From positions 62,001 to 126,000 of the forward strand of contig NZ_QMFY01000016.1 of the NCBI RefSeq assembly GCF_003286915.1: a DNA stretch of 64,000 nt, written 5' to 3'. Positions within the stretch are counted from its first letter, which is position 1; every line of letters begins with the position of its first letter. This document shows positions 1 through 64,000 of the stretch, in pieces. The notes under the pieces were generated by a model. That model was not told where the DNA came from and did not search any database. It saw only the letters and a program-made list of their open reading frames with translations. The position numbers were made by a program, and so were the translations under genes. Origin of the DNA: Pseudochryseolinea flava (lineage in GTDB: Bacteria > Bacteroidota > Bacteroidia > Cytophagales > Cyclobacteriaceae).

Positions 1-721
1 TGTTATTCCATCCATCATAACCCCAAAACGCGCCCGACATAGCCATCATGATCGCCATCACTAAAGCCCATCCCTCAGGATGAATGGTGCTGCTGTTTGT
101 GAAGAAGTAGGTACTACTTCCTGCACCCGAAAAAAGTAATCCGAAGATCAATAACAAGATTGCGATAACTTTGATGATCGTCAACACAACTTGCACGTTC
201 CCCGCAGTACGTGTGCTCCTGTAATTTATCCAAGTCAGGAACACGACCACCAAGATCGTTATCGACTTAACGCCAATATTTTCCAGGGGAAAAATCTTTC
301 CGAGATAGGGGATGTGTACGAATATTTCTTGCTCTATCGCTGTTGGAAATCGAGGAAGTATAATGAAGTATTCCGTGTAAATTCCCAGCATGTATGCGAT
401 AGATGCGACACCAGCAGTGTTAAAAACGATGAAGCCTGCCCATCCGTAAAGGAACGCAACCATATCACCATACATTTTCTGAAAGAACACATACTGCCCG
501 CCAGTTTCAGGAATCATCGTGGCAACCTCTGCGTTGCTAAGTGCTCCAAATAGTGTAATGACTCCCGCGAAGATCCACACGCCAATCAGTAGCGTAGGTG
601 ATCCAAGGACTCCAGCCATGCTTGCTGGCTTCATGAAAATTCCTGAACCAATAATGCCGCCGATAACCATCGACACACTGGTCCACAAGCCGAGCGTTGG
701 AAGGAGGTTTCGATTCGTCAT
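1..721 (-). CDS. APC-family amino acid permease, N-terminal part (runs off the left edge)
   Basis: The minus strand is open from the ATG at 721 to the window edge, giving 240 codons with no stop. The product starts MTNRNLLPTLGLWTSVSMVI and continues with GGIIGSGIFMKP, the glycine-rich first helix of the amino acid/polyamine/organocation superfamily that binds the substrate backbone. Several hydrophobic helices follow, as expected for an inner-membrane importer of about 12 helices; roughly half the protein is present. The start overlaps the stop of the upstream Rieske gene (TAATG), so the two are translationally coupled and probably handle the same substrate. The substrate cannot be told from this fragment. 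Confidence 0.88.
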   Translation of the reverse strand, partial: MTNRNLLPTLGLWTSVSMVIGGIIGSGIFMKPASMAGVLGSPTLLIGVWIFAGVITLFGALSNAEVATMIPETGGQYVFFQKMYGDMVAFLYGWAGFIVFNTAGVASIAYMLGIYTEYFIILPRFPTAIEQEIFVHIPYLGKIFPLENIGVKSITILVVVFLTWINYRSTRTAGNVQVVLTIIKVIAILLLIFGLLFSGAGSSTYFFTNSSTIHPEGWALVMAIMMAMSGAFWGYDGWNN

Positions 722-1806
722 TACATATCAATCAATTTGGCTAACAAGCGATGGAAGTGATGGGTGCCTTTTTCCATCTTCGCCGAGTAACGACCGTGAT
801 GATAGAAGCGAGAGCGAATTCCTTTTTGCACTTGTTGTACAACGTCTTCGTCTTCCATTTCAACTTGATGAAGATTCGCACCTGCGCCTTGCCGCAATTT
901 GTTTTCATCCCACACATATGAAAGAAATGAAACTTTGCTTTGCGATGGGGATATTGGTTTTACAACATTGATTGATAGTCCCCATGGATAGAAGTTGAAC
1001 ATCATGTTTGGAAAAATCCAGAAGTAGTAGCCCGCGACTTTTTTACCATAGTCGGGAGAGTTTTCTGGTAGGTCGAACACGTCATCATCGTCTTTGGCCA
1101 GTCCGAGTTGCAGTGAAGCGTAAGGATAGAGTTCGGTAGTGTAGTTACCGTAGTCGATTACAGCATTAAGTCCGGCATGAACAAACGGAATGTGAAAACC
1201 TTCGAGATAATTTTCGCAGTACAATGCCCAATGTGCATTCACTATATAGTCGCGTGAAAGCTCCGGGCGGAAATGAAAATCCTGCAAGGGAAGCCATGAC
1301 ATTCGCGTTTGCATTTCTTTGAAGAAAGATTCCGCAGGTGCAAGCGGAGAGAGCGATGTGAAAAGAAATTTTCCCCACTGCGATAATGGAACGTTGGTGA
1401 GATTGTCAGTCTCCGCAGGAAAGTTTTCGACCTCCTTAAATTCAGGCATCGATAGAAATTTGCCATCAAGTTTGAATCTACGTCCGTGATATTTGCAGCG
1501 GAGATCTTTTGTTTTGCATGGGCGCTCAATGATTAGATTCGCGCGGTGTGTGCACACGTTAGAAAGACATCGGATGGCGTTGTCTTGATCGTGCGCGAGA
1601 AGGAGAGGTTCGTCTACAAAATTTTCGAGGAAGGTTAGCGGCGTTACCCAGCCTGCTTCTTTAACCCGGTCGGTATCACCCATAAATTGCCAGGTACTGG
1701 GAAATAACTTTTGTTGTGTGTATTCGAAATATTCGGTTTGAAGATAAAAATCGGTCGGGATCGTAGTCGCTTTAGCGATATCAGGATGAATATCGAACTT
1801 CGGCAT
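721..1806 (-). CDS. Rieske non-heme iron ring-hydroxylating oxygenase, alpha subunit
   Basis: A 361-residue protein with an N-terminal Rieske domain (C85-T-H87 and C104-K-Y-H107, ligands of a 2Fe-2S cluster) and a C-terminal catalytic domain. The mononuclear iron site is visible as N199, E202, H205 and H210 in the pattern NYLEGFHIPFVH. An acidic residue at 202 resembles the carnitine/choline monooxygenase branch more than classical aromatic dioxygenases, but this is inference. Such enzymes need a reductase, and none is nearby. The usual YHGW after the second ligand pair reads YHGR here, a mild oddity. The gene is coupled by TAATG to an amino acid permease, which suggests oxidation of an imported amine or amino acid derivative. 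Confidence 0.88.
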   Translation of the reverse strand: MPKFDIHPDIAKATTIPTDFYLQTEYFEYTQQKLFPSTWQFMGDTDRVKEAGWVTPLTFLENFVDEPLLLAHDQDNAIRCLSNVCTHRANLIIERPCKTKDLRCKYHGRRFKLDGKFLSMPEFKEVENFPAETDNLTNVPLSQWGKFLFTSLSPLAPAESFFKEMQTRMSWLPLQDFHFRPELSRDYIVNAHWALYCENYLEGFHIPFVHAGLNAVIDYGNYTTELYPYASLQLGLAKDDDDVFDLPENSPDYGKKVAGYYFWIFPNMMFNFYPWGLSINVVKPISPSQSKVSFLSYVWDENKLRQGAGANLHQVEMEDEDVVQQVQKGIRSRFYHHGRYSAKMEKGTHHFHRLLAKLIDM

Positions 1807-1887
1807 AGGCTAATGGTTATATGGCAAAATACAAAAATGAAATTGTAACTGCGATAACGATAATTCGGTGCCTGATGGTGTAGGTGC

Positions 1888-1926
1888 AAAAAAAGAATGG
1901 CATCGATTAAATCAATGCCATTCTTT
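1888..1926 (-). terminator. Rho-independent terminator
   Basis: Perfect 12-bp inverted repeat AAAGAATGGCAT (1892-1903) / ATGCCATTCTTT (1915-1926). Read on the minus strand it is followed by seven T (complement of A at 1888-1894). It lies just after the stop of the secreted protein gene at 1949-2728 and ends that transcript before the Rieske gene. Confidence 0.85.
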
Positions 1927-1948
1927 CGTGTTTTATCAAGCTGCGAAT

Positions 1949-2728
1949 CTATTGAATTTCCTTCAACGCGGCTTCAAGTTCAGGTTGAATTTCTGGTGCT
2001 TTCAAAATACTACGCAACCCATCAACCATAAAGTTTGGTACTTTCTCAGCACGCGCAATCTTGCCTTTAATTTCAGTAATCATCTCAAGTGCATTGTCTT
2101 TGCCCTCTAAATCAGCGGTGCTTTTAACCTTCTCTTCCAATGCTTCCCAGGGATTCAGCTTTGCCGTTTGTTGCTTTTGTTGAGCAATTTGCTTTTGTAC
2201 TGCGTTGAACCTTCCTGTAATACATTGGTTGTATTCGTCGATAATGCGATCGAGGTCGTTGCGTGAAAATTCACCAGCCTCGATGCGTTGACTAAGCGAT
2301 GGGCAATCCTCTAGAAAATTGCGTAAGGTCTTCTTAAAAGTAAGGTTCGGTACCTCTACCCCTTGACCGCCTTTCTTTTGGAGGTAGCGACCATCATAAC
2401 CTGTTTGATTTTCCAACTGAAATGCGAGCAGCGATAAGAATCCTTCCCTGACAACCTTCATGAAAGTATAGCCAGCAGGACCTTTGGCGGGTACATATTT
2501 TTCGTTTTCGAACATGACCATTTTCACTTGGAAGAGGCTAAGGTTGTTTTTCTTCTTGTCTGCAGTGGTAACCTGTACCTTTTTCTCCACTCCGAAATTG
2601 AACATCTTTACTTTTCCGGCGAGGCTGTCGCCTTTTACGGTAATCACATAATCTTGAGCCGAAAGGCTTGTGCCGATGGCAAAAATGAAAAGAGCAGTTA
2701 AAAGCGACGTGGCGCGCATAGTTCTCAT
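1949..2728 (-). CDS. Secreted protein of unknown function
   Basis: I chose the ATG at 2728 because it begins a clear signal peptide (MRTMRATSLLTALFIFAIG, ending SLSAQ); the frame opens earlier at a TTG (2773), which would put 15 extra residues before the signal. A second ATG at 2719 is equally possible. The mature part (about 235 residues) begins DYVITVKGDSLAGKVKMFNF, a beta-rich opening seen in many Bacteroidota exported proteins, and its second half is charged and helical (QKQIAQQKQQTAKLN). I do not recognise a named family. It stands alone, divergent from the bestrophin gene and closed by its own terminator. Confidence 0.75.
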   Translation of the reverse strand: MRTMRATSLLTALFIFAIGTSLSAQDYVITVKGDSLAGKVKMFNFGVEKKVQVTTADKKKNNLSLFQVKMVMFENEKYVPAKGPAGYTFMKVVREGFLSLLAFQLENQTGYDGRYLQKKGGQGVEVPNLTFKKTLRNFLEDCPSLSQRIEAGEFSRNDLDRIIDEYNQCITGRFNAVQKQIAQQKQQTAKLNPWEALEEKVKSTADLEGKDNALEMITEIKGKIARAEKVPNFMVDGLRSILKAPEIQPELEAALKEIQ

Positions 2729-2839
2729 TGTAATAGTTTTGACCAAATAAAGAATAAACGCGCTATGATGCAATCTATTTCTGTCGACCTTTTCTTTCTT
2801 CTTGGCGATACAAAACCTTTAAAAAAGCGCTCTTCGAAT

Positions 2840-2847
2840 TATATTTG
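2840..2847 (+). promoter_or_regulatory. Bacteroidota -7 promoter element TATATTTG
   Basis: Exact match to TAnnTTTG, 18 bases before the ATG of the bestrophin gene, which would give a short leader. No clear -33 TTG is seen at 19-21 bases upstream. Confidence 0.45.
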
Positions 2848-2865
2848 CGCCCTTATCAGTCTATT

Positions 2866-3750
2866 ATGGTCAAATACAATCCGAAGATCTGGTTCTCAAT
2901 CATCTTCCATTCCTATAGCAAGCACGTTTTAAAAACACTATTGCCGGCCCTGGCCATGTTGGCTGGTTTCAGCGCCTTTGTTTGCTATTTGATCTTGGAC
3001 TATTTCGCATTTCAGCCTCACGAATTTCAAGGCTCAACAACGGTGCACTCGTTATTGGGTATCGTACTCGGTTTGTTCTTGGTTTTTCGTACGAACTCAG
3101 CCTACGATCGTTGGTGGGAAGGCCGAAGATTGTGGGGAGGATTAGTGAATAGTACACGTAACCTTGCACTGAAATTGAATGCCTATATCGAACCACAAGA
3201 CTTGGAAGAGCGTACCTGGTTTGCAAAGATGATATCGAACTTTATTTATGCTACCAAGGAGAGCTTACGACAAGGTGTACAGCTATCTGAATTAGACCCT
3301 CCGCATGAGACGTTCCTTCAGGAATTGAAAGCGGTTAAGCACAAGCCTAACAATATCGTCGGACAGATTTATACGCGGATCAACACGCTGTATCGCGCGG
3401 GTAAATTCACGGGCGATCATTTAATTAATGTTGATAAAGAATTAAAAGACTTCATCGACCTGATGGGAGCATGCGAACGTATCCGGAATACGCCGATTCC
3501 ATATTCCTACTCCATGTTCATGAAGAAATTTATATTCATTTATCTTGTAACGCTTCCTTTCGGTTTCGTAACCACATTTGGGTATTTCACCATTGCCACA
3601 GTGATTCTCGTAGCCTTTATCTTGTTGAGCGTGGAGTTGATCGGTGAGGAGATTGAAGATCCTTTTGGTCGAGACGTAAACGACTTGCCGACAGACGAAC
3701 TTGCCAAGAAGATCAAGGACAATGTGAAGGAAATTTTATCTGTACGTTAA
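2866..3750 (+). CDS. Bestrophin-family (RFP-TM) anion channel
   Basis: A 294-residue membrane protein starting MVKYNPKIWFSIIFHSYSKH. The bestrophin signature is clear: the family-typical region LVFRTNSAYDRWWEGRRLWG followed by NSTRNLALKL, and late helices around the PIPYSYSMFMKKFIFIYLVT segment, which matches the conserved IPxxYxxH-like stretch of the family. These proteins form pentameric chloride or cation channels in the inner membrane. I use the ATG at 2866; the frame is open seven codons further to a TTG. It is transcribed alone, divergent from the secreted protein gene, and its physiological role in bacteria is generally uncertain. Confidence 0.9.
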   Translation: MVKYNPKIWFSIIFHSYSKHVLKTLLPALAMLAGFSAFVCYLILDYFAFQPHEFQGSTTVHSLLGIVLGLFLVFRTNSAYDRWWEGRRLWGGLVNSTRNLALKLNAYIEPQDLEERTWFAKMISNFIYATKESLRQGVQLSELDPPHETFLQELKAVKHKPNNIVGQIYTRINTLYRAGKFTGDHLINVDKELKDFIDLMGACERIRNTPIPYSYSMFMKKFIFIYLVTLPFGFVTTFGYFTIATVILVAFILLSVELIGEEIEDPFGRDVNDLPTDELAKKIKDNVKEILSVR

Positions 3751-3792
3751 GCTGGAGCTTGGTTCTCTGAGGACTATTGTACTTGTATGGGG

Positions 3793-3915
3793 TTAACGAA
3801 GCGCTGAATAAATGCCATACATAATGATCATCAAGATCATGACGCCGTACATGATAAGGTCCACACGCACATAAGCGCGATACTCTTTATACAATTCTCG
3901 GATTTTTTTAATCAT
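3793..3915 (-). CDS. Predicted 40-residue single-span membrane peptide
   Basis: A short ORF in an otherwise empty stretch, on the minus strand: MIKKIRELYKEYRAYVRVDL followed by a hydrophobic helix IMYGVMILMIIMYGIYSALR and a stop. A basic, charged amphipathic N-terminus before one membrane span is a normal small-protein design with the N-terminus in the cytoplasm. There is no overlapping gene and no close SD sequence. Evidence is only composition and position; conservation of the same peptide downstream of bestrophin genes in relatives would settle it. Confidence 0.5.
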   Translation of the reverse strand: MIKKIRELYKEYRAYVRVDLIMYGVMILMIIMYGIYSALR

Positions 3916-4044
3916 TTCAATGGTAAAAGTAACCATTTCAAACGGTATCCGTCAGAAGGGGAGTTGTCTACGCAAATAAATTTACGTGAGCTATAGGGGG
4001 GCGCATCAAGTCGATTGTCTGTAGTTCGTTTTAAACCTCATAAA

Positions 4045-6396
4045 ATGATCCGATTTTTAACCGTTCTAACATTTGTACTACTAAGTTTTACTGCTCGATC
4101 GCAGCAGAAAGTAACCATCAATGGTTATGTTAAGGATGCCGCCAATGGTGAAGAACTCATTGGTGTAGGTGTCTACATTCCTCAACTTAAGGCAGGTACA
4201 GTGACCAATGCTTATGGATTTTACGCCATAACTGTGCCACCTGGCTCTTACGAAATTGTTTTTAGCTATATGGGCTACACGCCTTACACCTACAAGGGTG
4301 AGCTTACCACCAACGTTTCTCAAAACATCGAAATGGAAACAGAAGCCAAGGTGATCCAAGAAGTAGTCGTCACTGAAAAACGCGTCGATGAAAATGTATT
4401 TGACGTTCAGATGAGTAGAAATACAGTCGACCTGGCGCGTATCAAAAAGTTGCCAGCACTTTTTGGTGAAGTGGATATTATCAAAAATGTGCAGATGTTG
4501 CCTGGCGTTGTTTCCGCAGGTGAAGGAACGTCAGCTTTCTTCGTTCGCGGTGGAAGTGCCGATCAAAACTTGATCTTAATCGACGAAGCACCGGTTTACG
4601 ACCCTTCTCACTTGTTTGGTTTGTTCTCTGTATTCAATGCCGACGTGATCAAAGATTCAGATCTTTACAAAGGCGGCATACCTCCACGTTTTGGTGGACG
4701 ACTTTCGTCTATTCTTGACGTGAGAACGAAAGATGGTAACAACAAAAATTTTGGTGTTACCGGTGGTATTGGTACGCTTGCAACGCGCGTTGCTGTTGAG
4801 GGTCCGTTAAAAAAAGAAAAGAGCTCGTTCATTCTCTCTGGACGTCGTTCTTATGCCGATATTTTCTTGAAAGCATCTGGTGAAGAAACGGATATATACT
4901 TCTACGACATCAATGCGAAAGTAAACTGGCGACAAAGCAATAAGAATCGATTTTTTGTGGCAGCCTATGCCGGTCGCGATGTGTTGAAACTCGATGATCA
5001 ATTCGGTTTTGGTTGGGGTAACATGACGGCTACTTTCCGATGGAACCACTTGTTCAATGATAAGCTGTTTTCTAATATTTCTGTGATCGGAAGTAACTTC
5101 GACTACAAGCTTGAGATTGAAGATGAAGTGCAAGGATTCAAATGGACATCAAACCTTCAAGAACTCAGCATGAAAGCTGATCTTTCTTATGCGATTAGCG
5201 CTAACAACGAGCTTTCTTTTGGATATCATCTCACAGGAAGAAGATTTTCTCCTGGCGAAATAGGTCCGAACACAGAAGGGTCCATGTTTACGGAATTGAA
5301 GCAACAGCACATGTATGCGCTCGATCATGCGCTATACATCGGGAACCAGCAGCGCGTAAATGATCAGTTGAGCTTCGACTATGGCGTACGCTTATCGATA
5401 TTCCAAAATATGGGCAAAGGCTATGTGTACAAATACGAAGATCCTCAAGATCCAATCGGTAAAAACAGAACGGATACGCTGCACTATGATGGCTGGGAAA
5501 CAATCAAGTCGTACGTGAACCTAGAGCCACGTGTTGGTATTCGCTACATGTTCAAAGAGGGGCAATCACTTAAGTTGTCATACAATCGCATGGTGCAGAA
5601 TACGCATCTTGTGTCCGCGTCAACAGTTCCTGTTCCGTTCAATACATGGAATCCAAGTAACTACTATCTCAAACCACAAATTGCCGATCAATTTGCCGTC
5701 GGGTATTTCAGAAACTTCAAAGACAATATGTTTGAAGCGTCAACGGAAGTGTTTTACAAAGACATCAACAACGTGACTGACTTTGCCGACAATGCAGATC
5801 TTTTCTTCAACGAAGATTTGTCGACAGAGTATCGCCAGGGTGATTCATGGGCATATGGTGCCGAGTTCATGGTTAACAAAACTTCAGGAAGATTGACGGG
5901 TATGGTGAGTTATACGCTTTCAAAAGTAGAGCGTAAAATTCCAGAGGTGAATGGTGGAAAAACATTTGATGCGAACTACGATCGACGAAATTCCTTAAAT
6001 ATTCAAGCAGCTTACGATCTTAACCCGAAGTGGACTTTTGGAGCGTCGTTTACCTACAACACGGGAAGACCTATTACGCTGGGTTCAGGTAAATGGGAGT
6101 ACGGTCAATATAATCCTGATATCATCACGGAACGTAACGGTTATCGTTTGCCTGACTTTCATCGTTTGGATTTATCGGCAACACTCACGCCGAAAAAGAA
6201 TGCCAATCGCCGATGGAAAGGACAATGGATCTTTGCGATCTACAATGTGTACAACAGAAAAAATCCTTTTACAATCTATACACGCACGAAGCAGGATGAT
6301 GACGGAAACATCATTGGTGATGGACGTCAGAAAGAAGCGCGTCTCGTATATCTTTTTCCAATTCTGCCTTCCGTTACTTACAACTTTAAATTCTGA
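4045..6396 (+). CDS. TonB-dependent outer-membrane receptor with N-terminal CarboxypepD-reg domain
   Basis: 783 residues from the ATG at 4045, which begins a signal peptide (MIRFLTVLTFVLLSFTARSQ). The order is: signal; a carboxypeptidase-regulatory-like beta sandwich (VTINGYVKDAANGEELIGVG, to about residue 95); plug domain (roughly 115-230, with FVRGGSADQNLILIDEAPVY and GLFSVFNADVIKDSDLYKGG); then a 22-strand-type barrel ending in VTYNFKF with a terminal aromatic. It lacks the longer SusC architecture and is paired not with SusD but with a DUF4249 lipoprotein 8 bases downstream, a common Bacteroidota arrangement. It imports an unknown ligand across the outer membrane using TonB energy. Confidence 0.92.
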   Translation: MIRFLTVLTFVLLSFTARSQQKVTINGYVKDAANGEELIGVGVYIPQLKAGTVTNAYGFYAITVPPGSYEIVFSYMGYTPYTYKGELTTNVSQNIEMETEAKVIQEVVVTEKRVDENVFDVQMSRNTVDLARIKKLPALFGEVDIIKNVQMLPGVVSAGEGTSAFFVRGGSADQNLILIDEAPVYDPSHLFGLFSVFNADVIKDSDLYKGGIPPRFGGRLSSILDVRTKDGNNKNFGVTGGIGTLATRVAVEGPLKKEKSSFILSGRRSYADIFLKASGEETDIYFYDINAKVNWRQSNKNRFFVAAYAGRDVLKLDDQFGFGWGNMTATFRWNHLFNDKLFSNISVIGSNFDYKLEIEDEVQGFKWTSNLQELSMKADLSYAISANNELSFGYHLTGRRFSPGEIGPNTEGSMFTELKQQHMYALDHALYIGNQQRVNDQLSFDYGVRLSIFQNMGKGYVYKYEDPQDPIGKNRTDTLHYDGWETIKSYVNLEPRVGIRYMFKEGQSLKLSYNRMVQNTHLVSASTVPVPFNTWNPSNYYLKPQIADQFAVGYFRNFKDNMFEASTEVFYKDINNVTDFADNADLFFNEDLSTEYRQGDSWAYGAEFMVNKTSGRLTGMVSYTLSKVERKIPEVNGGKTFDANYDRRNSLNIQAAYDLNPKWTFGASFTYNTGRPITLGSGKWEYGQYNPDIITERNGYRLPDFHRLDLSATLTPKKNANRRWKGQWIFAIYNVYNRKNPFTIYTRTKQDDDGNIIGDGRQKEARLVYLFPILPSVTYNFKF

Positions 6397-6404
6397 TCTT
6401 GTTT

Positions 6405-7250
6405 ATGAAAAGTATAACCTATATTCTCTCAGCAATCATTGGTGCAGCGGCGCTTTCTGGATGTCAGGAAACAGTTCAGCTGGACTTGAAACAAACACCT
6501 CCGAAAGTTGTCATCGAAGGTCAGGTAACCAATCATCCGGGCTATCAGTCGGTCAAGATATCGCGTTCTGTTGACTTCTACTCGTCTGGACAATCACCCC
6601 GCATTACCAATGCTACTGTAATCGTTACGGACAGCGACGGCAATGAAATTGAGTTTGTTCATAATCCAAATAATCACCCCGATTCAGCAGGTGTCTACAT
6701 TCCATCACCATCTTTTGTTGGTGAAATTGGGAAGACGTATTCGCTCCGTGTGTCAGTAGGCAGCGAAATTTTTGAAGCTAGTGATAAGATGGTGAGTGTG
6801 ATTGATATGGATAGTCTAAAATATCGTATCAACGAAGACGAGCGTGAAGATCCGAAAACCGATGGTAAATTCTATGAATTGTTGATGTACGCGAAAGAGC
6901 CCCAAAACGAATCAAATTTTTACCTATTTAAGTTCTATCGTAATGATTCACTAACGACCTATGGCGATACAGACATCTACTACAGTGACGATAAATATTT
7001 GGCTGAAAATATAGATGGTGTTACGTCGCCGATCTATTATGCGCCGCAAGACAAGGGTAAAGTCGAGATGTATAGCTTGTCACGTGTGGGCTATGTATTC
7101 TTCAATGATTTATCAACCTTGTTGAACAATGATGGCGGCGGCATGTTTGGTCCGATACCATCAACACCACGCACAAACCTTACCAATGGTGCCTTGGGAT
7201 TCTTCCAGGTAAGCGCGGTGAATAGCATTGAGATCACCGTGGAGGAATAA
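6405..7250 (+). CDS. DUF4249 outer-membrane lipoprotein, receptor partner
   Basis: 281 residues. The ATG at 6405 gives a lipoprotein signal MKSITYILSAIIGAAALSGC, with the lipobox cysteine at residue 20. The mature region QLDLKQTPPKVVIEGQVTN and the following beta-rich ITNATVIVTDSDGNEIEF match the DUF4249 family, whose members sit next to TonB receptors in Bacteroidota. The 8-base gap to the receptor implies one transcript and joint action at the outer membrane, perhaps as a substrate-capturing or lid protein; the ligand is unknown. Confidence 0.85.
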   Translation: MKSITYILSAIIGAAALSGCQETVQLDLKQTPPKVVIEGQVTNHPGYQSVKISRSVDFYSSGQSPRITNATVIVTDSDGNEIEFVHNPNNHPDSAGVYIPSPSFVGEIGKTYSLRVSVGSEIFEASDKMVSVIDMDSLKYRINEDEREDPKTDGKFYELLMYAKEPQNESNFYLFKFYRNDSLTTYGDTDIYYSDDKYLAENIDGVTSPIYYAPQDKGKVEMYSLSRVGYVFFNDLSTLLNNDGGGMFGPIPSTPRTNLTNGALGFFQVSAVNSIEITVEE

Positions 7251-7311
7251 GTTTCCTAAAAAGTTGCATTTCACGAAGGGGAGTTTCATCTTTCATTAGC
7301 AAAATTTGCCA

Positions 7312-10308
7312 ATGAAAACGAGACTCTCCTTTTTGTTTTTAATGCTTTCGTGCTGCATCCTGCAGGCGCAAGACATTCTCGAGAACAACCCACCTTCACT
7401 TCGATGGTATCAAGTCAACACGGATCATTTTCGCGTATTGTATCTAAAGGGCTTCGAAGTCCAAGCACAACGGATGGCCAATACGCTGGAATCATTGCAT
7501 GCTGCAGAAGCTAAGTCATTAGGACCGATACCAAGAAAAATTACCGTGTTGATGCAAAATCAATCGTCGGTATCGAATGGTTTTGTGTCGATGTTTCCAA
7601 GACGTTCGGAGTTTTATACAATGCCACCTCAGGACTATAATTTTCTGGGGACCAACGACTGGTTGAATTTATTGGCAACGCACGAGTATAGGCATATTGT
7701 GCAGTATCAACATGCGCGTCGTGGGCTAACCAAGGGTGTATATTACTTATTCGGAAATCCGACTTTTGCGGCTGTTGCGCAGATGGCAGCGCCGCCATGG
7801 TTTTGGGAGGGTGATGCAGTAGCTACCGAGACGGCGTTCACGCCAAGTGGACGTGGTAAGATTCCTAACTTTGGGCTCGTATTCAAAAGCAATCTGATGG
7901 AAGGCCGAACCTTTCATTACAACAAACAACACCTTCGATCTTACAAACATTTTATTCCTGACCACTATGTATTGGGTTATCACATGGTGAGTTACCTAAG
8001 GAAAAAGACAAATGATCCGGAGATTTTTGGAAAAATTACGCGACGTTCCTGGAACATGCCTTTTATTCCATTTGCGTTTTCAAATGCGATCAAGAGAGAA
8101 ACCGGAATGACCGTATCGGCGCTTTACCGCGATATGGCCGCTAGTCTTAAGGCAGAATGGAAAAACGAAATTGAATCGCGTAAGATATCGACGTTTGAAA
8201 ATGTGAATGTTCGGCGTACGAAAGCATACACAGACTATCTTTATCCGCAGCCACAATCCGATGGAAGTGTGATTGCCTGGAAAAAAGGTATTGGCGATAT
8301 TGATCAATTCGTCAGGTTAAAGGATGGTGAAGAGAAGCACATCTTTACACCGGGATTTGTAAATGAATCCGGTATGCTCTCAGCGCATGCTGATGCTATC
8401 CTCTGGAATGAATTTGGATATGATCCGCGATGGCGCGCTAGAAATTATTCGCTTGTAAAAATCTACGAAACGAAAACGCATAAGAAGCGCGTCATTGGTG
8501 GAAAACGTGAGCGACTTGGCAGTGCTGTCTTGTCGGCGGACGGATCGAAAATTGCCGCGGTCCGCACAACCACGGATTACAAAACCTCCGTAGTTGTTTT
8601 CGAATTGTTTACAGGTAAACAAATCTTTGAGTATAGCGTAGAAGGAGAATTCTATGCAATGCCACGATGGTCTCCTGACGGAACTAAAATTGTTGTCCTC
8701 AGAACAACAACACAAGGCAAGACGATCTCTGCGATCGACGTGAATGCAAATACGATTTCCGATTACCTGCCCATCACGCATGAAAACGTCGGTCACCCAG
8801 TATTGCATGGGACATATTTATTTTTCAATTCACCTATCAGTGGTGTTGATAATATCTATGCTTTGGATTTATCCAACAAACAACGCCTACTGGTCACCAA
8901 TAGTAAATATGGCGCCTACAACCCGGCGATCTCTGCCGATGGAAAACACGTTTACTACAATGACCAATCTAAGGACGGGATGGATATTGTGCGGATCCCT
9001 TTTGATCCGACTGCGTGGGCAGTTTTTAATGAGTATGCACGACCATCATCATTGGCGAGTACGCTCGTAGAACAAGAGCACCACCAACATATTTTAGACA
9101 GTGTTCCACAAAATCAACTGTCAGCAAAGCGGTATACGAAGATTAGCGGTCTACTCAATCCTTATAGTTGGGGATTCAATGTGTTGAGTAATGATTTTTC
9201 ACAACTACTCTTTGGTATTACTTCACGCGATTTATTGAGTACAACACAGATTACTGCAGGTTATGTATATGACAGCAATGAGCGCACGGGCTTGATTCGT
9301 GCCGGTGTAAGTTATCAGGGTTTGTATCCGATCATTGATTTGACGGTAGAAACCGGAGATCGAGATACGGATCGTTCATTCTATAAGTACGACGCGGAAC
9401 AAATTGGCAGAAGAACCGATATCAAAACGACGTGGAATGAAACAACCGTGGAAGGGGGGATACGCGTTCCGTTGGTATTGACCAACTCAAAATATATGCA
9501 GGACTTGTCTATCGGTACTGCTGTTGGATTAACCCGATCTATAGATTATGAAAACTCAATCTATGAAGGGGATAAACTCATTTATCAAGGGCCATCACGC
9601 ATTGCAATCTTCAATGACTCACTACGATTCATTTACAAGGATGACCTTAATAACGGAGATTTAATCTACAATCGAATATCGCTTTCGTACGCGCATGTGA
9701 TGAAAACAAGCTATCGCGATTTTCTATATCGATGGGGACAAACATTTTCTGCCGACGTGATGCACACACCGTTTGGCGGCGATTTTCAAGGTTACTTGTG
9801 GGCGGTTAGGTCCACATTGTATTTTCCCGGGATCTTAAAACATCACTACTTATATTTTAGAGGCGGGTATCAAGAGAGTCGTCAAGGTGTTGAAGGTGAT
9901 TTGTATACCTTCAGAAATCGAATTTCTAAACCACGTGGCTATGCGTATCCCGCTGACGAAAAATTTGCGTCACTGTCGGCAAACTATGCTTTTCCATTAT
10001 GGTATCCAGATGTTAGCATTGGACCTTTGCTGAATATTCAACGAATTAAGGCGAATGCTTTTGTTGATTATGGTAATGGGAGCGGATACCGCTACTTCTA
10101 TCATACGTCGGAACCTGAAGTTTACGTTAGTTTAACGGATGCCAAGTACCTGTCGACAGGTGCAGAAGTGACTGTTGACTTCAACGTGATGCGCCTTACG
10201 CAGAAATTTGAATTAGGTTTTCGTGCAACCTATCTCGCGCAAACAAATCGATATCATCCTAACACCGGCATGGTCTACGAGTTTTTGATTGGGAATATCG
10301 GATTCTAA
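7312..10308 (+). CDS. Exported peptidase-MA-like / TolB-type propeller / beta-barrel protein
   Basis: 998 residues with a signal peptide (MKTRLSFLFLMLSCCILQAQ). Residues 20-290 look like a gluzincin metallopeptidase: HEYRH near residue 124-128 and a downstream glutamate in WFWEGDAVATE (about 166) fit HExxH...E zinc binding. Residues 320-590 hold WD40/PD40 repeats (VLSADGSKIAAVRT, MPRWSPDGTKIVVLRT, PAISADGKHVYYND). The last 380 residues are alternating aromatic-rich strands that resemble an outer-membrane barrel and end in IGF. It could be a surface peptidase anchored by its own barrel. It begins 61 bases after the DUF4249 gene and may share its transcript. Confidence 0.75.
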   Translation: MKTRLSFLFLMLSCCILQAQDILENNPPSLRWYQVNTDHFRVLYLKGFEVQAQRMANTLESLHAAEAKSLGPIPRKITVLMQNQSSVSNGFVSMFPRRSEFYTMPPQDYNFLGTNDWLNLLATHEYRHIVQYQHARRGLTKGVYYLFGNPTFAAVAQMAAPPWFWEGDAVATETAFTPSGRGKIPNFGLVFKSNLMEGRTFHYNKQHLRSYKHFIPDHYVLGYHMVSYLRKKTNDPEIFGKITRRSWNMPFIPFAFSNAIKRETGMTVSALYRDMAASLKAEWKNEIESRKISTFENVNVRRTKAYTDYLYPQPQSDGSVIAWKKGIGDIDQFVRLKDGEEKHIFTPGFVNESGMLSAHADAILWNEFGYDPRWRARNYSLVKIYETKTHKKRVIGGKRERLGSAVLSADGSKIAAVRTTTDYKTSVVVFELFTGKQIFEYSVEGEFYAMPRWSPDGTKIVVLRTTTQGKTISAIDVNANTISDYLPITHENVGHPVLHGTYLFFNSPISGVDNIYALDLSNKQRLLVTNSKYGAYNPAISADGKHVYYNDQSKDGMDIVRIPFDPTAWAVFNEYARPSSLASTLVEQEHHQHILDSVPQNQLSAKRYTKISGLLNPYSWGFNVLSNDFSQLLFGITSRDLLSTTQITAGYVYDSNERTGLIRAGVSYQGLYPIIDLTVETGDRDTDRSFYKYDAEQIGRRTDIKTTWNETTVEGGIRVPLVLTNSKYMQDLSIGTAVGLTRSIDYENSIYEGDKLIYQGPSRIAIFNDSLRFIYKDDLNNGDLIYNRISLSYAHVMKTSYRDFLYRWGQTFSADVMHTPFGGDFQGYLWAVRSTLYFPGILKHHYLYFRGGYQESRQGVEGDLYTFRNRISKPRGYAYPADEKFASLSANYAFPLWYPDVSIGPLLNIQRIKANAFVDYGNGSGYRYFYHTSEPEVYVSLTDAKYLSTGAEVTVDFNVMRLTQKFELGFRATYLAQTNRYHPNTGMVYEFLIGNIGF

Positions 10309-10309
10309 C

Positions 10310-10339
10310 TTGAAAATCCTGTTTTATACCCTATTTTTG
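10310..10339 (+). promoter_or_regulatory. Bacteroidota promoter (TTG-N19-TAnnTTTG) for the E2 gene
   Basis: TTG at 10310-10312, 19 bases, then TATTTTTG at 10332-10339: the consensus layout of the primary Bacteroidota sigma factor. Transcription would begin near 10346, giving a leader of about 77 bases before the E2 start codon. Confidence 0.65.
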
Positions 10340-10360
10340 GAGGCCTAAGGAGAAAACAAG

Positions 10361-10392
10361 CTCTTGCAAAGGTTTGCAGAGGCGTTTTTTTT
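10361..10392 (+). terminator. Hairpin plus T-tract in the E2 leader
   Basis: CTCTTGCAAA (10361-10370) pairs with TTTGCAGAG (10373-10381) with one bulged T, followed three bases later by eight T (10385-10392). It is a terminator for the upstream 998-residue gene or, because a good promoter lies before it, an attenuator in the E2 leader. Confidence 0.5.
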
Positions 10393-10422
10393 GGTGATCT
10401 ATAAAAAACTTTAGAAAAGAAA

Positions 10423-12045
10423 ATGGCAGAAATAGTACGCATGCCTAAGATGAGCGACACCATGACAGAAGGGGTGATCGCTAAATGGCACAAAAAAGTT
10501 GGTGACTCGGTGAAATCAGGCGAACTGATGGCAGAGATTGAAACGGATAAAGCGACCATGGATTATGAGTCGTTCAACACCGGAACCGTACTTTACATTG
10601 GCGCTAAAGAAGGACAGGCTGTTAAAGTTGATGACGTATTGGCCATTGTTGGAAATAAAGGCGAAGACTACGCGGCATTACTTCAAGGCGCTTCGTCAGC
10701 AGCGACTTCAGGTGGCGCGAAAGAAGAACCAAAGGCGGCCGCACCAGCAGCAGCTTCTTCGTCAGGTCCTGCCATTGATATATCTGGCATTAAAGCGGAA
10801 ATTGTTCTCATGCCTAAAATGAGCGATACCATGACTGATGGTGTTATTGCGGCATGGCACAAAAAAATCGGTGATCCAGTGAAAACTGGTGAACTCCTCG
10901 CGGAGATCGAGACCGATAAAGCAACGATGGAATATGAGTCGTACAATGCTGGTACATTACTGTACATCGGCGCTGAAGCCGGAAAATCTGTTCCTGTCAA
11001 TGGTGTTTTAGCGATCATTGGTGAGAAAGGTGCCGACTGGGAAACGCTTTTAAAGGCAAACTCTCAGAAAGGCGGAAGTAGTGCAGCACCAGCTTCAACA
11101 GAAAAAGCGGAAGCAAAATCGTCAGCAGCTTCATCTGCACCGACAGCAGTAGCGGCTGAGTCTGCAAACGGAAGAGTGAAAGCATCTCCACTCGCGAAAA
11201 AATTAGCAAAAGATAAAGGTTACGATATCGCTTCGATCAAACCAAGTGGTGAACATGGTCGTGTTACGAAGAGCGATGTTGAAAACTATAAGCCTTCTGC
11301 GGAAGCACCAGCAGCAAAAGGAAAGTCTGCAGCACCAGTGTCATTGCCTAAGGTAGTAGGACAAGAAAGTTTCGAAGAAATTCCAGTGTCACAGATGCGT
11401 AAGACGATTGCAAAACGTCTTGCTGAAAGTAAATTCTCTGCGCCGCACTTCTATCTCACGATGGAAATTAATATGGACAAAGCCATTGAAGCTCGTAAGA
11501 GCATCAACGAAATAAGTCCAGTAAAGATTTCTTTCAATGATATGGTGGTGAAAGCCACGGCCGCAGCGTTGCGCCAACATCCTGATGTTAACGTAAGCTG
11601 GCTTGGTGATAAGATGAGAAAAAATCATCATGTACACATCGGTATTGCGGTAGCTGTTAAAGATGGCTTACTCGTACCTGTTGTACGTTTTGCCGATAAC
11701 AAATCGTTGTCGCATATCGCAACAGAAGTAAAGGACCTAGCTCAGAAAGCGCACGATAAAAAACTTCAACCTGCAGATTGGGAAGGTAGCACGTTTACCA
11801 TTTCTAACTTAGGTATGTTTGGTATCGAAGAATTTACGGCGATCATCAATCCTCCAGATGCGTGTATCCTCGCAGTGGGTGGTATTAAAGAAACCGCGGT
11901 AGTGAAAAACGGTCAACTTGCAGTAGGTAACGTTATGAAAGTAACGTTGTCATGCGATCACCGTGCCGTTGACGGTGCCGTTGGATCTGCATTCCTTAAG
12001 ACTTTGAAAGGATTACTCGAAGATCCTGTAAGAATTTTAATTTAA
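10423..12045 (+). CDS. pdhC: Pyruvate dehydrogenase complex dihydrolipoyl acetyltransferase (E2)
   Basis: 540 residues. Two lipoyl domains with ETDKATM motifs (lipoylated K43 and K166) are joined by Ala/Pro/Ser-rich linkers; then comes the peripheral subunit binding domain (about 253-289, ASPLAKKLAKDKGYDI) and the catalytic acyltransferase domain (about 315-540) with the active-site DHRAVDG (H513, D517). It transfers acetyl groups from E1-bound hydroxyethyl-TPP to CoA in the cytoplasm. E1 and E3 genes are not adjacent. The pyruvate assignment rather than 2-oxoglutarate rests on the double lipoyl domain and the MPKMSDTMTEG sequence, typical of eukaryote-like E2p. Confidence 0.94.
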   Translation: MAEIVRMPKMSDTMTEGVIAKWHKKVGDSVKSGELMAEIETDKATMDYESFNTGTVLYIGAKEGQAVKVDDVLAIVGNKGEDYAALLQGASSAATSGGAKEEPKAAAPAAASSSGPAIDISGIKAEIVLMPKMSDTMTDGVIAAWHKKIGDPVKTGELLAEIETDKATMEYESYNAGTLLYIGAEAGKSVPVNGVLAIIGEKGADWETLLKANSQKGGSSAAPASTEKAEAKSSAASSAPTAVAAESANGRVKASPLAKKLAKDKGYDIASIKPSGEHGRVTKSDVENYKPSAEAPAAKGKSAAPVSLPKVVGQESFEEIPVSQMRKTIAKRLAESKFSAPHFYLTMEINMDKAIEARKSINEISPVKISFNDMVVKATAAALRQHPDVNVSWLGDKMRKNHHVHIGIAVAVKDGLLVPVVRFADNKSLSHIATEVKDLAQKAHDKKLQPADWEGSTFTISNLGMFGIEEFTAIINPPDACILAVGGIKETAVVKNGQLAVGNVMKVTLSCDHRAVDGAVGSAFLKTLKGLLEDPVRILI

Positions 12046-12062
12046 GAACTTTGATCAATAAC

Positions 12063-12097
12063 ACGTGCCTCCGAATAATCGGGGGCACGTCTGTTTT
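12063..12097 (+). terminator. Rho-independent terminator after pdhC
   Basis: Arms 12063-12074 (ACGTGCCTCCGA) and 12079-12090 pair over 12 bp with one G-U, loop AATA, then CTGTTTT. It ends the E2 transcript 22 bases before hslV, which therefore needs its own promoter or read-through. Confidence 0.85.
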
Positions 12098-12111
12098 AAC
12101 CTGATTCTCTC

Positions 12112-12648
12112 ATGGAAAAAATACATGCAACAACCATCATCGCGATTCGACACAATGGACAAGTAGCGATCGGTGGTGATGGACAAGCTACGATGGGTAA
12201 CTATGTGGCAAAGAGTAACGTCAAAAAAATACGCAAGCTCCAAGAAGGCAAAATATTGACAGGCTTTGCCGGATCGACAGCCGATGCTTTTACATTGCTA
12301 GAACGTTTCGAGGAAAAACTGAACAGTTATGGTGGTAACATGAAGCGTGCTGCGATCGAGCTGGCCAAAGATTGGCGCATGGATCGTTACCTCAGAAAAC
12401 TTGAGGCTATGTTGATAGCGGTGAACAAAGAAGATCTATTACTGCTCAGCGGTACAGGCGATGTGATCGAACCCGATCATGACGTATGTGCGATCGGTTC
12501 TGGATCGATGTACGCGCAATCCGCAGCGTTGGCGTTAAAGAAACATGCACCGCATTTAACAGCTGAGGAAATGGTACGCGAAAGCTTAACGATTGCGGCG
12601 GATATTTGTATCTATACGAATCACAATCTGGTGATTGAGAAGCTTTGA
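12112..12648 (+). CDS. hslV: ATP-dependent protease peptidase subunit HslV (ClpQ)
   Basis: 178 residues of the proteasome-beta-like fold. The catalytic N-terminal threonine is in [20 protein letters not shown]; processing would remove MEKIHA to expose T7. Other family landmarks are [33 protein letters not shown] and [16 protein letters not shown]. It forms a double hexamer that degrades proteins unfolded by HslU. The hslU gene is not adjacent, which differs from the hslVU layout of proteobacteria. It sits immediately after the pdhC terminator. Confidence 0.95.
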
Positions 12649-12671
12649 AATAATTGAAGTGCATCGAAGTT

Positions 12672-13772
12672 TTACTCTTGAGAGGAGCTCTGCATAGGCT
12701 CCTCTACACTTTCTTCAAGCACAGTCTCTTTTTTAGGAGAAGAATCTTCCAGTAAAATCACAAAGTGTTTCAGATGTGTCGAATGTGAAATCAAAATTTT
12801 CACTAGCCCGATAGCAGGTACCGCCAAGATCATACCTGCGATGCCAAGGATTTTTCCACCGATCACCAAGGCAACGATGGCCGCGAGTGCATTGATACTT
12901 ACTTTCGATCCGGTTATCCTCGGTGTGATAAAATTACCTTCCAGGAATTGAACAATTGAAAAGACGATCACAACGCCTATCGCATACCAAAGACTGTCTT
13001 TTGTGATCAACGCCATCACGATCGGGAACAAGGCTCCGATAATGATACCGACATAAGGAATAATGGTAAGTACGCCTGAGAGTATACCGAAGAAGATTGC
13101 GTGATCGATACCGACGATCATCAAGCCTATCGCGTTGAGTGTTGCAATGATTAACGTTACAAGAAATAATCCGGAGAGATATCCTTGAACGACGCGTTCC
13201 ACATCTTTCTTCCAGGCAAGGTCTTCGTTTCCGGGGAGTAGACTTACGAAGAAGTCACGGAACTTGTGACGATAGATTAAGAATAAGAAGATGTAGATTG
13301 GAATTTGTACGAGCGTTGAAATTGCATTCGTTGTACCCAACAAAATTCCCGCGGCCATGGCGCTAAAGGTTTTCATCAGATCACGAATCATGGCGGATTG
13401 TTCAGCGCCACTGATCCCAAAATCGCGAAGGAGCATGGTCTGTAGATTCGAAATGAACGCATCAAACTTGACTTGCAGATTCGGTAAGTCATTCACCAAT
13501 GAAACCATTTGACCGATGATCAGCCATATGAAAAGTCCGAAAATCACTATGGTGACGAGGAGCACAATGGTAATCGAAAGCCAAGTTGGAATTTTACGGC
13601 GCTCCATTTTTTTGATGATAGGCAGCACCATGATGGAGAAGAGTCCGGCAAAAGCAATGGGAATGATGATGTCGCTAGCGAGAATGATGGCCGCAATGGT
13701 TAATGCAACAACGACCATCAACTTGTAGACGTAATCGAGTCTATCAAAGGAGCGAGGGGTATTTTCCGTCAT
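12672..13772 (-). CDS. AI-2E family transporter (PerM/TqsA type permease)
   Basis: 366 residues with about eight membrane helices. Family features are the paired N-terminal helices (YKLMVVVALTIAAIILASDI), a long soluble insertion between helices 3 and 4, then GYLSGLFLVTLIIATLNAIG, the FFGILSGVLTIIPYVGIIIG loop and the repeat-rich C-terminal helices. Members export small solutes or act as sodium/proton antiporters; the AI-2 name is historical. The C-terminus is a charged tail rich in Glu and Ser. The stop of the neighbouring aminotransferase is far enough (8 bases) that the aminotransferase and this gene may be co-transcribed, aminotransferase first. Confidence 0.88.
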   Translation of the reverse strand: MTENTPRSFDRLDYVYKLMVVVALTIAAIILASDIIIPIAFAGLFSIMVLPIIKKMERRKIPTWLSITIVLLVTIVIFGLFIWLIIGQMVSLVNDLPNLQVKFDAFISNLQTMLLRDFGISGAEQSAMIRDLMKTFSAMAAGILLGTTNAISTLVQIPIYIFLFLIYRHKFRDFFVSLLPGNEDLAWKKDVERVVQGYLSGLFLVTLIIATLNAIGLMIVGIDHAIFFGILSGVLTIIPYVGIIIGALFPIVMALITKDSLWYAIGVVIVFSIVQFLEGNFITPRITGSKVSINALAAIVALVIGGKILGIAGMILAVPAIGLVKILISHSTHLKHFVILLEDSSPKKETVLEESVEEPMQSSSQE

Positions 13773-13780
13773 CCCCTAAA

Positions 13781-14965
13781 TTAAGCATTATCGATAGCCT
13801 GCAAAATCATCGCGCACGATTCCCTGATTTCTTCCTCCGTAATAGTTAGTGGCGGTGCGATTCTAAAACTGTAAGGATGTGACAGGAACCAATAGCAGAT
13901 GACGCCAAGTTCTTTTCCTTTCTCGACAATGCGATTAACCCGTTCTGCCGAGTCGAAGTCTATCGCGAACATTAATCCTATTCTTCTAATCTCTTTGATA
14001 TGCGGATGTGTGAGCAACGATTCGATGAGTTTCCCTTTCGCTTCGACTTGTTCGATTAAATGATCAGCAGTAAGCACCTCTAACGTTGCCAGGGCAGATG
14101 CGCAGCACACGGGATTACCACCGAAAGTAGTAATGTGTCCGAGCATCGGATCGTGTGTTAACGTATCCATGATTCTTTTGCTGGCAATGAAGGCACCTAT
14201 GGGAAGACCGCCACCAAAAGCTTTCGCGATCGTGAGAATATCGGGTACGATGTCGAAATGTTCAAAGGCAAACAGCTTTCCTGTTCTACCCATGCCACAT
14301 TGAATTTCATCTAGTATTAGCAACGCGCCAGTGTCGTTGCAACGCTTTCGCAATGCTTTCATGTATGCTTTATCTGGAACACGAACGCCGGCGTCGCCCT
14401 GAATCGTTTCCATAATCACGCATGCTGTACGATCTGTTATCTGTTGGAGGTCGGGTAAGTGGTTAAAGGTTATAAATTTCACATCCGGTAGTAGGGGGCG
14501 AAATGCAGCTTTCTTCACTTCGTTTCCTGAAACACTCAAGGTGCCGTGTGTACTACCGTGATAAGATTTTCGGAACGATACGATCTCTGTTCTTCCGGTA
14601 TAGCGCTTGGCGAGTTTAAGTGCGCCCTCGTTAGCCTCTGTACCTGAGTTGGTAAAGTAGCAGCAGTGAAGCGAAGGTGGAAGTAGCTCGGTGAGCTTAC
14701 GTGCGAGTAGGTTTGGTGTAGCTTGGATGAATTCGCCATACACCATCACATGCAGGTGTTTGTCAACTTGATCTTTTATGGCTTGTACAACCTTGGGATG
14801 TCGGTGACCGATATTGCTGACGCCGATACCTGAGATCAGGTCGGTGTAGCGTTTTCCTTCTGGTGAGTAGAGGTAAATCCCCTCCGCACGAGCAATGCTA
14901 ATCAGGTAAGGGAAGGGTGTAGTTTGAGCGATGTTGTTTAGAAAGATGTCTTGACTGAACTCCAT
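13781..14965 (-). CDS. Class III pyridoxal-phosphate aminotransferase (acetylornithine/ornithine type)
   Basis: 394 residues. The PLP pocket is intact: NSGTEANEGALKLA (phosphate clamp), D219-E220 in LILDEIQCGMGRTG (pyridine nitrogen contact) and the Schiff-base lysine K248 in TIAKAFGGGLPIGAF. The pattern matches the aspartate-aminotransferase-family class III proteins annotated as acetylornithine or 4-aminobutyrate aminotransferase. It transfers an omega-amino group to 2-oxoglutarate. No arginine or polyamine genes are close, so the exact substrate is open. Eight bases separate it from the AI-2E permease downstream. Confidence 0.88.
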   Translation of the reverse strand: MEFSQDIFLNNIAQTTPFPYLISIARAEGIYLYSPEGKRYTDLISGIGVSNIGHRHPKVVQAIKDQVDKHLHVMVYGEFIQATPNLLARKLTELLPPSLHCCYFTNSGTEANEGALKLAKRYTGRTEIVSFRKSYHGSTHGTLSVSGNEVKKAAFRPLLPDVKFITFNHLPDLQQITDRTACVIMETIQGDAGVRVPDKAYMKALRKRCNDTGALLILDEIQCGMGRTGKLFAFEHFDIVPDILTIAKAFGGGLPIGAFIASKRIMDTLTHDPMLGHITTFGGNPVCCASALATLEVLTADHLIEQVEAKGKLIESLLTHPHIKEIRRIGLMFAIDFDSAERVNRIVEKGKELGVICYWFLSHPYSFRIAPPLTITEEEIRESCAMILQAIDNA

Positions 14966-15028
14966 CCGGCAAAACTATGCAATTGGATTTTGGCAGCAGC
15001 ATGTGTTGGAGGAAAAGGCTGGTGCGAT

Positions 15029-15062
15029 AAAAACCGAAACCCCGCTTGCGGCGGGGCTTCGG
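15029..15062 (-). terminator. Rho-independent terminator after the 41-residue peptide gene
   Basis: CCGAA-a-CCCCGC (15034-15045) pairs with GCGGGG-c-TTCGG (15051-15062) with one mismatch; on the minus strand a T5 tract follows (complement of 15029-15033). It lies 165 bases after the small ORF, on the same strand, supporting transcription there. Confidence 0.75.
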
Positions 15063-15226
15063 AAACTAATTAACCTTAAAAAAATCAGTGTGAAGATGAA
15101 AAAATGTACAGTTCCAGCTTAAAAAATTGAATTTCAACGCTGACCAGGACGACGTCCAGATCATTAAGGAGGCCTGATGACCTGATCAGAGTTGAGATTC
15201 CGTGGGGGAGCCGAAGCTCACTATCT
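15063..15226. other. Untranslated stretch between terminator and small ORF
   Basis: AT-rich sequence with no convincing ORF. If the small ORF at 15227-15352 is transcribed, this is a long 3' untranslated region of about 165 bases ending in the hairpin at 15034-15062. A small RNA cannot be excluded, but I see no strong further structure. Confidence 0.35.
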
Positions 15227-15352
15227 TTAGGAATTTACCGTCACAGAAATCAAAATGCCGGCCACTACAGTGAGCGCCAAAATTAAAACTTGTCTTAAAC
15301 GTCCAGAGATCCTTGTGTTGGATACAGCGCGGTAGTTTGAGTAAGTAGGCAT
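15227..15352 (-). CDS. Predicted 41-residue single-span membrane peptide
   Basis: Short ORF on the minus strand, MPTYSNYRAVSNTRISGRLR then the hydrophobic helix QVLILALTVVAGILISVTVNS and a stop. The basic soluble N-terminus and one terminal span suggest an inner-membrane peptide with a short periplasmic tail. It is free of overlapping genes and is followed by a strong terminator on the same strand. No function is known to me; the pattern resembles short conserved hypothetical proteins of Bacteroidota, but that is recognition by eye. Confidence 0.55.
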   Translation of the reverse strand: MPTYSNYRAVSNTRISGRLRQVLILALTVVAGILISVTVNS

Positions 15353-15492
15353 AGTTGGTTGTTTTTAACAATTCAAAATTCGTAAAAACACACCCCTGTT
15401 TTCAACCGAAAGATTGGTTAAACCATACATCGGTAGCTTTACACTTAAAGCATTGGAATAATGCGAGTTATGAAATTCGACATCAAGCGCTG

Positions 15493-15996
15493 TTAACGCT
15501 TCCGCATGTTGTAACTGTCGACGAGTGAAATAAAATCCCTGATAATATCATTCGGCACTGTTACGGAGAGATGATATTGTTCGATTTTCCAGCCGTTTGG
15601 GGTTTTTCGGAGCACCCCAGAGCCACGACATACTCCCATCCATGTCGTTAAAAGTTCGGAGAACCATGCACAATCGCCTTGAGATGTTACATGAAGGTCG
15701 CGATCGTAAGGTTTAAAGTCCCAAGCTTTTCCTTTGTCGAAGTAGGGCTTTGCAAAAGAATAGAACTGTTCTTTCGTCCAACGCTCGCTCGCGTCAGTGC
15801 CGATGTATACGGCGTCTTCAGCCATCGCGGCAAAGAAAACATCACCCTTCGCTTCGGCAGCAGCACGATGCCAGCTGTCGATTAGTAAATTGATATCCTT
15901 CTCGTGGGTGGCCCGGTCTATGGCGACTGATGATGACGAGGCGCAGCTGGCGAGTATTAGACAGGTGGCCACAAGAATAATTGGAAGTGATTTCAT
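15493..15996 (-). CDS. NTF2/SnoaL-like lipoprotein (DUF4440 type)
   Basis: 167 residues from the ATG at 15996, which opens a lipoprotein signal MKSLPIILVATCLILASC (lipobox cysteine at 18). The mature part is one cone-shaped NTF2-like domain: HEKDINLLIDSWHRAAAEAK, FFAAMAEDAVYIGTDASERW, then KPYFDKGKAWDF and GVLRKTPNGWKIEQYHLSV, the order typical of DUF4440 proteins. The family binds small hydrophobic ligands or acts as an isomerase; the role here is unknown. The frame is open ten codons further upstream, but this would hide the signal. Confidence 0.82.
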   Translation of the reverse strand: MKSLPIILVATCLILASCASSSSVAIDRATHEKDINLLIDSWHRAAAEAKGDVFFAAMAEDAVYIGTDASERWTKEQFYSFAKPYFDKGKAWDFKPYDRDLHVTSQGDCAWFSELLTTWMGVCRGSGVLRKTPNGWKIEQYHLSVTVPNDIIRDFISLVDSYNMRKR

Positions 15997-16107
15997 TGCA
16001 TGCGAGATTAAACGACACGGCCGCAAAATATTGAATATCGGCCGGATAGCAATCCTTATACGGATCGGCTGCTTTCTGTCGTCGGCAGCGTGTTGTTGGA
16101 GAATGTT

Positions 16108-16141
16108 AAAAACCGCGAATGACTAGTGAGCCACTCGCGGT
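16108..16141 (-). terminator. Rho-independent terminator after the sigma-54 regulator
   Basis: ACCGCGA (16112-16118) and TCGCGGT (16135-16141) form a 7-bp stem with further inner pairing; read on the minus strand it is followed by TTTTT. It lies about 50 bases after the regulator's stop codon at 16194. Confidence 0.75.
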
Positions 16142-16193
16142 CCTGATGCAGTTTGACGTGGTAAAATTATGGAGAGCAGTAAAACGTGATCGC

Positions 16194-17573
16194 CTACAAG
16201 CCATGTTTCTCCAATCGGCGGTATAACGATGATCGCGTCAATCCTAGTTCTGAGGCTGCTTGCGTGATATTTCCGTTATACTTCTTCAATACTTTTCGGA
16301 TGAGTAATTTTTCGACTTCATCAAGATTGTATTGTTCTAGGCTCAGCTGGCCTTCTTCTTTTCCACTAGATGCGGTGAATGTGAAATCTTCTGGCTGGAG
16401 TACGCTACTGTTGCTGAGGATGACTGCGCGTTCCACAGCATGTTGAAGTTCGCGGATGTTTCCTGGCCACGGATGTTTATGCATGCGCGACATGGCGGCT
16501 TCACTAATTTTGTTGACAGACTTTTCGTACTTCGCTGCATAATGTCTTAAGAAGTGATTTGCTAACAGCGGAATGTCTTCGAAGCGTTCTCGTAGTGCAG
16601 GGATTTCAATCTCGATGGTGTTGATCCTGTAAAGAAGATCTTGACGAAAGCGATTCTCCTTCACCATGTCGTACAATGGCATATTCGTTGCACAGATTAA
16701 CCGAAGATCTACAGCCGTATCTTTATTTGATCCCACACGACTTACTCTTCTGTTTTGCAATACCGTAAGTAGCTTTGCTTGAAGCGGCATTGAAAGATTT
16801 CCGATCTCATCGAGGAAGAGGGTTCCGTTATTGGCCAATTCAAAACGTCCAGCACGATCTTCTTTGGCATCGGTAAAAGATCCTTTTTTGTGACCGAAGA
16901 GTTCACTTTCAAATAGTGTTTCGGTGATGGATCCCAAGTCAACGCCGACGAAGTTTTCTTTTTGCCGCGATGAGTTACGATGAATGGCGCGTGCGATTAA
17001 CTCTTTCCCTGTTCCATTTTCTCCAAGGATCAAAACATTAGCATCCGTTTTGGCAACACGCTCGATGGTTTGAAAGATTTTCTGCATCGCCGCGCTTTGT
17101 CCGATGATTTCACTGAAACGATTATTCAATGTTTGATTGATCTCCTGATTTTTGATCTTCAGATTTTCGATCACATCACGCGACTCACGTAATCGCATCG
17201 AAGAATAAAGTGTAGCCAACAATTTCTCATTCTCCCAAGGCTTCAACACAAAATCAGTCGCACCTGCTTTGATTGCTTTCACGGCCATTTGAACATCACC
17301 GTATGCTGTTATCAAAACGACAACTGCTGAGGGATCAATTTGAAGAATGCGTTCAAGCCAATAATATCCTTCACTACCACTGCTAACATCTTTTGTGAAG
17401 TTCATGTCGAGGAGGATGACGTCGTAATCCTCGTTGTTCATGAGCGCAGGAATGGCTTCGGGATTTTTTTCTATATCGACTTGTGCGAAATGACGCTTCA
17501 GGTGCATTTTCGCTGCCTTTAATAAATCTTCATTGTCGTCTACGATGAGAATTCTGCCTTGCTTTGGTTCCAT
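16194..17573 (-). CDS. Sigma-54-dependent response regulator (NtrC family)
   Basis: 459 residues from the ATG at 17573 (MEPKQGRILIVDDNEDLL). Receiver domain 1-125 with D12, D13, phosphoacceptor D56, T89 and K111; AAA+ domain about 153-385 with Walker A GENGTGKE (184-191), the sigma-54 contact loop GSFTDA (231-236; variant of GAFTGA) and R-finger region; Fis-type helix-turn-helix at the end (434-459, NITQAASELGLTRSSLYRRL). It activates sigma-54 promoters after phosphorylation. It is divergent from the HlyD/ABC export genes, its likely targets. No histidine kinase lies beside it, so its partner is elsewhere. Confidence 0.92.
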   Translation of the reverse strand: MEPKQGRILIVDDNEDLLKAAKMHLKRHFAQVDIEKNPEAIPALMNNEDYDVILLDMNFTKDVSSGSEGYYWLERILQIDPSAVVVLITAYGDVQMAVKAIKAGATDFVLKPWENEKLLATLYSSMRLRESRDVIENLKIKNQEINQTLNNRFSEIIGQSAAMQKIFQTIERVAKTDANVLILGENGTGKELIARAIHRNSSRQKENFVGVDLGSITETLFESELFGHKKGSFTDAKEDRAGRFELANNGTLFLDEIGNLSMPLQAKLLTVLQNRRVSRVGSNKDTAVDLRLICATNMPLYDMVKENRFRQDLLYRINTIEIEIPALRERFEDIPLLANHFLRHYAAKYEKSVNKISEAAMSRMHKHPWPGNIRELQHAVERAVILSNSSVLQPEDFTFTASSGKEEGQLSLEQYNLDEVEKLLIRKVLKKYNGNITQAASELGLTRSSLYRRLEKHGL

Positions 17574-17898
17574 TAGAAAAGGTATTTCGGATGATTTAGG
17601 TGTACAAATACAAACATCATGTCCGGTACCGGGCAAAGGCCATACCGAAACTGTTAGTCGCTTTTCTGGCATCAAAATGCCGGTTTTCAAATGAATCGAC
17701 TGTCCGATAGCGTTCGATTGCGGACAGATCCGTTCACGGTTGAACGAACACCGGACGCCCATTCTTCTCAAATTATGCGATTCCTGTAGTAGAAAGCGAG
17801 ATTCTGTGCTTGGCACGCTTGTTGGCATCCGGCTGTCCAGGGAATCTTCTCTATCGATATCGAAATGAGGTGAAACCCCGAAGCAAAAAACTTAACCA
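17574..17898. promoter_or_regulatory. Divergent control region between regulator and exporter, rich in inverted repeats
   Basis: 325 bases without a gene. Visible elements: palindrome CCGGTACCGG (17623-17632); CTGTCCG (17700-17706) with CGGACAG (17721-17727); CGTTCA-CGGT-TGAACG (17731-17746). The core TGTCCG/CGGACA recurs several times (also near 17751-17756 as CCGGAC and 17833-17837 as TGTCC). These are reasonable enhancer sites for the NtrC-type regulator. A TGGCAC-N5-TTGGCA sequence at 17811-17827 resembles a -24/-12 promoter but the GG-GC spacing is one base too long. Confidence 0.45.
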
Positions 17899-19149
17899 AT
17901 GGATAAACAGATTGTCAAGAAGAAGTGGACGTTAAAGCGTATTGCCACGTTTGGAGGTATCTCTCTATTTGTAATTGTTGTCGCTTATCAACTCATCTTC
18001 GCCGATAGACGAAGCACGCTGAAAATTGATAAAGACAAGATCACAATCTCTGAGGTTAAGCGTGGAAATTTCCAAGAGTGGATTCCGCAAACGGGTACTG
18101 TTGAGCCTAGCCGTACAGTATATCTTGATGCTGTTGAAGGGGGAACGATTAAAAGAGTGGTAGCTGAAAGTGGCGCCATGCTAAAAAAAGGCGACGTTAT
18201 TCTTGAGTTAAGCAACCTTAACCGTGAGTTGGATGTCTTAGCACGAGAAGCTGCTCTGAACGAAAGTATTACCCGCGTTCGTGATACCAGACTTGCCATT
18301 ACCAGAAATGACTTGGAGCAACGTCGTATGTTGGCGGAAATTGACGGGCAATTGGCGATTCTTGAACCACAATATTTACGAGAGAAGCAACTATTTGAAA
18401 AAAAGCTGATCTCTAAGCAGCAGTTTGAAAAAACTCAGGCTGACTATAAGTATAACATCCAGCGTCGTGATATCACCTATGGTGGTTACCGTGCAGACTC
18501 AGTAGATCGTATTCGACAACTTCGTGAGTTGAATTCTGCCGAGTATCGCATGGGCGAAAACTTGGATGGGGTAGGAAGAATTTTGGATAACCTGGTGATC
18601 CGCGCCCCGATGGATGGTCAACTTTCAAGACCACAGTTGGACGCGGGACAAAACGTGACAGGAGGTCAACGTCTCGGCCAAGTGGATGTAGTGGGTAGTT
18701 ATAAAGTGAAAGTACCGATCGATGAGATTTACTTGCCAAGAATTTCTACCGGATTGATCGCGACGACAACACTGAACAATAAGGACTATACTTTGGAGAT
18801 CACGTATATTTATCCAACCATTCAAAATGGACGATTTGAGGTGGATATGAATTTTACCGGCGACTTGCCAAGTGGTATCAGAAGAGGTCAGTCAGTTCGT
18901 TTAAGAATTGGATTAGGTCAGACTTCCGAGGAATTGTTGCTGCCAGTAGGCGGATTTTTCAAGGACACCGGCGGAAATTCAATCTTTGTATTAACAGCCG
19001 ATAACAAGGCAGAGAAACGTCCGATTAAGTTGGGCCGTAGAAGTGGCAACGAATACTTTGAAGTGCTAGAAGGATTACAGCCTGGCGATAAAGTGATCAC
19101 ATCTTCCTACGAAAATTTTGGAACGAGTGAAGTGCTCGTACTCAACTAA
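17899..19149 (+). CDS. HlyD/MacA-type periplasmic adaptor protein
   Basis: 416 residues. An N-terminal membrane anchor (RIATFGGISLFVIVVAYQLI, about 13-33) is followed by a split biotinyl-lipoyl-like domain (TVYLDAVEGGTIKRVVAESG and LDNLVIRAPMDGQLSRPQLD), a coiled-coil hairpin in between (about 115-215, LQ/QLR-rich), a beta-barrel domain and a membrane-proximal domain (PIKLGRRSGNEYFEVLEGLQ, PGDKVITSSYENF). It links an inner-membrane exporter to an outer-membrane channel. It heads the cluster with the ATPase 102 bases downstream and is probably activated by the divergent sigma-54 regulator. Confidence 0.9.
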   Translation: MDKQIVKKKWTLKRIATFGGISLFVIVVAYQLIFADRRSTLKIDKDKITISEVKRGNFQEWIPQTGTVEPSRTVYLDAVEGGTIKRVVAESGAMLKKGDVILELSNLNRELDVLAREAALNESITRVRDTRLAITRNDLEQRRMLAEIDGQLAILEPQYLREKQLFEKKLISKQQFEKTQADYKYNIQRRDITYGGYRADSVDRIRQLRELNSAEYRMGENLDGVGRILDNLVIRAPMDGQLSRPQLDAGQNVTGGQRLGQVDVVGSYKVKVPIDEIYLPRISTGLIATTTLNNKDYTLEITYIYPTIQNGRFEVDMNFTGDLPSGIRRGQSVRLRIGLGQTSEELLLPVGGFFKDTGGNSIFVLTADNKAEKRPIKLGRRSGNEYFEVLEGLQPGDKVITSSYENFGTSEVLVLN

Positions 19150-19251
19150 AATGTAACCTATCGCATCGAAATGTTGTCAAACGATGTAACGATTCGAAAA
19201 AGACACAGTATATAAGGAATTAATCGATAACCATTATTTAAAACACCAGCC

Positions 19252-19941
19252 ATGATCAAACTTAAAAACCTTGAAAAAGTGTACACCACCGAAGAAGTGG
19301 AGACAACAGCGCTTAACAGCATTAATGTAGAAATAAAAGAAGGCGAATTCGTCGCTATCATGGGACCGTCAGGTTGCGGAAAATCTACGTTGCTGAACAT
19401 CCTTGGCTTGCTTGACAATCCTTCAGGGGGTGAGTACTTCTTCGGCGAACATGAAGTTGCGAAATACTCAGAGCGTCAGCGCGCGCAATTACGCAAAGGT
19501 TCTATAGGTTTCGTTTTCCAAAGCTTCAACTTGATCGATGAGCTTACCGTATTTGAAAACGTAGAGCTTCCATTACTGTACATGAAAGTACCGGCAGCGG
19601 AGCGTAAGCAACGTGTAGAAGAGGTGTTGGAGCGCATGAATATTATGCATAGAAGAAATCACTTCCCGCAACAGTTGTCGGGTGGTCAGCAACAACGTGT
19701 AGCGATTTCGCGCGCCATCGTTGCCAAGCCGAGAGTGATCCTCGCCGATGAGCCTACAGGTAACTTGGACTCTGCCAACGGCGAAGAAGTGATGAAACTC
19801 CTCTCTCAGTTGAACGAAGAAGGAACAACGATTGTGATGGTAACGCACTCTCCGTATGATGCAAACTATGCACACCGTATCATCAACTTGTTCGATGGAA
19901 AAGTTGTAACTGAAAATACACAGAAAGCTTTCCATATTTAG
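19252..19941 (+). CDS. ABC transporter ATP-binding protein (MacB/LolD class)
   Basis: 229 residues with all nucleotide-binding motifs: Walker [10 protein letters not shown] (38-46), Q-loop [13 protein letters not shown], signature LSGGQQQR (142-149), Walker [13 protein letters not shown] (162-173), and H-loop VTHSPYDA. The spacing of [20 protein letters not shown] matches the LolD/MacB exporters, which work with FtsX-like permeases. It energises the two downstream permeases, although a strong terminator lies between. It follows the adaptor gene by 102 bases. Confidence 0.94.
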
Positions 19942-19961
19942 TCTTTTCTAAAGAATTCGTT

Positions 19962-20014
19962 AAAGAGACATCAGGTGATCGTGGCCTTTCATCAGTACCT
20001 GATGTCTCTTTTAT
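19962..20014 (+). terminator. Strong intrinsic terminator between ATPase and first permease
   Basis: Perfect 15-bp stem AAAGAGACATCAGGT (19962-19976) / ACCTGATGTCTCTTT (19997-20011), 20-base loop, then a T-rich run. It would separate the adaptor-ATPase transcript from the permease genes or set a lower permease dose by read-through. Confidence 0.85.
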
Positions 20015-20112
20015 TTTCTCTCTTTTATCTTTCTACTTCGACGGAACCAGCTTCTCTCCGCGAACTCCTTTAACGCGATATCGCTTTTGAAAAAACATAC
20101 ACCCTCACCCAT

Positions 20113-22485
20113 ATGATCAAGAACTTTCTACTGATCACGCTAAGAAGTATGATGAAGAATAAGCTTTTTCTCTTCATCAACATATTCGGCATGGCCATCG
20201 GTATTGGCTGTTGCATTGTTGCTTATTTTAACTGGGAGCACGATGCAAGTTGGGATGCACACCATACCAACAAAGAAAAGATTTATCGTGTTAGCATGAC
20301 GCGTGAATTTGAAGGGCAAACGCGATTACATTCTCATGCTTCTTTTCCTTTGGGCGAAATTGTTCAGCAGACGATACCAGATGCATCAAAGTCGACGCGA
20401 TTTTCACTGTCGTGGTCAAATTTTAAAATAGGCGATAACCTCTTCTATGCAGACCTTGGTTATGTCGATCCTGATTTCTTTGAAATGTTTTCGTTTGAGT
20501 TACTCTCCGGTAAGCCGGCAGATTTGAAAGATAAGTCTAAACTTTTTGTCAGCCAGGAAATGGCGATGCGATTGTTTGGCTCGCAAGATGTTGTAGGAAA
20601 AATGGTGACACAGGTAATTGGAAACGATCTCAAAGAATTTCAAGTAGCCGGCGTTTTTAAGAATCAACCAAAGAACTCAAGCTTTCAACGTTCTTCATAT
20701 GCGAATTTTGAAAACGTGTTTGATGACGATAAAAACCTGAAGCGCGATGATTGGCGCGCTCAAACGACACTGTTCTTGCAGGTGGATGATCCAACACGTG
20801 TCAACACGATTACGGCGCAGCTGCAACAATATAAAACGAATCACAACAAGGTTCGTGAAGATTTTCAAATTCAAGCCTATGTTGTTGAGCCATTTGAAGG
20901 CATGGCGCATCGTGATCGGGCAACAGATACCTGGGCTGATACCCGCGAGTCGAACCCGATACCGGCTGTGATAGCACCGATTTTCATGGCCGTCCTTTTA
21001 TTATTGATCGCATGTTTTAATATGACCAATACTTCCATTGCCATTTCGTCGCGCAGACTAAAAGAAATAGGCGTTCGGAAAGTAATGGGCAGTATGCGCA
21101 TGCAGCTCGTAGTTCAATTTATTGGCGAGACAATGTTCATTTGTGCCATCGCGTTAATCATTGGATTGTTCATGGGAGAATTATTGATCAATGCTTGGAA
21201 TTCACTTTGGGAAGAGATGAAGATTACTTCGCACTACCAAGACAATCCTGGGATCGTTTTGTTTTTATTGGGTATGCTGTTGTTTACCGGACTTATTTCA
21301 GGCGGATATCCCGCCCTATACATCAGCAACTTCGAGCCCGTAAGCATTTTAAAAGGTAAACTTCGTTTTGGTGGTACTAACTGGTTTACAAGAGTGCTGC
21401 TCGGACTACAATATACTTTTTCATTTATTGGATTAGTTTGTGCGATTGCGTTTTATCAAAACTCTATATATCAACGCGACTTCGATCTTGGTGTTAATCA
21501 AGACGGTATCATCATTGCGTACGTCGATAACGGTAGTGAGTTCGAAGTGTATCGAAATGCGTTGCTGGAGAACAAAGATATTCTAGGCATTGCGGGATCG
21601 GAGCATAGTGTTTATTCGTCGCGGTATTCTACGCCAGTGAAATATCAATCCAAACAAACAGAAGTAGAAGCGATAAATGTGGGAGATCACTATTTGAAAA
21701 CGATGGGGCTTACCTTGTTGGATGGACGTGATTTCGAAAAGGATTCTGAAACGGATCAGAAAGAGTCGATTATCATCACCGAAAAATTTGCGGCTACATT
21801 CAACTGGGATAAACCGCTTGGTAAGGAAATTATCTGGCATGATTCCGTAAAGCTTTACGTTGTTGGGGTTGTAAAAGATGTGTATACACAGGGATTGTGG
21901 CGCGAGACTCAGCCCATGATGATCCGATATGCCAATAAGGAAAAATACACACACGTGATCGTTAATGTGCCGGTGGAAAAAGCTACAACCGTGAATACGT
22001 TCATGGAATCGCAATGGCGGGAAGTATTTCCCAATAGACTTTATAACGGCAGATACATTAATGAGATTATGATCGAGGCCTATACTGTAAACAACAACAT
22101 CGTGAAGATATTTGTCTTCTTGGGCGTTGTAGCGCTGATGTTATCAGCCACGGGGTTGTTTACATTGGTTTCGTTGAATATCATCAAACGTATGAAGGAG
22201 ATAGGTGTGAGAAAAGTACTCGGGGCATCCGTTGGAAATATCAGCCGCATCATCAACGCGGAATTCGCGATCATTTTGAGCGTTGCTGCACTGTTGGGAT
22301 GTTTTCTCAGCGCGTTGTTGGTTGATGCGCTCATGGATAGCATTTGGGACTATTATCAGGCAACAGGTTCATTAACTTTTGTTATTGCAATCGTGTTGAT
22401 GTTCATTACATCAGCAATAACGATCGGTGCAAAAGTACTGGGAGCGGCTGCAACAAACCCTGTCAATACGCTGCGCGTGGAATAG
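20113..22485 (+). CDS. MacB/FtsX-family ABC permease
   Basis: 790 residues of the long Bacteroidota permease type. Layout: a first helix (FLFINIFGMAIGIGCCIVAY, about 17-37), a periplasmic MacB-PCD domain, a three-helix FtsX block (about 290-420, with RLKEIGVRKVMGS), a second fused helix and periplasmic domain, and a last FtsX block (about 670-790, RMKEIGVRKVLGAS). The two copies of the RxKEIGVRKVxGS motif are coupling helices that touch the ATPase. Such exporters usually drive peptide, lipoprotein or antibiotic-stress export. A hairpin follows it before the second permease. Confidence 0.9.
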   Translation: MIKNFLLITLRSMMKNKLFLFINIFGMAIGIGCCIVAYFNWEHDASWDAHHTNKEKIYRVSMTREFEGQTRLHSHASFPLGEIVQQTIPDASKSTRFSLSWSNFKIGDNLFYADLGYVDPDFFEMFSFELLSGKPADLKDKSKLFVSQEMAMRLFGSQDVVGKMVTQVIGNDLKEFQVAGVFKNQPKNSSFQRSSYANFENVFDDDKNLKRDDWRAQTTLFLQVDDPTRVNTITAQLQQYKTNHNKVREDFQIQAYVVEPFEGMAHRDRATDTWADTRESNPIPAVIAPIFMAVLLLLIACFNMTNTSIAISSRRLKEIGVRKVMGSMRMQLVVQFIGETMFICAIALIIGLFMGELLINAWNSLWEEMKITSHYQDNPGIVLFLLGMLLFTGLISGGYPALYISNFEPVSILKGKLRFGGTNWFTRVLLGLQYTFSFIGLVCAIAFYQNSIYQRDFDLGVNQDGIIIAYVDNGSEFEVYRNALLENKDILGIAGSEHSVYSSRYSTPVKYQSKQTEVEAINVGDHYLKTMGLTLLDGRDFEKDSETDQKESIIITEKFAATFNWDKPLGKEIIWHDSVKLYVVGVVKDVYTQGLWRETQPMMIRYANKEKYTHVIVNVPVEKATTVNTFMESQWREVFPNRLYNGRYINEIMIEAYTVNNNIVKIFVFLGVVALMLSATGLFTLVSLNIIKRMKEIGVRKVLGASVGNISRIINAEFAIILSVAALLGCFLSALLVDALMDSIWDYYQATGSLTFVIAIVLMFITSAITIGAKVLGAAATNPVNTLRVE

Positions 22486-22511
22486 TATTCTCGATAAAAT
22501 TAAATTTACTG

Positions 22512-22568
22512 TTGTGGTAACCTGATGCATAGGCGAGGCGTCTTATATCGGGTTACCACAATTCTTTT
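22512..22568 (+). terminator. Long hairpin between the two permease genes
   Basis: TTGTGGTAACC (22512-22522) / GGTTACCACAA (22551-22561), 11 perfect pairs that extend inward by about five more with wobbles, then TTCTTTT. It is an intrinsic terminator or a processing/stability element 21 bases before the next start codon. Confidence 0.75.
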
Positions 22569-22588
22569 GAACTCAACTCAATAACCAT

Positions 22589-24994
22589 ATGCTAAAAAAC
22601 TATTTCACTGTCGCGTTAAGAACGATCATGAAGCACAAGTTCTTCTCGGCAATAAACATTGTCGGTCTTGCTATTGGGCTAACGGTGTGTTTGCTGGTGG
22701 GCATGTACATTGCTGACGATCTGAGCTATGACAAGTTTCATCGCGATAACGATAACATTTATCGTGTTGCGCTGGATGGGAAACTTGGTGACCAAGAAAT
22801 TAAGTCAACAACTACTTGTACGCCGTTGGCTGATGCACTCGTGCAGGAGATTCCAGGCGTTGAAGCAGCGACACGTATTTGGCAATGGCGAAACACGGTG
22901 ATCCGAAATGAAGATAAATCGTTCATGGAGCAACACGTGATGATGGTTGATTCAAACTTTTTTCAATTCTTTTCTTTCGAACTCATTGAAGGCGATCCGT
23001 CAAAAGTACTCATGGAGCCTAACACCATGGTTGTGACGCGCGCTGTTGCAAGTAAATATTTCGGAACAGAAGAAGCGATTGGTAAAATGCTCAGTGTAGG
23101 AGACGATAACAAAGCCTACAAGATAACCGGCATTTGTGAAGAACCGCCAGGGAATTCACACATCAAGTTTGACGTCTTATTAGCAGGGTCGCAAGGAGAC
23201 TTTTTTAGACAACCTGTTTGGACAAACAACTCATTACATACCTACTATCGAAAGAACGCGCAAGTATCGGTAGCTGATATTGACAAAAAATTGGAAGCGA
23301 TTACGATACGGAATGTAGGCGCCGAGTTGGAGAAGTTCCTCGGAATGAGCTTCGAAAATTTTGTGAAGAACGGCGGTAAGTACGGATACTACTCATTCGC
23401 TATGACCGATACGCATTTGTATGTGCCTCATTTGGAACACGACATTGCCGTGCATGGCGACATCAAATACGTTTATGTTTTAGGTGCGATAGGAATATTT
23501 GTTTTGTTAATCGCTTGTATAAACTTCATGAATTTATCGACTGCGCGTTCTGCAGGTCGCGCGAAAGAAGTAGGACTTCGAAAAACATTAGGGTCATTCA
23601 GAAGTCATTTGATCGGACAATTCCTTGCTGAATCTGTGATTTATACCATCATCGCCGCAGTAATTTCTTTGCTTGCCGTGTATGCACTTCTGCCTTCGTT
23701 TAATTTATTGTCAGGGAAGGAATTATCATTTGGACTCCTTTTGTCTGGTCCGTTTTTATTAGCCATTGCAGCTTTGATTGTGGTGGTGGGTTTGATTGCA
23801 GGAAGTTACCCAGCGTTCTACTTGACATCATTTAATGCAGTTGAAGTATTGAAAGGCAAGGTTAGAGCAGGAGCAAAGAGTAAAGGTATTCGCAGTTTCT
23901 TAGTGGTGTTTCAATTCTGGATTTCGATTGTGTTGATTATTTGTACAGGCGTTGTTTATCAACAACTTCGGTTCATGCAAGAGAAAAATCTTGGTTTGGA
24001 CAAACACAACGTTTTGATTTTGCGAAATATGGCACGCCTCGATAAAGGCCGTGAAGCTTTTAAAAATGAACTACTCCGCCATACCAGTATAGAGTCAGCG
24101 AGTTATTCTAATAATATTTTTCCAGGTGTTTCTAGCAATTCAGTATTTCGCGCGAATGGAACGGTGGAGGATAAAATCCTTGGTTGCTACTGGGCAGATC
24201 ACGATCATCAAAAAGTTATGAAATTTGAATTGGCTGATGGACGCTATTATTCGAAAGACTTTCCAACGGACAGTTTGGCTTGTATCATTAACGAGGCAAC
24301 GGTGAAAGAATTTGGCTGGACTGATCCTTTGAACCGGAAGATCGTGTCTTATCAAGGGAATAGTCCGGATACACTAACGGTGGTTGGCGTCGTAAAGAAC
24401 TTTAACTTCGAGACGTTAAAATCGCAGGTACGTCCACTGATTATCATGTTATCAGATGTGAATAACACTTTACAAATACGATACAAGGGTGCACCTCAAG
24501 AAGCGATCGCTGCGGCGGAGGAACTTTGGAAAAAACAAGCGAGTGGTGAACCTTTTGAATATGTATTCTTGGATGAAAGTTTCGATGAGATCTTCCGTGA
24601 AGAGCAACGATTAGGAAAGTTAGCCACCGTTCTTACAGCGCTAGCCATCTTAGTTGCCTGTATGGGCTTATTTGGATTGGCGGCATTTATGGCAGAGCAA
24701 CGCACGAAAGAAATTGGTATCCGGAAAGTAATGGGTGCATCAGTAACGAATCTGAGCTTATTATTATCGCGCGAATTTATGGTATTGGTAGCCGTTGCAT
24801 TTCTCCTTGCCGTGGTGCCGGCATGGTATGTGATGAATGGGTGGCTGGAGTCGTTTGCATTTAGAATACCCGTTCCGATTTGGGTTTTCGTTACGAGTGG
24901 TGTTGTGGCGGCCCTTGTGGCGTGGCTTACCATAAGCTACCAGGCTATTAAAGCTGCGGTAGCCAATCCGATCAATTCCATTCGATACGAATAA
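22589..24994 (+). CDS. MacB/FtsX-family ABC permease (second copy)
   Basis: 801 residues with the same two-module plan as the preceding gene and a very similar N-terminus (MLKNYFTVALRTIMKHKFFS, then helix AINIVGLAIGLTVCLLVGMY). Coupling motifs are AGRAKEVGLRKTLGSFRSHL and RTKEIGIRKVMGASVTNLSL. The pair probably arose by duplication followed by divergence. Two full-length double permeases with one ATPase imply either alternative complexes or a hetero-assembly. A short GGTAC hairpin follows the stop. Confidence 0.9.
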   Translation: MLKNYFTVALRTIMKHKFFSAINIVGLAIGLTVCLLVGMYIADDLSYDKFHRDNDNIYRVALDGKLGDQEIKSTTTCTPLADALVQEIPGVEAATRIWQWRNTVIRNEDKSFMEQHVMMVDSNFFQFFSFELIEGDPSKVLMEPNTMVVTRAVASKYFGTEEAIGKMLSVGDDNKAYKITGICEEPPGNSHIKFDVLLAGSQGDFFRQPVWTNNSLHTYYRKNAQVSVADIDKKLEAITIRNVGAELEKFLGMSFENFVKNGGKYGYYSFAMTDTHLYVPHLEHDIAVHGDIKYVYVLGAIGIFVLLIACINFMNLSTARSAGRAKEVGLRKTLGSFRSHLIGQFLAESVIYTIIAAVISLLAVYALLPSFNLLSGKELSFGLLLSGPFLLAIAALIVVVGLIAGSYPAFYLTSFNAVEVLKGKVRAGAKSKGIRSFLVVFQFWISIVLIICTGVVYQQLRFMQEKNLGLDKHNVLILRNMARLDKGREAFKNELLRHTSIESASYSNNIFPGVSSNSVFRANGTVEDKILGCYWADHDHQKVMKFELADGRYYSKDFPTDSLACIINEATVKEFGWTDPLNRKIVSYQGNSPDTLTVVGVVKNFNFETLKSQVRPLIIMLSDVNNTLQIRYKGAPQEAIAAAEELWKKQASGEPFEYVFLDESFDEIFREEQRLGKLATVLTALAILVACMGLFGLAAFMAEQRTKEIGIRKVMGASVTNLSLLLSREFMVLVAVAFLLAVVPAWYVMNGWLESFAFRIPVPIWVFVTSGVVAALVAWLTISYQAIKAAVANPINSIRYE

Positions 24995-25021
24995 TCTTTT
25001 ATTCATCGACAATATAAACAG

Positions 25022-25045
25022 AAGGTACTCGAAAGGGTACCTTTT
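25022..25045 (+). terminator. Short hairpin after the second permease
   Basis: AAGGTAC (25022-25028) and GTACCTT (25037-25043) form a 7-bp stem followed by only a few T. It closes the exporter region before the lysine-rich gene. Confidence 0.55.
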
Positions 25046-25135
25046 CACGTTGATTCGCCGAATACCCAATGTTAAGTTTTTGTTAAGAACCGAGTTATCG
25101 GGTTTTCATTTACTATTTTACGTTCCCAATTAACA

Positions 25136-25408
25136 ATGGACATGGAAAAACAAAAGTCATCTAAGAAGGAATTGAAGGGGCTTATCAATGATACGCTTCA
25201 AGAAGCCATTAGTCGTCTCGCATTGCCTGAACCAACAAAGAAGGTTAAGAAACTGATTTATAGAAACGCTAAGAAATTGGCGACGGTTTATTCAGATATG
25301 ATGAAGCGTGAAGAAAAGAAAAAACGCAAGCTTGAACGTGCCGATGCCGCGCCGAAAATCAAAAAAGCGAAGAAAGTTAAAAAGCCTGCACTTGCTGAAG
25401 CGATGTAG
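25136..25408 (+). CDS. Small lysine-rich basic protein, unknown function
   Basis: 90 residues, start ATG at 25136. The first two thirds are helical (KKELKGLINDTLQEAISRLA, then KLIYRNAKKLATVYSDMMKR). The last third is a lysine/alanine tail (KKRKLERADAAPKIKKAKKV, KKPALAEAM) like histone-H1-type tails of bacterial nucleoid proteins. About a third of the residues are lysine, so nucleic acid binding is plausible but not shown. It has its own terminator 22 bases after the stop and no operon partner. Alternative: a ribosome- or nucleoid-associated stress protein. Confidence 0.75.
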   Translation: MDMEKQKSSKKELKGLINDTLQEAISRLALPEPTKKVKKLIYRNAKKLATVYSDMMKREEKKKRKLERADAAPKIKKAKKVKKPALAEAM

Positions 25409-25430
25409 GACTGTTATAAGTGAGAATGAA

Positions 25431-25456
25431 AGGCCCTCGTGATGGAGGGCTTTTTT
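25431..25456 (+). terminator. Rho-independent terminator after the lysine-rich gene
   Basis: AGGCCCTC (25431-25438) / GAGGGCTT (25445-25452) with one G-U, then a T-rich tract. It sits just before the convergent carotenoid operon end at 25463. Confidence 0.85.
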
Positions 25457-25462
25457 ATTTTG

Positions 25463-26185
25463 TCAATTCCGGTGAGACTTACGCCAACTTAGACTGGATG
25501 CTTTTTCTTGTAGCCACTCATAGATAGCTACATTCGATAGAATCAAAAGCATTCCATAAAAGATATCTTCTACTGGGATCGTGCCAATGCGGATGCCAAG
25601 ATTATGCGTGTTGTTGTACCAAACTACTTCACCTTCGATAAATGATCCTGTGAGAATTCCATTCACGATAAAAAAAGGAATGAGAATGACGGCGTAAGCA
25701 AAATAAAATCTTCCCATGTAACGCGGACGCAATTTTAATACAGACCACGCTAGGAAGAACGCGAGCATAATGAATGTGATGCCCGTATAAAGTCTTTCCA
25801 TATAGGCCGCGCCGATTACAAGCAATGTCACAATGAGGGCGCTCGATATCAGCTCGTGATGAGGATAAAGGAAATCATTTTCCATTAAGTGATTCAATGC
25901 AAAGTACGTGAATACGCAGGCGTAAGGAATGCAGATGAAGAAAAGTACTTCCTCAAGTGGGAGTGTGCCGATATACCAACCGGTGACATACTCGTTTCGG
26001 AATCCCCAAATATTGGCTTGGGTGAATACTTCATCCCAGACGAGGAAGATTATTGCCGGTATGGCGATCGCTGGAAGCAAGTATTTCCATTTCTTGTAAA
26101 ATGGCGCTTTAGGGTAAAAGCTCGCAAGAAAGGGGACAAGAATCGTGAGGATGTCGATTGTGAGATATAAATATTTGGGGTTCAA
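25463..26185 (-). CDS. Lycopene beta-cyclase, fused CrtYc/CrtYd type
   Basis: 240 residues with about seven membrane helices arranged as two similar lycopene-cyclase domains. Each carries the family signature: an acidic/Trp segment (FLVWDEVFTQANIWGF) before PLEEVLFFICIPY in the first copy, and VVWYNNTHNLGIRIGTIPVEDIFYG in the second. It converts lycopene to beta-carotene in the membrane. The only fitting start is a TTG at 26185: an in-frame TAG lies just upstream, and the N-terminus MNPKYLYL aligns with known relatives. It is last in the carotenoid operon, 9 bases after crtZ. Confidence 0.88.
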   Translation of the reverse strand: MNPKYLYLTIDILTILVPFLASFYPKAPFYKKWKYLLPAIAIPAIIFLVWDEVFTQANIWGFRNEYVTGWYIGTLPLEEVLFFICIPYACVFTYFALNHLMENDFLYPHHELISSALIVTLLVIGAAYMERLYTGITFIMLAFFLAWSVLKLRPRYMGRFYFAYAVILIPFFIVNGILTGSFIEGEVVWYNNTHNLGIRIGTIPVEDIFYGMLLILSNVAIYEWLQEKASSLSWRKSHRN

Positions 26186-26194
26186 TGGATGATA

Positions 26195-26689
26195 CTATTG
26201 AGTTTCTTGACGGTTTTGCTTAAAGCTAAATATTTTTGGCTCATATTTCTTCGGCGCATACAAAAAACCGAATGCTTCACAGTCTTCTTTCGTGTGTTTT
26301 GCATGATGAACGTAATGCGCGTTGATCATTCGTTGAAGGTAACGGCTCCTTTTCACCGGACGCCAACGTATCCGCTGGTGAACAATGATGTCGTGGAAAA
26401 TGAAATAGAAAATCCCATAGCATAAAATTCCTATCCCGACGGCAATCATATATGGATTGTAATGTACGATTGTGAAATAGTAGAAAATTGCGATCGAAGG
26501 AATGCTGAAAACAACAGCGAACAAATCATTGCGTTCTAGTTCGTGGTTGTGCACGGTGTGATGGGATTTGTGCCACACCCATAAGAAGCCATGCATAATA
26601 TATTTATGTGAAAACCACGCTACGAATTCCCAAAACAGAAATGTTGCAATCACGATGAAAGCACACAGTATGATTGTAAGTATACTCAT
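26195..26689 (-). CDS. crtZ: Beta-carotene 3-hydroxylase
   Basis: 164 residues, a di-iron membrane hydroxylase of the fatty acid hydroxylase superfamily. The histidine clusters are complete: HKYIMH (H28, H33), HKSHH (H40, H43, H44), H99 and H104, and HYVHH (H125, H128, H129). With the upstream lycopene cyclase product it would make zeaxanthin. Four helices flank the clusters. It begins 3 bases after the SRPBCC stop and is followed by the cyclase gene, so it is tightly inside the operon. Confidence 0.93.
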   Translation of the reverse strand: MSILTIILCAFIVIATFLFWEFVAWFSHKYIMHGFLWVWHKSHHTVHNHELERNDLFAVVFSIPSIAIFYYFTIVHYNPYMIAVGIGILCYGIFYFIFHDIIVHQRIRWRPVKRSRYLQRMINAHYVHHAKHTKEDCEAFGFLYAPKKYEPKIFSFKQNRQETQ

Positions 26690-26692
26690 GTT

Positions 26693-27178
26693 CTAATGTT
26701 TAAAATCGTGATCAGTTTTCTTATCGAAATATGTTTTTAACGTTTCGAACCTGTAGTCAAAAATACGACTTACCTCGCGTCCTACAAAAAGCCAATTGGC
26801 CAACTGACCGATCACGCCAAAGGGTATTGCATAATGCAATTCATCTGTCATCAACGTTCCGCCATTGTCTTCTGAAAAAGAATGTTGGTGATGCCAAAGT
26901 GCATAAGGGCCGAACCGTTGGTCGTCAACGAAATGATGAGGTTCGTTAACATGTGTTATCTCAGTAACCCAATGCAATGTCCACCAAGGGAATAGTTTGA
27001 TCTTGTAGCGAATCAATTGACCAGCGTACATTTTTTCACCTCCCGAAATCGACACGATATGAAATTTCATTCGCGGTGGAGTAATGGCGCCAAGATTGGC
27101 TGGCGATGAAAAGAATGTCCATGCCTCTTGAATTGAAATCGGAAGAAATTGCGTTCGCTTCAGGTGATATATTTTCAT
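26693..27178 (-). CDS. SRPBCC-fold (START-like) protein in the carotenoid operon
   Basis: 161 residues starting MKIYHLKRTQFLPISIQEAW, with the START/Bet v1 helix-grip pattern: N-terminal strand, FFSSPANLGAITPPRMKF, central strands (YKIKLFPWWTLHWVTEITHV, FGPYALWHHQHSFSEDNGGT) and a long C-terminal helix (REVSRIFDYRFETLKTYFDK). These folds hold a hydrophobic ligand in a cavity. Six bases separate it from the photolyase gene and three from crtZ. I infer a carotenoid-carrying or ring-modifying helper, but no catalytic residue supports a given reaction. Confidence 0.82.
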   Translation of the reverse strand: MKIYHLKRTQFLPISIQEAWTFFSSPANLGAITPPRMKFHIVSISGGEKMYAGQLIRYKIKLFPWWTLHWVTEITHVNEPHHFVDDQRFGPYALWHHQHSFSEDNGGTLMTDELHYAIPFGVIGQLANWLFVGREVSRIFDYRFETLKTYFDKKTDHDFKH

Positions 27179-27184
27179 TCTCCA

Positions 27185-28507
27185 CTAATCGTTTAAAGCT
27201 TTCTTATAAGTTTCCAATACACGTTCACGCGCAATCTTATGGTCTACTACCGGGGCTGGATATTTTGGTGTGCCCCATTCGGGAACCCACTGCTTGATGT
27301 ATTTGTGGTCCGCGTCAAACTTATCGGTTTGTAATTCTGGGTTGAACACGCGGAAATACGGTGCTGCGTCGCATCCAGAACTCGCAGCCCATTGCCATCC
27401 ACCATTGTTTGAGGCTAAGTCGTAATCTAATAGTTGTCGCGCAAAATAAGCTTCTCCCCAGCGCCAATCGATAAGGAGATGCTTGACAAGGAAACTCGCG
27501 GTAATCATCCTCACCCTGTTATGCATAAATCCTGTTGCATTCAATTCGCGCATGCCAGCATCGACGATTGGATAGCCGGTTTTTCCGTCACACCATTTCT
27601 CAAATTCTTTCTCATTATTCCGCCAGCGAATTTGATCGTATGCTGGCTTGAAAGCCTTATTCACAACGTGCGGAAAATGGAAAAGGATCATCGCATAGAA
27701 GTCGCGCCAGATTAATTCATTTAACCAAACTTCATTCTTTTTCAAAGCGATCTGCGCGAGTTTTCGGATGCTTACCGTTCCAAAACGAAGATGAACACTC
27801 AGCCGCGTTGTTCCCTTAATAGCCGGATAGTCGCGCGTCTTGTGATAGTTTTGAATAATGGCCTGTGAAATTACCCGTGGTGGAAAATAAGCATCACTTT
27901 TTCCAAAACCGATATCTTGAAGCGAGGGTGTATTTACCTTCTTAAACTTTTTAAAGTTATTGAAGTACTTTTCTGTAGGATACGATTTGAGAAAGAACTT
28001 GTTCAGCTTGGCTTTCCACTTTTTACTGTAAGGCGTAAAAATAGTATAGGGCTTCCCATCATCTTTTATGACTTCGTCCTTTTCAAAGATGACGTGATCT
28101 TTGAAGTGATGAAAAGCAATGTTTTTTTTCATCAGCAACGCCTTCACTTGATCGTCACGCTTGATCGCATATGGTTCAAAGTCATGGTTTGTATAAACAG
28201 CCTTCGCGTGAAGCCGGTCATACAATTTTATTGGATCACCATAAAAGATGAGCAACGAAGAGCCGAGTTCTTCAAGCTGTGACTTCAGTTGAAGCAACGA
28301 CTGATAGATGAAGTCAACACGTCGATCATTCTTATCCTCCAGTTCGTTTAAGATTACTGAATCAAAAATGAAAATGGGTACGACTTTACTGTTGCCATGC
28401 AAGGCGCGATAGAGGCCAGCGTTATCATCAAGACGCAAATCTCTTCGAAACCAGAAGATCGTGTCTTCAGGTTTAATGATCTCAAACAGCTGTTCATTAG
28501 ACCACAT
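27185..28507 (-). CDS. phr: Deoxyribodipyrimidine photolyase (cryptochrome/photolyase family)
   Basis: 440 residues. The N-terminal Rossmann part has IFWFRRDLRLDDNAGLYRAL; the C-terminal FAD domain has WRDFYAMILFHFPHV, the DAGMRELNATGFMHNRVRMI motif and WQWAASSGCDAAPYFRVFNP, which contacts flavin and DNA. It repairs UV-induced pyrimidine dimers using blue light. Its place inside the carotenoid operon links light protection with light repair. I use the ATG at 28507; the frame extends by one TTG codon. Whether it is a class I CPD photolyase or a (6-4)/DASH-like member cannot be settled by eye. Confidence 0.92.
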   Translation of the reverse strand: MWSNEQLFEIIKPEDTIFWFRRDLRLDDNAGLYRALHGNSKVVPIFIFDSVILNELEDKNDRRVDFIYQSLLQLKSQLEELGSSLLIFYGDPIKLYDRLHAKAVYTNHDFEPYAIKRDDQVKALLMKKNIAFHHFKDHVIFEKDEVIKDDGKPYTIFTPYSKKWKAKLNKFFLKSYPTEKYFNNFKKFKKVNTPSLQDIGFGKSDAYFPPRVISQAIIQNYHKTRDYPAIKGTTRLSVHLRFGTVSIRKLAQIALKKNEVWLNELIWRDFYAMILFHFPHVVNKAFKPAYDQIRWRNNEKEFEKWCDGKTGYPIVDAGMRELNATGFMHNRVRMITASFLVKHLLIDWRWGEAYFARQLLDYDLASNNGGWQWAASSGCDAAPYFRVFNPELQTDKFDADHKYIKQWVPEWGTPKYPAPVVDHKIARERVLETYKKALND

Positions 28508-28537
28508 CAAATAGATAATACTTAGTGATGCGGCATC

Positions 28538-29053
28538 TCATAGCGTGTAGTGTTGGTACTCGCCATGGTTGATAATCAATTTAAACCATTCGGTGTATTG
28601 CTCAGGATGACGTTTGATGTCGTCTTTCAATGAACCGATGTTGATGTATTTCCAATCTTCCACTTCGTCTGGGTTTACATTCGGAACGTTGTTGTACTGT
28701 CCGAAGTAGACATAGTCGAGTTCGTGTTCAGTAAGCCCTTGGTCGAGTTTTGCCGTATAGATAAATTTGTACGCGAACTTCGCTTGCAGATCGATACCCA
28801 TTTCTTGGTTTAACTTTCTCCGCGCTGCGTCATCCATCGATTCGTCTGGTAGGGGGTGGCTGCAACACGTGTTCGTCCACAAACCACCACTATGATATTT
28901 TTTCTTTGCTCTCTTTTGGAGAAGCAGTTCCCCCTTGTCATTAAAAAGTAGAATTGAAAAGGCGCGATGAAGTTTTCCACTGCGATGCGCTTCCATCTTT
29001 TCCATGGTCCCTATCGCATTGTCGGCTTCATCTACAAGTATTACTTTTTCCAT
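28538..29053 (-). CDS. idi: Isopentenyl-diphosphate delta-isomerase, type 1
   Basis: 171 residues of the Nudix superfamily. Conserved features are HRAFSILLFNDKGELLLQKR, the catalytic cysteine region LWTNTCCSHP and the Nudix-like region AARRKLNQEMGI. It balances isopentenyl and dimethylallyl diphosphate, feeding phytoene synthesis. The start overlaps the crtB stop by TAATG, so translation is coupled. Placement between crtB and phr is typical of Bacteroidota carotenoid operons. Confidence 0.94.
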   Translation of the reverse strand: MEKVILVDEADNAIGTMEKMEAHRSGKLHRAFSILLFNDKGELLLQKRAKKKYHSGGLWTNTCCSHPLPDESMDDAARRKLNQEMGIDLQAKFAYKFIYTAKLDQGLTEHELDYVYFGQYNNVPNVNPDEVEDWKYINIGSLKDDIKRHPEQYTEWFKLIINHGEYQHYTL

Positions 29054-29889
29054 TAAATCAAATTCAGTTGATGTTTAACAAATGAATAGGCCAATAGACC
29101 AGCCTTATGCCGATTTCTAATTCTAATTCGGTGCCGCATCACCAGCTCCGATGGCGTATTCTTAATTTTGTTGAAGAGTGCTTTGTAATAAACATAGGCT
29201 ACGTACACGCCGAACCTGGCGGACTTGGGAAGTTGTTTTATTCCTTTATATCCTTCATCGAAATCGTCTTTGATTTGCACTTCAATTTGCCGCTTACACT
29301 CTTCTGTAAAATGGTCCAGGTTGACGCCCGGAAAATAGCTTCGTCCCATTCCCGCATAGTCCGCATTCAAGTCACGAAGAAAGTTTATTTTTTGGAAAGC
29401 AGCTCCTAAACGCATCGCAAAAGGGGTAAGCTTATTATAATTTTCTTCGTTGCCATTGCAAAACACTTTCAAACACATTAATCCAACAACTTCAGCAGAC
29501 CCTAGGATGTAATTTTCATACGATTTTTGATCGTGCTCTTTGCATAAGAGATCCATCTCCATGCTTTTTAGAAACTGTTCGATAACGTCGTGGCCAATGT
29601 TATATTTATTCACCGTTGCTTGAAAACTATTAAGAATAGGATTTAAGCTAATCTTTTCTTGAATCGCTAGATAGGTCTCTGCTTTAAATCGTTTGAGGAG
29701 TGTATCCTTATCATAGTCATGAAAAGTGTCGACGATCTCATCGGCAAAACGCACAAATCCGTAGATCGCATAGATTGGATCGCGAAGTGAATGATCTAAA
29801 CAACGGATGCCTAATGAAAATGACGTGCTATACATTTTGGTCGTTAGCCTACTGCAACGCACGGATACTTTGTCGAAGAGTTCTTTCAT
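29053..29889 (-). CDS. crtB: Phytoene synthase
   Basis: 278 residues, trans-isoprenyl diphosphate synthase of the squalene/phytoene group. The first aspartate-rich motif is DEIVD (50-54); the second lies in NFLRDLNADYAGMGRSYFP. It condenses two geranylgeranyl diphosphates to phytoene. The gene overlaps crtI by ATGA and idi by TAATG, so crtI, crtB and idi form one coupled unit. The C-terminus is basic. Confidence 0.94.
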   Translation of the reverse strand: MKELFDKVSVRCSRLTTKMYSTSFSLGIRCLDHSLRDPIYAIYGFVRFADEIVDTFHDYDKDTLLKRFKAETYLAIQEKISLNPILNSFQATVNKYNIGHDVIEQFLKSMEMDLLCKEHDQKSYENYILGSAEVVGLMCLKVFCNGNEENYNKLTPFAMRLGAAFQKINFLRDLNADYAGMGRSYFPGVNLDHFTEECKRQIEVQIKDDFDEGYKGIKQLPKSARFGVYVAYVYYKALFNKIKNTPSELVMRHRIRIRNRHKAGLLAYSFVKHQLNLI

Positions 29890-31373
29890 AAGCGACTTTT
29901 TGTTTGCTGATGTCTTTTGATCAATTCATTAGCAACCACTTCACCCGAAATAATGGATGGTGGTACGCCTGGTCCGGGAACAGTCAGCTGTCCTGTATAA
30001 AACAGGTTATTTATTTTTTTGTTTATAATGGACGGTTTAAGATTAGCCGTTTGCCGGAGTGTGTTGGCAAGGCCATATGCATTTCCTTTAAACGCGTTGT
30101 AATCGGAAATAAAATCATTGTGCGCGTAGCTTCGTTTAAAAACAATATGGTCGCGGATCGATTCACCGGTAAGCGCCTCGAGTCTTTCCATCACAAGGTC
30201 GAAGTATGTGTTGCGCACAGCCTCGGTATCATTCAAACCAGGAGCAACAGGAATAAGAATAAAAATATTCTCCGAGTCTACTGGGGCCACGCTGTCGTCT
30301 GTCTTCGATGGACATGAAACATAAAACTGTGGCGCCGAGGGCCATTGCGGTTGCTCGTAAATTTCTTTTGCGTGTATTTTAAAATCTTGATCGAAAAATA
30401 GAGTGTGATGCAAGAGTCCTTTGATGCGTTTGTTCACCCCTAAAAAGTATATCAGGCTCGACGGCGCAAGCGTTCTGTTGTCCCAATAACGCGCATCGTA
30501 TCGTCTGTACTTTACAGGAATCAAATGTTGTTCAACGTGATGATAGTCGGCACCGGCAACAATATAGTCGAATGGTCTGAATTGTTCATTGACAACAAGG
30601 CCTTTTGCGCCGACGCCATTCATTTCAAGTTGCTGCACGGTGGAAGAAAGTTCGATTTTTACACCGCTTTTTTTGGCAATGGTAGCCATCGCGTCGATCA
30701 CTCTATGCATGCCACCCATTGGATACCATGTTCCTAACGACATGTCGGCGTAGTTCATCAAGCTATAAAGTGCGGGTGTCTTTTCGGGTGTGGCACCTAG
30801 GAAGAGAACAGGAAATTCAAGCAGTTGTATCAGGCGTGGATTCTTGAAGAATTTTCTGATGTATGAAGATATTGAGCTGAAAACATGTAACCGTGCAGCG
30901 TCTCGCATCAACTTAATGTCAAAAAATTCAGTCAATGAAAGGCCAGGTTTGTACACGAGATCCTTGATGCCAACATCATATTTGAATTTCCCCTCTTGCA
31001 AAAACTTGCGAAGTTGCTGGGCGCTTCCCGGTTCAATGCTTTCGAATAGTTTACAAAGCGCATCTTCTCCTGCGGGGATATCGAGATAGTCATCTTTCCC
31101 GTAGACAACGCGATAAGATGGATCTAATCTTTTAAGCGAGTAAAAATCTTTTGTGTCGAAGCCAAAGGCGTGAAAAAATTTGTCAAAAACATCAGGCATC
31201 CAATACCAACTTGGGCCCATGTCGAAAGTAAATCCAGCAGATGTAAACTTTCGCGCACGTCCACCGATCGAGTCGTTCTTTTCAAATAGGGTTACATCGA
31301 ATCCGGCCTTTGCTAGAAAGCACGCCGATGAAAGTCCAGCGAATCCAGATCCAATCACGCCGATTCTACTCAT
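29886..31373 (-). CDS. crtI: Phytoene desaturase
   Basis: 495 residues. The FAD-binding N-terminus is IGVIGSGFAGLSSACFLAKA; the C-terminal signature is FYTGQLTVPGPGVPPSIISG. It converts phytoene to lycopene by successive dehydrogenation. Length and motifs are those of the CrtI flavoenzyme. It is the first enzyme of the operon, 27 bases after the sigma-factor gene, and overlaps crtB by four bases. Confidence 0.95.
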   Translation of the reverse strand: MSRIGVIGSGFAGLSSACFLAKAGFDVTLFEKNDSIGGRARKFTSAGFTFDMGPSWYWMPDVFDKFFHAFGFDTKDFYSLKRLDPSYRVVYGKDDYLDIPAGEDALCKLFESIEPGSAQQLRKFLQEGKFKYDVGIKDLVYKPGLSLTEFFDIKLMRDAARLHVFSSISSYIRKFFKNPRLIQLLEFPVLFLGATPEKTPALYSLMNYADMSLGTWYPMGGMHRVIDAMATIAKKSGVKIELSSTVQQLEMNGVGAKGLVVNEQFRPFDYIVAGADYHHVEQHLIPVKYRRYDARYWDNRTLAPSSLIYFLGVNKRIKGLLHHTLFFDQDFKIHAKEIYEQPQWPSAPQFYVSCPSKTDDSVAPVDSENIFILIPVAPGLNDTEAVRNTYFDLVMERLEALTGESIRDHIVFKRSYAHNDFISDYNAFKGNAYGLANTLRQTANLKPSIINKKINNLFYTGQLTVPGPGVPPSIISGEVVANELIKRHQQTKSRL

Positions 31374-31400
31374 AGCTTTATAAGGTAAGCAGGAAGTTAA

Positions 31401-31901
31401 TTAATATCCTTGTAATCTTTTTTGGATTTCCTTGCGTGCATGAAAAATACGGTTCTTCACCGTACCAATCGGTATATGAAGATGTTCGGCAATCTCGTGA
31501 TACTTATAACCAGAAGTGTACATTTTGAATGGCGTAAGAAACTCGTCCTTAATGTGGTTTACGTTCTGCCAAATTTCTTTGAACTCAACACTTTCCTGTG
31601 GTCTGTTGAAGGTGTAGTCTTCTTCAACATTTAGATAATAAAGATCTTTTGTCCGATCATGACTTGTACGTTCGCGCTGCACACGCCTATAGTTGTTGAT
31701 AAAGGTGTTACGCATGATCGTGAACAGCCAGCCTTTCAAATTTGTGTCTTCTTTGAATTTGTCACGATAGGTCAACGCCTTTAATAAAGTGTCTTGTACG
31801 AGGTCATGTGACTCCTCTTTGTCGCGGGTAAAGCGTTTTGTGAAAGTCTGAAGAGTGCTCCGCAGACTTGCAATTTTGTATGAAAATTCAATGGCGGTCA
31901 T
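31401..31901 (-). CDS. ECF sigma factor heading the carotenoid operon
   Basis: 166 residues of the sigma-70 family: region 2 (about 24-90, SHDLVQDTLLKALTYRDKFK, LKGWLFTIMRNTFINNYRRV) and region 4 (about 110-166, YKYHEIAEHLHIPIGTVKNR). No anti-sigma gene is adjacent, unlike many ECF factors. It sits 27 bases upstream of crtI on the same strand, so it is co-transcribed and could drive the operon itself, or link it to other genes. Upstream lie a TATATTTG box and several TGTTTAA repeats. Light or B12 control through the neighbouring MerR protein is inference. Confidence 0.9.
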   Translation of the reverse strand: MTAIEFSYKIASLRSTLQTFTKRFTRDKEESHDLVQDTLLKALTYRDKFKEDTNLKGWLFTIMRNTFINNYRRVQRERTSHDRTKDLYYLNVEEDYTFNRPQESVEFKEIWQNVNHIKDEFLTPFKMYTSGYKYHEIAEHLHIPIGTVKNRIFHARKEIQKRLQGY

Positions 31902-31907
31902 GACTTT

Positions 31908-32001
31908 ATGTTTAATTGTTCGTTTTAAATGTTAAACAAATATAGGGCAAAGACGCAATTATGGTATATAATGTTTAATAAAAATGTTAGAACATTAAAC
32001 A
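31908..32001 (-). promoter_or_regulatory. Promoter of the sigma/carotenoid operon with clustered TGTTTAA repeats
   Basis: On the minus strand TATATTTG (31944-31937) fits the TAnnTTTG box and lies about 35 bases before the sigma-factor ATG. The heptamer TGTTTAA or its complement occurs four times: 31909-31915, 31932-31938, 31972-31978, 31995-32001. AATGTT-AG-AACATT (31983-31996) is a perfect inverted repeat. Expected chance count in 93 bases is about 0.02 at this base composition. The repeats are candidate operators for the CarH-like regulator encoded at 32043-32924. Confidence 0.6.
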
Positions 32002-32042
32002 AAAATTAACTTAAAGGATTTCAATAGCGGGGTTGAGAGTCG

Positions 32043-32924
32043 TTACTTGGCCAGCGTGGGAAGAATGTTTTTCAGCTCAAGGACGGTGGAAAAAGTTTGA
32101 ATGTTGTTGACTTTCAGTCCTTTGTAGCGCTGTATCTGTAAACCAGAGGCGAGGATCAATAGGTCGGGGAAGTCGTTGGTAAGTCGTTGAAAATACTGAT
32201 CGATTGGTTTGCTGGGCAGCGATGTAATGGAAGTAATAAGTGTTTGCGGTCGATGGATTTCGACAATTTTCATGAGGTCATCGTGGGGTACGTTTTGCCC
32301 AAGGTAATATGTTCTGTAGCCGGCTTTTCGGACCAGATAGTGATAAAATAATAGTCCAATTTCGTGCAACTCGTTTTCTGGAAGAAACAACAATACGCGA
32401 TGTGCTGACGTTGGCGGTAATGCTAATCCATCGATGGCAACGATAATTTTTTGTCGGACTAGATTAGAAATGAAATGTTCGTGCGCTGGTGTGATGTTTT
32501 TGGTTTGCCAGAGTACGCCGATTTTTTCAAGAAATGGATAGATCATCTCCGTGATCGTTTTCTCGAACCCGTAGCGAAGGATGAGTGTGTTTAGAATTTT
32601 TTCGAAATGTGCTTCGTCAATATCGATCATGGCTACCACCAATTGATCGATATGGATTGTTGCTTCATTTTTGATTTCGCTGATCTCTAACACTTTTTCA
32701 TGAACCTCTTTATCGGTCATGCTTGCAATGCGCGAGATTTTTATTCCGTAGTTGTTTAGTAAAGAGATGTTGATAATTCTTTTCAGATCTTCATCGGAAT
32801 AGAATCGGATATTGGTTTCAGTTCGGCTAGGGCTGATGAGGTTATGTCGCTTCTCCCAAATACGAATGGTGTGCGCCTTAATTCCCGAGAGTTGTTCCAG
32901 ATCTTTTATGGAATATTTCCCCAT
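32043..32924 (-). CDS. CarH/LitR-type MerR regulator with B12-binding light-sensor domain
   Basis: 293 residues. N-terminal MerR winged helix (1-70, YSIKDLEQLSGIKAHTIRIW). A four-helix bundle and cobalamin-binding Rossmann part follow. The light-sensing signatures are intact: W139, nine residues, E149-H150 (the W-x9-EH motif capping the upper face), and E185-L-H187-E-I-G190 (the lower axial histidine). In CarH proteins adenosylcobalamin in the dark favours tetramers that bind DNA; light breaks the Co-C bond and releases it. The gene is next to the sigma-factor gene and carotenoid operon, the normal target. Confidence 0.88.
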   Translation of the reverse strand: MGKYSIKDLEQLSGIKAHTIRIWEKRHNLISPSRTETNIRFYSDEDLKRIINISLLNNYGIKISRIASMTDKEVHEKVLEISEIKNEATIHIDQLVVAMIDIDEAHFEKILNTLILRYGFEKTITEMIYPFLEKIGVLWQTKNITPAHEHFISNLVRQKIIVAIDGLALPPTSAHRVLLFLPENELHEIGLLFYHYLVRKAGYRTYYLGQNVPHDDLMKIVEIHRPQTLITSITSLPSKPIDQYFQRLTNDFPDLLILASGLQIQRYKGLKVNNIQTFSTVLELKNILPTLAK

Positions 32925-32935
32925 GATCTACTTTT

Positions 32936-32957
32936 ATCAACCTTTAAACAGGTTGAT
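32936..32957 (-). promoter_or_regulatory. Palindrome upstream of the CarH-type gene, probable autoregulatory operator
   Basis: ATCAACCT (32936-32943), TTAAAC, AGGTTGAT (32950-32957): 8 perfect pairs with a 6-base centre, 11 bases before the start codon. The spacer plus next base reads TTAAACA, the complement of the TGTTTAA seen four times upstream of the sigma gene. It lies between the regulator and the divergent helicase gene. Confidence 0.55.
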
Positions 32958-33005
32958 GGGTAAATTGTTTTCCTGCCTTGGCCGGAAATTATAACTTTAT
33001 TTTTC

Positions 33006-35456
33006 ATGGCGAAGGATTCTTTAAAGTTAGGAAAAGAATGGTTTGAAAGTAGGGGGTGGAAAGCTTTTCCTTTTCAGTTGGAGGCCTGGCACGCTTACCT
33101 CGATGGCCAGAGCGGCTTGGTGAACGCACCCACCGGTAGTGGAAAGACCTATTCACTGATGATGGCCGTCATGCTGGAATTCATTCGCGATAATCCCGAC
33201 TGGCAAACAAAAAGAAATAATGGACTTCAGGCGATTTGGATCACGCCAATTCGAGCGTTGTCGAAGGAAATTGAGCTATCTGCAAATCGTTTAATTCAAG
33301 GATTGGGTCTCCCGTGGAAAGTGGGCGTACGATCTGGCGACACATCCGTAAAAGAACGCGCACGCCAGAAGGAAAAACCTCCCGAGTTACTTATAACCAC
33401 GCCTGAAAGCATGCATCTGTTATTGGCCAGCAAGGGCTATCCAGAATTTTTTCAAACGTTAAAAGTAGTGATCGCCGATGAATGGCATGAACTCATGGGA
33501 TCCAAGCGTGGCGTCCAAGTTGAACTTGCGTTGTCGCGATTAAAATCCATCGTACCAGAATTAAAGGTATGGGGCATCTCGGCAACCATTGGCAATATGG
33601 ATGAAGCACTGCATGCTTTACTCGGCAACTATTACCATGAAAAGAGATTTACGATTGTAAAAGCAGATATCGAAAAAGTAATCGAGGTTGTCTCCGTGAT
33701 GCCCGACTCGCTCGATCGAATGCCTTGGGCAGGACACCTTGGGATTTTACTGCTTCAAAAGGTGGTGGATATTGTGAGAGCCAGTAACACGACATTGATT
33801 TTTACCAACACCCGGTCATTTGCAGAGATATGGTATCAGAAAATGTTGGATGTGGCGCCAGAGCTTTCAGGCGTTATTGCAATGCATCATGGATCGATTA
33901 GCCAAGAGTTAAGAAACTGGGTAGAAGAACAACTTCACGAGGGGAAGTTGAAGGCGGTTGTGTGCACATCAAGTCTTGATCTTGGTGTAGACTTTCGTCC
34001 CGTGGAAACCGTTGTTCAAATCGGGGGACCTAAAGGCATCGCGCGGTTTCTTCAACGTGCAGGACGAAGTGGTCACCAACCTGGCGCGACCAGCAGAATT
34101 CATTTCGTGCCAACGCATGCATTAGAATTGATGGAGGCTGCTGCAATCCGTGAGGCGATTGATAAGAGGATTGTGGAAGACCGATATCCGTATGTTAGAT
34201 CGTTCGATGTGCTGATGCAATACCTTACAACACTCGCGGTATCCGATGGATTTAAACCAGAAGAAATTTATCCCGAGATAGTGAAGACTTTCAGTTTCTC
34301 TACCATGACCGAAGATGAGTGGCATTGGCTGTTGAATTTTATTACAACGGGAGGTGATTCGCTGCAAGCATACGATGAATATCGAAAAGTAATTATTCAA
34401 AACGGTGTGTATCGCGTTGAGAATCGAACCATCGCTATGCGCCACAGACTTTCCATCGGCACAATCGTGAGCGACAGTTCCCTGCATATTCGATTCGTAT
34501 CCGGGAAGTATCTTGGCACTATTGAAGAGTATTTTATTTCACGACTGAATCCAGGCGATGTGTTTTGGTTTGCAGGAAGAAACCTTGAACTGGTTCGGAT
34601 CAAAGACATGGAAGTGCAGGTACGGAAGTCGAACAAAAAATCTGGACTTGTTCCCTCGTGGCAAGGGGGAAGGATGCCGCTGTCATCGCAAATGAGCGAG
34701 TTGATCAGAAATAAAATTGATGAAGTGGTACAAGGTCGAGAGAAAGATGAAGAACTGAAATTTCTACAACCCCTCTTTGAACTGCAGCGAGACAGATCAC
34801 ACCTTCCAGGTAAGAAGGAATTTTTAATTGAATATTTTCAGAGTGATGAAGGGTATCACTTATTGATGTATCCATTCGAAGGAAGGTTTGTGCATGAAGG
34901 TATCGCTGCGTTGGTTGCTTATCGCATCGCGCAAATTCAGCCGATAACCTTTTCCATCGCGATGAATGATTATGGATTTGAATTGTTATCAGATCAACCT
35001 ATCCCCATTGAGGAAGCTGTCGAAACCGATGTATTAGGGGAAGACAATCTGTTGAAAGACATTCAGGCAAGTATCAATTCTACCGAAATGGCGCGGCGGA
35101 AATTTCGTGATATCTCCGCTATTTCTGGTCTTGTTTTCAAAGGTTTCCCAGGAAAGCCTGTGAAGGACAGACACCTTCAATCTTCATCTCAGCTTTTCTT
35201 TAATGTGTTCAACGATTATGAAGCGCACAATCTTTTATTGCGTCAGGCATTTGATGAAGTTATGGATTTTCAATTGGAAGAAGCGCGTCTTCGAAAAGCG
35301 TTGAAGCGCATAGCCCAGCAGAAGATTGTGATTACGCGGCCGGTGAAACCAACGCCTTTCGCGTTCCCAATTATGGTCGATCGATTACGCGAAAAACTGA
35401 CTACGGAAAAGATCGAAGACCGTATTCGGAAGATGGTTGTTCAATACGCGGAATAA
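33006..35456 (+). CDS. Lhr-like DEXH-box DNA helicase (ligase-associated DNA damage response type)
   Basis: 816 residues. Walker A is APTGSGKTYS (41-50), motif II is DEWH (158-161), motif III SATIGN, and motif VI QRAGRSGHQPG. Downstream residues form the winged helix and C-terminal Lhr-type region (DYEAHNLLLRQAFDEVMDFQ). Bacteroidota encode this protein in a set with a DNA ligase, an exonuclease and the nuclease PdeM. None of those partners is here, so this copy is either a scattered member or stands alone. It starts divergent from the CarH-type regulator. Confidence 0.85.
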   Translation: MAKDSLKLGKEWFESRGWKAFPFQLEAWHAYLDGQSGLVNAPTGSGKTYSLMMAVMLEFIRDNPDWQTKRNNGLQAIWITPIRALSKEIELSANRLIQGLGLPWKVGVRSGDTSVKERARQKEKPPELLITTPESMHLLLASKGYPEFFQTLKVVIADEWHELMGSKRGVQVELALSRLKSIVPELKVWGISATIGNMDEALHALLGNYYHEKRFTIVKADIEKVIEVVSVMPDSLDRMPWAGHLGILLLQKVVDIVRASNTTLIFTNTRSFAEIWYQKMLDVAPELSGVIAMHHGSISQELRNWVEEQLHEGKLKAVVCTSSLDLGVDFRPVETVVQIGGPKGIARFLQRAGRSGHQPGATSRIHFVPTHALELMEAAAIREAIDKRIVEDRYPYVRSFDVLMQYLTTLAVSDGFKPEEIYPEIVKTFSFSTMTEDEWHWLLNFITTGGDSLQAYDEYRKVIIQNGVYRVENRTIAMRHRLSIGTIVSDSSLHIRFVSGKYLGTIEEYFISRLNPGDVFWFAGRNLELVRIKDMEVQVRKSNKKSGLVPSWQGGRMPLSSQMSELIRNKIDEVVQGREKDEELKFLQPLFELQRDRSHLPGKKEFLIEYFQSDEGYHLLMYPFEGRFVHEGIAALVAYRIAQIQPITFSIAMNDYGFELLSDQPIPIEEAVETDVLGEDNLLKDIQASINSTEMARRKFRDISAISGLVFKGFPGKPVKDRHLQSSSQLFFNVFNDYEAHNLLLRQAFDEVMDFQLEEARLRKALKRIAQQKIVITRPVKPTPFAFPIMVDRLREKLTTEKIEDRIRKMVVQYAE

Positions 35457-35555
35457 GTGTTGGTTTGGCGGCAATTCGATAGATGTAAGTTTTTGGCAGA
35501 TGTTCGGTTTTGATTTCCGCGAGAGCATACGTTATTGCCAATCAAATTGATTGAC

Positions 35556-35975
35556 ATGGCTTTGGTTACGCGAAAGGGAATAGCACGCTATTTATACGAA
35601 TCACTCACGGGAAATTTTTTAGGATTTCTGATCGGTATGTCGGCATCGGGTCTGGTGTCGAGATTTTTCGAAACAAAGGGCCTACGCAACTTATGGGGAT
35701 TAACGGCAAAGAAAACAGTTGTCAGTAAAGAAACATTTGGTTGGTTGGAGTGGGTGATCGCACTTGTGATTGGATTCGTGGTATTCGAAGTTGTGAACAA
35801 AGTATTGAAGGCGTACATACAAAAAGAATTCCCCAAGTTGAAGGTTCGTCTTTTTAGATTATTGATCCAGAAACAGTGGCACCTTCGTTTGCGTGATTTG
35901 TCTTCGAACGTCCGTGCGAAGCGCGTTAGTCTCTATACGATGATGTCGATGAGAAACGGCACAAAGTCTGAATGA
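35556..35975 (+). CDS. Small two-helix membrane protein, unknown function
   Basis: 139 residues from the ATG at 35556; the frame opens earlier at a TTG (35535). Two hydrophobic segments are visible (about 15-32, NFLGFLIGMSASGLVSRF; about 65-83, WVIALVIGFVVFEVVNKV). The C-terminal third is strongly basic (LKVRLFRLLIQKQWHLRLRD). I do not recognise a family. It stands 99 bases after the helicase stop on the same strand and could be co-transcribed. Confidence 0.55.
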   Translation: MALVTRKGIARYLYESLTGNFLGFLIGMSASGLVSRFFETKGLRNLWGLTAKKTVVSKETFGWLEWVIALVIGFVVFEVVNKVLKAYIQKEFPKLKVRLFRLLIQKQWHLRLRDLSSNVRAKRVSLYTMMSMRNGTKSE

Positions 35976-36100
35976 TTTCGAGTAGTCGACGTTCATGCCG
36001 CCGCAGCTACAATTTTAACGGTGACTTTTACATTTATTTGACATGGAAACCGCGATCTTCTACTATATTTAAAAATTCAAGACTGTAGAAAGATAGATTA

Positions 36101-37864
36101 ATGTACAAGGGTTTCAAACGCGTCGTATTTAAGCTCAAGGATAAACTTTCACCACGGCAGTTTTTTATTGCATCGAGTATCGTCGTAGGCCTTTCGTCAG
36201 GGTTGGCTGCCGTCGTATTGAAATCGTTTGTTCACTACATCGGCTCACTTGTATCGATGTATGCCTTAACATATGAGGAGTTTTTCTTCTTCGCACTGTG
36301 TCCGCTGATCGGATTAATACTCACAGTCATTTTCATCAAGGTTGTACTAAAAGGACATTTTGCGAAAGGCAGTGCAGAGGTCGTTTTTGCGATCGTAAAA
36401 AGATCCAGTCTTCTCCCATTAAAGAACATGTATACGCACATGGTCACCAGCGCATTGACTGTTGGTTTTGGCGGATCGACAGGGTTGGAGTCGCCTATGG
36501 TTAGCACAGGTTCGGCAATAGGTGCAAATTTCGGCAATACCTACCGGTTATCGTATAAGGAAAGAACTATTCTTCTAGCTTGTGGTGCGGCAGCTGGTAT
36601 TGCAGCCGCATTTAACGCACCGATTGCAGGCGTTCTTTTTGCAATCGAAGTTTTACTCACCGATGTAGGAGCATCTGCATTTATTCCGTTGATTGTTGCG
36701 GCAGCGTCGGGTGCATTGCTTTCGAAAATCATTCTTGGCGATGGTATTTTACTTTCATTTTCATTGCAGCAGCCTTTCGATTATCGAAACGTTTTGTTTT
36801 ATGTAGTGGTGGGTGTTTTAGCCGGATTAGTGTCCGTATTATACGCGCGCGTGTTTACTTGGATTGAAGAACGCATGAAGGCCGTTGATCAAACATGGCT
36901 TCGTGTTGCGGCAGGTGGAATATTATTATTTGGTTTGATGATTTTGTTTCCGCCTTTATTCGGCGAAGGATATGAAACCATAAAATCACTTGCTGCGCTT
37001 AATCCGGAAGAGCTTATTAAAACAAGTATCCTTTACGAGTTTATGGGAAATGAAACGCATCTCTTGATGTTCTTAGGTGCACTCATTTTTATGAAAATAA
37101 TTGCAGCCGCTGTGACAATTGGAAGTGGTGGTAATGGTGGAAGTTTTGGTCCCTCGCTTTTTGTTGGCGCGTATTTAGGGTTTGTATTCGCAAGGTTGGT
37201 AAACATCAGTGGACTGGGCCGAATTCCTGAAACGAATTTTACATTGGTTGCTATGGCGGGTGTGTTAAGTGGGGTGTTCTATGCACCATTGACTTCCATA
37301 TTTCTTATTGCTGAAATCACGGGTGGTTATGGATTAATGATACCACTGATGATTGTTGCTGCTTTAAGTACGCTGGTGTCGCACTATTTAGAGCCATTGT
37401 CGATGGAAGGGAAGAAGCTCGCCGCAAAATTGAATTCACCGGTCGATAACAAAGATAGTTTCCTGTTGAATAAACTTGATCTCACCGAGTTGATCGAGAA
37501 AAACTTTTCACGGATTAATCCGGATGCGACGTTGAAAGATCTTATCAATGTAATTGCAATTTCTACGCGAAATATTTTCCCAGTAGTAAACGACCAAGAT
37601 GAACTACTTGGATTAATCTACATGGATAACATCCGTAACATCATGTTTAATACAGAGCATCAAGAGAAGATGCTTGTGCGCGAACTCATGACGACACCAG
37701 CTGCCGTTATTCAATGCACGGAGAATGTTCACAATGTCCTTTTAAAATTCGAGGAAACCAATCAATGGAATCTTCCAGTGGTTGATGGCGGGAAGTACGT
37801 TGGTTTCGTTTCTAAGTCAAGCTTGTTAACAAAATACAGAGCGGAACTTGTCCGCTCTGTATAG
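36101..37864 (+). CDS. ClC-type chloride channel or Cl-/H+ antiporter with CBS domains
   Basis: 587 residues. The ClC core (about 20-425) shows GGSTGLESP (gating glutamate E130) and GNGGSFGPSLF, the selectivity filter region. Two CBS domains follow (about 455-587, with FPVVNDQDELLGLIYMDNIR and LPVVDGGKYVGFVSKSSLLT). CBS pairs bind adenine nucleotides and adjust transport. It works in the inner membrane. The end of the gene contains the stem of a strong inverted repeat. Confidence 0.93.
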   Translation: MYKGFKRVVFKLKDKLSPRQFFIASSIVVGLSSGLAAVVLKSFVHYIGSLVSMYALTYEEFFFFALCPLIGLILTVIFIKVVLKGHFAKGSAEVVFAIVKRSSLLPLKNMYTHMVTSALTVGFGGSTGLESPMVSTGSAIGANFGNTYRLSYKERTILLACGAAAGIAAAFNAPIAGVLFAIEVLLTDVGASAFIPLIVAAASGALLSKIILGDGILLSFSLQQPFDYRNVLFYVVVGVLAGLVSVLYARVFTWIEERMKAVDQTWLRVAAGGILLFGLMILFPPLFGEGYETIKSLAALNPEELIKTSILYEFMGNETHLLMFLGALIFMKIIAAAVTIGSGGNGGSFGPSLFVGAYLGFVFARLVNISGLGRIPETNFTLVAMAGVLSGVFYAPLTSIFLIAEITGGYGLMIPLMIVAALSTLVSHYLEPLSMEGKKLAAKLNSPVDNKDSFLLNKLDLTELIEKNFSRINPDATLKDLINVIAISTRNIFPVVNDQDELLGLIYMDNIRNIMFNTEHQEKMLVRELMTTPAAVIQCTENVHNVLLKFEETNQWNLPVVDGGKYVGFVSKSSLLTKYRAELVRSV

Positions 37865-37878
37865 TACATTATTTATTT
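37835..37878 (+). terminator. Inverted repeat spanning the end of the ClC gene
   Basis: TACAGAGCGGA (37835-37845) and TCCGCTCTGTA (37851-37861) pair over 11 bp with a 5-base loop. The stem includes the last codons of the ClC gene and ends just before its TAG; downstream is TATTTATTT rather than a clean T-run. It is a candidate terminator embedded in coding sequence. Confidence 0.55.
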
Positions 37879-37901
37879 GTAGGTGCGGCGTTGAATTTGA
37901 G

Positions 37902-38555
37902 CTATGTGTGCTTCACATAGCTGTCAAGCCGATGCTCTTCGTATTTCACACCATACTGTTCTAAGACATCTGCAGGCACACCGTCCCAGCTATTGGGAGT
38001 GTTACCCTTGTATCCAATGTCAGCAATCCCAATTTTACTTGAGAAGAAACCGCATGCCGTGAGGTCACGCATTGTATTAAAGAACGCAACGCCTTGTTGC
38101 ATCTCTGGTTTAGCTTGCTCAGGATATGCTATTTGATCGATAATCTGAACTTGCTGTGTTGCATTGAGTGACGCAAAATCGGCATTAAATTGTTTCATAC
38201 ACTGCACGTCGAGCCATTTCAAACCACCACGCAATGGTATTTGATATCGTGGCATGTCTTTCGCGATGAATTCAATGAAGTCATGAACACCTGCGTCAGA
38301 TGCGCTACCAGAAGTTTCATCTTTGGGGATGATGATGTCGACAAGAATTGTGATGGTTTTCATTTCATGCGCATCAAAGAACTGTTCCGTGAATAATTTT
38401 TGCTCGCGTTCTTGTTCAACGGGAGTTCGGTCGTAATTCACAGGCGCTTTTGGCGGGGCAGTTTTAGCAGCGTCTTCCGGTTTGCACGCATGAAATAACA
38501 GGCCTAAGCCTGCTGTTGAGGCGGCCAATGTTTTGAGATATTTTCGTCTATCCAT
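37902..38555 (-). CDS. Tat-exported small subunit of a GMC dehydrogenase (gluconate 2-dehydrogenase subunit 3 type)
   Basis: 217 residues. The N-terminus MDRRKYLKTLAASTAGLGLL carries a twin-arginine motif (RRKYLK) and a lipobox-like FHAC (C24). The body matches the gluconate 2-dehydrogenase subunit 3 family (EMKTITILVDIIIPKDETSG, FIEFIAKDMPRYQIPLRGGL). In such complexes the small subunit carries the folded flavoprotein through the Tat system. It follows the GMC gene by 11 bases and belongs to the same transcript. Confidence 0.87.
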   Translation of the reverse strand: MDRRKYLKTLAASTAGLGLLFHACKPEDAAKTAPPKAPVNYDRTPVEQEREQKLFTEQFFDAHEMKTITILVDIIIPKDETSGSASDAGVHDFIEFIAKDMPRYQIPLRGGLKWLDVQCMKQFNADFASLNATQQVQIIDQIAYPEQAKPEMQQGVAFFNTMRDLTACGFFSSKIGIADIGYKGNTPNSWDGVPADVLEQYGVKYEEHRLDSYVKHT

Positions 38556-38566
38556 GGTCGTACTGG

Positions 38567-40312
38567 TTAGATGTTTTGTTTCTTCATTTCTTCAATGATG
38601 TATTCCGACGCACGCATCGCGAGTGCAAGTATTGTCCATGTCGGATTTTTGTCCGCTTGTGATACAAATGGTCCTCCATCAACAACAAATACATTTTTAC
38701 AATCATGTGCCTGATTGTACCGATTGACAACAGATTTTTTAGGATCGTCGCCCATGCGTGTAGTACCCACTTCGTGAATGATTCTTCCTGGATTCTCTAA
38801 GCCATAATTATTCTCAGGCCCGCTCTTCCCAAACGTGACAACGCCACCCATCCTATGAATGATTTCCTCAAAGGTTTCCTTCATGTGTTTAGCTTGTTTG
38901 ATTTCATGCTCACTCCACGTATAGTTGAAGCGAAGTACGGGTATTCCAAACTTATCGACAGTTGTAGGATCGATCTCACAATAGTTATCTTCTCGTGCAA
39001 TCGCCTCGCCGCGTCCAGCCATCCCGAACGTTGCACCATAGAAATAGCGATAGTCATCTTTCAGCGATGCACCATAGCCACCCGCAGGTTTTGTATTACC
39101 ATCTCTCCCCGGATATTTTCCATTGTGTTTATGCATGCCAAAACCGAAACCATAACCTGGTTGTGTTTGACCTCCACCATATTCGATGTGGTACCCTCGT
39201 GGAAAATCTAACTTCTTATTGTCGAGCCACCAAGGTGTATACACGTGCATGCCGCCAACACCATCTTCGTTGTAACGTTTACGCCCGACTAACTTCGGTA
39301 ATATCCCGCCCATAGAAGCGCCGGTAGAATCGTGAAGATATTTTCCGACGATGTTACTTGAATTCGAAAGCCCGTTTGGATGAAAGGTAGATTTTGAGTT
39401 TAATAGTAGTCGCGCGGATTCACATGCGCTTGCAGCAAGCACAACAATGCGTGCGTTGACTACATACTCTTGCATGTCATCTTTGCTCACATAAGAAACG
39501 CCAGTTGCTAATCCTTTTTCATTCGTCAATACTTCGCGCGCCATCGCGTTAGCAATCACATCAACATTACCTGTTTCAAGTGCAGGATTTACCAATACCG
39601 ATGATGAAGAAAAATCCGCATATACTTGGCAACCTCTATTACATTGTGAGCAATAGAAACACTTGCCACGCTTATCATTGTTCGGGAGTTGTTTTGTTAG
39701 GATCGATAGGCGAGAAGGTATAACCGGAACGCCCATCGAAGTTGCAGCATCGCGAATGAATAATTCATGCAGCCGTGGTTTTGGTGGTGGCAAAAATATC
39801 CCGTCAGGTTCATTTTCGATTCCCTCTTTGCTCCCGAACACGCCGATCAATTGATCAACTTTGTCGTAGTAAGGAGCAACGTCTTCATATCCGATTGGCC
39901 AGTTGTCGCCGAGCCCGTCAATGCTTTTGCGTTTAAAATCCTTTGGACCAAAACGGAGTGAGATTCTTCCCCAGTGGTTTGTTCTGCCCCCTAACATGCG
40001 CGAGCGGAACCAATCGAATTTGGTGTCATCTTTATGCGTGTAAGGTTCGCCTTCAAGTTCCCAGCTACCGTAAGCAGCGTCGAAGTCGCCAAATCCACGC
40101 GTAAATGTTGCTGCACCGCGACGCGGTGATTCATAGTTCCATTTCAACTGCGTCACGTTCTTCCGCGGATCGTACATTGGCCCAGCTTCCAGCATCACTA
40201 CCTTGATGCCCGCGTTGGCTAAAACATATGCCGCCATGCCGCCACCGGCACCAGAGCCGATAATGCATACGTCATACGACTTAGAAGTTTTTTTAATTTG
40301 AAAATCAGGCAT
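38567..40312 (-). CDS. GMC-family flavoprotein dehydrogenase, catalytic subunit
   Basis: 581 residues. The FAD-binding start is VCIIGSGAGGGMAAYVLANA and the C-terminal part holds HEVGTTRMG and DGGPFVSQADKNPTWTILAL, standard GMC motifs. A cysteine cluster C218-x2-C221-x2-C224-x3-C228 fits a bound iron-sulfur cluster, as reported for glucoside 3-dehydrogenases of Bacteroidota. With its Tat small subunit it would oxidise a sugar or glycoside hydroxyl in the periplasm and pass electrons to a cytochrome. The c-type cytochrome partner is not in this region. The sugar substrate is an inference from family resemblance. Confidence 0.88.
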   Translation of the reverse strand: MPDFQIKKTSKSYDVCIIGSGAGGGMAAYVLANAGIKVVMLEAGPMYDPRKNVTQLKWNYESPRRGAATFTRGFGDFDAAYGSWELEGEPYTHKDDTKFDWFRSRMLGGRTNHWGRISLRFGPKDFKRKSIDGLGDNWPIGYEDVAPYYDKVDQLIGVFGSKEGIENEPDGIFLPPPKPRLHELFIRDAATSMGVPVIPSRLSILTKQLPNNDKRGKCFYCSQCNRGCQVYADFSSSSVLVNPALETGNVDVIANAMAREVLTNEKGLATGVSYVSKDDMQEYVVNARIVVLAASACESARLLLNSKSTFHPNGLSNSSNIVGKYLHDSTGASMGGILPKLVGRKRYNEDGVGGMHVYTPWWLDNKKLDFPRGYHIEYGGGQTQPGYGFGFGMHKHNGKYPGRDGNTKPAGGYGASLKDDYRYFYGATFGMAGRGEAIAREDNYCEIDPTTVDKFGIPVLRFNYTWSEHEIKQAKHMKETFEEIIHRMGGVVTFGKSGPENNYGLENPGRIIHEVGTTRMGDDPKKSVVNRYNQAHDCKNVFVVDGGPFVSQADKNPTWTILALAMRASEYIIEEMKKQNI

Positions 40313-40403
40313 AGTTCAGGGCATCGACTTTTTTGCTAAATCGATTTTCTAAGCTACTCTTTTTCGCGCGAAAAAGCTGACGGCAAATGATTTGATGTAG
40401 GGA

Positions 40404-40652
40404 TTAATGATGATGATCGGTAGACGTGTGGTCGTGCTTTTTGGGAACAGGATCATATCCGCTTGTACCCCAAGGATGGCATCTACCTATTCGCTTTGCA
40501 CCGAGCCATATTCCTTTGATCACGCCCCATTCCAGGATAGCCTCGATTGCATACTGCGAACACGACGGTGTGTGACGACAGTGTGTTCCCAGCATTGGCG
40601 AAATGGCCCATTGATAAAATCGAATGGGAAGGATGAAAATTTTCTTTAGCAC
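40404..40652 (-). CDS. yidD: Membrane protein insertion efficiency factor YidD
   Basis: 82 residues. The family signature [11 protein letters not shown] and [14 protein letters not shown] are both present, with the basic amphipathic N-terminus [17 protein letters not shown]. It assists YidC-dependent insertion at the inner membrane. The C-terminus ends in a His-rich tail [12 protein letters not shown], possibly metal-binding. It stands apart from rpmH and yidC, its usual partners. Confidence 0.92.
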
Positions 40653-40734
40653 GTTAATGACCTTATCATTTAGTAGTCGGCGCTAGCCAGTAAGTTCGAA
40701 TGCCCACAATATGCAAGACACTAGAGCGCAAGTT

Positions 40735-42240
40735 TTACTCAACAGAAAACGTCATTTCTCCGTCTTTACCATCTTTCAGTTGTACGCCTAATTTTTTAAG
40801 ATCATCGCGAATTGTATCAGAGAGTGCGTAGTTACGCTGTTCACGAGCCTTCTTCCGAAGCTCGATCAATACATTCACGACACCTTTCAGTAACTCATGA
40901 TTATGTTCTGCTTCTTCACGTAGTCCGAGTACATCTTCCATCATCTTGACATAGCTGCCTTTAAAGATGTTGAATTTTTCCTCACTAACATCGGTCATGG
41001 ATATGTTCCCCGATTTCAAATCATTGATGCGTGATGACATTTCGAAAAGTACCGCCAATGTTTTGGCTGTATTGAAATCGTCACTCATGTTCGTGTGCAA
41101 CTCAAAGACAAGGCGCGAGAACTCTTCGTTAACCTGTGTTTTTCCTTCTCCTTTTCCTGAGTAAGTAAGTTTTTTAATAATACCCAAGCTGTTGGAGAGT
41201 TTCTTAAAACCTTTCTCGGCGGCGTGCAATGCTTCGCTCGAAAAGTCGAGTGTGCTTGAATAATGTGATTGCAACATGAAGAATCGTACGGTCATTGCGC
41301 TGAATCCTTTCTCAAGGAGTGGATGGTTTCCAGAGAAAAGTTCGTGTGGTAAAAATGAGTTACCCAACGATTTGCTCATTTTCTGCCCGTTCACTGTAAG
41401 CATATTTGAATGAAGCCAGTAGCGAACAGGATCCTTACCATTGGCACCAACAGCTTGCGCAATTTCACATTCGTGATGTGGAAACTTTAAGTCCATACCA
41501 CCACCATGAATGTCGAATTCTTCACCGAGATATTTTGTACTCATTACCGTACATTCAATATGCCATCCAGGAAACCCGTCGCCCCACGGCGAAGGCCAAC
41601 GCATGATGTGATAAGGAGACGCACGCTTCCACAGCGCGAAGTCTACTTTATTTCTTTTTTCATCCTGACTGTCAAGCTTGCGACCACTTTCCATTAACTC
41701 CTCAACAACACGTCCCGATAGAATGCCGTAGTGATGATCTTTATTATAACGAAGTACATCAAAATAGACGGACCCATTTGTTTCATAGGCCAACCCATTG
41801 TCAATGAGCTTTTTTGTGATTTCAATCTGTTCGACAATATGCCCTGTAGCAGAAGGCTCAATACTTGGCGGAAGGATATTAAATTGTCGCATCACGTGAT
41901 GAAACCCTTCAGTATAGTGCTTGACGATTTCCATCGGTTCAAGCTGTTCGAGCCTCGCTTTTTTCGCGATCTTATCTTCACCTTCATCAGCATCATTTTC
42001 TAAATGCCCAACATCGGTAATGTTACGGACGTAGCGAACCTTGTAGCCTAGATAACGGAAATAGCGCGCGACGATGTCGAACGTCAAGAATGTGCGGCAA
42101 TTTCCAAGATGGACATCGTTGTAAACTGTAGGTCCACAGACGTACATACCCACATGTCCTGGATTTACGGGTATAAACTGTTCCTTTTTTCCGCCGACCG
42201 AATTGGTCAAATGCACAGGGTATTGATCGTAAAGCATCAT
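40735..42240 (-). CDS. cysS: Cysteinyl-tRNA synthetase
   Basis: 501 residues. Class I signature VHLGN in place of HIGH, KMSKS in [11 protein letters not shown], and zinc ligands in [21 protein letters not shown] and [10 protein letters not shown]. It attaches cysteine to tRNA-Cys in the cytoplasm. The start is one of two neighbouring ATG codons at 42240 and 42237. Its upstream region (419 bases) is shared with the SusC gene. Confidence 0.95.
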
Positions 42241-42659
42241 AATTAAAAGTCGGCCGAAAATAGGGCTTTTTCATTTCTGTTGTCGACCTGTATTTAAAAA
42301 GTGTTTGTACGAGTAATCGCCCAAGCTTGTTCACCCCCTGTGATGACAATCGCACCCTGGAAGGAAGCGCGAAATATTATGTGTTCACGATGATAGGTGT
42401 CATATATACACTAAAGTTAAGCATCGCCGTTTTGACGCCAATACCTTATAAATCAGGTGCGTGTAGTTGTCGAAAACGATCTCGGAATAGGTACTGGTAA
42501 GGAAGTCGCAATCGGTTTCACAAACGTTTGAATTAATTTTGTTTTCGATTATGCTATCGGTTGAAACCAAATTTTATAGCTTGTGCGCGCCATCATTCAA
42601 TATAATACACTGAGGTGTTGTTTGAATGATGGCAACTAAACCAATTCAAAACCCAAATA
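42241..42659. promoter_or_regulatory. Divergent intergenic region between cysS and the SusC gene
   Basis: 419 bases without an ORF of note. On the plus strand TAATTTTG (42534-42541) matches TAnnTTTG; it is flanked by GGTTTCA (42514-42520) and TGAAACC (42562-42568), a 7-bp inverted repeat that could be an operator. A leader hairpin CCATCATTCAA (42590-42600) / TTGAATGATGG (42622-42632), with an inner ACAC-GTGT stem, lies just before the SusC start. The left half holds the cysS promoter; only a weak TATTTTCG candidate is visible on the minus strand. Confidence 0.55.
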
Positions 42660-45600
42660 ATGATGAAAAAACTCTACCAAAAATTGAGTTTAGCAGTGCT
42701 TGCATTGCTTTTGAGCGCCTCGGTGCTCACCGCGCAAAATCGGTCCGTATCAGGGACAGTGCTCGACGAAAGTGGACAACCACTCCCCGGTGTTAACGTC
42801 GTCGTGAAAGGAACCACCAATGGTTCAGTAACAGATGTTGAGGGTAAATTCTCACTCAGCAATGTTGATGACAACACAGTATTAGTGTTCAGTTTTATCG
42901 GTTATCTGGCCCAGGAAGTTGCTGTCGGTACGCAGACATCAATTAGCGTAACCCTAGCGTCAGATATTACGCAACTTGGTGAAGTTGTGGTTGTCGGTTA
43001 TGGTGAACAGAAGAAAGCCCTATTGACTGGTGCAATCTCGTCTGTTAGATCGGAAGATATTAGCACAGTTTCTGTAAGCCGCATTGATCAAGCCTTGCAG
43101 GGTAGAACGCCTGGGGTTAATATTTCCCCTACATCAGGGTCACCAGGTGCCGCAACTAAAATCCGTATTCGTGGTGTGTCATCCAATAACAATTCAAACC
43201 CGCTATACATTATTGATGGGGTGAGAACATCAGCTGCGGGCATGGATTTTCTATCGCTCAGTGATGTTGAGAGTATCGACGTATTAAAAGATGCAGCATC
43301 GACCGCAATTTATGGTGCTGAGGGGGGGAACGGTGTGATTATCGTTACGACGAAGAAAGGCCGTTCAAATAGTTCTGAAATAACCTACAACGGCCAAATT
43401 GGTGTGCAATCTGTTAGACCAAATGGTTTGAAGGTGATGAATGCGCCGCAGTATCAACAATATCAGCAAGCTGCCGGACAAGGTGCACGGCCTTACGTGG
43501 GTACGTCGGGTGACGGGACAGATTGGTTAGATGAGGTGTTTAAAAATGCGCCACAACAAAACCATTCCCTGAATTTCAGCGGGGGCACTGATAAATCAAC
43601 CTATTTCGTCGGTGGGAACATTTTTAAGCAGCAAGGTATTGCCGGTGGAGACAAAGCGAAATTTGACCGTTACTCTATTCGTGTAAATACGTCGCACAAG
43701 TTAAAAGAATGGCTTACAATTGGTGAGAACCTCTCAATTTTACGTACTAATAGAGCAGGTTTAGCTGAGGACTCGGAATTCGGATCGCTTATAGGCAGCG
43801 CAATTGCACTTGATCCTACAACACCTGTAACGTATGCTGGTATCAATCCAACAAATTACCCTCAGCACGTAAAGGATGCAATTGCAGCGAATCGTGCTTT
43901 GGTCCGCAATGGAAATGGTGAATTGTATGGTATTTCTCCATATGTGCAAGGCGAGTATGGCAATCCGCTTGCTAGAATTGATCAATCAATGGGCAGAACG
44001 GTTCAAAACAAAATGTTGGGCAACGTCTACGCTGAAGTACGCCCGATTACTGGTTTGACAGTAACAACTCGCTTCTCGATCGATGCAGCATTCCAACGCA
44101 ATCACAACTGGAATCCTACAAATTGGTATTCACCAGAAAGCAACAATGGTACACCAACAGGTTCCGATGCTTGGCAGGAATGGTATACTTGGCAGTGGGA
44201 AACTTTTGGTGAGTACAACAAGTCTTTCGGCGATCATAACTTTAAGTTCCTAGCGGGGGGAGCCCAACAGAAGCTTACCGATAATACTTTGGGTGGATCG
44301 TATTCTGGATTGTTCAGAGAAGAAGATAAGTGGTCTTATGGCAACTTTGTTCCTGACGCCATTGACCGAATCGGAAGTAACCAAGAAACACGTACACTTG
44401 TCTCAGTATTTGGAAGAGTAAACTATGACTACAAAGAGAAATATTTGGCTGCTGTGACCTTTCGTCGAGACGGCTCGTCGATGCTAGCAGATGGGAAAAA
44501 ATGGGGTACCTTCCCTTCGGTCTCCTTGGGTTGGGTGGTCTCTGAGGAAGATTTTTTTGGTGAGAGCCTCGGATCAACAATTAGCTTTGCCAAAATTCGC
44601 GCGAGCTGGGGACAAAATGGTAGCTTGGCAGGACTATACCCAGGCATCTGGCAGAAGGCGATCTCGACGAATGTGAATGGTCAGATTCGTTACCCTTCCA
44701 ATGATGGATTGTACGTTATCGGTGCTGCTCCTACAAACTTGGAAAATAGAAGCTTAACGTGGGAAACTAGCGAACAGATAGATATTGGTTTGGAACTTCG
44801 ATTTATGAATGACCGCCTGTCGTTTGTTACAGATTACTTTAACAAAAAATCAAAAAACCTTATCACGCAAGGTAATCCTCCTGGATTTGCTGGTAACGGA
44901 ATTCCATTCTTTAACGGCGGTGATGTTGTAAATAAAGGGTTTGAATTCGAACTCGCTTATCGTGATAATGGACAAAGTCAGTTGAAGTATGAAGTCTCTG
45001 TAAACATGACGACGCTCGATAACGAGGTTACTTATCTTCACCCAGCGGTACCTGAGATCTTAGGCGCTAACGTTGGTACAGGATGGGGGGGAGCAACAGC
45101 TTTCAAACAAGGTTATCCGGTGTGGTATTTCAGAGGTTATCAAACCGACGGAATTTTCCAGACACAACAGCAAGTTGATGCTTACAACGATGAAATCTAT
45201 ACGGGCTACTCTGGTGCGCTTGGTATGCCAGTAATTGTTGATCGTGACGGTAATGGTCGTATCACACCGGAAGATATGACGATGATCGGTAATCCGATTC
45301 CTGATTTCTATTATGGTGGTCGTGTAAGTTTGGCCTACAAAGGATTTGACTTCTTGTTTTTCATTCAAGGACAAAGAGGAAATGATATCCTAATGGGCTT
45401 TAACAGAACAGACCGTCAAGGAGCGAATAGACCAGAGTTCTTTTTAACGGATGCTTGGACTCCCGAAAATCCCACGAATGATTGGTTCAAAGCTAACACT
45501 GGAGACGAGAAAACTTACAGCAGTGATTATATGATTTTCAATGGATCGTTTGCGCGCATTCGTCAGTTGCAATTTGGATACACGCTCCCGAATTCGTTGA

Positions 45601-45782
45601 CAAGCAAAATGAAAGTGAAGAATGTTCGTGCGTACATCTCTTTAGATAACTTCTTCACATTCACAGATTACCCTGGTCTAGATCCAGAAGCTGGTAGTAA
45701 CAATGATAGAAGCCAAGGCATTGACCGCGGTATTTATCCTGTTCCGAGAACATTCTTGGGAGGTCTTACTTTCACATTCTAA
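42660..45782 (+). CDS. SusC/RagA-family TonB-linked outer membrane receptor
   Basis: 1040 residues. Order: signal peptide (LYQKLSLAVLALLLSASVLTA), CarboxypepD-reg domain (VSGTVLDESGQPLPGVNVVV), plug with LGEVVVVGYGEQKKALLTGA and RIRGVSSNNNSNPLYIIDGV, then the large barrel ending LGGLTFTF. It imports an oligosaccharide or peptide delivered by the SusD-like partner 21 bases downstream. Two ATG codons (42660, 42663) are equally likely starts. No glycoside hydrolase or regulator genes accompany the pair, so the substrate is open. Confidence 0.94.
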   Translation: MMKKLYQKLSLAVLALLLSASVLTAQNRSVSGTVLDESGQPLPGVNVVVKGTTNGSVTDVEGKFSLSNVDDNTVLVFSFIGYLAQEVAVGTQTSISVTLASDITQLGEVVVVGYGEQKKALLTGAISSVRSEDISTVSVSRIDQALQGRTPGVNISPTSGSPGAATKIRIRGVSSNNNSNPLYIIDGVRTSAAGMDFLSLSDVESIDVLKDAASTAIYGAEGGNGVIIVTTKKGRSNSSEITYNGQIGVQSVRPNGLKVMNAPQYQQYQQAAGQGARPYVGTSGDGTDWLDEVFKNAPQQNHSLNFSGGTDKSTYFVGGNIFKQQGIAGGDKAKFDRYSIRVNTSHKLKEWLTIGENLSILRTNRAGLAEDSEFGSLIGSAIALDPTTPVTYAGINPTNYPQHVKDAIAANRALVRNGNGELYGISPYVQGEYGNPLARIDQSMGRTVQNKMLGNVYAEVRPITGLTVTTRFSIDAAFQRNHNWNPTNWYSPESNNGTPTGSDAWQEWYTWQWETFGEYNKSFGDHNFKFLAGGAQQKLTDNTLGGSYSGLFREEDKWSYGNFVPDAIDRIGSNQETRTLVSVFGRVNYDYKEKYLAAVTFRRDGSSMLADGKKWGTFPSVSLGWVVSEEDFFGESLGSTISFAKIRASWGQNGSLAGLYPGIWQKAISTNVNGQIRYPSNDGLYVIGAAPTNLENRSLTWETSEQIDIGLELRFMNDRLSFVTDYFNKKSKNLITQGNPPGFAGNGIPFFNGGDVVNKGFEFELAYRDNGQSQLKYEVSVNMTTLDNEVTYLHPAVPEILGANVGTGWGGATAFKQGYPVWYFRGYQTDGIFQTQQQVDAYNDEIYTGYSGALGMPVIVDRDGNGRITPEDMTMIGNPIPDFYYGGRVSLAYKGFDFLFFIQGQRGNDILMGFNRTDRQGANRPEFFLTDAWTPENPTNDWFKANTGDEKTYSSDYMIFNGSFARIRQLQFGYTLPNSLTSKMKVKNVRAYISLDNFFTFTDYPGLDPEAGSNNDRSQGIDRGIYPVPRTFLGGLTFTF

Positions 45783-45803
45783 GAATTTAACTAAGAAACA
45801 CGT

Positions 45804-47333
45804 ATGAAAAAAATAATATTAAAATCTTGTATTGTGCTGACCGCGATGATGGGCGTATCAGCATGTGATGATTTTTTGGACGAAACTGTCAACGGTCAAC
45901 TTTTTGAAGAAGCATTCTACCTGACAGATGAGGATGCCGCGCAGGGCGTGATTGCAGCCTATGATATGTTGGGTGCTGAATACAATACCATTTGGGCAAG
46001 TTCACTCATGATCAAGACGATGCCATCTGACGAGAGTAATGCTGGCGGTGCTAACAATGGTGACCAAGTAGGTTATCAGACGCTTGATGACTTTGCTGTA
46101 AGTTCGCAAAACGATAAGGTTGTTGCGTATTGGGCTAACCTGTACAGTGTAATCTACCGTGCCAATAAAGTGTTAAACAATGTTGAACCTGGTTCCGATT
46201 ATAGCAAAAGACTGCTCGCGGAAGCCAAGACACTCCGAGCATATGCATACTTTGAGTTGGTATCGCTTTGGGGAGGTGTTCCTATTATTCTGGATGATGT
46301 ACTTGAGTCAGAGTTTACAACGACAAAACGTGCTACGAAAGATGAAGTGTACGCTTTGATCGAAAAAGATCTGACCGAGGCAATTTTGGTGTTGCCGGTG
46401 AAAAGCGACTATGATGCAGCAGATACTTTCCGTTGGTCAAAAGGCGCGGCACAAGCATTACTTGGAAAAGCACATCTCTATCAAGGAGAGTGGGCCGCCG
46501 CTGTTACAGCGTTTAATGCCGTAATCTCGTCGGATGAGTATGCCCTCGAAGAATCTCTTCAAGCCGTGTTTGACAGAACTGGTGAGTTTGGATCAGAATC
46601 GCTGTTTGAATTCTCATTCGTGAGCAGCGAAAAGTATACTTGGGGCAATTTCCCTTGGGGTAATCGTCCGGAAAGTAACATTCACGTGCAATTGATGGGC
46701 CCTCGTGAAGGTATGTATACCCCAATGACTGGAGACTCTTTGCAAGCTGGTTGGGGGATGAATGCAGGGAAGAAAAAAATGTATGACGCCTTTGTCGCAG
46801 CGGGTGATGTTAATAGAAGACGCGTTACAATTTTCTCAAAAGCAGAACTTGAAGCCGGAGGTGGTAAATTTGTTGGTGATGCTTGGGATGTCGAAGGATA
46901 CTGGCAGCGTAAATATGGTTCATTCGCCCAGGCAACTACTGGTGATGACGGAGCCACGCCGCAGTTGAACTATAGCACAAACGTCAGGGTAATTCGCTAC
47001 GCCGACGTTCTATTGATGGCTGCTGAAGCGAACTTCAGAAACAATGATCAAGACGCTGCACGTGACCTGATCAACCAAGTTCGACAACGACCAGGGACAA
47101 ATTTGGCGCCATTAGCAGTTTCTGTAAAAGACGATGCATTGTTTACCGCGTTGGTAACGGAGCGTCATTTGGAACTTGCATTTGAAGGGTTCCGATACTT
47201 AGATCTTGTGCGTTGGGGGCTGGCTGATGAGGAACTTGGAGCACTTGGATTTCAGACAGGTGTTCACGAACTTCTGCCTATTCCATACAATGACGTGAAT
47301 GCTTATAAACTGGAACAAAATCCTGGTTACTAA
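45804..47333 (+). CDS. RagB/SusD-family substrate-binding lipoprotein
   Basis: 509 residues. The lipoprotein signal ends VLTAMMGVSAC (C21), followed by DDFLDETVNGQLFEEAFYLT, the typical SusD N-terminus. The tetratricopeptide-like helices (AKTLRAYAYFELVSLWGGVP) and the RHLELAFEGFRYLDLVRWG signature near the C-terminus fit the family. It sits at the cell surface and closes the SusC pore. It is in one transcript with the SusC gene and is followed by a strong terminator. Confidence 0.94.
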   Translation: MKKIILKSCIVLTAMMGVSACDDFLDETVNGQLFEEAFYLTDEDAAQGVIAAYDMLGAEYNTIWASSLMIKTMPSDESNAGGANNGDQVGYQTLDDFAVSSQNDKVVAYWANLYSVIYRANKVLNNVEPGSDYSKRLLAEAKTLRAYAYFELVSLWGGVPIILDDVLESEFTTTKRATKDEVYALIEKDLTEAILVLPVKSDYDAADTFRWSKGAAQALLGKAHLYQGEWAAAVTAFNAVISSDEYALEESLQAVFDRTGEFGSESLFEFSFVSSEKYTWGNFPWGNRPESNIHVQLMGPREGMYTPMTGDSLQAGWGMNAGKKKMYDAFVAAGDVNRRRVTIFSKAELEAGGGKFVGDAWDVEGYWQRKYGSFAQATTGDDGATPQLNYSTNVRVIRYADVLLMAAEANFRNNDQDAARDLINQVRQRPGTNLAPLAVSVKDDALFTALVTERHLELAFEGFRYLDLVRWGLADEELGALGFQTGVHELLPIPYNDVNAYKLEQNPGY

Positions 47334-47348
47334 GATATCGTCCTTAAT

Positions 47349-47380
47349 AAAAAAGGACGCCGTTCACGGCGTCCTTTTTT
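47349..47380. terminator. Bidirectional rho-independent terminator
   Basis: GGACGCCG (47355-47362) / CGGCGTCC (47367-47374), loop TTCA, flanked by six A on the left and six T on the right. It ends the SusCD transcript and also the convergent DUF72 gene. Confidence 0.92.
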
Positions 47381-47406
47381 GCTAAATAATCGGTCAAGAG
47401 ACGTTT

Positions 47407-48441
47407 TTATTTCTCTCGTGCCCCTTTCTTTTTCGCCCCTGGTTTCGCTTTAGCTACCATTGTCTTGTTATTTTTTGAAGCGGAATTTTGATTGGGGATT
47501 TTCTTAGTTCTTTTTGCTGCATCAATTGCTTCCAAAATTGAAGGCTCGGCCTTTACAAATACCGGCTCCGGTATCGACAACCCACAATGCAAATTCAACT
47601 GTTGAATAACATACTTACTCAACTCGGGTGAGTGTAGTTCTTCATGTTGATGCATAAAGAAGTATACCTTCTGTATACCTTGTGCCATCCAGCTTTTGAT
47701 CCGCTGTACCCAATCATCAACCCGGGTGTAGTCGGTCGGATGAAGTCCATTGCCGACAAATCGAATAAAAACTTCTGGCGTCGTTAATCGCATATGCACG
47801 CAGTCTCGTCGGCCCGAAGCATCTGTGATAATCGCGCCTGATCCTTGGCGCTCTAACATGTGAAAAACGTTGTCGAATGCTACTTGGTCTTCAAACCATT
47901 GCGTATGGCGAAGTTCAGTAAAGACCTGTATGTCTTTCGGTAGTGATTGAAGAAAGGTTTCGATCGTCTCGAGCGTCTTGGGCCCCATGCCGGGGTGTGG
48001 CATTAAGAAAATGGGACCAAGGTTATCGCCAAACCCTGAAATACCTTCGAAGAATCTGTCGAGTAGTTCTTTCGTTTCCTTCAGTCGTCTAATGTGTGTG
48101 ATTTGATCAACAAACTTAGGGCAAAACTTAAAATCAGGTCCTACCTTGTTCTTCCATCCTGACGTTTGCGCGAAAGTTGGCATCCGATAAAACGTCGCAT
48201 TCAATTCGATGCAGTTGAAATGCTTTGCGTAGTGATTTAGAAAGTCAGCATCTTTCGTTCCCTTCGGATAAATTTTTCCAACCCAATCTTTTCGTCCCCA
48301 TTTTGCGCATCCCACAAAAATCTGTGGCGTTGGATGAAGGGATGATGAGGCTGCTAAAATGCGAGTTGTATCAGCGCGGTCTGCAGGGAGAGAGAAATCT
48401 ACACCTGAGAGTTCGTCGGTAGTAATGCGTCCAAATTCCAT
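47407..48441 (-). CDS. DUF72 (YecE-like) domain protein
   Basis: 344 residues. The DUF72 motifs are clear: FVGCAKWGRKDWVGKIYPKG, FNCIELNATFYRMPTFAQTS and FFMHQHEELHSPELSKYVIQ. The family has a TIM-barrel-like fold with no agreed function. The first 40 residues are an unusual extension, and the C-terminus ends in a lysine-rich tail (AKPGAKKKGAREK). It is convergent with the SusD gene and shares its terminator. Confidence 0.87.
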   Translation of the reverse strand: MEFGRITTDELSGVDFSLPADRADTTRILAASSSLHPTPQIFVGCAKWGRKDWVGKIYPKGTKDADFLNHYAKHFNCIELNATFYRMPTFAQTSGWKNKVGPDFKFCPKFVDQITHIRRLKETKELLDRFFEGISGFGDNLGPIFLMPHPGMGPKTLETIETFLQSLPKDIQVFTELRHTQWFEDQVAFDNVFHMLERQGSGAIITDASGRRDCVHMRLTTPEVFIRFVGNGLHPTDYTRVDDWVQRIKSWMAQGIQKVYFFMHQHEELHSPELSKYVIQQLNLHCGLSIPEPVFVKAEPSILEAIDAAKRTKKIPNQNSASKNNKTMVAKAKPGAKKKGAREK

Positions 48442-48503
48442 AAAGGAAAGATAAGTAAAAACGTGTTTTCAATGGCCATGCATCTCGTTTTAACAGCGCG
48501 TGG

Positions 48504-50057
48504 TCAATGTTCTGTATTTACTTTTTCTTTCGCACCAGTGATTACGGCCAAGTTAAGATCTCGATCTGTCGGTCCGTTTAGCACTTTTCCATCAACAGAA
48601 TAACGCGCACCATGACAAGAACAGTCCCACGATTTTTCCGTACTGTTCCAATGCACCGGGCAGCCCATGTGTGTACAGGTCGCGCTGACTAAATGTATCG
48701 CGCCGTTATTATCTTTATAAGCGCCAACGGTTTCGCCTTCAATCTTAGCAACCTTTCCTTCGCCAGGAGCTAAGTCGGCAAAACTGTTGAGCGTTTCGAT
48801 GGGCTTTAATTTTTTGAAAAGCTCTTTCACAACGTCGGCGTTGTGTGATACAAAATTCTGGAAGCCGGCAATTGGTTTGATGCGGGACGGGGAGAACAAA
48901 TCGATCAAGGCATTCTCGTTAAGTGTGATTATATCGGTCAGTACGCGTGCGGCTACGGCACTATATATCATCCCGTTTCCGCCAAACCCTGTGGCAACGA
49001 GAATATTTTTTGAATTGCCTGGCAGAACACCAATATAAGGAATGCCATCTGCCGGTTCATAATATTGTGACGACCATCGTTGCGTTGTGCGTTCAACATT
49101 GAAGTAGGATCGGACGTGACTTTCGAGATTTAGGAAAACGCTTTCGGTGTTTTTTTCTTCACCCGTTTTATGATCGTTACCACCAACAATTAAGTATGAT
49201 TTGCCGTCAATCTCCTGTGTACGGTAATAGTGATACGGATCATACATATCATACGCCAGATGCTCTGGATATTTTGCATCTTTCAGTTGCACGGCCATCG
49301 CGTATGAACGGAATGGCGAGCATCGAAGATGGATAAGGTTTATGCCCGGCGGAATGTGCGTTGCGTAAATCAATGTATTACACGTTACACTGCCGATGGA
49401 TGTCTCGACATGCACAACGTCATCCTTGCTCTCGGCGTTCGTAACACGGCAATATTGGGTGATCACTCCGCCATTCTCAATAAATATTTGCGCAAGTTTA
49501 TAGACATAGCGTAAGGGATGAAATTTTGCCTGCCCCGGAATTTCGATAGCACGAGTAAAATTAATGGGAACGGGGATTTCATGAACTTCATTCACCACAA
49601 CACCCGCGTGTAGGGTTGCCTCAATTGTGCTATCAAGTTCTTTATTTTGTTTTTCATCCTGCGCAAATAAATACGCACTACATTCTTGGAAGCCACAGTC
49701 GATATCGTGAATCTCTACGTGTTGTCGAATTAGGCTGATAGCATCTTTTGCTGCCTGCGCTATCATTTTAGCGCTGTTTCTATCAAAGTTTTTAATAATC
49801 GTCTGGTATGGCGTATCGAGCAATGTGTTGAGATGGGCCGTTGTTCCACCTGTGGTGCCGAAACCGATGTTTTGTGCTTCGAGAATGATACATTTTTTTC
49901 CTGCCTGCTGAAGCAATAGGGCAGTCGTTATACCGGTGATACCGCCGCCGACAATAGCGACATCAAACTGCTGATTGTTTTTCCACTGGCTTGTCGAATG
50001 ATATTCGAATGTTGTTTGTTGCCAAAGGCTTTCGTGTGCTCCGTCTCGTGCAATCAT
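48504..50057 (-). CDS. FAD-dependent oxidoreductase fused to a Rieske domain
   Basis: 517 residues. DAO-type flavin domain (about 30-400) with FDVAIVGGGITGITTALLLQ and GYGGNGM-like ATGFGGNGMIYSAV; then a C-terminal Rieske domain with C461-T-H463-x2-C466 and C479-S-C481-H482. The extra pair C466/C481 would form the disulfide seen in high-potential cytochrome bc1-type Rieske proteins. Such fusions occur in bacteria, but the substrate is unknown. It stands alone on the minus strand. Confidence applies to the domain call, not the reaction. Confidence 0.9.
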   Translation of the reverse strand: MIARDGAHESLWQQTTFEYHSTSQWKNNQQFDVAIVGGGITGITTALLLQQAGKKCIILEAQNIGFGTTGGTTAHLNTLLDTPYQTIIKNFDRNSAKMIAQAAKDAISLIRQHVEIHDIDCGFQECSAYLFAQDEKQNKELDSTIEATLHAGVVVNEVHEIPVPINFTRAIEIPGQAKFHPLRYVYKLAQIFIENGGVITQYCRVTNAESKDDVVHVETSIGSVTCNTLIYATHIPPGINLIHLRCSPFRSYAMAVQLKDAKYPEHLAYDMYDPYHYYRTQEIDGKSYLIVGGNDHKTGEEKNTESVFLNLESHVRSYFNVERTTQRWSSQYYEPADGIPYIGVLPGNSKNILVATGFGGNGMIYSAVAARVLTDIITLNENALIDLFSPSRIKPIAGFQNFVSHNADVVKELFKKLKPIETLNSFADLAPGEGKVAKIEGETVGAYKDNNGAIHLVSATCTHMGCPVHWNSTEKSWDCSCHGARYSVDGKVLNGPTDRDLNLAVITGAKEKVNTEH

Positions 50058-50140
50058 AGGTAATGTGTTTGATTACCTTTGGTGTTAAAATGTGAAGCCA
50101 ACGTTGCCTGTTGAGCAAAGCAGTATTTGTTGTACGAATG

Positions 50141-50178
50141 CCGCTGTCGCGTACAAGGTTCTCACACGTCGACAGCGG
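50141..50178. repeat. 9-bp inverted repeat in the gap after the small operon
   Basis: CCGCTGTCG (50141-50149) and CGACAGCGG (50170-50178). No clear T-run follows on either strand, so terminator activity is uncertain. It lies 17 bases beyond the stop of the secreted protein gene on the minus strand. Confidence 0.5.
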
Positions 50179-50194
50179 TTTGGTTTATGAAAGC

Positions 50195-50734
50195 CTATTC
50201 CGTTTTAGTGAGATTCATTTCGAAAAATTTCCCCCAGTTAGTTCCATCGACCGATGATTCGCCAATTTCGTTCCATGTTTTTTTAGCAGAATCGATCGTG
50301 ATGTTGTAGCGGATTTTTCGTCCGGGAACATCAAAGCCCCATTGGAATTTGTTATCACCGAGAACGGTGAACCACGCATCGGCACTGCGACCATCTTTTA
50401 AATATGTCTTGAATTTATATTGCGAAGTGTTTTTGTCATAGGAGAGAACAGCGAGTGCATGGTGTACAACAGTCTCTTCTTTGGTTGCGGGATTAACCAC
50501 AAAACCTTTACCTTCTACAAGCAGCACCATGCCATCAAGTTTTAATTGAACGATTTCATCGACTTTGGATTTCTTCGGTTCGCCCGGACCCATTTGCATG
50601 GCACCTTCGCCTTGCCAACGACCAGCCCATCCTTCAAAGACTTTCATTTTTTCTTTGTCACCCATTTCTTGTGCAATCACCGTGCTGGTGTAGCAACCAA
50701 AAAAAGCAATCATAATAATGATGAGGTTTTTCAT
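50195..50734 (-). CDS. Secreted beta-rich protein (DUF1579-like), third gene of a regulated operon
   Basis: 179 residues with a signal peptide (MKNLIIIMIAFFGCYTSTVI, then AQEMG). The mature part opens KVFEGWAGRWQGEGAMQMG and continues with repeated strands (KLDGMVLLVEGKGFVVN, YKFKTYLKDGRSADAWF), a lipocalin-like pattern near DUF1579. The function is unknown. It begins 4 bases after the regulator gene's stop, so it belongs to the operon controlled by the palindrome at 51619-51642. Confidence 0.75.
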   Translation of the reverse strand: MKNLIIIMIAFFGCYTSTVIAQEMGDKEKMKVFEGWAGRWQGEGAMQMGPGEPKKSKVDEIVQLKLDGMVLLVEGKGFVVNPATKEETVVHHALAVLSYDKNTSQYKFKTYLKDGRSADAWFTVLGDNKFQWGFDVPGRKIRYNITIDSAKKTWNEIGESSVDGTNWGKFFEMNLTKTE

Positions 50735-50738
50735 AAAG

Positions 50739-51023
50739 TTATTTGTTAATGTATTGTTTTAGCGTGTTCACATATTTTTCGAAAGCTTGAATTCCCTTTG
50801 TTGTAATGCGACAAGTGGTCAATGGTTTTTTTCCTTTGAAAGATTTCTCCACCGTGATATATCCTGCTTCCTGAAGTTTGTCCAGCTGCACACTGAGATT
50901 ACCCGCGGTCGCATTTGTTTTTTCTTTCAAGAAAGTGAATTCGGCAGCCTCTGCACTAATCAGCAGCGACATCACAGCAAGACGTAATTGTGAGTGGAGT
51001 AGTGGATCGAGTTCGTCAAACAT
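50739..51023 (-). CDS. Winged-helix transcriptional regulator (PF13601-like)
   Basis: 94 residues: FDELDPLLHSQLRLAVMSLL, then EFTFLKEKTNATAGNLSVQL (recognition helix) and the wing YITVEKSFKGKKPLTTCRIT. This short MarR/ArsR-like architecture is the family that binds DNA as a dimer. It is the middle gene of a three-gene operon, one base after the membrane protein gene. The clear palindrome upstream of the operon is the likely binding site, so autoregulation is plausible. No effector is evident. Confidence 0.88.
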   Translation of the reverse strand: MFDELDPLLHSQLRLAVMSLLISAEAAEFTFLKEKTNATAGNLSVQLDKLQEAGYITVEKSFKGKKPLTTCRITTKGIQAFEKYVNTLKQYINK

Positions 51024-51024
51024 A

Positions 51025-51597
51025 TTATTGTGATTCCTTGCGCTTCAATAAATATCCTGGCACAAGATAGCCGAACGCAATTGCTGCTGCGCCACTGAGG
51101 AATTGATATTCATGTCCGACGATGAAACTCACAATTGCGAATATCCAGAACATTACGCCGCCGAATTTTAAAGGTGTAAAACGCAGAATAACACCCGACA
51201 TAAATGTAGGAATGGAACAGAACAACAAAATCACAGGGTTGATTTGAAAGTTAATGCGATAACCAAATGCAATCAATGTGATGATGCAGACACCAAACGT
51301 AATCCACAGCCATCCACTGATGCTGTCGAGATGCGTTAACGCCGATGTTTCTTTTTGGCGCTTGAAAGACGCGTACATAGTGTAAGCCCAAGCCGGGATT
51401 GTGATCAACCATATCGCAAATGGATACGGATAAGAGAGTTTGATTAATACAAACATTCCAAGGTTGGCAATCAGCACGATCCAACCCCAGAGTAAAAAGT
51501 AAAACGCATTGCGCGTTACATTTCCTTTTGCCTGATCAATCATCCTGGTGATTAATGCAAGGCTTTGTTCGGCTGTCATGGGTGCTTCTGGTTTCAT
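51025..51597 (-). CDS. Multi-pass membrane protein, first gene of the WHTH operon
   Basis: 190 residues. After an N-terminal soluble segment (MTAEQSLALITRMIDQAKGN) come about six hydrophobic helices in the order AFYFLLWGWIVLIANLGMFV, PFAIWLITIPAWAYT, WLWITFGVCIITLIAFGYR, VILLFCSIPTFMSGVILRF, GVMFWIFAIVSFIVG, AAIAFGYLVPGYLL. I do not recognise a named family. In many Bacteroidota a short helix-turn-helix gene lies next to such a membrane gene, so the pair may sense a membrane or lipid signal; that is inference. Confidence 0.75.
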   Translation of the reverse strand: MKPEAPMTAEQSLALITRMIDQAKGNVTRNAFYFLLWGWIVLIANLGMFVLIKLSYPYPFAIWLITIPAWAYTMYASFKRQKETSALTHLDSISGWLWITFGVCIITLIAFGYRINFQINPVILLFCSIPTFMSGVILRFTPLKFGGVMFWIFAIVSFIVGHEYQFLSGAAAIAFGYLVPGYLLKRKESQ

Positions 51598-51618
51598 ACC
51601 ACATAAATACGCAATTGT

Positions 51619-51642
51619 TATAAACTAGTTTATATTATAAAC
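51619..51642. promoter_or_regulatory. Palindromic operator with three alternating TATAAAC half-sites
   Basis: TATAAACTAGTTTATA (51619-51634) is a perfect 16-bp palindrome; GTTTATA-T-TATAAAC (51628-51642) is a second one overlapping it. The half-sites therefore run TATAAAC, GTTTATA, TATAAAC. The block lies 21 bases upstream of the start codon of the membrane protein gene and 41 bases upstream of ribE on the other side. It is the best candidate binding site of the winged-helix regulator at 50739-51023. Confidence 0.7.
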
Positions 51643-51683
51643 CATAATATTTTTAAAACACCATTTTTAGCGTAATTTCGGCC

Positions 51684-52277
51684 ATGTTTACAGGGATTAT
51701 TGAATCAATTGCCTTGCTGAAGGCTATTCAAAATGAGGGATCAAATCGTCATTTCTGGTTTTCAAGCGTGTTGACGCCTGAATTGAAAGTCGACCAGAGC
51801 GTATCGCACAATGGCGTTTGCTTGACCGTAGTGGAAATTCAAGGCGACCAATATCGGGTAACGGCGATTGAGGAGACGCTCATCAAATCGTGTCTTGGAA
51901 ATCTTCAAGTTAAGGACAAAGTGAATTTAGAGCGGTGCATGCTCAACAATGGACGGTTTGATGGACATATTGTCCAGGGGCACGTGGATCAAACAGGCGT
52001 GGTTGAATCAATCGAAAACAAAGACGGCAGTTGGCTATATCATATTCAATATGATCCTTCACTCGGTAATGTAACAGTCGAGAAAGGATCGATTGCTGTA
52101 AATGGTGTAAGTCTAACATGCTTTAATTCACGTGACAACGGTTTTACCGTGGCGATCATTCCATATACGCATGAGCACACAAATTTTCATCAACTGAAAA
52201 CAGGAAGCGTTGTGAATTTGGAATTCGATATCGTTGGTAAATACATCCAACGAATGATGCGCATGAATAAATCTTAA
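51684..52277 (+). CDS. ribE: Riboflavin synthase, alpha chain
   Basis: 197 residues built of two lumazine-binding repeats. Each begins with the family pattern: MFTGIIE at residue 1 and GHIVQGHVDQTGVVES near 95. It dismutates two molecules of lumazine to riboflavin. The CLTVVEIQGD and CFNSRDNG stretches lie at equivalent positions in the two halves. It is alone on the plus strand, divergent from the WHTH operon, and shares its control region. Confidence 0.95.
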   Translation: MFTGIIESIALLKAIQNEGSNRHFWFSSVLTPELKVDQSVSHNGVCLTVVEIQGDQYRVTAIEETLIKSCLGNLQVKDKVNLERCMLNNGRFDGHIVQGHVDQTGVVESIENKDGSWLYHIQYDPSLGNVTVEKGSIAVNGVSLTCFNSRDNGFTVAIIPYTHEHTNFHQLKTGSVVNLEFDIVGKYIQRMMRMNKS

Positions 52278-52284
52278 ACTTTCG

Positions 52285-52878
52285 CTAAGCGTTTACTTTT
52301 TGCAATGTAACCAGCGGTACATCGCGCTTGCGTGCGATCCATTTCGTTAATCTGAATCCTGCAATGCCCGAGAGCACACCGATTATTCCGCCAACGAGAA
52401 TATCGCCAGGGTAATGAACGCCAAGATAGATGCGCGTGTACGTCATCACAGCGGCCCACAAGAATAAAATCACAATCCACTTTTTGGAATGTCGATAAAG
52501 CAGAAAGAAAAATGTTGCTGTACCAAATGTATTAGCGGCATGACTCGACGCAAATCCATACTTGCCACCAACGTAACCATCGACAAGATGCACCAGTCCC
52601 TGGAGTGTTGGTTCTCTCGAAGGCCGCCATCTTTCGAAATATGGCTTCATGATACTCGCTGTAATTTGGTCGGCAAGTAAAATTGTAAGGACAATACCAA
52701 GCAGAATGATCCAAACTTCTTTTTTGTAGTCACGCGAGATAAGGTACACCAAAAATAGGTAGAGCGGGATCCACGTTGTTGTATGCGTGATGAACAGCAT
52801 AATAGGATCAAGCCAGGGGGCGTGAAAACTATTGAGGAAGAGTAATAGTTTTTTATCGAGTTCTATGATCTTTTCCAT
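52285..52878 (-). CDS. PAP2-family membrane phosphatase
   Basis: 197 residues with about six helices. The three phosphatase motifs are present: K78-x6-R85-P86 (KPYFERWRP), S-S-H at 111-113, and R149-x5-H155-x3-D159 (RIYLGVHYPGD). It removes phosphate from lipid phosphates such as undecaprenyl pyrophosphate or phosphatidate in the membrane. Its start lies inside the end of the histidine kinase gene (26-base overlap), which couples the two. Confidence 0.92.
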   Translation of the reverse strand: MEKIIELDKKLLLFLNSFHAPWLDPIMLFITHTTTWIPLYLFLVYLISRDYKKEVWIILLGIVLTILLADQITASIMKPYFERWRPSREPTLQGLVHLVDGYVGGKYGFASSHAANTFGTATFFFLLYRHSKKWIVILFLWAAVMTYTRIYLGVHYPGDILVGGIIGVLSGIAGFRLTKWIARKRDVPLVTLQKVNA

Positions 52879-54853
52879 TTGTCATTTGTCTAAGCGCTGC
52901 TTTTTCATTTTCGCGTTCAATCCAAGTTACAGCTTCGTCCATAGATAGGAAAAATTCCTGATGAACACCCAGCGAAGATAACGTTTGATTGATACCGGCA
53001 AGATATTCTTTTACTAATGGTTCAGTTGCATCGGGGCGAATAGCAGCAATGCGTGAAAGTCCATTGTGTGATGCCTCAGGAAGAATCTTGTCAAACATCC
53101 ATTGTTGATCTTCACGGGCGATAATTCCTTGGTTTGATAGATCGGCAATGTAGTTAGGTGTGTTATAGGCCTTCACGAAATCTAAACATTTCTGAAATAC
53201 CTTGCGATATTGTGTGCTCGTCACAGGTCCCTTCCAAATAATGCCCGTTGAGTTAATCTGTGCGTCAAAGAAAATTTCTGCGTGGTCTTCTTTGTACAAT
53301 ACCTGCCGTGAAATATTAATTGGCTTACGAAGGTACACGGTGAAGCGTGTCGATCTATTGATTTCTGTATCAACATGCACTGATCCGCCGAGTGCTTCGG
53401 TCTGAAGCTTCACCAGATAAAGTCCGAGCCCTTTACCCTCGGTGTGATAATGAAAACGTTTATAGAGTTTGAATAGATCATCTTTGTAGCGTTCCAAATC
53501 AATACCAAGTCCGTTATCTCCTACCTCAATGATATAATGCTGTGGATTTTCTCGGAAGGTAATCTCTACTACAGGGCGTCTTTCTGGTGAGCGATATTTG
53601 ATCGCGTTGCTGATAAGGTTATAGAGTATGCTGTGAACCATCGGCTGAACCGAGTATAGTTCGTCGGTTGTAGCAATGTGTTTTTCTATTTTGACGTCGA
53701 ATTGTTCGATGTCTTTTTGCAGCACTTGTGTGATCTCATCGACTTCTCTCAGCAAGTTTACTTTTTGTCTGATCTGGAAAATGTCATGACGGATGTCGAT
53801 AATTTTTCCAAGATCGTTGATGATCGTATCGAGGCGTTGAGCAGATGTTTTTAAGTGAATAGAGATTTCACGATCATGCGGCGTTAATTGTTCTTCACGC
53901 AGCAGCGAAATCAATCCTAGTAAACTCGCGACGGGGCCACGTAAATTATGCGATACGGTATAAGAGAATTGTCGAAGCTCATTGTTGTGTTTAATGAGTT
54001 CTGTATTGGTCTCCGTTAAATCCTGATTCTTTTTAATCAACTCTGTCGACAAGTTTTTGTTTTGTCTCAACAGCAGGCTTCGTTGTTCTTCGATGATATT
54101 ATACGCGTCTGTGAGTTTCTGCTGGTTGTAGTTGAGATTGTCCGACTGCGCAATGATCTCCTGATTTTGTGCCTCGATCTCTGCATTTTTTTCAACCAGT
54201 TGATCGTTGCTTTTATTGAGGTCAGCGATCAATAATTGATTCTTCTCTTCAAATTTTTCGGAGAGGCGTTTCATAAACCAGATCGCGCCAGCGATAAGCG
54301 AGAATGTAATGGAGATCACTACGTTGGTGAAATAGTAGTGTGAAATGGTGAGCGATTCTTTCGCATAGGGCACACCAAACATATAATGAAGAGGATCGAA
54401 GCAGAGTAGCGTTAAAAAATCGAACGCGAGGAACAAGATCAGATATCCTTTTTCTCGGATGGAGAATAACATGAGCGGAAATGTACATCCGGCAAGGATA
54501 AAAAAGCGAAATGTAAAGTAGTCGAGTTCTTCTTGTCTTTCGTAATAAAGTGTTTTTGAATAGATCGAAAGTGCAGTGACAATAACCGGGATCAGAATGC
54601 TTAACCATGCGCGACTGAGTATGGTGTGGCCACTTCTGTTTAGCAGTATGGGAATGAGGTAAAAAAAGATGAAAATAGGCATCGCGGCGGTGATCGCGCT
54701 CCATCCGTACCACTGGTAGTAGAGGAGGAATAGTGTGACTTGGGCGCCAACTAAAATTGCGCTAATGATATTGGCTAACGAAATGCCACGACGTTCGGCT
54801 GGGGTCCGCGCAAAATTAACTCCTGTATTTGTGATCTTACTCCAAAGGCTCAT
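52853..54853 (-). CDS. Membrane histidine kinase with C-terminal SpoIIAA/STAS-like domain
   Basis: 666 residues. About six helices (25-200), a long coiled coil (195-295), DHp domain with phosphoacceptor H302 in FSYTVSHNLRGPVASLLGLI, and HATPase domain (N-box NAIKY about 416-420, G-boxes DNGLGID and GKGLGLYL). After residue 510 a further domain follows, with ADLSNQGIIAREDQQWMFDK, like the SpoIIAA/STAS-type domains of many Bacteroidota sensors. No response regulator is adjacent. The gene overlaps the PAP2 phosphatase gene by 26 bases, so translation is coupled. Confidence 0.88.
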   Translation of the reverse strand: MSLWSKITNTGVNFARTPAERRGISLANIISAILVGAQVTLFLLYYQWYGWSAITAAMPIFIFFYLIPILLNRSGHTILSRAWLSILIPVIVTALSIYSKTLYYERQEELDYFTFRFFILAGCTFPLMLFSIREKGYLILFLAFDFLTLLCFDPLHYMFGVPYAKESLTISHYYFTNVVISITFSLIAGAIWFMKRLSEKFEEKNQLLIADLNKSNDQLVEKNAEIEAQNQEIIAQSDNLNYNQQKLTDAYNIIEEQRSLLLRQNKNLSTELIKKNQDLTETNTELIKHNNELRQFSYTVSHNLRGPVASLLGLISLLREEQLTPHDREISIHLKTSAQRLDTIINDLGKIIDIRHDIFQIRQKVNLLREVDEITQVLQKDIEQFDVKIEKHIATTDELYSVQPMVHSILYNLISNAIKYRSPERRPVVEITFRENPQHYIIEVGDNGLGIDLERYKDDLFKLYKRFHYHTEGKGLGLYLVKLQTEALGGSVHVDTEINRSTRFTVYLRKPINISRQVLYKEDHAEIFFDAQINSTGIIWKGPVTSTQYRKVFQKCLDFVKAYNTPNYIADLSNQGIIAREDQQWMFDKILPEASHNGLSRIAAIRPDATEPLVKEYLAGINQTLSSLGVHQEFFLSMDEAVTWIERENEKAALRQMTNGKDHRTR

Positions 54854-54873
54854 GACCTTGCCGATATCTTACA

Positions 54874-54901
54874 AACTACCTAATATCAGGTAAAGGTAGT
54901 T
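54874..54901. promoter_or_regulatory. Inverted repeat just upstream of the kinase gene
   Basis: AACTACCT (54874-54881) / AGGTAGTT (54894-54901), with an alternative pairing TACCT-AGGTA inside it. The position, 21 bases before the start codon, fits a 5' leader structure or an operator. The wider gap up to 55064 has no gene. Confidence 0.45.
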
Positions 54902-55064
54902 AATTATCAACAACTTGAGTGTAGTTCTCGGTTATCCACACGAGTTATAGATAGGGGTGTTTTTCTGGGGAATGATTGGGATGAATTAAAAACTAATCGA
55001 GTATTACGGTTAACTGACCTCAGATAGCTAACTTTAAAATGAACTAAAGTTTGCTTTACATCTT

Positions 55065-56549
55065 ATGGAGAAATTTGATCTGGTCGTGATTGGTGCAGGA
55101 CCATCAGGATACGCAGCTGCTATGCGCGGCATTGATTTCAAGAAAAAAGTATTGTTGATCGAGAGAATTAATGTTGGCGGCGCCGGGGTTACCAATGGAG
55201 CATTGTCGTCAAAAACGTGGTGGGAACTTTCGCGCGAAACGGCATCCTTCTTAAAGAACATCAAGCGTTTTAATCTACAGGGACCGCAGATCAATTACAA
55301 AGAAATCCAATCGGAAGTACGCCGTGCAGTAGATGAACGGAAGTCGCTTCTTGAAGATCACATGGCAAACCTTGCAGATGCCCGACACTCCGAGTATCTC
55401 ACGTTTAAAAAGGGAACAGCGCGTTTGGTTAGCCAGCACGAAGTAGAAATTGATGCTGGACATTTTGAGAAAGAAATTGTTAAGACAGACTACGTCGTAT
55501 TGGCTACCGGTAGTAGACCTCGTCATCTTCCAGAACTTCCCATCGACGAAAAGATTGTGATGACGAGCGACGGTATCGAGGGGATGGAGGACTTTCCTGA
55601 AAGCATGGTGATTGTCGGTGCCGGGGTAATTGGTTGCGAGTATGCGACAATTTTTTCTGGTTTCGGAAGAACGAAAGTACACCTCATCGACAAAGGCGAT
55701 CGCATTCTGCCATTCGAAGATGCAGACATTGTGAATGTGATCGAGCGTAATATGGAGAATAGCGGCGTTCTTATTCACCGTAATTCAAGACTGGTGCGGA
55801 TGGAGATCAAACATGGTCGCGTGGAGTATGAGCTCGAATACAATGATGGCAGCAAAGAAGTTTTTAATGTTGAGAAGGCATTGGTTGCTGTGGGGAGAAC
55901 GCCGAACTACGAAGACCTGTGGCACGACTCCGTGGGCATCAGTATTTCGAAGCGCGGTATTGAAGATAACGATACACAAACCAATGTGAGTAACATTTAT
56001 GCAGTTGGAGATATTACCGCCGATATATCACTTGTAAATGTCGGTGAGCTAGAAGGACGTTACGCGGTTGAAAAAATATTTGGTGATCCTCAGCGTAAAC
56101 TGCTCTACGAAAATATAAGCACAATTATGTTTCTCAACCCCGAGGTTGCCGGTGTAGGAATTAACGAAACTACCGCGCGCGAAAAGGGGATTGATTATAA
56201 GGTCGTCACGTTAGATTACAGTTGTATACCTCGTGCAATCGCCAAACGAAACACGCAAGGCTTTATCAAGTTATTGGTCACGAATGATGTGCACATGAAA
56301 ATTCTAGGCATGAAGGTTATTGGTAATCATGCCTCAAGCGCCATCCAAGCCGTTGCATTGCTCATTTCCATGGATAAAGGAATAGAAGAACTTGCAGAAT
56401 GCGTTCATCCGCATCCATCGATAACGGAAGGCATTCAGGAATGTGTGCGTATGCTTTTGGGTAAGTCGTTGTTTAAGCCCCACGCATTGAAAGGAAAATT
56501 GTCGTGTAGAACAAGCACGGCAGGTATCTATGCCGATATCAAATTTTAG
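55065..56549 (+). CDS. Dihydrolipoamide-dehydrogenase-like flavoprotein lacking the redox-active cysteines
   Basis: 494 residues. FAD site DLVVIGAGPSGYAAAMRGID, NAD site VIVGAGVIGCEYATIFSGFG, and the dimer-interface HPHPSITEG are all in place, so the fold is that of the pyridine nucleotide disulfide family. The normal GGTCLNVGCIPSK reads GGAGVTNGALSSK: both cysteines are lost (G41 and A46 at those positions). It cannot use the classical disulfide. Soluble transhydrogenases also depart from this motif, so a transhydrogenase or diaphorase role is possible. It is monocistronic, with a terminator overlapping the convergent hisIE stop. Confidence 0.88.
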   Translation: MEKFDLVVIGAGPSGYAAAMRGIDFKKKVLLIERINVGGAGVTNGALSSKTWWELSRETASFLKNIKRFNLQGPQINYKEIQSEVRRAVDERKSLLEDHMANLADARHSEYLTFKKGTARLVSQHEVEIDAGHFEKEIVKTDYVVLATGSRPRHLPELPIDEKIVMTSDGIEGMEDFPESMVIVGAGVIGCEYATIFSGFGRTKVHLIDKGDRILPFEDADIVNVIERNMENSGVLIHRNSRLVRMEIKHGRVEYELEYNDGSKEVFNVEKALVAVGRTPNYEDLWHDSVGISISKRGIEDNDTQTNVSNIYAVGDITADISLVNVGELEGRYAVEKIFGDPQRKLLYENISTIMFLNPEVAGVGINETTAREKGIDYKVVTLDYSCIPRAIAKRNTQGFIKLLVTNDVHMKILGMKVIGNHASSAIQAVALLISMDKGIEELAECVHPHPSITEGIQECVRMLLGKSLFKPHALKGKLSCRTSTAGIYADIKF

Positions 56550-56551
56550 AG

Positions 56552-56579
56552 AATAGGGAGTGTAATGCTCCCTATTTTT
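56552..56579 (+). terminator. Terminator after the flavoprotein gene, overlapping the hisIE end
   Basis: AATAGGGAG (56552-56560) / CTCCCTATT (56568-56576), 9 perfect pairs, 7-base loop, then a T-run to 56579. It lies inside the last codons of the convergent hisIE gene. Confidence 0.85.
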
Positions 56580-57177
56580 GTTTACCGTGACGTTGTTTTA
56601 AAATGTCTTCAACTTGTGATAGAGAATATCCTTTCGCACTAAGGAGTACCAAATAATGATACATTAAATCAGCAGCTTCATTGAGGAACAACGATTCGTT
56701 ATTGTCTTTCGCTTCGATAACAAGCTCCACAGCCTCTTCACCAACTTTCTGAGCAACTTTGTTAATGCCCGCGCTGAATAGCTTATTGGTGTAAGAACCT
56801 TCTTGCGGATTGTTTTTCCGATCGGTAATTAATGCTTGCAACGCATGAAGACTGAACTCTTGGTTAGTTTCATTAAAACATGTATCGGCGCCGGTATGAC
56901 ATGTTGGACCGATAGGTTTTGCTTTAACGAGCAACGTGTCTTGATCACAATCGATAAGCATTTCGACTAGTTCAAGGTAGTGTCCTGAAGTTTCGCCTTT
57001 CGTCCATAGCCTATCTTTGGTGCGGCTATAGAAAGTAACTTTATTTTCGCGTAATGTTTTGTTGTAGGCCTCTTCGTTCATGAATCCGACCATCAGCACA
57101 CGACGTGTAACAGCATCTTGTACAACGGCGGGTACAAGTCCGTTAAGCTTTGAAAAATCAATCGAAAGGTTACTCAT
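56572..57177 (-). CDS. hisIE: Bifunctional phosphoribosyl-AMP cyclohydrolase / phosphoribosyl-ATP pyrophosphatase
   Basis: 201 residues. N-terminal HisI part with zinc-site motifs (LVEMLIDCDQDTLLVKAKPI, CHTGADTCFNE) and C-terminal HisE part (TNKLFSAGINKVAQKVGEEA, ELVIEAKDNN). It performs steps 2 and 3 of histidine synthesis. It is last in the his operon. Its start overlaps the hisF stop by TAATG. The final codons contain a terminator serving the convergent gene. Confidence 0.95.
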   Translation of the reverse strand: MSNLSIDFSKLNGLVPAVVQDAVTRRVLMVGFMNEEAYNKTLRENKVTFYSRTKDRLWTKGETSGHYLELVEMLIDCDQDTLLVKAKPIGPTCHTGADTCFNETNQEFSLHALQALITDRKNNPQEGSYTNKLFSAGINKVAQKVGEEAVELVIEAKDNNESLFLNEAADLMYHYLVLLSAKGYSLSQVEDILKQRHGKQK

Positions 57178-57929
57178 TATCGTATGTGAATTGCTTGTTG
57201 TTTTAGAAATGATTTAAGCTCGGGAATTTTCACTTCTCCGAAATGAAAGATACTTGCGGCAAGCGCGGCGTCTGCTTTTCCTTCTTTGAAGGCACCGATA
57301 AAATGCTCTTTATTGCCAGCTCCGCCGGACGCGATTACCGGAATGCTAAGAATAGCATTTAGTCTAGCGAGTGGGTCAATAGCAAATCCGCTTTTCGTTC
57401 CATCGTGATCCATGCTTGTAAAAAGAATTTCACCGGCACCGCGGTCTTGGCCTTCTTTAGCCCACTCGAAAAGTTTTTTCTCAGTTGCTTTCTTGCCGCC
57501 ATGTGTATGCACCGTCCATTGATCATCAACGCGTCGCGCATCAATAGCGAGTACGATGCATTGCGCGCCGAAAGCTTTCGAGAGTTCGTCGATCAGTCCT
57601 GGATTTCTCACCGCGGCAGAGTTAACACTAACTTTATCGGCACCTGCCTCCAAAAGAGGGGCAACGTCAGCAACGGCGCTGATACCACCACCAACAGTAA
57701 AAGGGATGTTGATGTGTTTAGCAATATCGCGAACGAGCGATGCAAATGTTTTACGTTCTTCGTTTGTAGCCGAAATGTCAAGGAAGACAAGTTCGTCTGC
57801 ACCTTGTTGGGCGTACGCCGAGCCAAGTTCAACAGGATCGCCTGCGTCTCGTATGTTCACGAAATTCACACCCTTAACAGTGCGGCCATCTTTGATATCG
57901 AGACAAGGTATTATTCTTTTGGTAAGCAC
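57177..57929 (-). CDS. hisF: Imidazole glycerol phosphate synthase, cyclase subunit HisF
   Basis: 250 residues from the GTG at 57929, giving the family N-terminus [20 protein letters not shown]. The open frame extends to 58010, but that part overlaps hisA and does not look like HisF. The TIM-barrel motifs are [21 protein letters not shown] and [11 protein letters not shown]. It joins PRFAR and HisH-made ammonia to give IGP and AICAR. It starts 10 bases after the hisA stop. Confidence 0.95.
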
Positions 57930-57939
57930 GATAGTATTT

Positions 57940-58668
57940 TTAGGCTTGCAGTTGCAATTGAGAGAGTTCTTCAAGTTGAATCTTTCCTTCGTAAATCGCT
58001 TTTCCGACAATTACGCCGTCGACGCCGATACGACGAAGCTCGCGAATGTCGTCCATATTACTCACACCACCACTGGCGATGAGCTGGAGCTGCGGGAAAG
58101 TGAGGAGCAATGTTTTATAAAGTTCGATGTTAGGGCCGCTGAGCATACCGTCAGTTGCGATATCCGTACAGGTAACGAATTCTATACCGTGAGCAAGATA
58201 ACCTTTCAAGAAGGCATTGATGGTTAGTGCTGAGTCTTCTTGCCATCCGCTGATGGAGATCATTTCATTTTTTACATCAGCAGAAAGTATAATTTTCTTC
58301 TTTCCGAATTTCTGTATCCACGATTTTACCTTTTGAGGTTCCTTTACCGCGATACTTCCGAGATTAACTTGTTGAATACCGCGATCAAATAATCCTTGAA
58401 TCTCTTCTTCGGTTTTGATACCGCCACCAAAGTCTACTTCCAGTTTGGTTGCCGCCGTGATTGATTCGACAACTTTCCAGTTAATTACTTTGCCTGCTTT
58501 GGCACCGTCAAGATCAACAAGGTGTAGGTATTTGATACCCGCGTCTTCGAAGGATTTAGCGACTTCAGCAGGATTCTCATTGTAAATGGTTTTACGTCCA
58601 TAATCGCCTTGCGTGAGACGAACGCATTTACCATCAATAATGTCGATTGCAGGAATAATTCTCATCAT
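57940..58668 (-). CDS. hisA: ProFAR isomerase
   Basis: 242 residues of the HisA TIM barrel: [43 protein letters not shown] and [12 protein letters not shown]. It isomerises ProFAR to PRFAR, step 4. The start overlaps the hisH stop by ATGA (two successive ATG codons). Its tail [12 protein letters not shown] is ordinary. Confidence 0.95.
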
Positions 58669-59249
58669 TTTAAAAAGCTTTTAAGTACACGTTCACCGGC
58701 TTCTGCTGATTTTTCAGGGTGAAATTGTACGGCGTGGAAATTATCTCTTTTCATCGCCGCACTAAACGGAACGATATAGTCAGTACTCGCAGCGGTGTTG
58801 GGATTCACGGGTACGTAGTAGCTGTGCACAAAATAGATGAACTCGCCTTCTAACGACGGATCGAGCCAAGAATCTTTTAGCCGCAGCTGGTTCCATCCCA
58901 TGTGTGGTACTTTTTGGTCTTGTGCCGTTGGCTTAAACAGTTTTACCGACTCATCAAAAATGCCTAGGCACTCCGTTGCGTTCTCTTCCGAAAACGTACA
59001 CATCAGCTGCATGCCGAGGCATATGCCGAGCACGGGCTGTTTGAGGTCACGGATCACCAAGTCGAGTTTTCGGTCGCGAAGGTATTTCATCGTCGTACTG
59101 GCTTCGCCGACACCGGGAAAGATAACTTTGTCTGCGGTCTTTATTTCTTCTGCGTTATCGGTAATATGGAAATCAACGCCGAGTCTTTCTAAGGCGAAAG
59201 AGACCGACTGAATGTTCCCCGCGTTGTATTTAATGATCGCTAGTTTCAT
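58665..59249 (-). CDS. hisH: Imidazole glycerol phosphate synthase, glutaminase subunit HisH
   Basis: 194 residues, class I glutamine amidotransferase. The nucleophile lies in PVLGICLGMQLM and the catalytic His/Glu in AVQFHPEKSAEAG. It supplies ammonia to HisF. It is three bases after hisB and overlaps hisA by four bases, which keeps the two partner subunits in step. Confidence 0.95.
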   Translation of the reverse strand: MKLAIIKYNAGNIQSVSFALERLGVDFHITDNAEEIKTADKVIFPGVGEASTTMKYLRDRKLDLVIRDLKQPVLGICLGMQLMCTFSEENATECLGIFDESVKLFKPTAQDQKVPHMGWNQLRLKDSWLDPSLEGEFIYFVHSYYVPVNPNTAASTDYIVPFSAAMKRDNFHAVQFHPEKSAEAGERVLKSFLK

Positions 59250-59252
59250 AGG

Positions 59253-60368
59253 TTATAGAACACCCTTGGTTGATGGAAGTTGATTACCTTCTTTCTTTAC
59301 CGACATCTTGATGGCTTTTGCGAACGCTTTGAATATCGCTTCAATTTTGTGATGTTCGTTTGTGCCTTCTACTTTTACATTGAGATTACTCTTCGATGTG
59401 TCGGAGAATGATTTGAAGAAATGATAAAACATTTCTGTCGGCATTTCGCCGATCTTCTCGCGTTTAAATTCGGCATCCCAAACAATCCACGGGCGCCCTC
59501 CGAAATCGATGGCTACTTGAGCAAGGCAATCATCCATGGGCAAACAAAATCCATAACGTTCGATGCCACGTTTGTCGCCAAGCGCTTTAATAAAGGCTTC
59601 GCCTAAGGCGAGTGCTGTATCTTCAATAGTATGGTGCTCATCGATATGCAGATCACCCTTTACGTTTATTTTTAAGTCGATATTGCCATGACGCGCGAGT
59701 TGATCGAGCATGTGATCGAAAAATCCCAACCCGGTATGGATTTCAGATTTTCCTTGTCCATCGAGGTTGATGGTGATGTCGATGTCGGTTTCTTTTGTTG
59801 TTCGGCGTACTGAAGCAACGCGCGCAGGAGAAGTTACGGTTCGATAGATGTCGCTCCAATCGGTGGACGTAAGCGCGCAAAATGACGTGAGGTTTTTCTC
59901 TTGTAGTTTTTCAACAAGGCTGCCATTATTGATAAAGATAGCTTTCGCACCCAAGTTTTTAGCAAGCTCCACATCAGTAACACGATCACCGATCACGTAT
60001 GAATTTGCAAGGTCATACGCACCGGTCATGTACGCGCCAAGCATGCCTGTGCCTGGTTTACGAGTTGGTTTATTTTCGTGTGGGAAACTTTTGTCAATCA
60101 GCGTATCATTGAAACGAATGCCTTCGTTTTCAAAAGCTTTCACCATCTTGTTGTGTGCTGGCCAAAAAGTATTTTCAGGAAAACGATCAGTGCCTAGTCC
60201 ATCTTGATTTGTAATCATCACCAATTCATAATCTGATTCTTTTGCAATTTTAGACAACCACGTAAAAACGCCGGGATAGAATTCCAGTTTTTCGAGACTA
60301 TCGATTTGTTCATCCGCGGGTTCGAGGATCAGTGTGCCATCGCGATCGATGAAGAGTGCCTTTTTCAT
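59253..60368 (-). CDS. hisB: Bifunctional histidinol-phosphatase / imidazoleglycerol-phosphate dehydratase
   Basis: 371 residues. The N-terminal HAD phosphatase domain has FIDRDGTLI (D8, D10) and ends about residue 165; the C-terminal dehydratase domain has [20 protein letters not shown] and [18 protein letters not shown]. It carries out steps 6 and 8. The bifunctional form is common in Bacteroidota. It overlaps hisC by ATGA. Confidence 0.95.
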
Positions 60369-61417
60369 TTTGATAAATCTTTTAATGCTTGAAGTAATCG
60401 TTTATTCTCTTCTGGTGTACCGACGGTAATGCGAAGACAATTTAAACACAATGCTACGCTTGAACGATTACGGACGATAATTTTCTGATCGGTAAGTTTT
60501 TGGTAAGTGCCATTGGCGTCATCGACCTTAATCAAAATGAAATTGGCATCAGATGGATAAACCTTCTGTACCATTTTCACACTTGGCAGCGCTTCTATCA
60601 GGGCATCTCGCTCGCTGGTAATTTCGGCAACCATGGCATCCTTCTTTTGTACGTCCTTAAGCGCTTCTAACGCATGCGCTTGTGTCGCAAGGTTAATGTT
60701 GTAGGGATATTTTACCTTATTCAAAATTCCGATAATCGCTGGCGAAGCAAAGCACATCCCCAGTCGTAAGCCGGCGAGTCCCCAGGCTTTAGAAAAAGTT
60801 TGAAGTATGACGAGGTTTTCATAATTAGAAAGTTCAGCAGCAAAACTTTCACTACTGGTGAAATCGATATACGCTTCGTCGATGACAACCAGTCCGTTAA
60901 ATTGCGCTAACACCGTTTTAATTTTTTCGCGCGTTAAGAGATTTGCTGTTGGATTGTTGGGGCTGCAAAGGAAAATGATCTTGGTTTGATCGTTTACTTG
61001 CTTGAATAATGATTCAAGATCGAGGTCGTAGTCCGCCGTGAGTAGGACTTTCTGAATCGTGACTGCATTGACGTCAGCGCACACGGCATACATGCCATAG
61101 GTTGGCTCTGTAATGAGTATGGCGTCGCGGTTGGGTTCACAGAAAGCGCGGATTAAAACATCGATGGCCTCGTCGCTACCATTGCCTAAAAAGATTTGCG
61201 TAGGATCAATGCCTTTTAGTTTAGCAAGCTTCGTTTTTACTTCCCATTGCAGCGGATCAGGATAACGGTTAAAAGCCGAGTTGTATGGATTTTCATTTGC
61301 GTCGAGGAAAACTTCTGCTTCGCCCTTAAACTCATCGCGTGCGGATGAGTACGGCTTCATGGTTAAAATGTTCTTCCTAACGAGCTGCTTAATATCGATT
61401 TGTGTCTTTGGTTTCAT
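60365..61417 (-). CDS. hisC: Histidinol-phosphate aminotransferase
   Basis: 350 residues, class I/II PLP aminotransferase. Landmarks: [51 protein letters not shown] and the PLP lysine in [20 protein letters not shown]. It makes histidinol phosphate from imidazole acetol phosphate. It is 12 bases after hisD. Confidence 0.95.
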
Positions 61418-61429
61418 AATTGTAAAAGA

Positions 61430-62722
61430 TTACTGGCTATTGCGGATGTTGTCGAGTCGAACTGTTACGGCACGACGATGTCCGACCAGTTGTTCAGCTT
61501 CTGCCATTTGTTCAACAACAGGTCCCAGTGATTGTAATCCTTCTTTTGAGAGCTCTTGATAGGTGATGTACTTCATAAAGCTTTCGAGTGAAACGCCGGC
61601 AAACGACTTTGCAAACCCATTGGTAGGTAGCGTATGATTCGTTCCACTGGCATAGTCACCGATCGATTCAGGTGAATAGTTCCCTAAAAATACGGATCCC
61701 GCATTCGTGATGGTGTCGGCAAGCGCGATCGGGTTTTCTGTACTGATGATCAAGTGCTCTGGTGCGTAAGCGTTGATGAATGCGGTGGCTTGGTTTATAT
61801 CGTCGAAGGTAACGACACGGCTATTGGCCAATGCTTTCTCTGCGATCGCTTTTCTTGGCAATGTTGAAAGTTGTTTTTCTACTTCTACCTTCACCGAGTC
61901 AACGAGACTTGTGTCGTTAAGAACAAGTATCACTTGACTATCTTCACCGTGCTCGGCTTGTGAGAGTAAGTCTGCAGCAATAAAAGCAGGGTTGGCTGAC
62001 TTATCAGCCCACACGAGTACTTCAGAAGGACCAGCAGGCATATCGATAGCAACGCCCTCTTCGGTCACCAGCTGTTTTGCTTTTGTGACGTATTGATTTC
62101 CTGGGCCGAAAATTTTATAAACATTAGGGATCGTTTCTGTTCCGTAAGCCATCGCGGCAATGGCTTGTGCACCGCCGACTTTATATATCTTTTTGACACC
62201 AACAAGTTGTGCGGCGAAGAGTATTGCAGCATTTATTTTCCCTGATTTGTCTGGCGGTGTGCACAAGACTACTTCTTTGCATCCTGCGAGATTGGCTGGA
62301 ACGCCGAGCATGAGCACCGTAGAAAACAGCGGTGCCGATCCACCAGGGATATAAATCCCAACCTTGTCGATGGGGACACCTTTTCTCCAGCACGTTACAC
62401 CGGGCATAGTTTCCACTTTCAGAACATCGCGTTGTTGTGCTGCATGGAATTTCTGGATGTTGCCGGCTGCGACTTCAATGGCGTTCTTTAGCGTTGGGGA
62501 TAACGACATTGTTGCGTCTTCAATCTCCTGCGCTGACACACGAAGGTCGCCGATCGATACTTTATCGAATTGAAGTGTCAGTTCGCGCAAAGCTTCGTCA
62601 CCAGATTTCTTCACGCGGTTTAACACATTACGAACTGCGCCTTCAAGGAATTCCAAGGCGATCTGCGGGCGCGTGGTGAGTTCGGTCCAATCGGTGGTGG
62701 GCGGGTTGTTGAATATTTTCAT
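61430..62722 (-). CDS. hisD: Histidinol dehydrogenase
   Basis: 430 residues. The HisD signature IDMPAGPSEVLVWADKSANP and the zinc-binding region (DLLSQAEHGEDSQVI, PEHLIIST, GTNHTLPTNG) are complete. It oxidises histidinol to histidine, the last two steps. It is 26 bases after hisG. Confidence 0.96.
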   Translation of the reverse strand: MKIFNNPPTTDWTELTTRPQIALEFLEGAVRNVLNRVKKSGDEALRELTLQFDKVSIGDLRVSAQEIEDATMSLSPTLKNAIEVAAGNIQKFHAAQQRDVLKVETMPGVTCWRKGVPIDKVGIYIPGGSAPLFSTVLMLGVPANLAGCKEVVLCTPPDKSGKINAAILFAAQLVGVKKIYKVGGAQAIAAMAYGTETIPNVYKIFGPGNQYVTKAKQLVTEEGVAIDMPAGPSEVLVWADKSANPAFIAADLLSQAEHGEDSQVILVLNDTSLVDSVKVEVEKQLSTLPRKAIAEKALANSRVVTFDDINQATAFINAYAPEHLIISTENPIALADTITNAGSVFLGNYSPESIGDYASGTNHTLPTNGFAKSFAGVSLESFMKYITYQELSKEGLQSLGPVVEQMAEAEQLVGHRRAVTVRLDNIRNSQ

Positions 62723-62748
62723 CTTTAAAGATTTGAATCGTTGGGGTG

Positions 62749-63609
62749 CTACACGATCATTTTTTCGATTGGAACAACGAGGATACCTTCTGCGCCAAAG
62801 CCTCTGAGCTGATCGATCTTTTCCCAGAAATCATTTTCGTCAACGACAGAATGTAGTGAGCTCCATCCCTGTCGCGCCAAAGGGATGATTGTTGGACTCT
62901 TCATGCCAGGAATAACCGATGTGATTTTATCAATCGCGTCGTTGGGGATGTTCATCAAAATGTATTTGTTGTTCTTGGCTTTTTTTACGGCTTCAATTCT
63001 GAATAGTAGTTTATCCAAGATTTTTTGTTTCTCCGCATCGAGATTTGGATTGGCAATGATGACAGCTTCTGACTGCATCACAACTTCAACTTCTTTTAAT
63101 CCATTGCTAAGCAAAGTACTGCCCGTACTTACAATGTCGCAGATGGCATCAGCGAGACCAATTCCAGGTGCAATTTCTACGGAGCCGCTGATTTCGTGGA
63201 TGCCTGCTTCAACACCATGTTTGGCTAAGAATCCTTTTACGATTTCAGGGTAGGAGGTAGCGATGTTTTTACCGTGCAGCCATTTTACGCCGGTGTAATT
63301 TTCGGACCGAGGAACCGCCATGGCAAGTCTGCATTTTGCAAAGTCAAGACGTTTTACAATCTGATTCTGTTTCTTCTTTTCAGCGAAGATATTTTCTCCA
63401 ACGATACCGACATCGGCAACTTTATCTTCAACATATTGAGGAATGTCATCATCGCGAAGGAAGAGAACTTCTACAGGGAAATTTCTTGCTTGTGTTTTCA
63501 GTTGATCTTTTCCGTTGCTGAAAGAGAGTCCACTTTCTTTGAGAAGTTCGAGAGATCCCTCTTGAAGGCGACCGGATTTTTGAATTGCGATTCGGAGTAA
63601 TGTGCTCAT
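62749..63609 (-). CDS. hisG: ATP phosphoribosyltransferase, long form
   Basis: 286 residues. It has the long-form organisation with a C-terminal regulatory ACT-like domain (about 210-286, NKYILMNIPNDAIDKITSVI), so it is hexameric and does not need HisZ. Motifs: VEDKVADVGIVGENIFAEKK, and ICDIVSTGSTLLSNGLKEVE for PRPP binding. It commits PRPP and ATP to histidine. It is first in the operon and lies about 40 bases after a leader attenuator, and its activity is typically inhibited by histidine. Confidence 0.96.
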   Translation of the reverse strand: MSTLLRIAIQKSGRLQEGSLELLKESGLSFSNGKDQLKTQARNFPVEVLFLRDDDIPQYVEDKVADVGIVGENIFAEKKKQNQIVKRLDFAKCRLAMAVPRSENYTGVKWLHGKNIATSYPEIVKGFLAKHGVEAGIHEISGSVEIAPGIGLADAICDIVSTGSTLLSNGLKEVEVVMQSEAVIIANPNLDAEKQKILDKLLFRIEAVKKAKNNKYILMNIPNDAIDKITSVIPGMKSPTIIPLARQGWSSLHSVVDENDFWEKIDQLRGFGAEGILVVPIEKMIV

Positions 63610-63648
63610 AACTTGGTTTCAATGTTTTCCCGCCAAGGGCAGGAGGTC

Positions 63649-63679
63649 AAAAAAAAAGGCTTGCCACACGTGACAAGCC
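63649..63679 (-). terminator. Attenuator terminator of the his operon
   Basis: On the minus strand GGCTTGTCA-CGTG-TGGCAAGCC forms nine pairs (one G-U), followed by T9 (complement of A at 63649-63657). It sits between the His-rich leader peptide and hisG, the position of a transcription attenuator. Confidence 0.88.
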
Positions 63680-63702
63680 CATTTAAATCTTTTATGCTAG
63701 AA

Positions 63703-63780
63703 TCAATGTAAAGCAATGCCACGCATCATGTGAGTCACATGGTGATGGTGGTGGAAGCCTTTGTTGATTGTGTTGTTCAT
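63703..63780 (-). CDS. hisL: Histidine operon leader peptide
   Basis: 25 codons: MNNTINKGFHHHHHVTHMMRGIALH. Seven of 25 residues are histidine, including five in a row (residues 10-14). The stop is about 24 bases before the attenuator stem. The segment GCGTGGCA (minus; 63724-63717) can pair with TGTCACGT in the 5' half of the terminator (8 pairs, two wobbles), giving an antiterminator when ribosomes stall at histidine codons. A hairpin CATGTG-ACT-CACATG (63727-63741) overlaps the last His codons and could pause RNA polymerase. The frame is open further upstream, but MNNT is the natural start. Confidence 0.85.
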   Translation of the reverse strand: MNNTINKGFHHHHHVTHMMRGIALH

Positions 63781-63821
63781 ATTTGAAATCGGATACGAAG
63801 AAAGCAAGTAGATGTGAGAAG

Positions 63822-64000
63822 TCAAAATGTTCTCCTCCCTTTTAATAGTAGAAACGATAAAAAAATGAGCATTGCTGTAAAAGCTATCATGAAAAGGAAG
63901 CCTAACCAACGATCGCTAAAGGTGTCAAAGACTACATTGCTATTTTTTTCAGGGTCAATAAAGAGGACAACGGTATCGCCCACATGATACGTTCCTGCTG
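63822..64000 (-). CDS. DUF3592-like membrane protein, C-terminal part (runs off the right edge)
   Basis: The minus strand is open from the window edge to a TGA at 63824-63822, 58 codons. The sequence reads YHVGDTVVLFIDPEKNSNVV, then a membrane helix (LGFLFMIAFTAMLIFLSFLL) and a basic end KGRRTF. Such a YxVGDxVxVxxDP segment before a last helix is the DUF3592 pattern. It ends 41 bases before the his leader peptide, so his transcription could start inside this gene's end or read through from it. Confidence 0.7.
   Translation of the reverse strand, partial: AGTYHVGDTVVLFIDPEKNSNVVFDTFSDRWLGFLFMIAFTAMLIFLSFLLLKGRRTF

Follow-up and report, generated by a model that had tools for sequence, protein, structure and literature searches.

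The his operon and the leader region upstream of hisG

The window, i.e. the whole 64,000-nucleotide stretch of Pseudochryseolinea flava DNA that was analysed, carries on its minus strand a his operon of eight genes, hisG to hisIE, each of which scored above cut-off with its NCBIfam model. The hisG gene is 88% identical to hisG of Dawidia soli and Ohtaekwangia koreensis, both of which we take to be Cytophagales. A preliminary description of this DNA had listed, before hisG, a 25-residue ORF with seven histidines, a 9-bp terminator followed by a U9 tract, and a complementary segment able to form eight pairs with the terminator 5' half, and all three are present there on the minus strand (Table 1). 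The His residues are encoded by codons 10-14, 17 and 25; the terminator stem has nine pairs plus an extra closing G-U, which uses the first U of the U9 tract; and segment 2 (GCGUGGCA) can form eight pairs, G-U included, with segment 3 (UGUCACGU). The leader stop codon lies 93 nt from hisG, with the terminator in between.

Table 1. Positions in the window of the his operon, its leader and the predicted elements of the leader RNA.
Feature	Positions	Strand	Remarks
Candidate promoter	63796..63827	-	TTTTGAC 63827-63821 and TTTCTTCG 63803-63796; TTTCTTCG 19 nt after TTG
Leader peptide ORF, MNNTINKGFHHHHHVTHMMRGIALH	63703..63780	-	ATG at 63780, stop 63705-63703; 25 codons
AAAGGCUUCCAC, mimic of the terminator 5' arm	63751..63762	-	can pair with the terminator 3' arm
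Five-His codon run, presumed sensor	63739..63753	-	leader nt 28-42
Segment 2, GCGUGGCA, antiterminator 5' half	63717..63724	-	within the ORF, codons 19-22
Segment 3, UGUCACGU	63668..63675	-	common to antiterminator (2:3) and terminator (3:4)
Intrinsic terminator stem-loop (3:4), GGGCUUGUCA-CGUG-UGGCAAGCCU	63657..63680	-	-14.0 kcal/mol
Terminator U9 tract	63649..63657	-	read from sequence
hisG, first structural gene	62749..63609	-	TIGR00070 and TIGR03455 above cut-off
hisD, hisC, hisB (bifunctional), hisH, hisA, hisF, hisIE	56572..62722	-	remainder of the operon

The candidate promoter is presumably a degenerate variant of the -33/-7 promoter known from Bacteroidota. The same layout (TTTTGAC...TTTATTCG) is found at two related loci, L003 and L004. 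The TAnnTTTG motif is absent at the candidate promoter site of the window leader; among 161 leaders it occurs within 60 nt of the leader start in 67, compared with 4.6% for shuffled sequences.

Conservation of the leader and its terminator

The hisG loci that we refer to as the named set are the best 80 of 415 found, and they therefore lean towards close relatives. Using a strict test (a short ORF with at least four His in seven residues, located no more than 300 nt upstream of hisG), 77 of these best 80 of 415 loci passed, as did 75 of the 109 loci in a sample of the phylum. In the controls the test was passed by 3 of 940 sequences shuffled by dinucleotides, by none of 188 antisense strands and by 4 of the 420 tiles, each 300 nt long, taken from the window itself. 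The three misses in the named set are L052, L022 and L041. The leader of L052 is present, farther upstream, and hence the count for the named set is 78 of 80 rather than 77; in the other two the contig ends early (L022) or the leader has two His (L041). Relatives lacking a His-rich ORF at this place had been put forward in the preliminary description as grounds for abandoning its reading, and the named set shows the ORF to be kept there. The L041 leader, MKYTQNIFRQHHATSLLGGFMF, has only two adjacent His; the stem and T tract typical of the other leaders lie downstream of it.

A His run by itself is not rare and proves little, since (CAY)4 occurs at 120 sites in the 6.5-Mb genome (27 for the reversed control); it is the place, the combination of parts and the conservation that exceed chance. 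Searched against the genus, model R1 recovered the hisG leader of all seven genomes with E-values of 1.4e-11 or lower, most of these leaders having been in its training alignment; for further copies within the genus the next best match had an E-value of 0.002.

The phylum sample comprised 198 genomes, of which 172 have hisG, the window's genome included, and from the remaining 171 hisG loci 109 were examined (29 from the search and 80 chosen for family breadth). Among these 109, 24 have no ORF with even three His in seven residues within 300 nt, a level that was reached by 36 of 940 shuffles. All seven loci of f16, a large family represented by just these seven in the sample, are among the 24, and the element is consequently not present in every lineage of the phylum.

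For the terminator analysis 196 stretches (six of which are second copies of genus genomes) yielded 172 leaders with at least three His in seven residues. A hairpin of -9 kcal/mol or lower with a T tract was predicted in 137 of the 172 and a weaker hairpin in six, and in 29 the script detected no hairpin with a T tract; two of the latter, L060 and L071, have a comparable stem whose T tract is short or interrupted. For the clade alignment 54 sequences qualified and 52 were used, L016 and L023, whose ORFs end early, being excluded. In this alignment 97.1% of the cells of the terminator helix are paired and 8 of 10 pairs show double-sided changes. Between clades the terminator 5' arms differ widely, with types such as GGCUUGCC, CCCGUUUGAG, CCCCGGC and GCUUACC.

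Two groups of leaders look different at the hairpin. In family f4 (L136-L140) the leaders upstream of hisG are His-rich and the hairpin is absent or very weak. Among L060-L081, mostly Chitinophaga/Chitinophagaceae, several leaders ending in LPxG have, by eye, an apparent hairpin across the stop codon (UACC...GGGUAG), possibly a counterpart of the enterobacterial 1:2 structure.

A search of positions 63000-64000 against Rfam gave seven matches with E-values up to 10, none of them near the gathering score, and the best leader-type match was Thr_leader with 17.7 bits (55 needed). Neither His_leader (RF00514; gathering score 49 bits) nor the T-box leader (RF00230) is among these matches, and the element was accordingly not assigned to either family. 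Over the phylum, using strict filters, no RF00514 match above cut-off was obtained in the 198 genomes among the matches listed; matches at E-values up to 1 occur in at least 117 of the 198, and one of those listed was noticed just upstream of a hisG gene (G180:C12:79751-79856, 35.2 bits).

These searches bear on the idea of direct sensing by the leader RNA, in the manner of a riboswitch or T-box, of a ligand, a protein or uncharged tRNA, with no part played by the ORF. T-boxes control his genes in some Firmicutes and Actinobacteria, according to the part of PMC9413887 that we draw on; here no Rfam family reaches the gathering score and neither T-box nor His_leader appears up to an E-value of 10. 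What is conserved is the run of His codons, and outside the two helices the aligned leaders show little sequence conservation. We give direct sensing almost no probability.

Antiterminator pairing, spacing and the proposed switch

From the 137 leaders with a good hairpin, 124 distinct leaders were obtained for the pairing tests. The stretch that follows the last His run pairs with the terminator 5' arm of its own leader with a mean of -15.0 kcal/mol, compared with -8.2 kcal/mol for shuffled stretches and -10.5 kcal/mol with arms swapped from other leaders; 2000 label permutations of this segment-2/arm duplex gave a mean of -10.5 (sd 0.25) and a lowest value of -11.4. Taken leader by leader, the pairing falls below the 5% shuffle level in 83% of the 124 and below the 1% level in 49%, and 17% lie above the 5% level. 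That pairing with the own arm is kept although the arms differ so widely between clades amounts to covariation on a broad scale.

Within the 52-sequence clade alignment 83.7% of the antiterminator cells are paired and 3 of 8 pairs show double changes, a number equalled by 268 of 500 shuffles; when the helix was slid by +3 columns 4 pairs and 17 cells were counted, compared with 3 pairs and 11 cells unslid. The covariation score nevertheless exceeds those of all 500 shuffles and all slid versions. The covariation analysis that the preliminary description recommended as a check is hence positive for the terminator, whereas for the antiterminator the support from the clade alignment is modest and that from the comparison across clades is strong.

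The position of segment 2 is also constrained. In 71% of the 124 leaders (10.8% of shuffles) the distance from the last His run to the start of its core is 12-16 nt, and the core ends a median of 9 nt short of the final base of the stop codon. The footprint of a ribosome extends about 12 nt downstream of the A site, and on this basis a segment starting at 12-16 nt would be free when the ribosome is stalled in the His run and covered when it is at the stop codon. Segment 2 encodes the C-terminal residues of the peptide, which are MRG, LPIG or CSQA in different groups. The sequence AAAGGCUUCCAC, which mimics the terminator 5' arm, has a shuffle fraction of 0.01 or lower in six distinct leaders of the genus, while over the whole set of 124 the fraction is below 0.05 in 15%; the mimic stands out in the genus only, not generally.

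The peptide itself might act in trans, or translation of the leader might serve re-initiation at hisG. In the parts of the literature that we draw on, the leader peptide peTrpL has been reported to act in trans (PMC7298713), and re-initiation has been proposed for leader genes located 10-14 nt from the next gene (PMC4833913). The distance between the leader stop and hisG noted above, with the terminator between them, and a C-terminal part of the peptide that changes between clades together with the RNA pairing encoded there, make both forms of this explanation extremely unlikely.

The window leader was folded with a masked ribosome, which gives equilibria and not kinetics. With 113-122 nt exposed, the antiterminator pairing probability is 0.97-0.995 for a ribosome at His 1, 3 or 5 and 0.0 for one at His 6 or at the stop. 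With 124 nt or more out, the equilibrium lies on the side of the terminator whether the ribosome sits on a His codon or at the stop. For positions His 1-5 the terminator reaches 0.85-0.87 at 128 nt (antiterminator 0.07-0.10) and 0.88-0.90 at 132 nt; for a ribosome at the stop its probability is 0.88 at 124 nt and only 0.56 at 128 nt. As long transcripts favour the terminator even with the ribosome at His 1-5, the choice between the two structures must be kinetic. Without a ribosome the outcome is mixed at 122-124 nt, and in the long leader antitermination is preferred (0.90 at 128 nt); part of this, in the predicted fold, comes from pairing of AAAGGCUUCCAC with the terminator 3' arm.

The terminator could instead be a fixed dampener, or a stop for an upstream transcript, with the His-rich ORF being incidental. 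The abundance of (CAY)4 in the genome (120 sites) and the equilibrium folds of the full leader, which favour the terminator alike for a ribosome at the His codons or at the stop, are what such an explanation would expect; it leaves unaccounted for the His-rich ORF in place at 78 of the 80 named loci (the best 80 of 415), the matched 2:3 complementarity and the 12-16 nt spacing, and we regard it as very unlikely.

Taken together, the element in the window is very probably a ribosome-mediated transcription attenuator of the his operon. Attenuators of this class have a run of codons for the product amino acid in a short leader ORF, here five consecutive His codons; an intrinsic terminator between that ORF and the first gene, which is present; and an antiterminator free at the stall and masked at the stop, which is seen here by computation only. 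The preliminary description had spoken of a full set of parts for this mode of control, and the observed conservation, complementarity, spacing and terminator covariation support that assessment; judged by its sequence, it would be a real and conserved attenuator of the textbook kind.

From the sequence we infer a promoter, translation of the leader ORF, ribosome stalling, an effect on hisG and a response to histidine, which may be connected as follows. RNA polymerase would start shortly upstream of the leader ATG, with a ribosome translating the leader behind it. When histidine is plentiful the ribosome would reach the stop codon and cover segment 2, which ends 11 nt before it; the 3:4 terminator could then pair and transcription would end ≈40 nt before hisG. 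When charged His-tRNA is scarce the ribosome would stall in the five-His run, and segment 2, beginning 14 nt past the run, would be just outside the stalled ribosome, pair with segment 3 as it emerges, and allow the polymerase to clear the terminator before 3:4 forms.

A switch of this type works only if the ribosome keeps pace with RNA polymerase, and the conserved 12-16 nt spacing is thus evidence at the level of sequence for coupling of transcription and translation in these bacteria. A 2026 list of phyla classed as showing runaway transcription, in the section of the paper cited here, omits Bacteroidota (PMC13323073). The element lends itself to use as a simple reporter of coupling and of charged tRNA-His, and it is outside the reach of the Rfam His_leader model.

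Other leaders and comparison with known systems

Upstream of trpE, six of seven genomes of the genus, the window's own included, have a short ORF containing WWW together with a strong terminator; in the seventh (L255) no such leader was found upstream of trpE. The candidate Trp leader of the own genome, MVKYTTTAWWWQGSKLDRCTALLV (L249:1288-1362; G000:C7), is located ≈4 kb past the right end of the window and has a strong terminator. A trp antiterminator was negative for both leaders tried with the short arm, and with the loop included the shuffle fractions were 0.038-0.062 in five leaders, i.e. borderline. An ILV-rich short ORF, LVIIVILLVKPAGAIVI, with a strong terminator was likewise noted in the own genome (L276:1027-1146; G000:C11). 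This type of ORF and terminator precedes two large ORFs upstream of ilvB in three of four genomes (L276, L278 and L279) and was not found in L277; the ilv antiterminator had a shuffle fraction of 0.018 in one leader. We consider the trp and ilv leaders of the genus as candidates, and their occurrence alongside the his leader speaks in favour of reading the latter as an attenuator. Four stretches around homoserine dehydrogenase (L280-L283), in which the gene start was possibly missed, gave no candidate for a Thr leader.

In family f22 (20 loci, L158-L182) the His codons are spread through the leader ORF and there is no convincing U-tract terminator. Alignment of 17 of these leaders gave no common fold (RNAalifold 3 pairs, -0.46 kcal/mol). 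The start codon is located exactly 4 nt after TAnnTTTG in 8 of the 20 loci, and the transcript may therefore begin at the start codon. It is conceivable, although we hold this tentatively and consider it somewhat doubtful, that attenuation is a general and old control of amino-acid operons in Bacteroidota (his, trp and ilv) acting from very short 5' UTRs, and that in f22 it has turned into a different device with a predicted leaderless ORF, His throughout and no U-tract terminator, operating via Rho or translation.

With respect to earlier work, the abstract of Vitreschak et al. 2004 reportedly mentions attenuators in Bacteroidetes/Chlorobi. This conflicts with a statement from 2010, in the portion of that paper considered here, that leader-peptide systems were, ermC aside, known only in Proteobacteria and Actinobacteria before the authors' own Firmicutes case (PMC2965389). 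The relevant passages of other papers mention leader-like small ORFs in Bacteroides thetaiotaomicron (PMC7366714) and, with regard to Bacteroidota his genes, discuss attenuation just for enterobacteria (PMC8305728). Our literature search, which covered few subscription journals, found no phylum-wide study of such attenuation in Bacteroidota. The preliminary description called this mode less described in the phylum, which is fair as a comparison; it is not undescribed, given that the section cited here of a study of Flavobacterium psychrophilum sees strong indications that amino-acid operons are preceded by leader-peptide attenuators (PMC9723704). The same section describes a 5' element of hisG that is kept in other Flavobacteriaceae and has no Rfam hits; phylum and gene are the same as here, while for hisG the section gives no leader sequence or mechanism, and this element is likely the one we describe.

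The enterobacterial his leader has a short ORF with a His run, a U-tract terminator and an alternative antiterminator, and it adopts a protective fold when no ribosome is present. The element in the window resembles it (RF00514) in all three parts and in its place upstream of hisG. It differs in failing the RF00514 model, in showing no strong 1:2 protective hairpin in our folds, and in that the ribosome-free leader favours antitermination, unlike the enterobacterial protective fold. The his attenuators of the Bacillus cereus group, Eubacteriales and Erysipelotrichales, which belong to another phylum and are likened here by their description rather than by sequence, share with it three to five consecutive His codons, a terminator and an antiterminator, as given in the part of PMC9413887 cited above. 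The mechanism is itself a textbook one; what this analysis usefully adds is its wide spread in the phylum, the constant spacing and the trp and ilv candidates.
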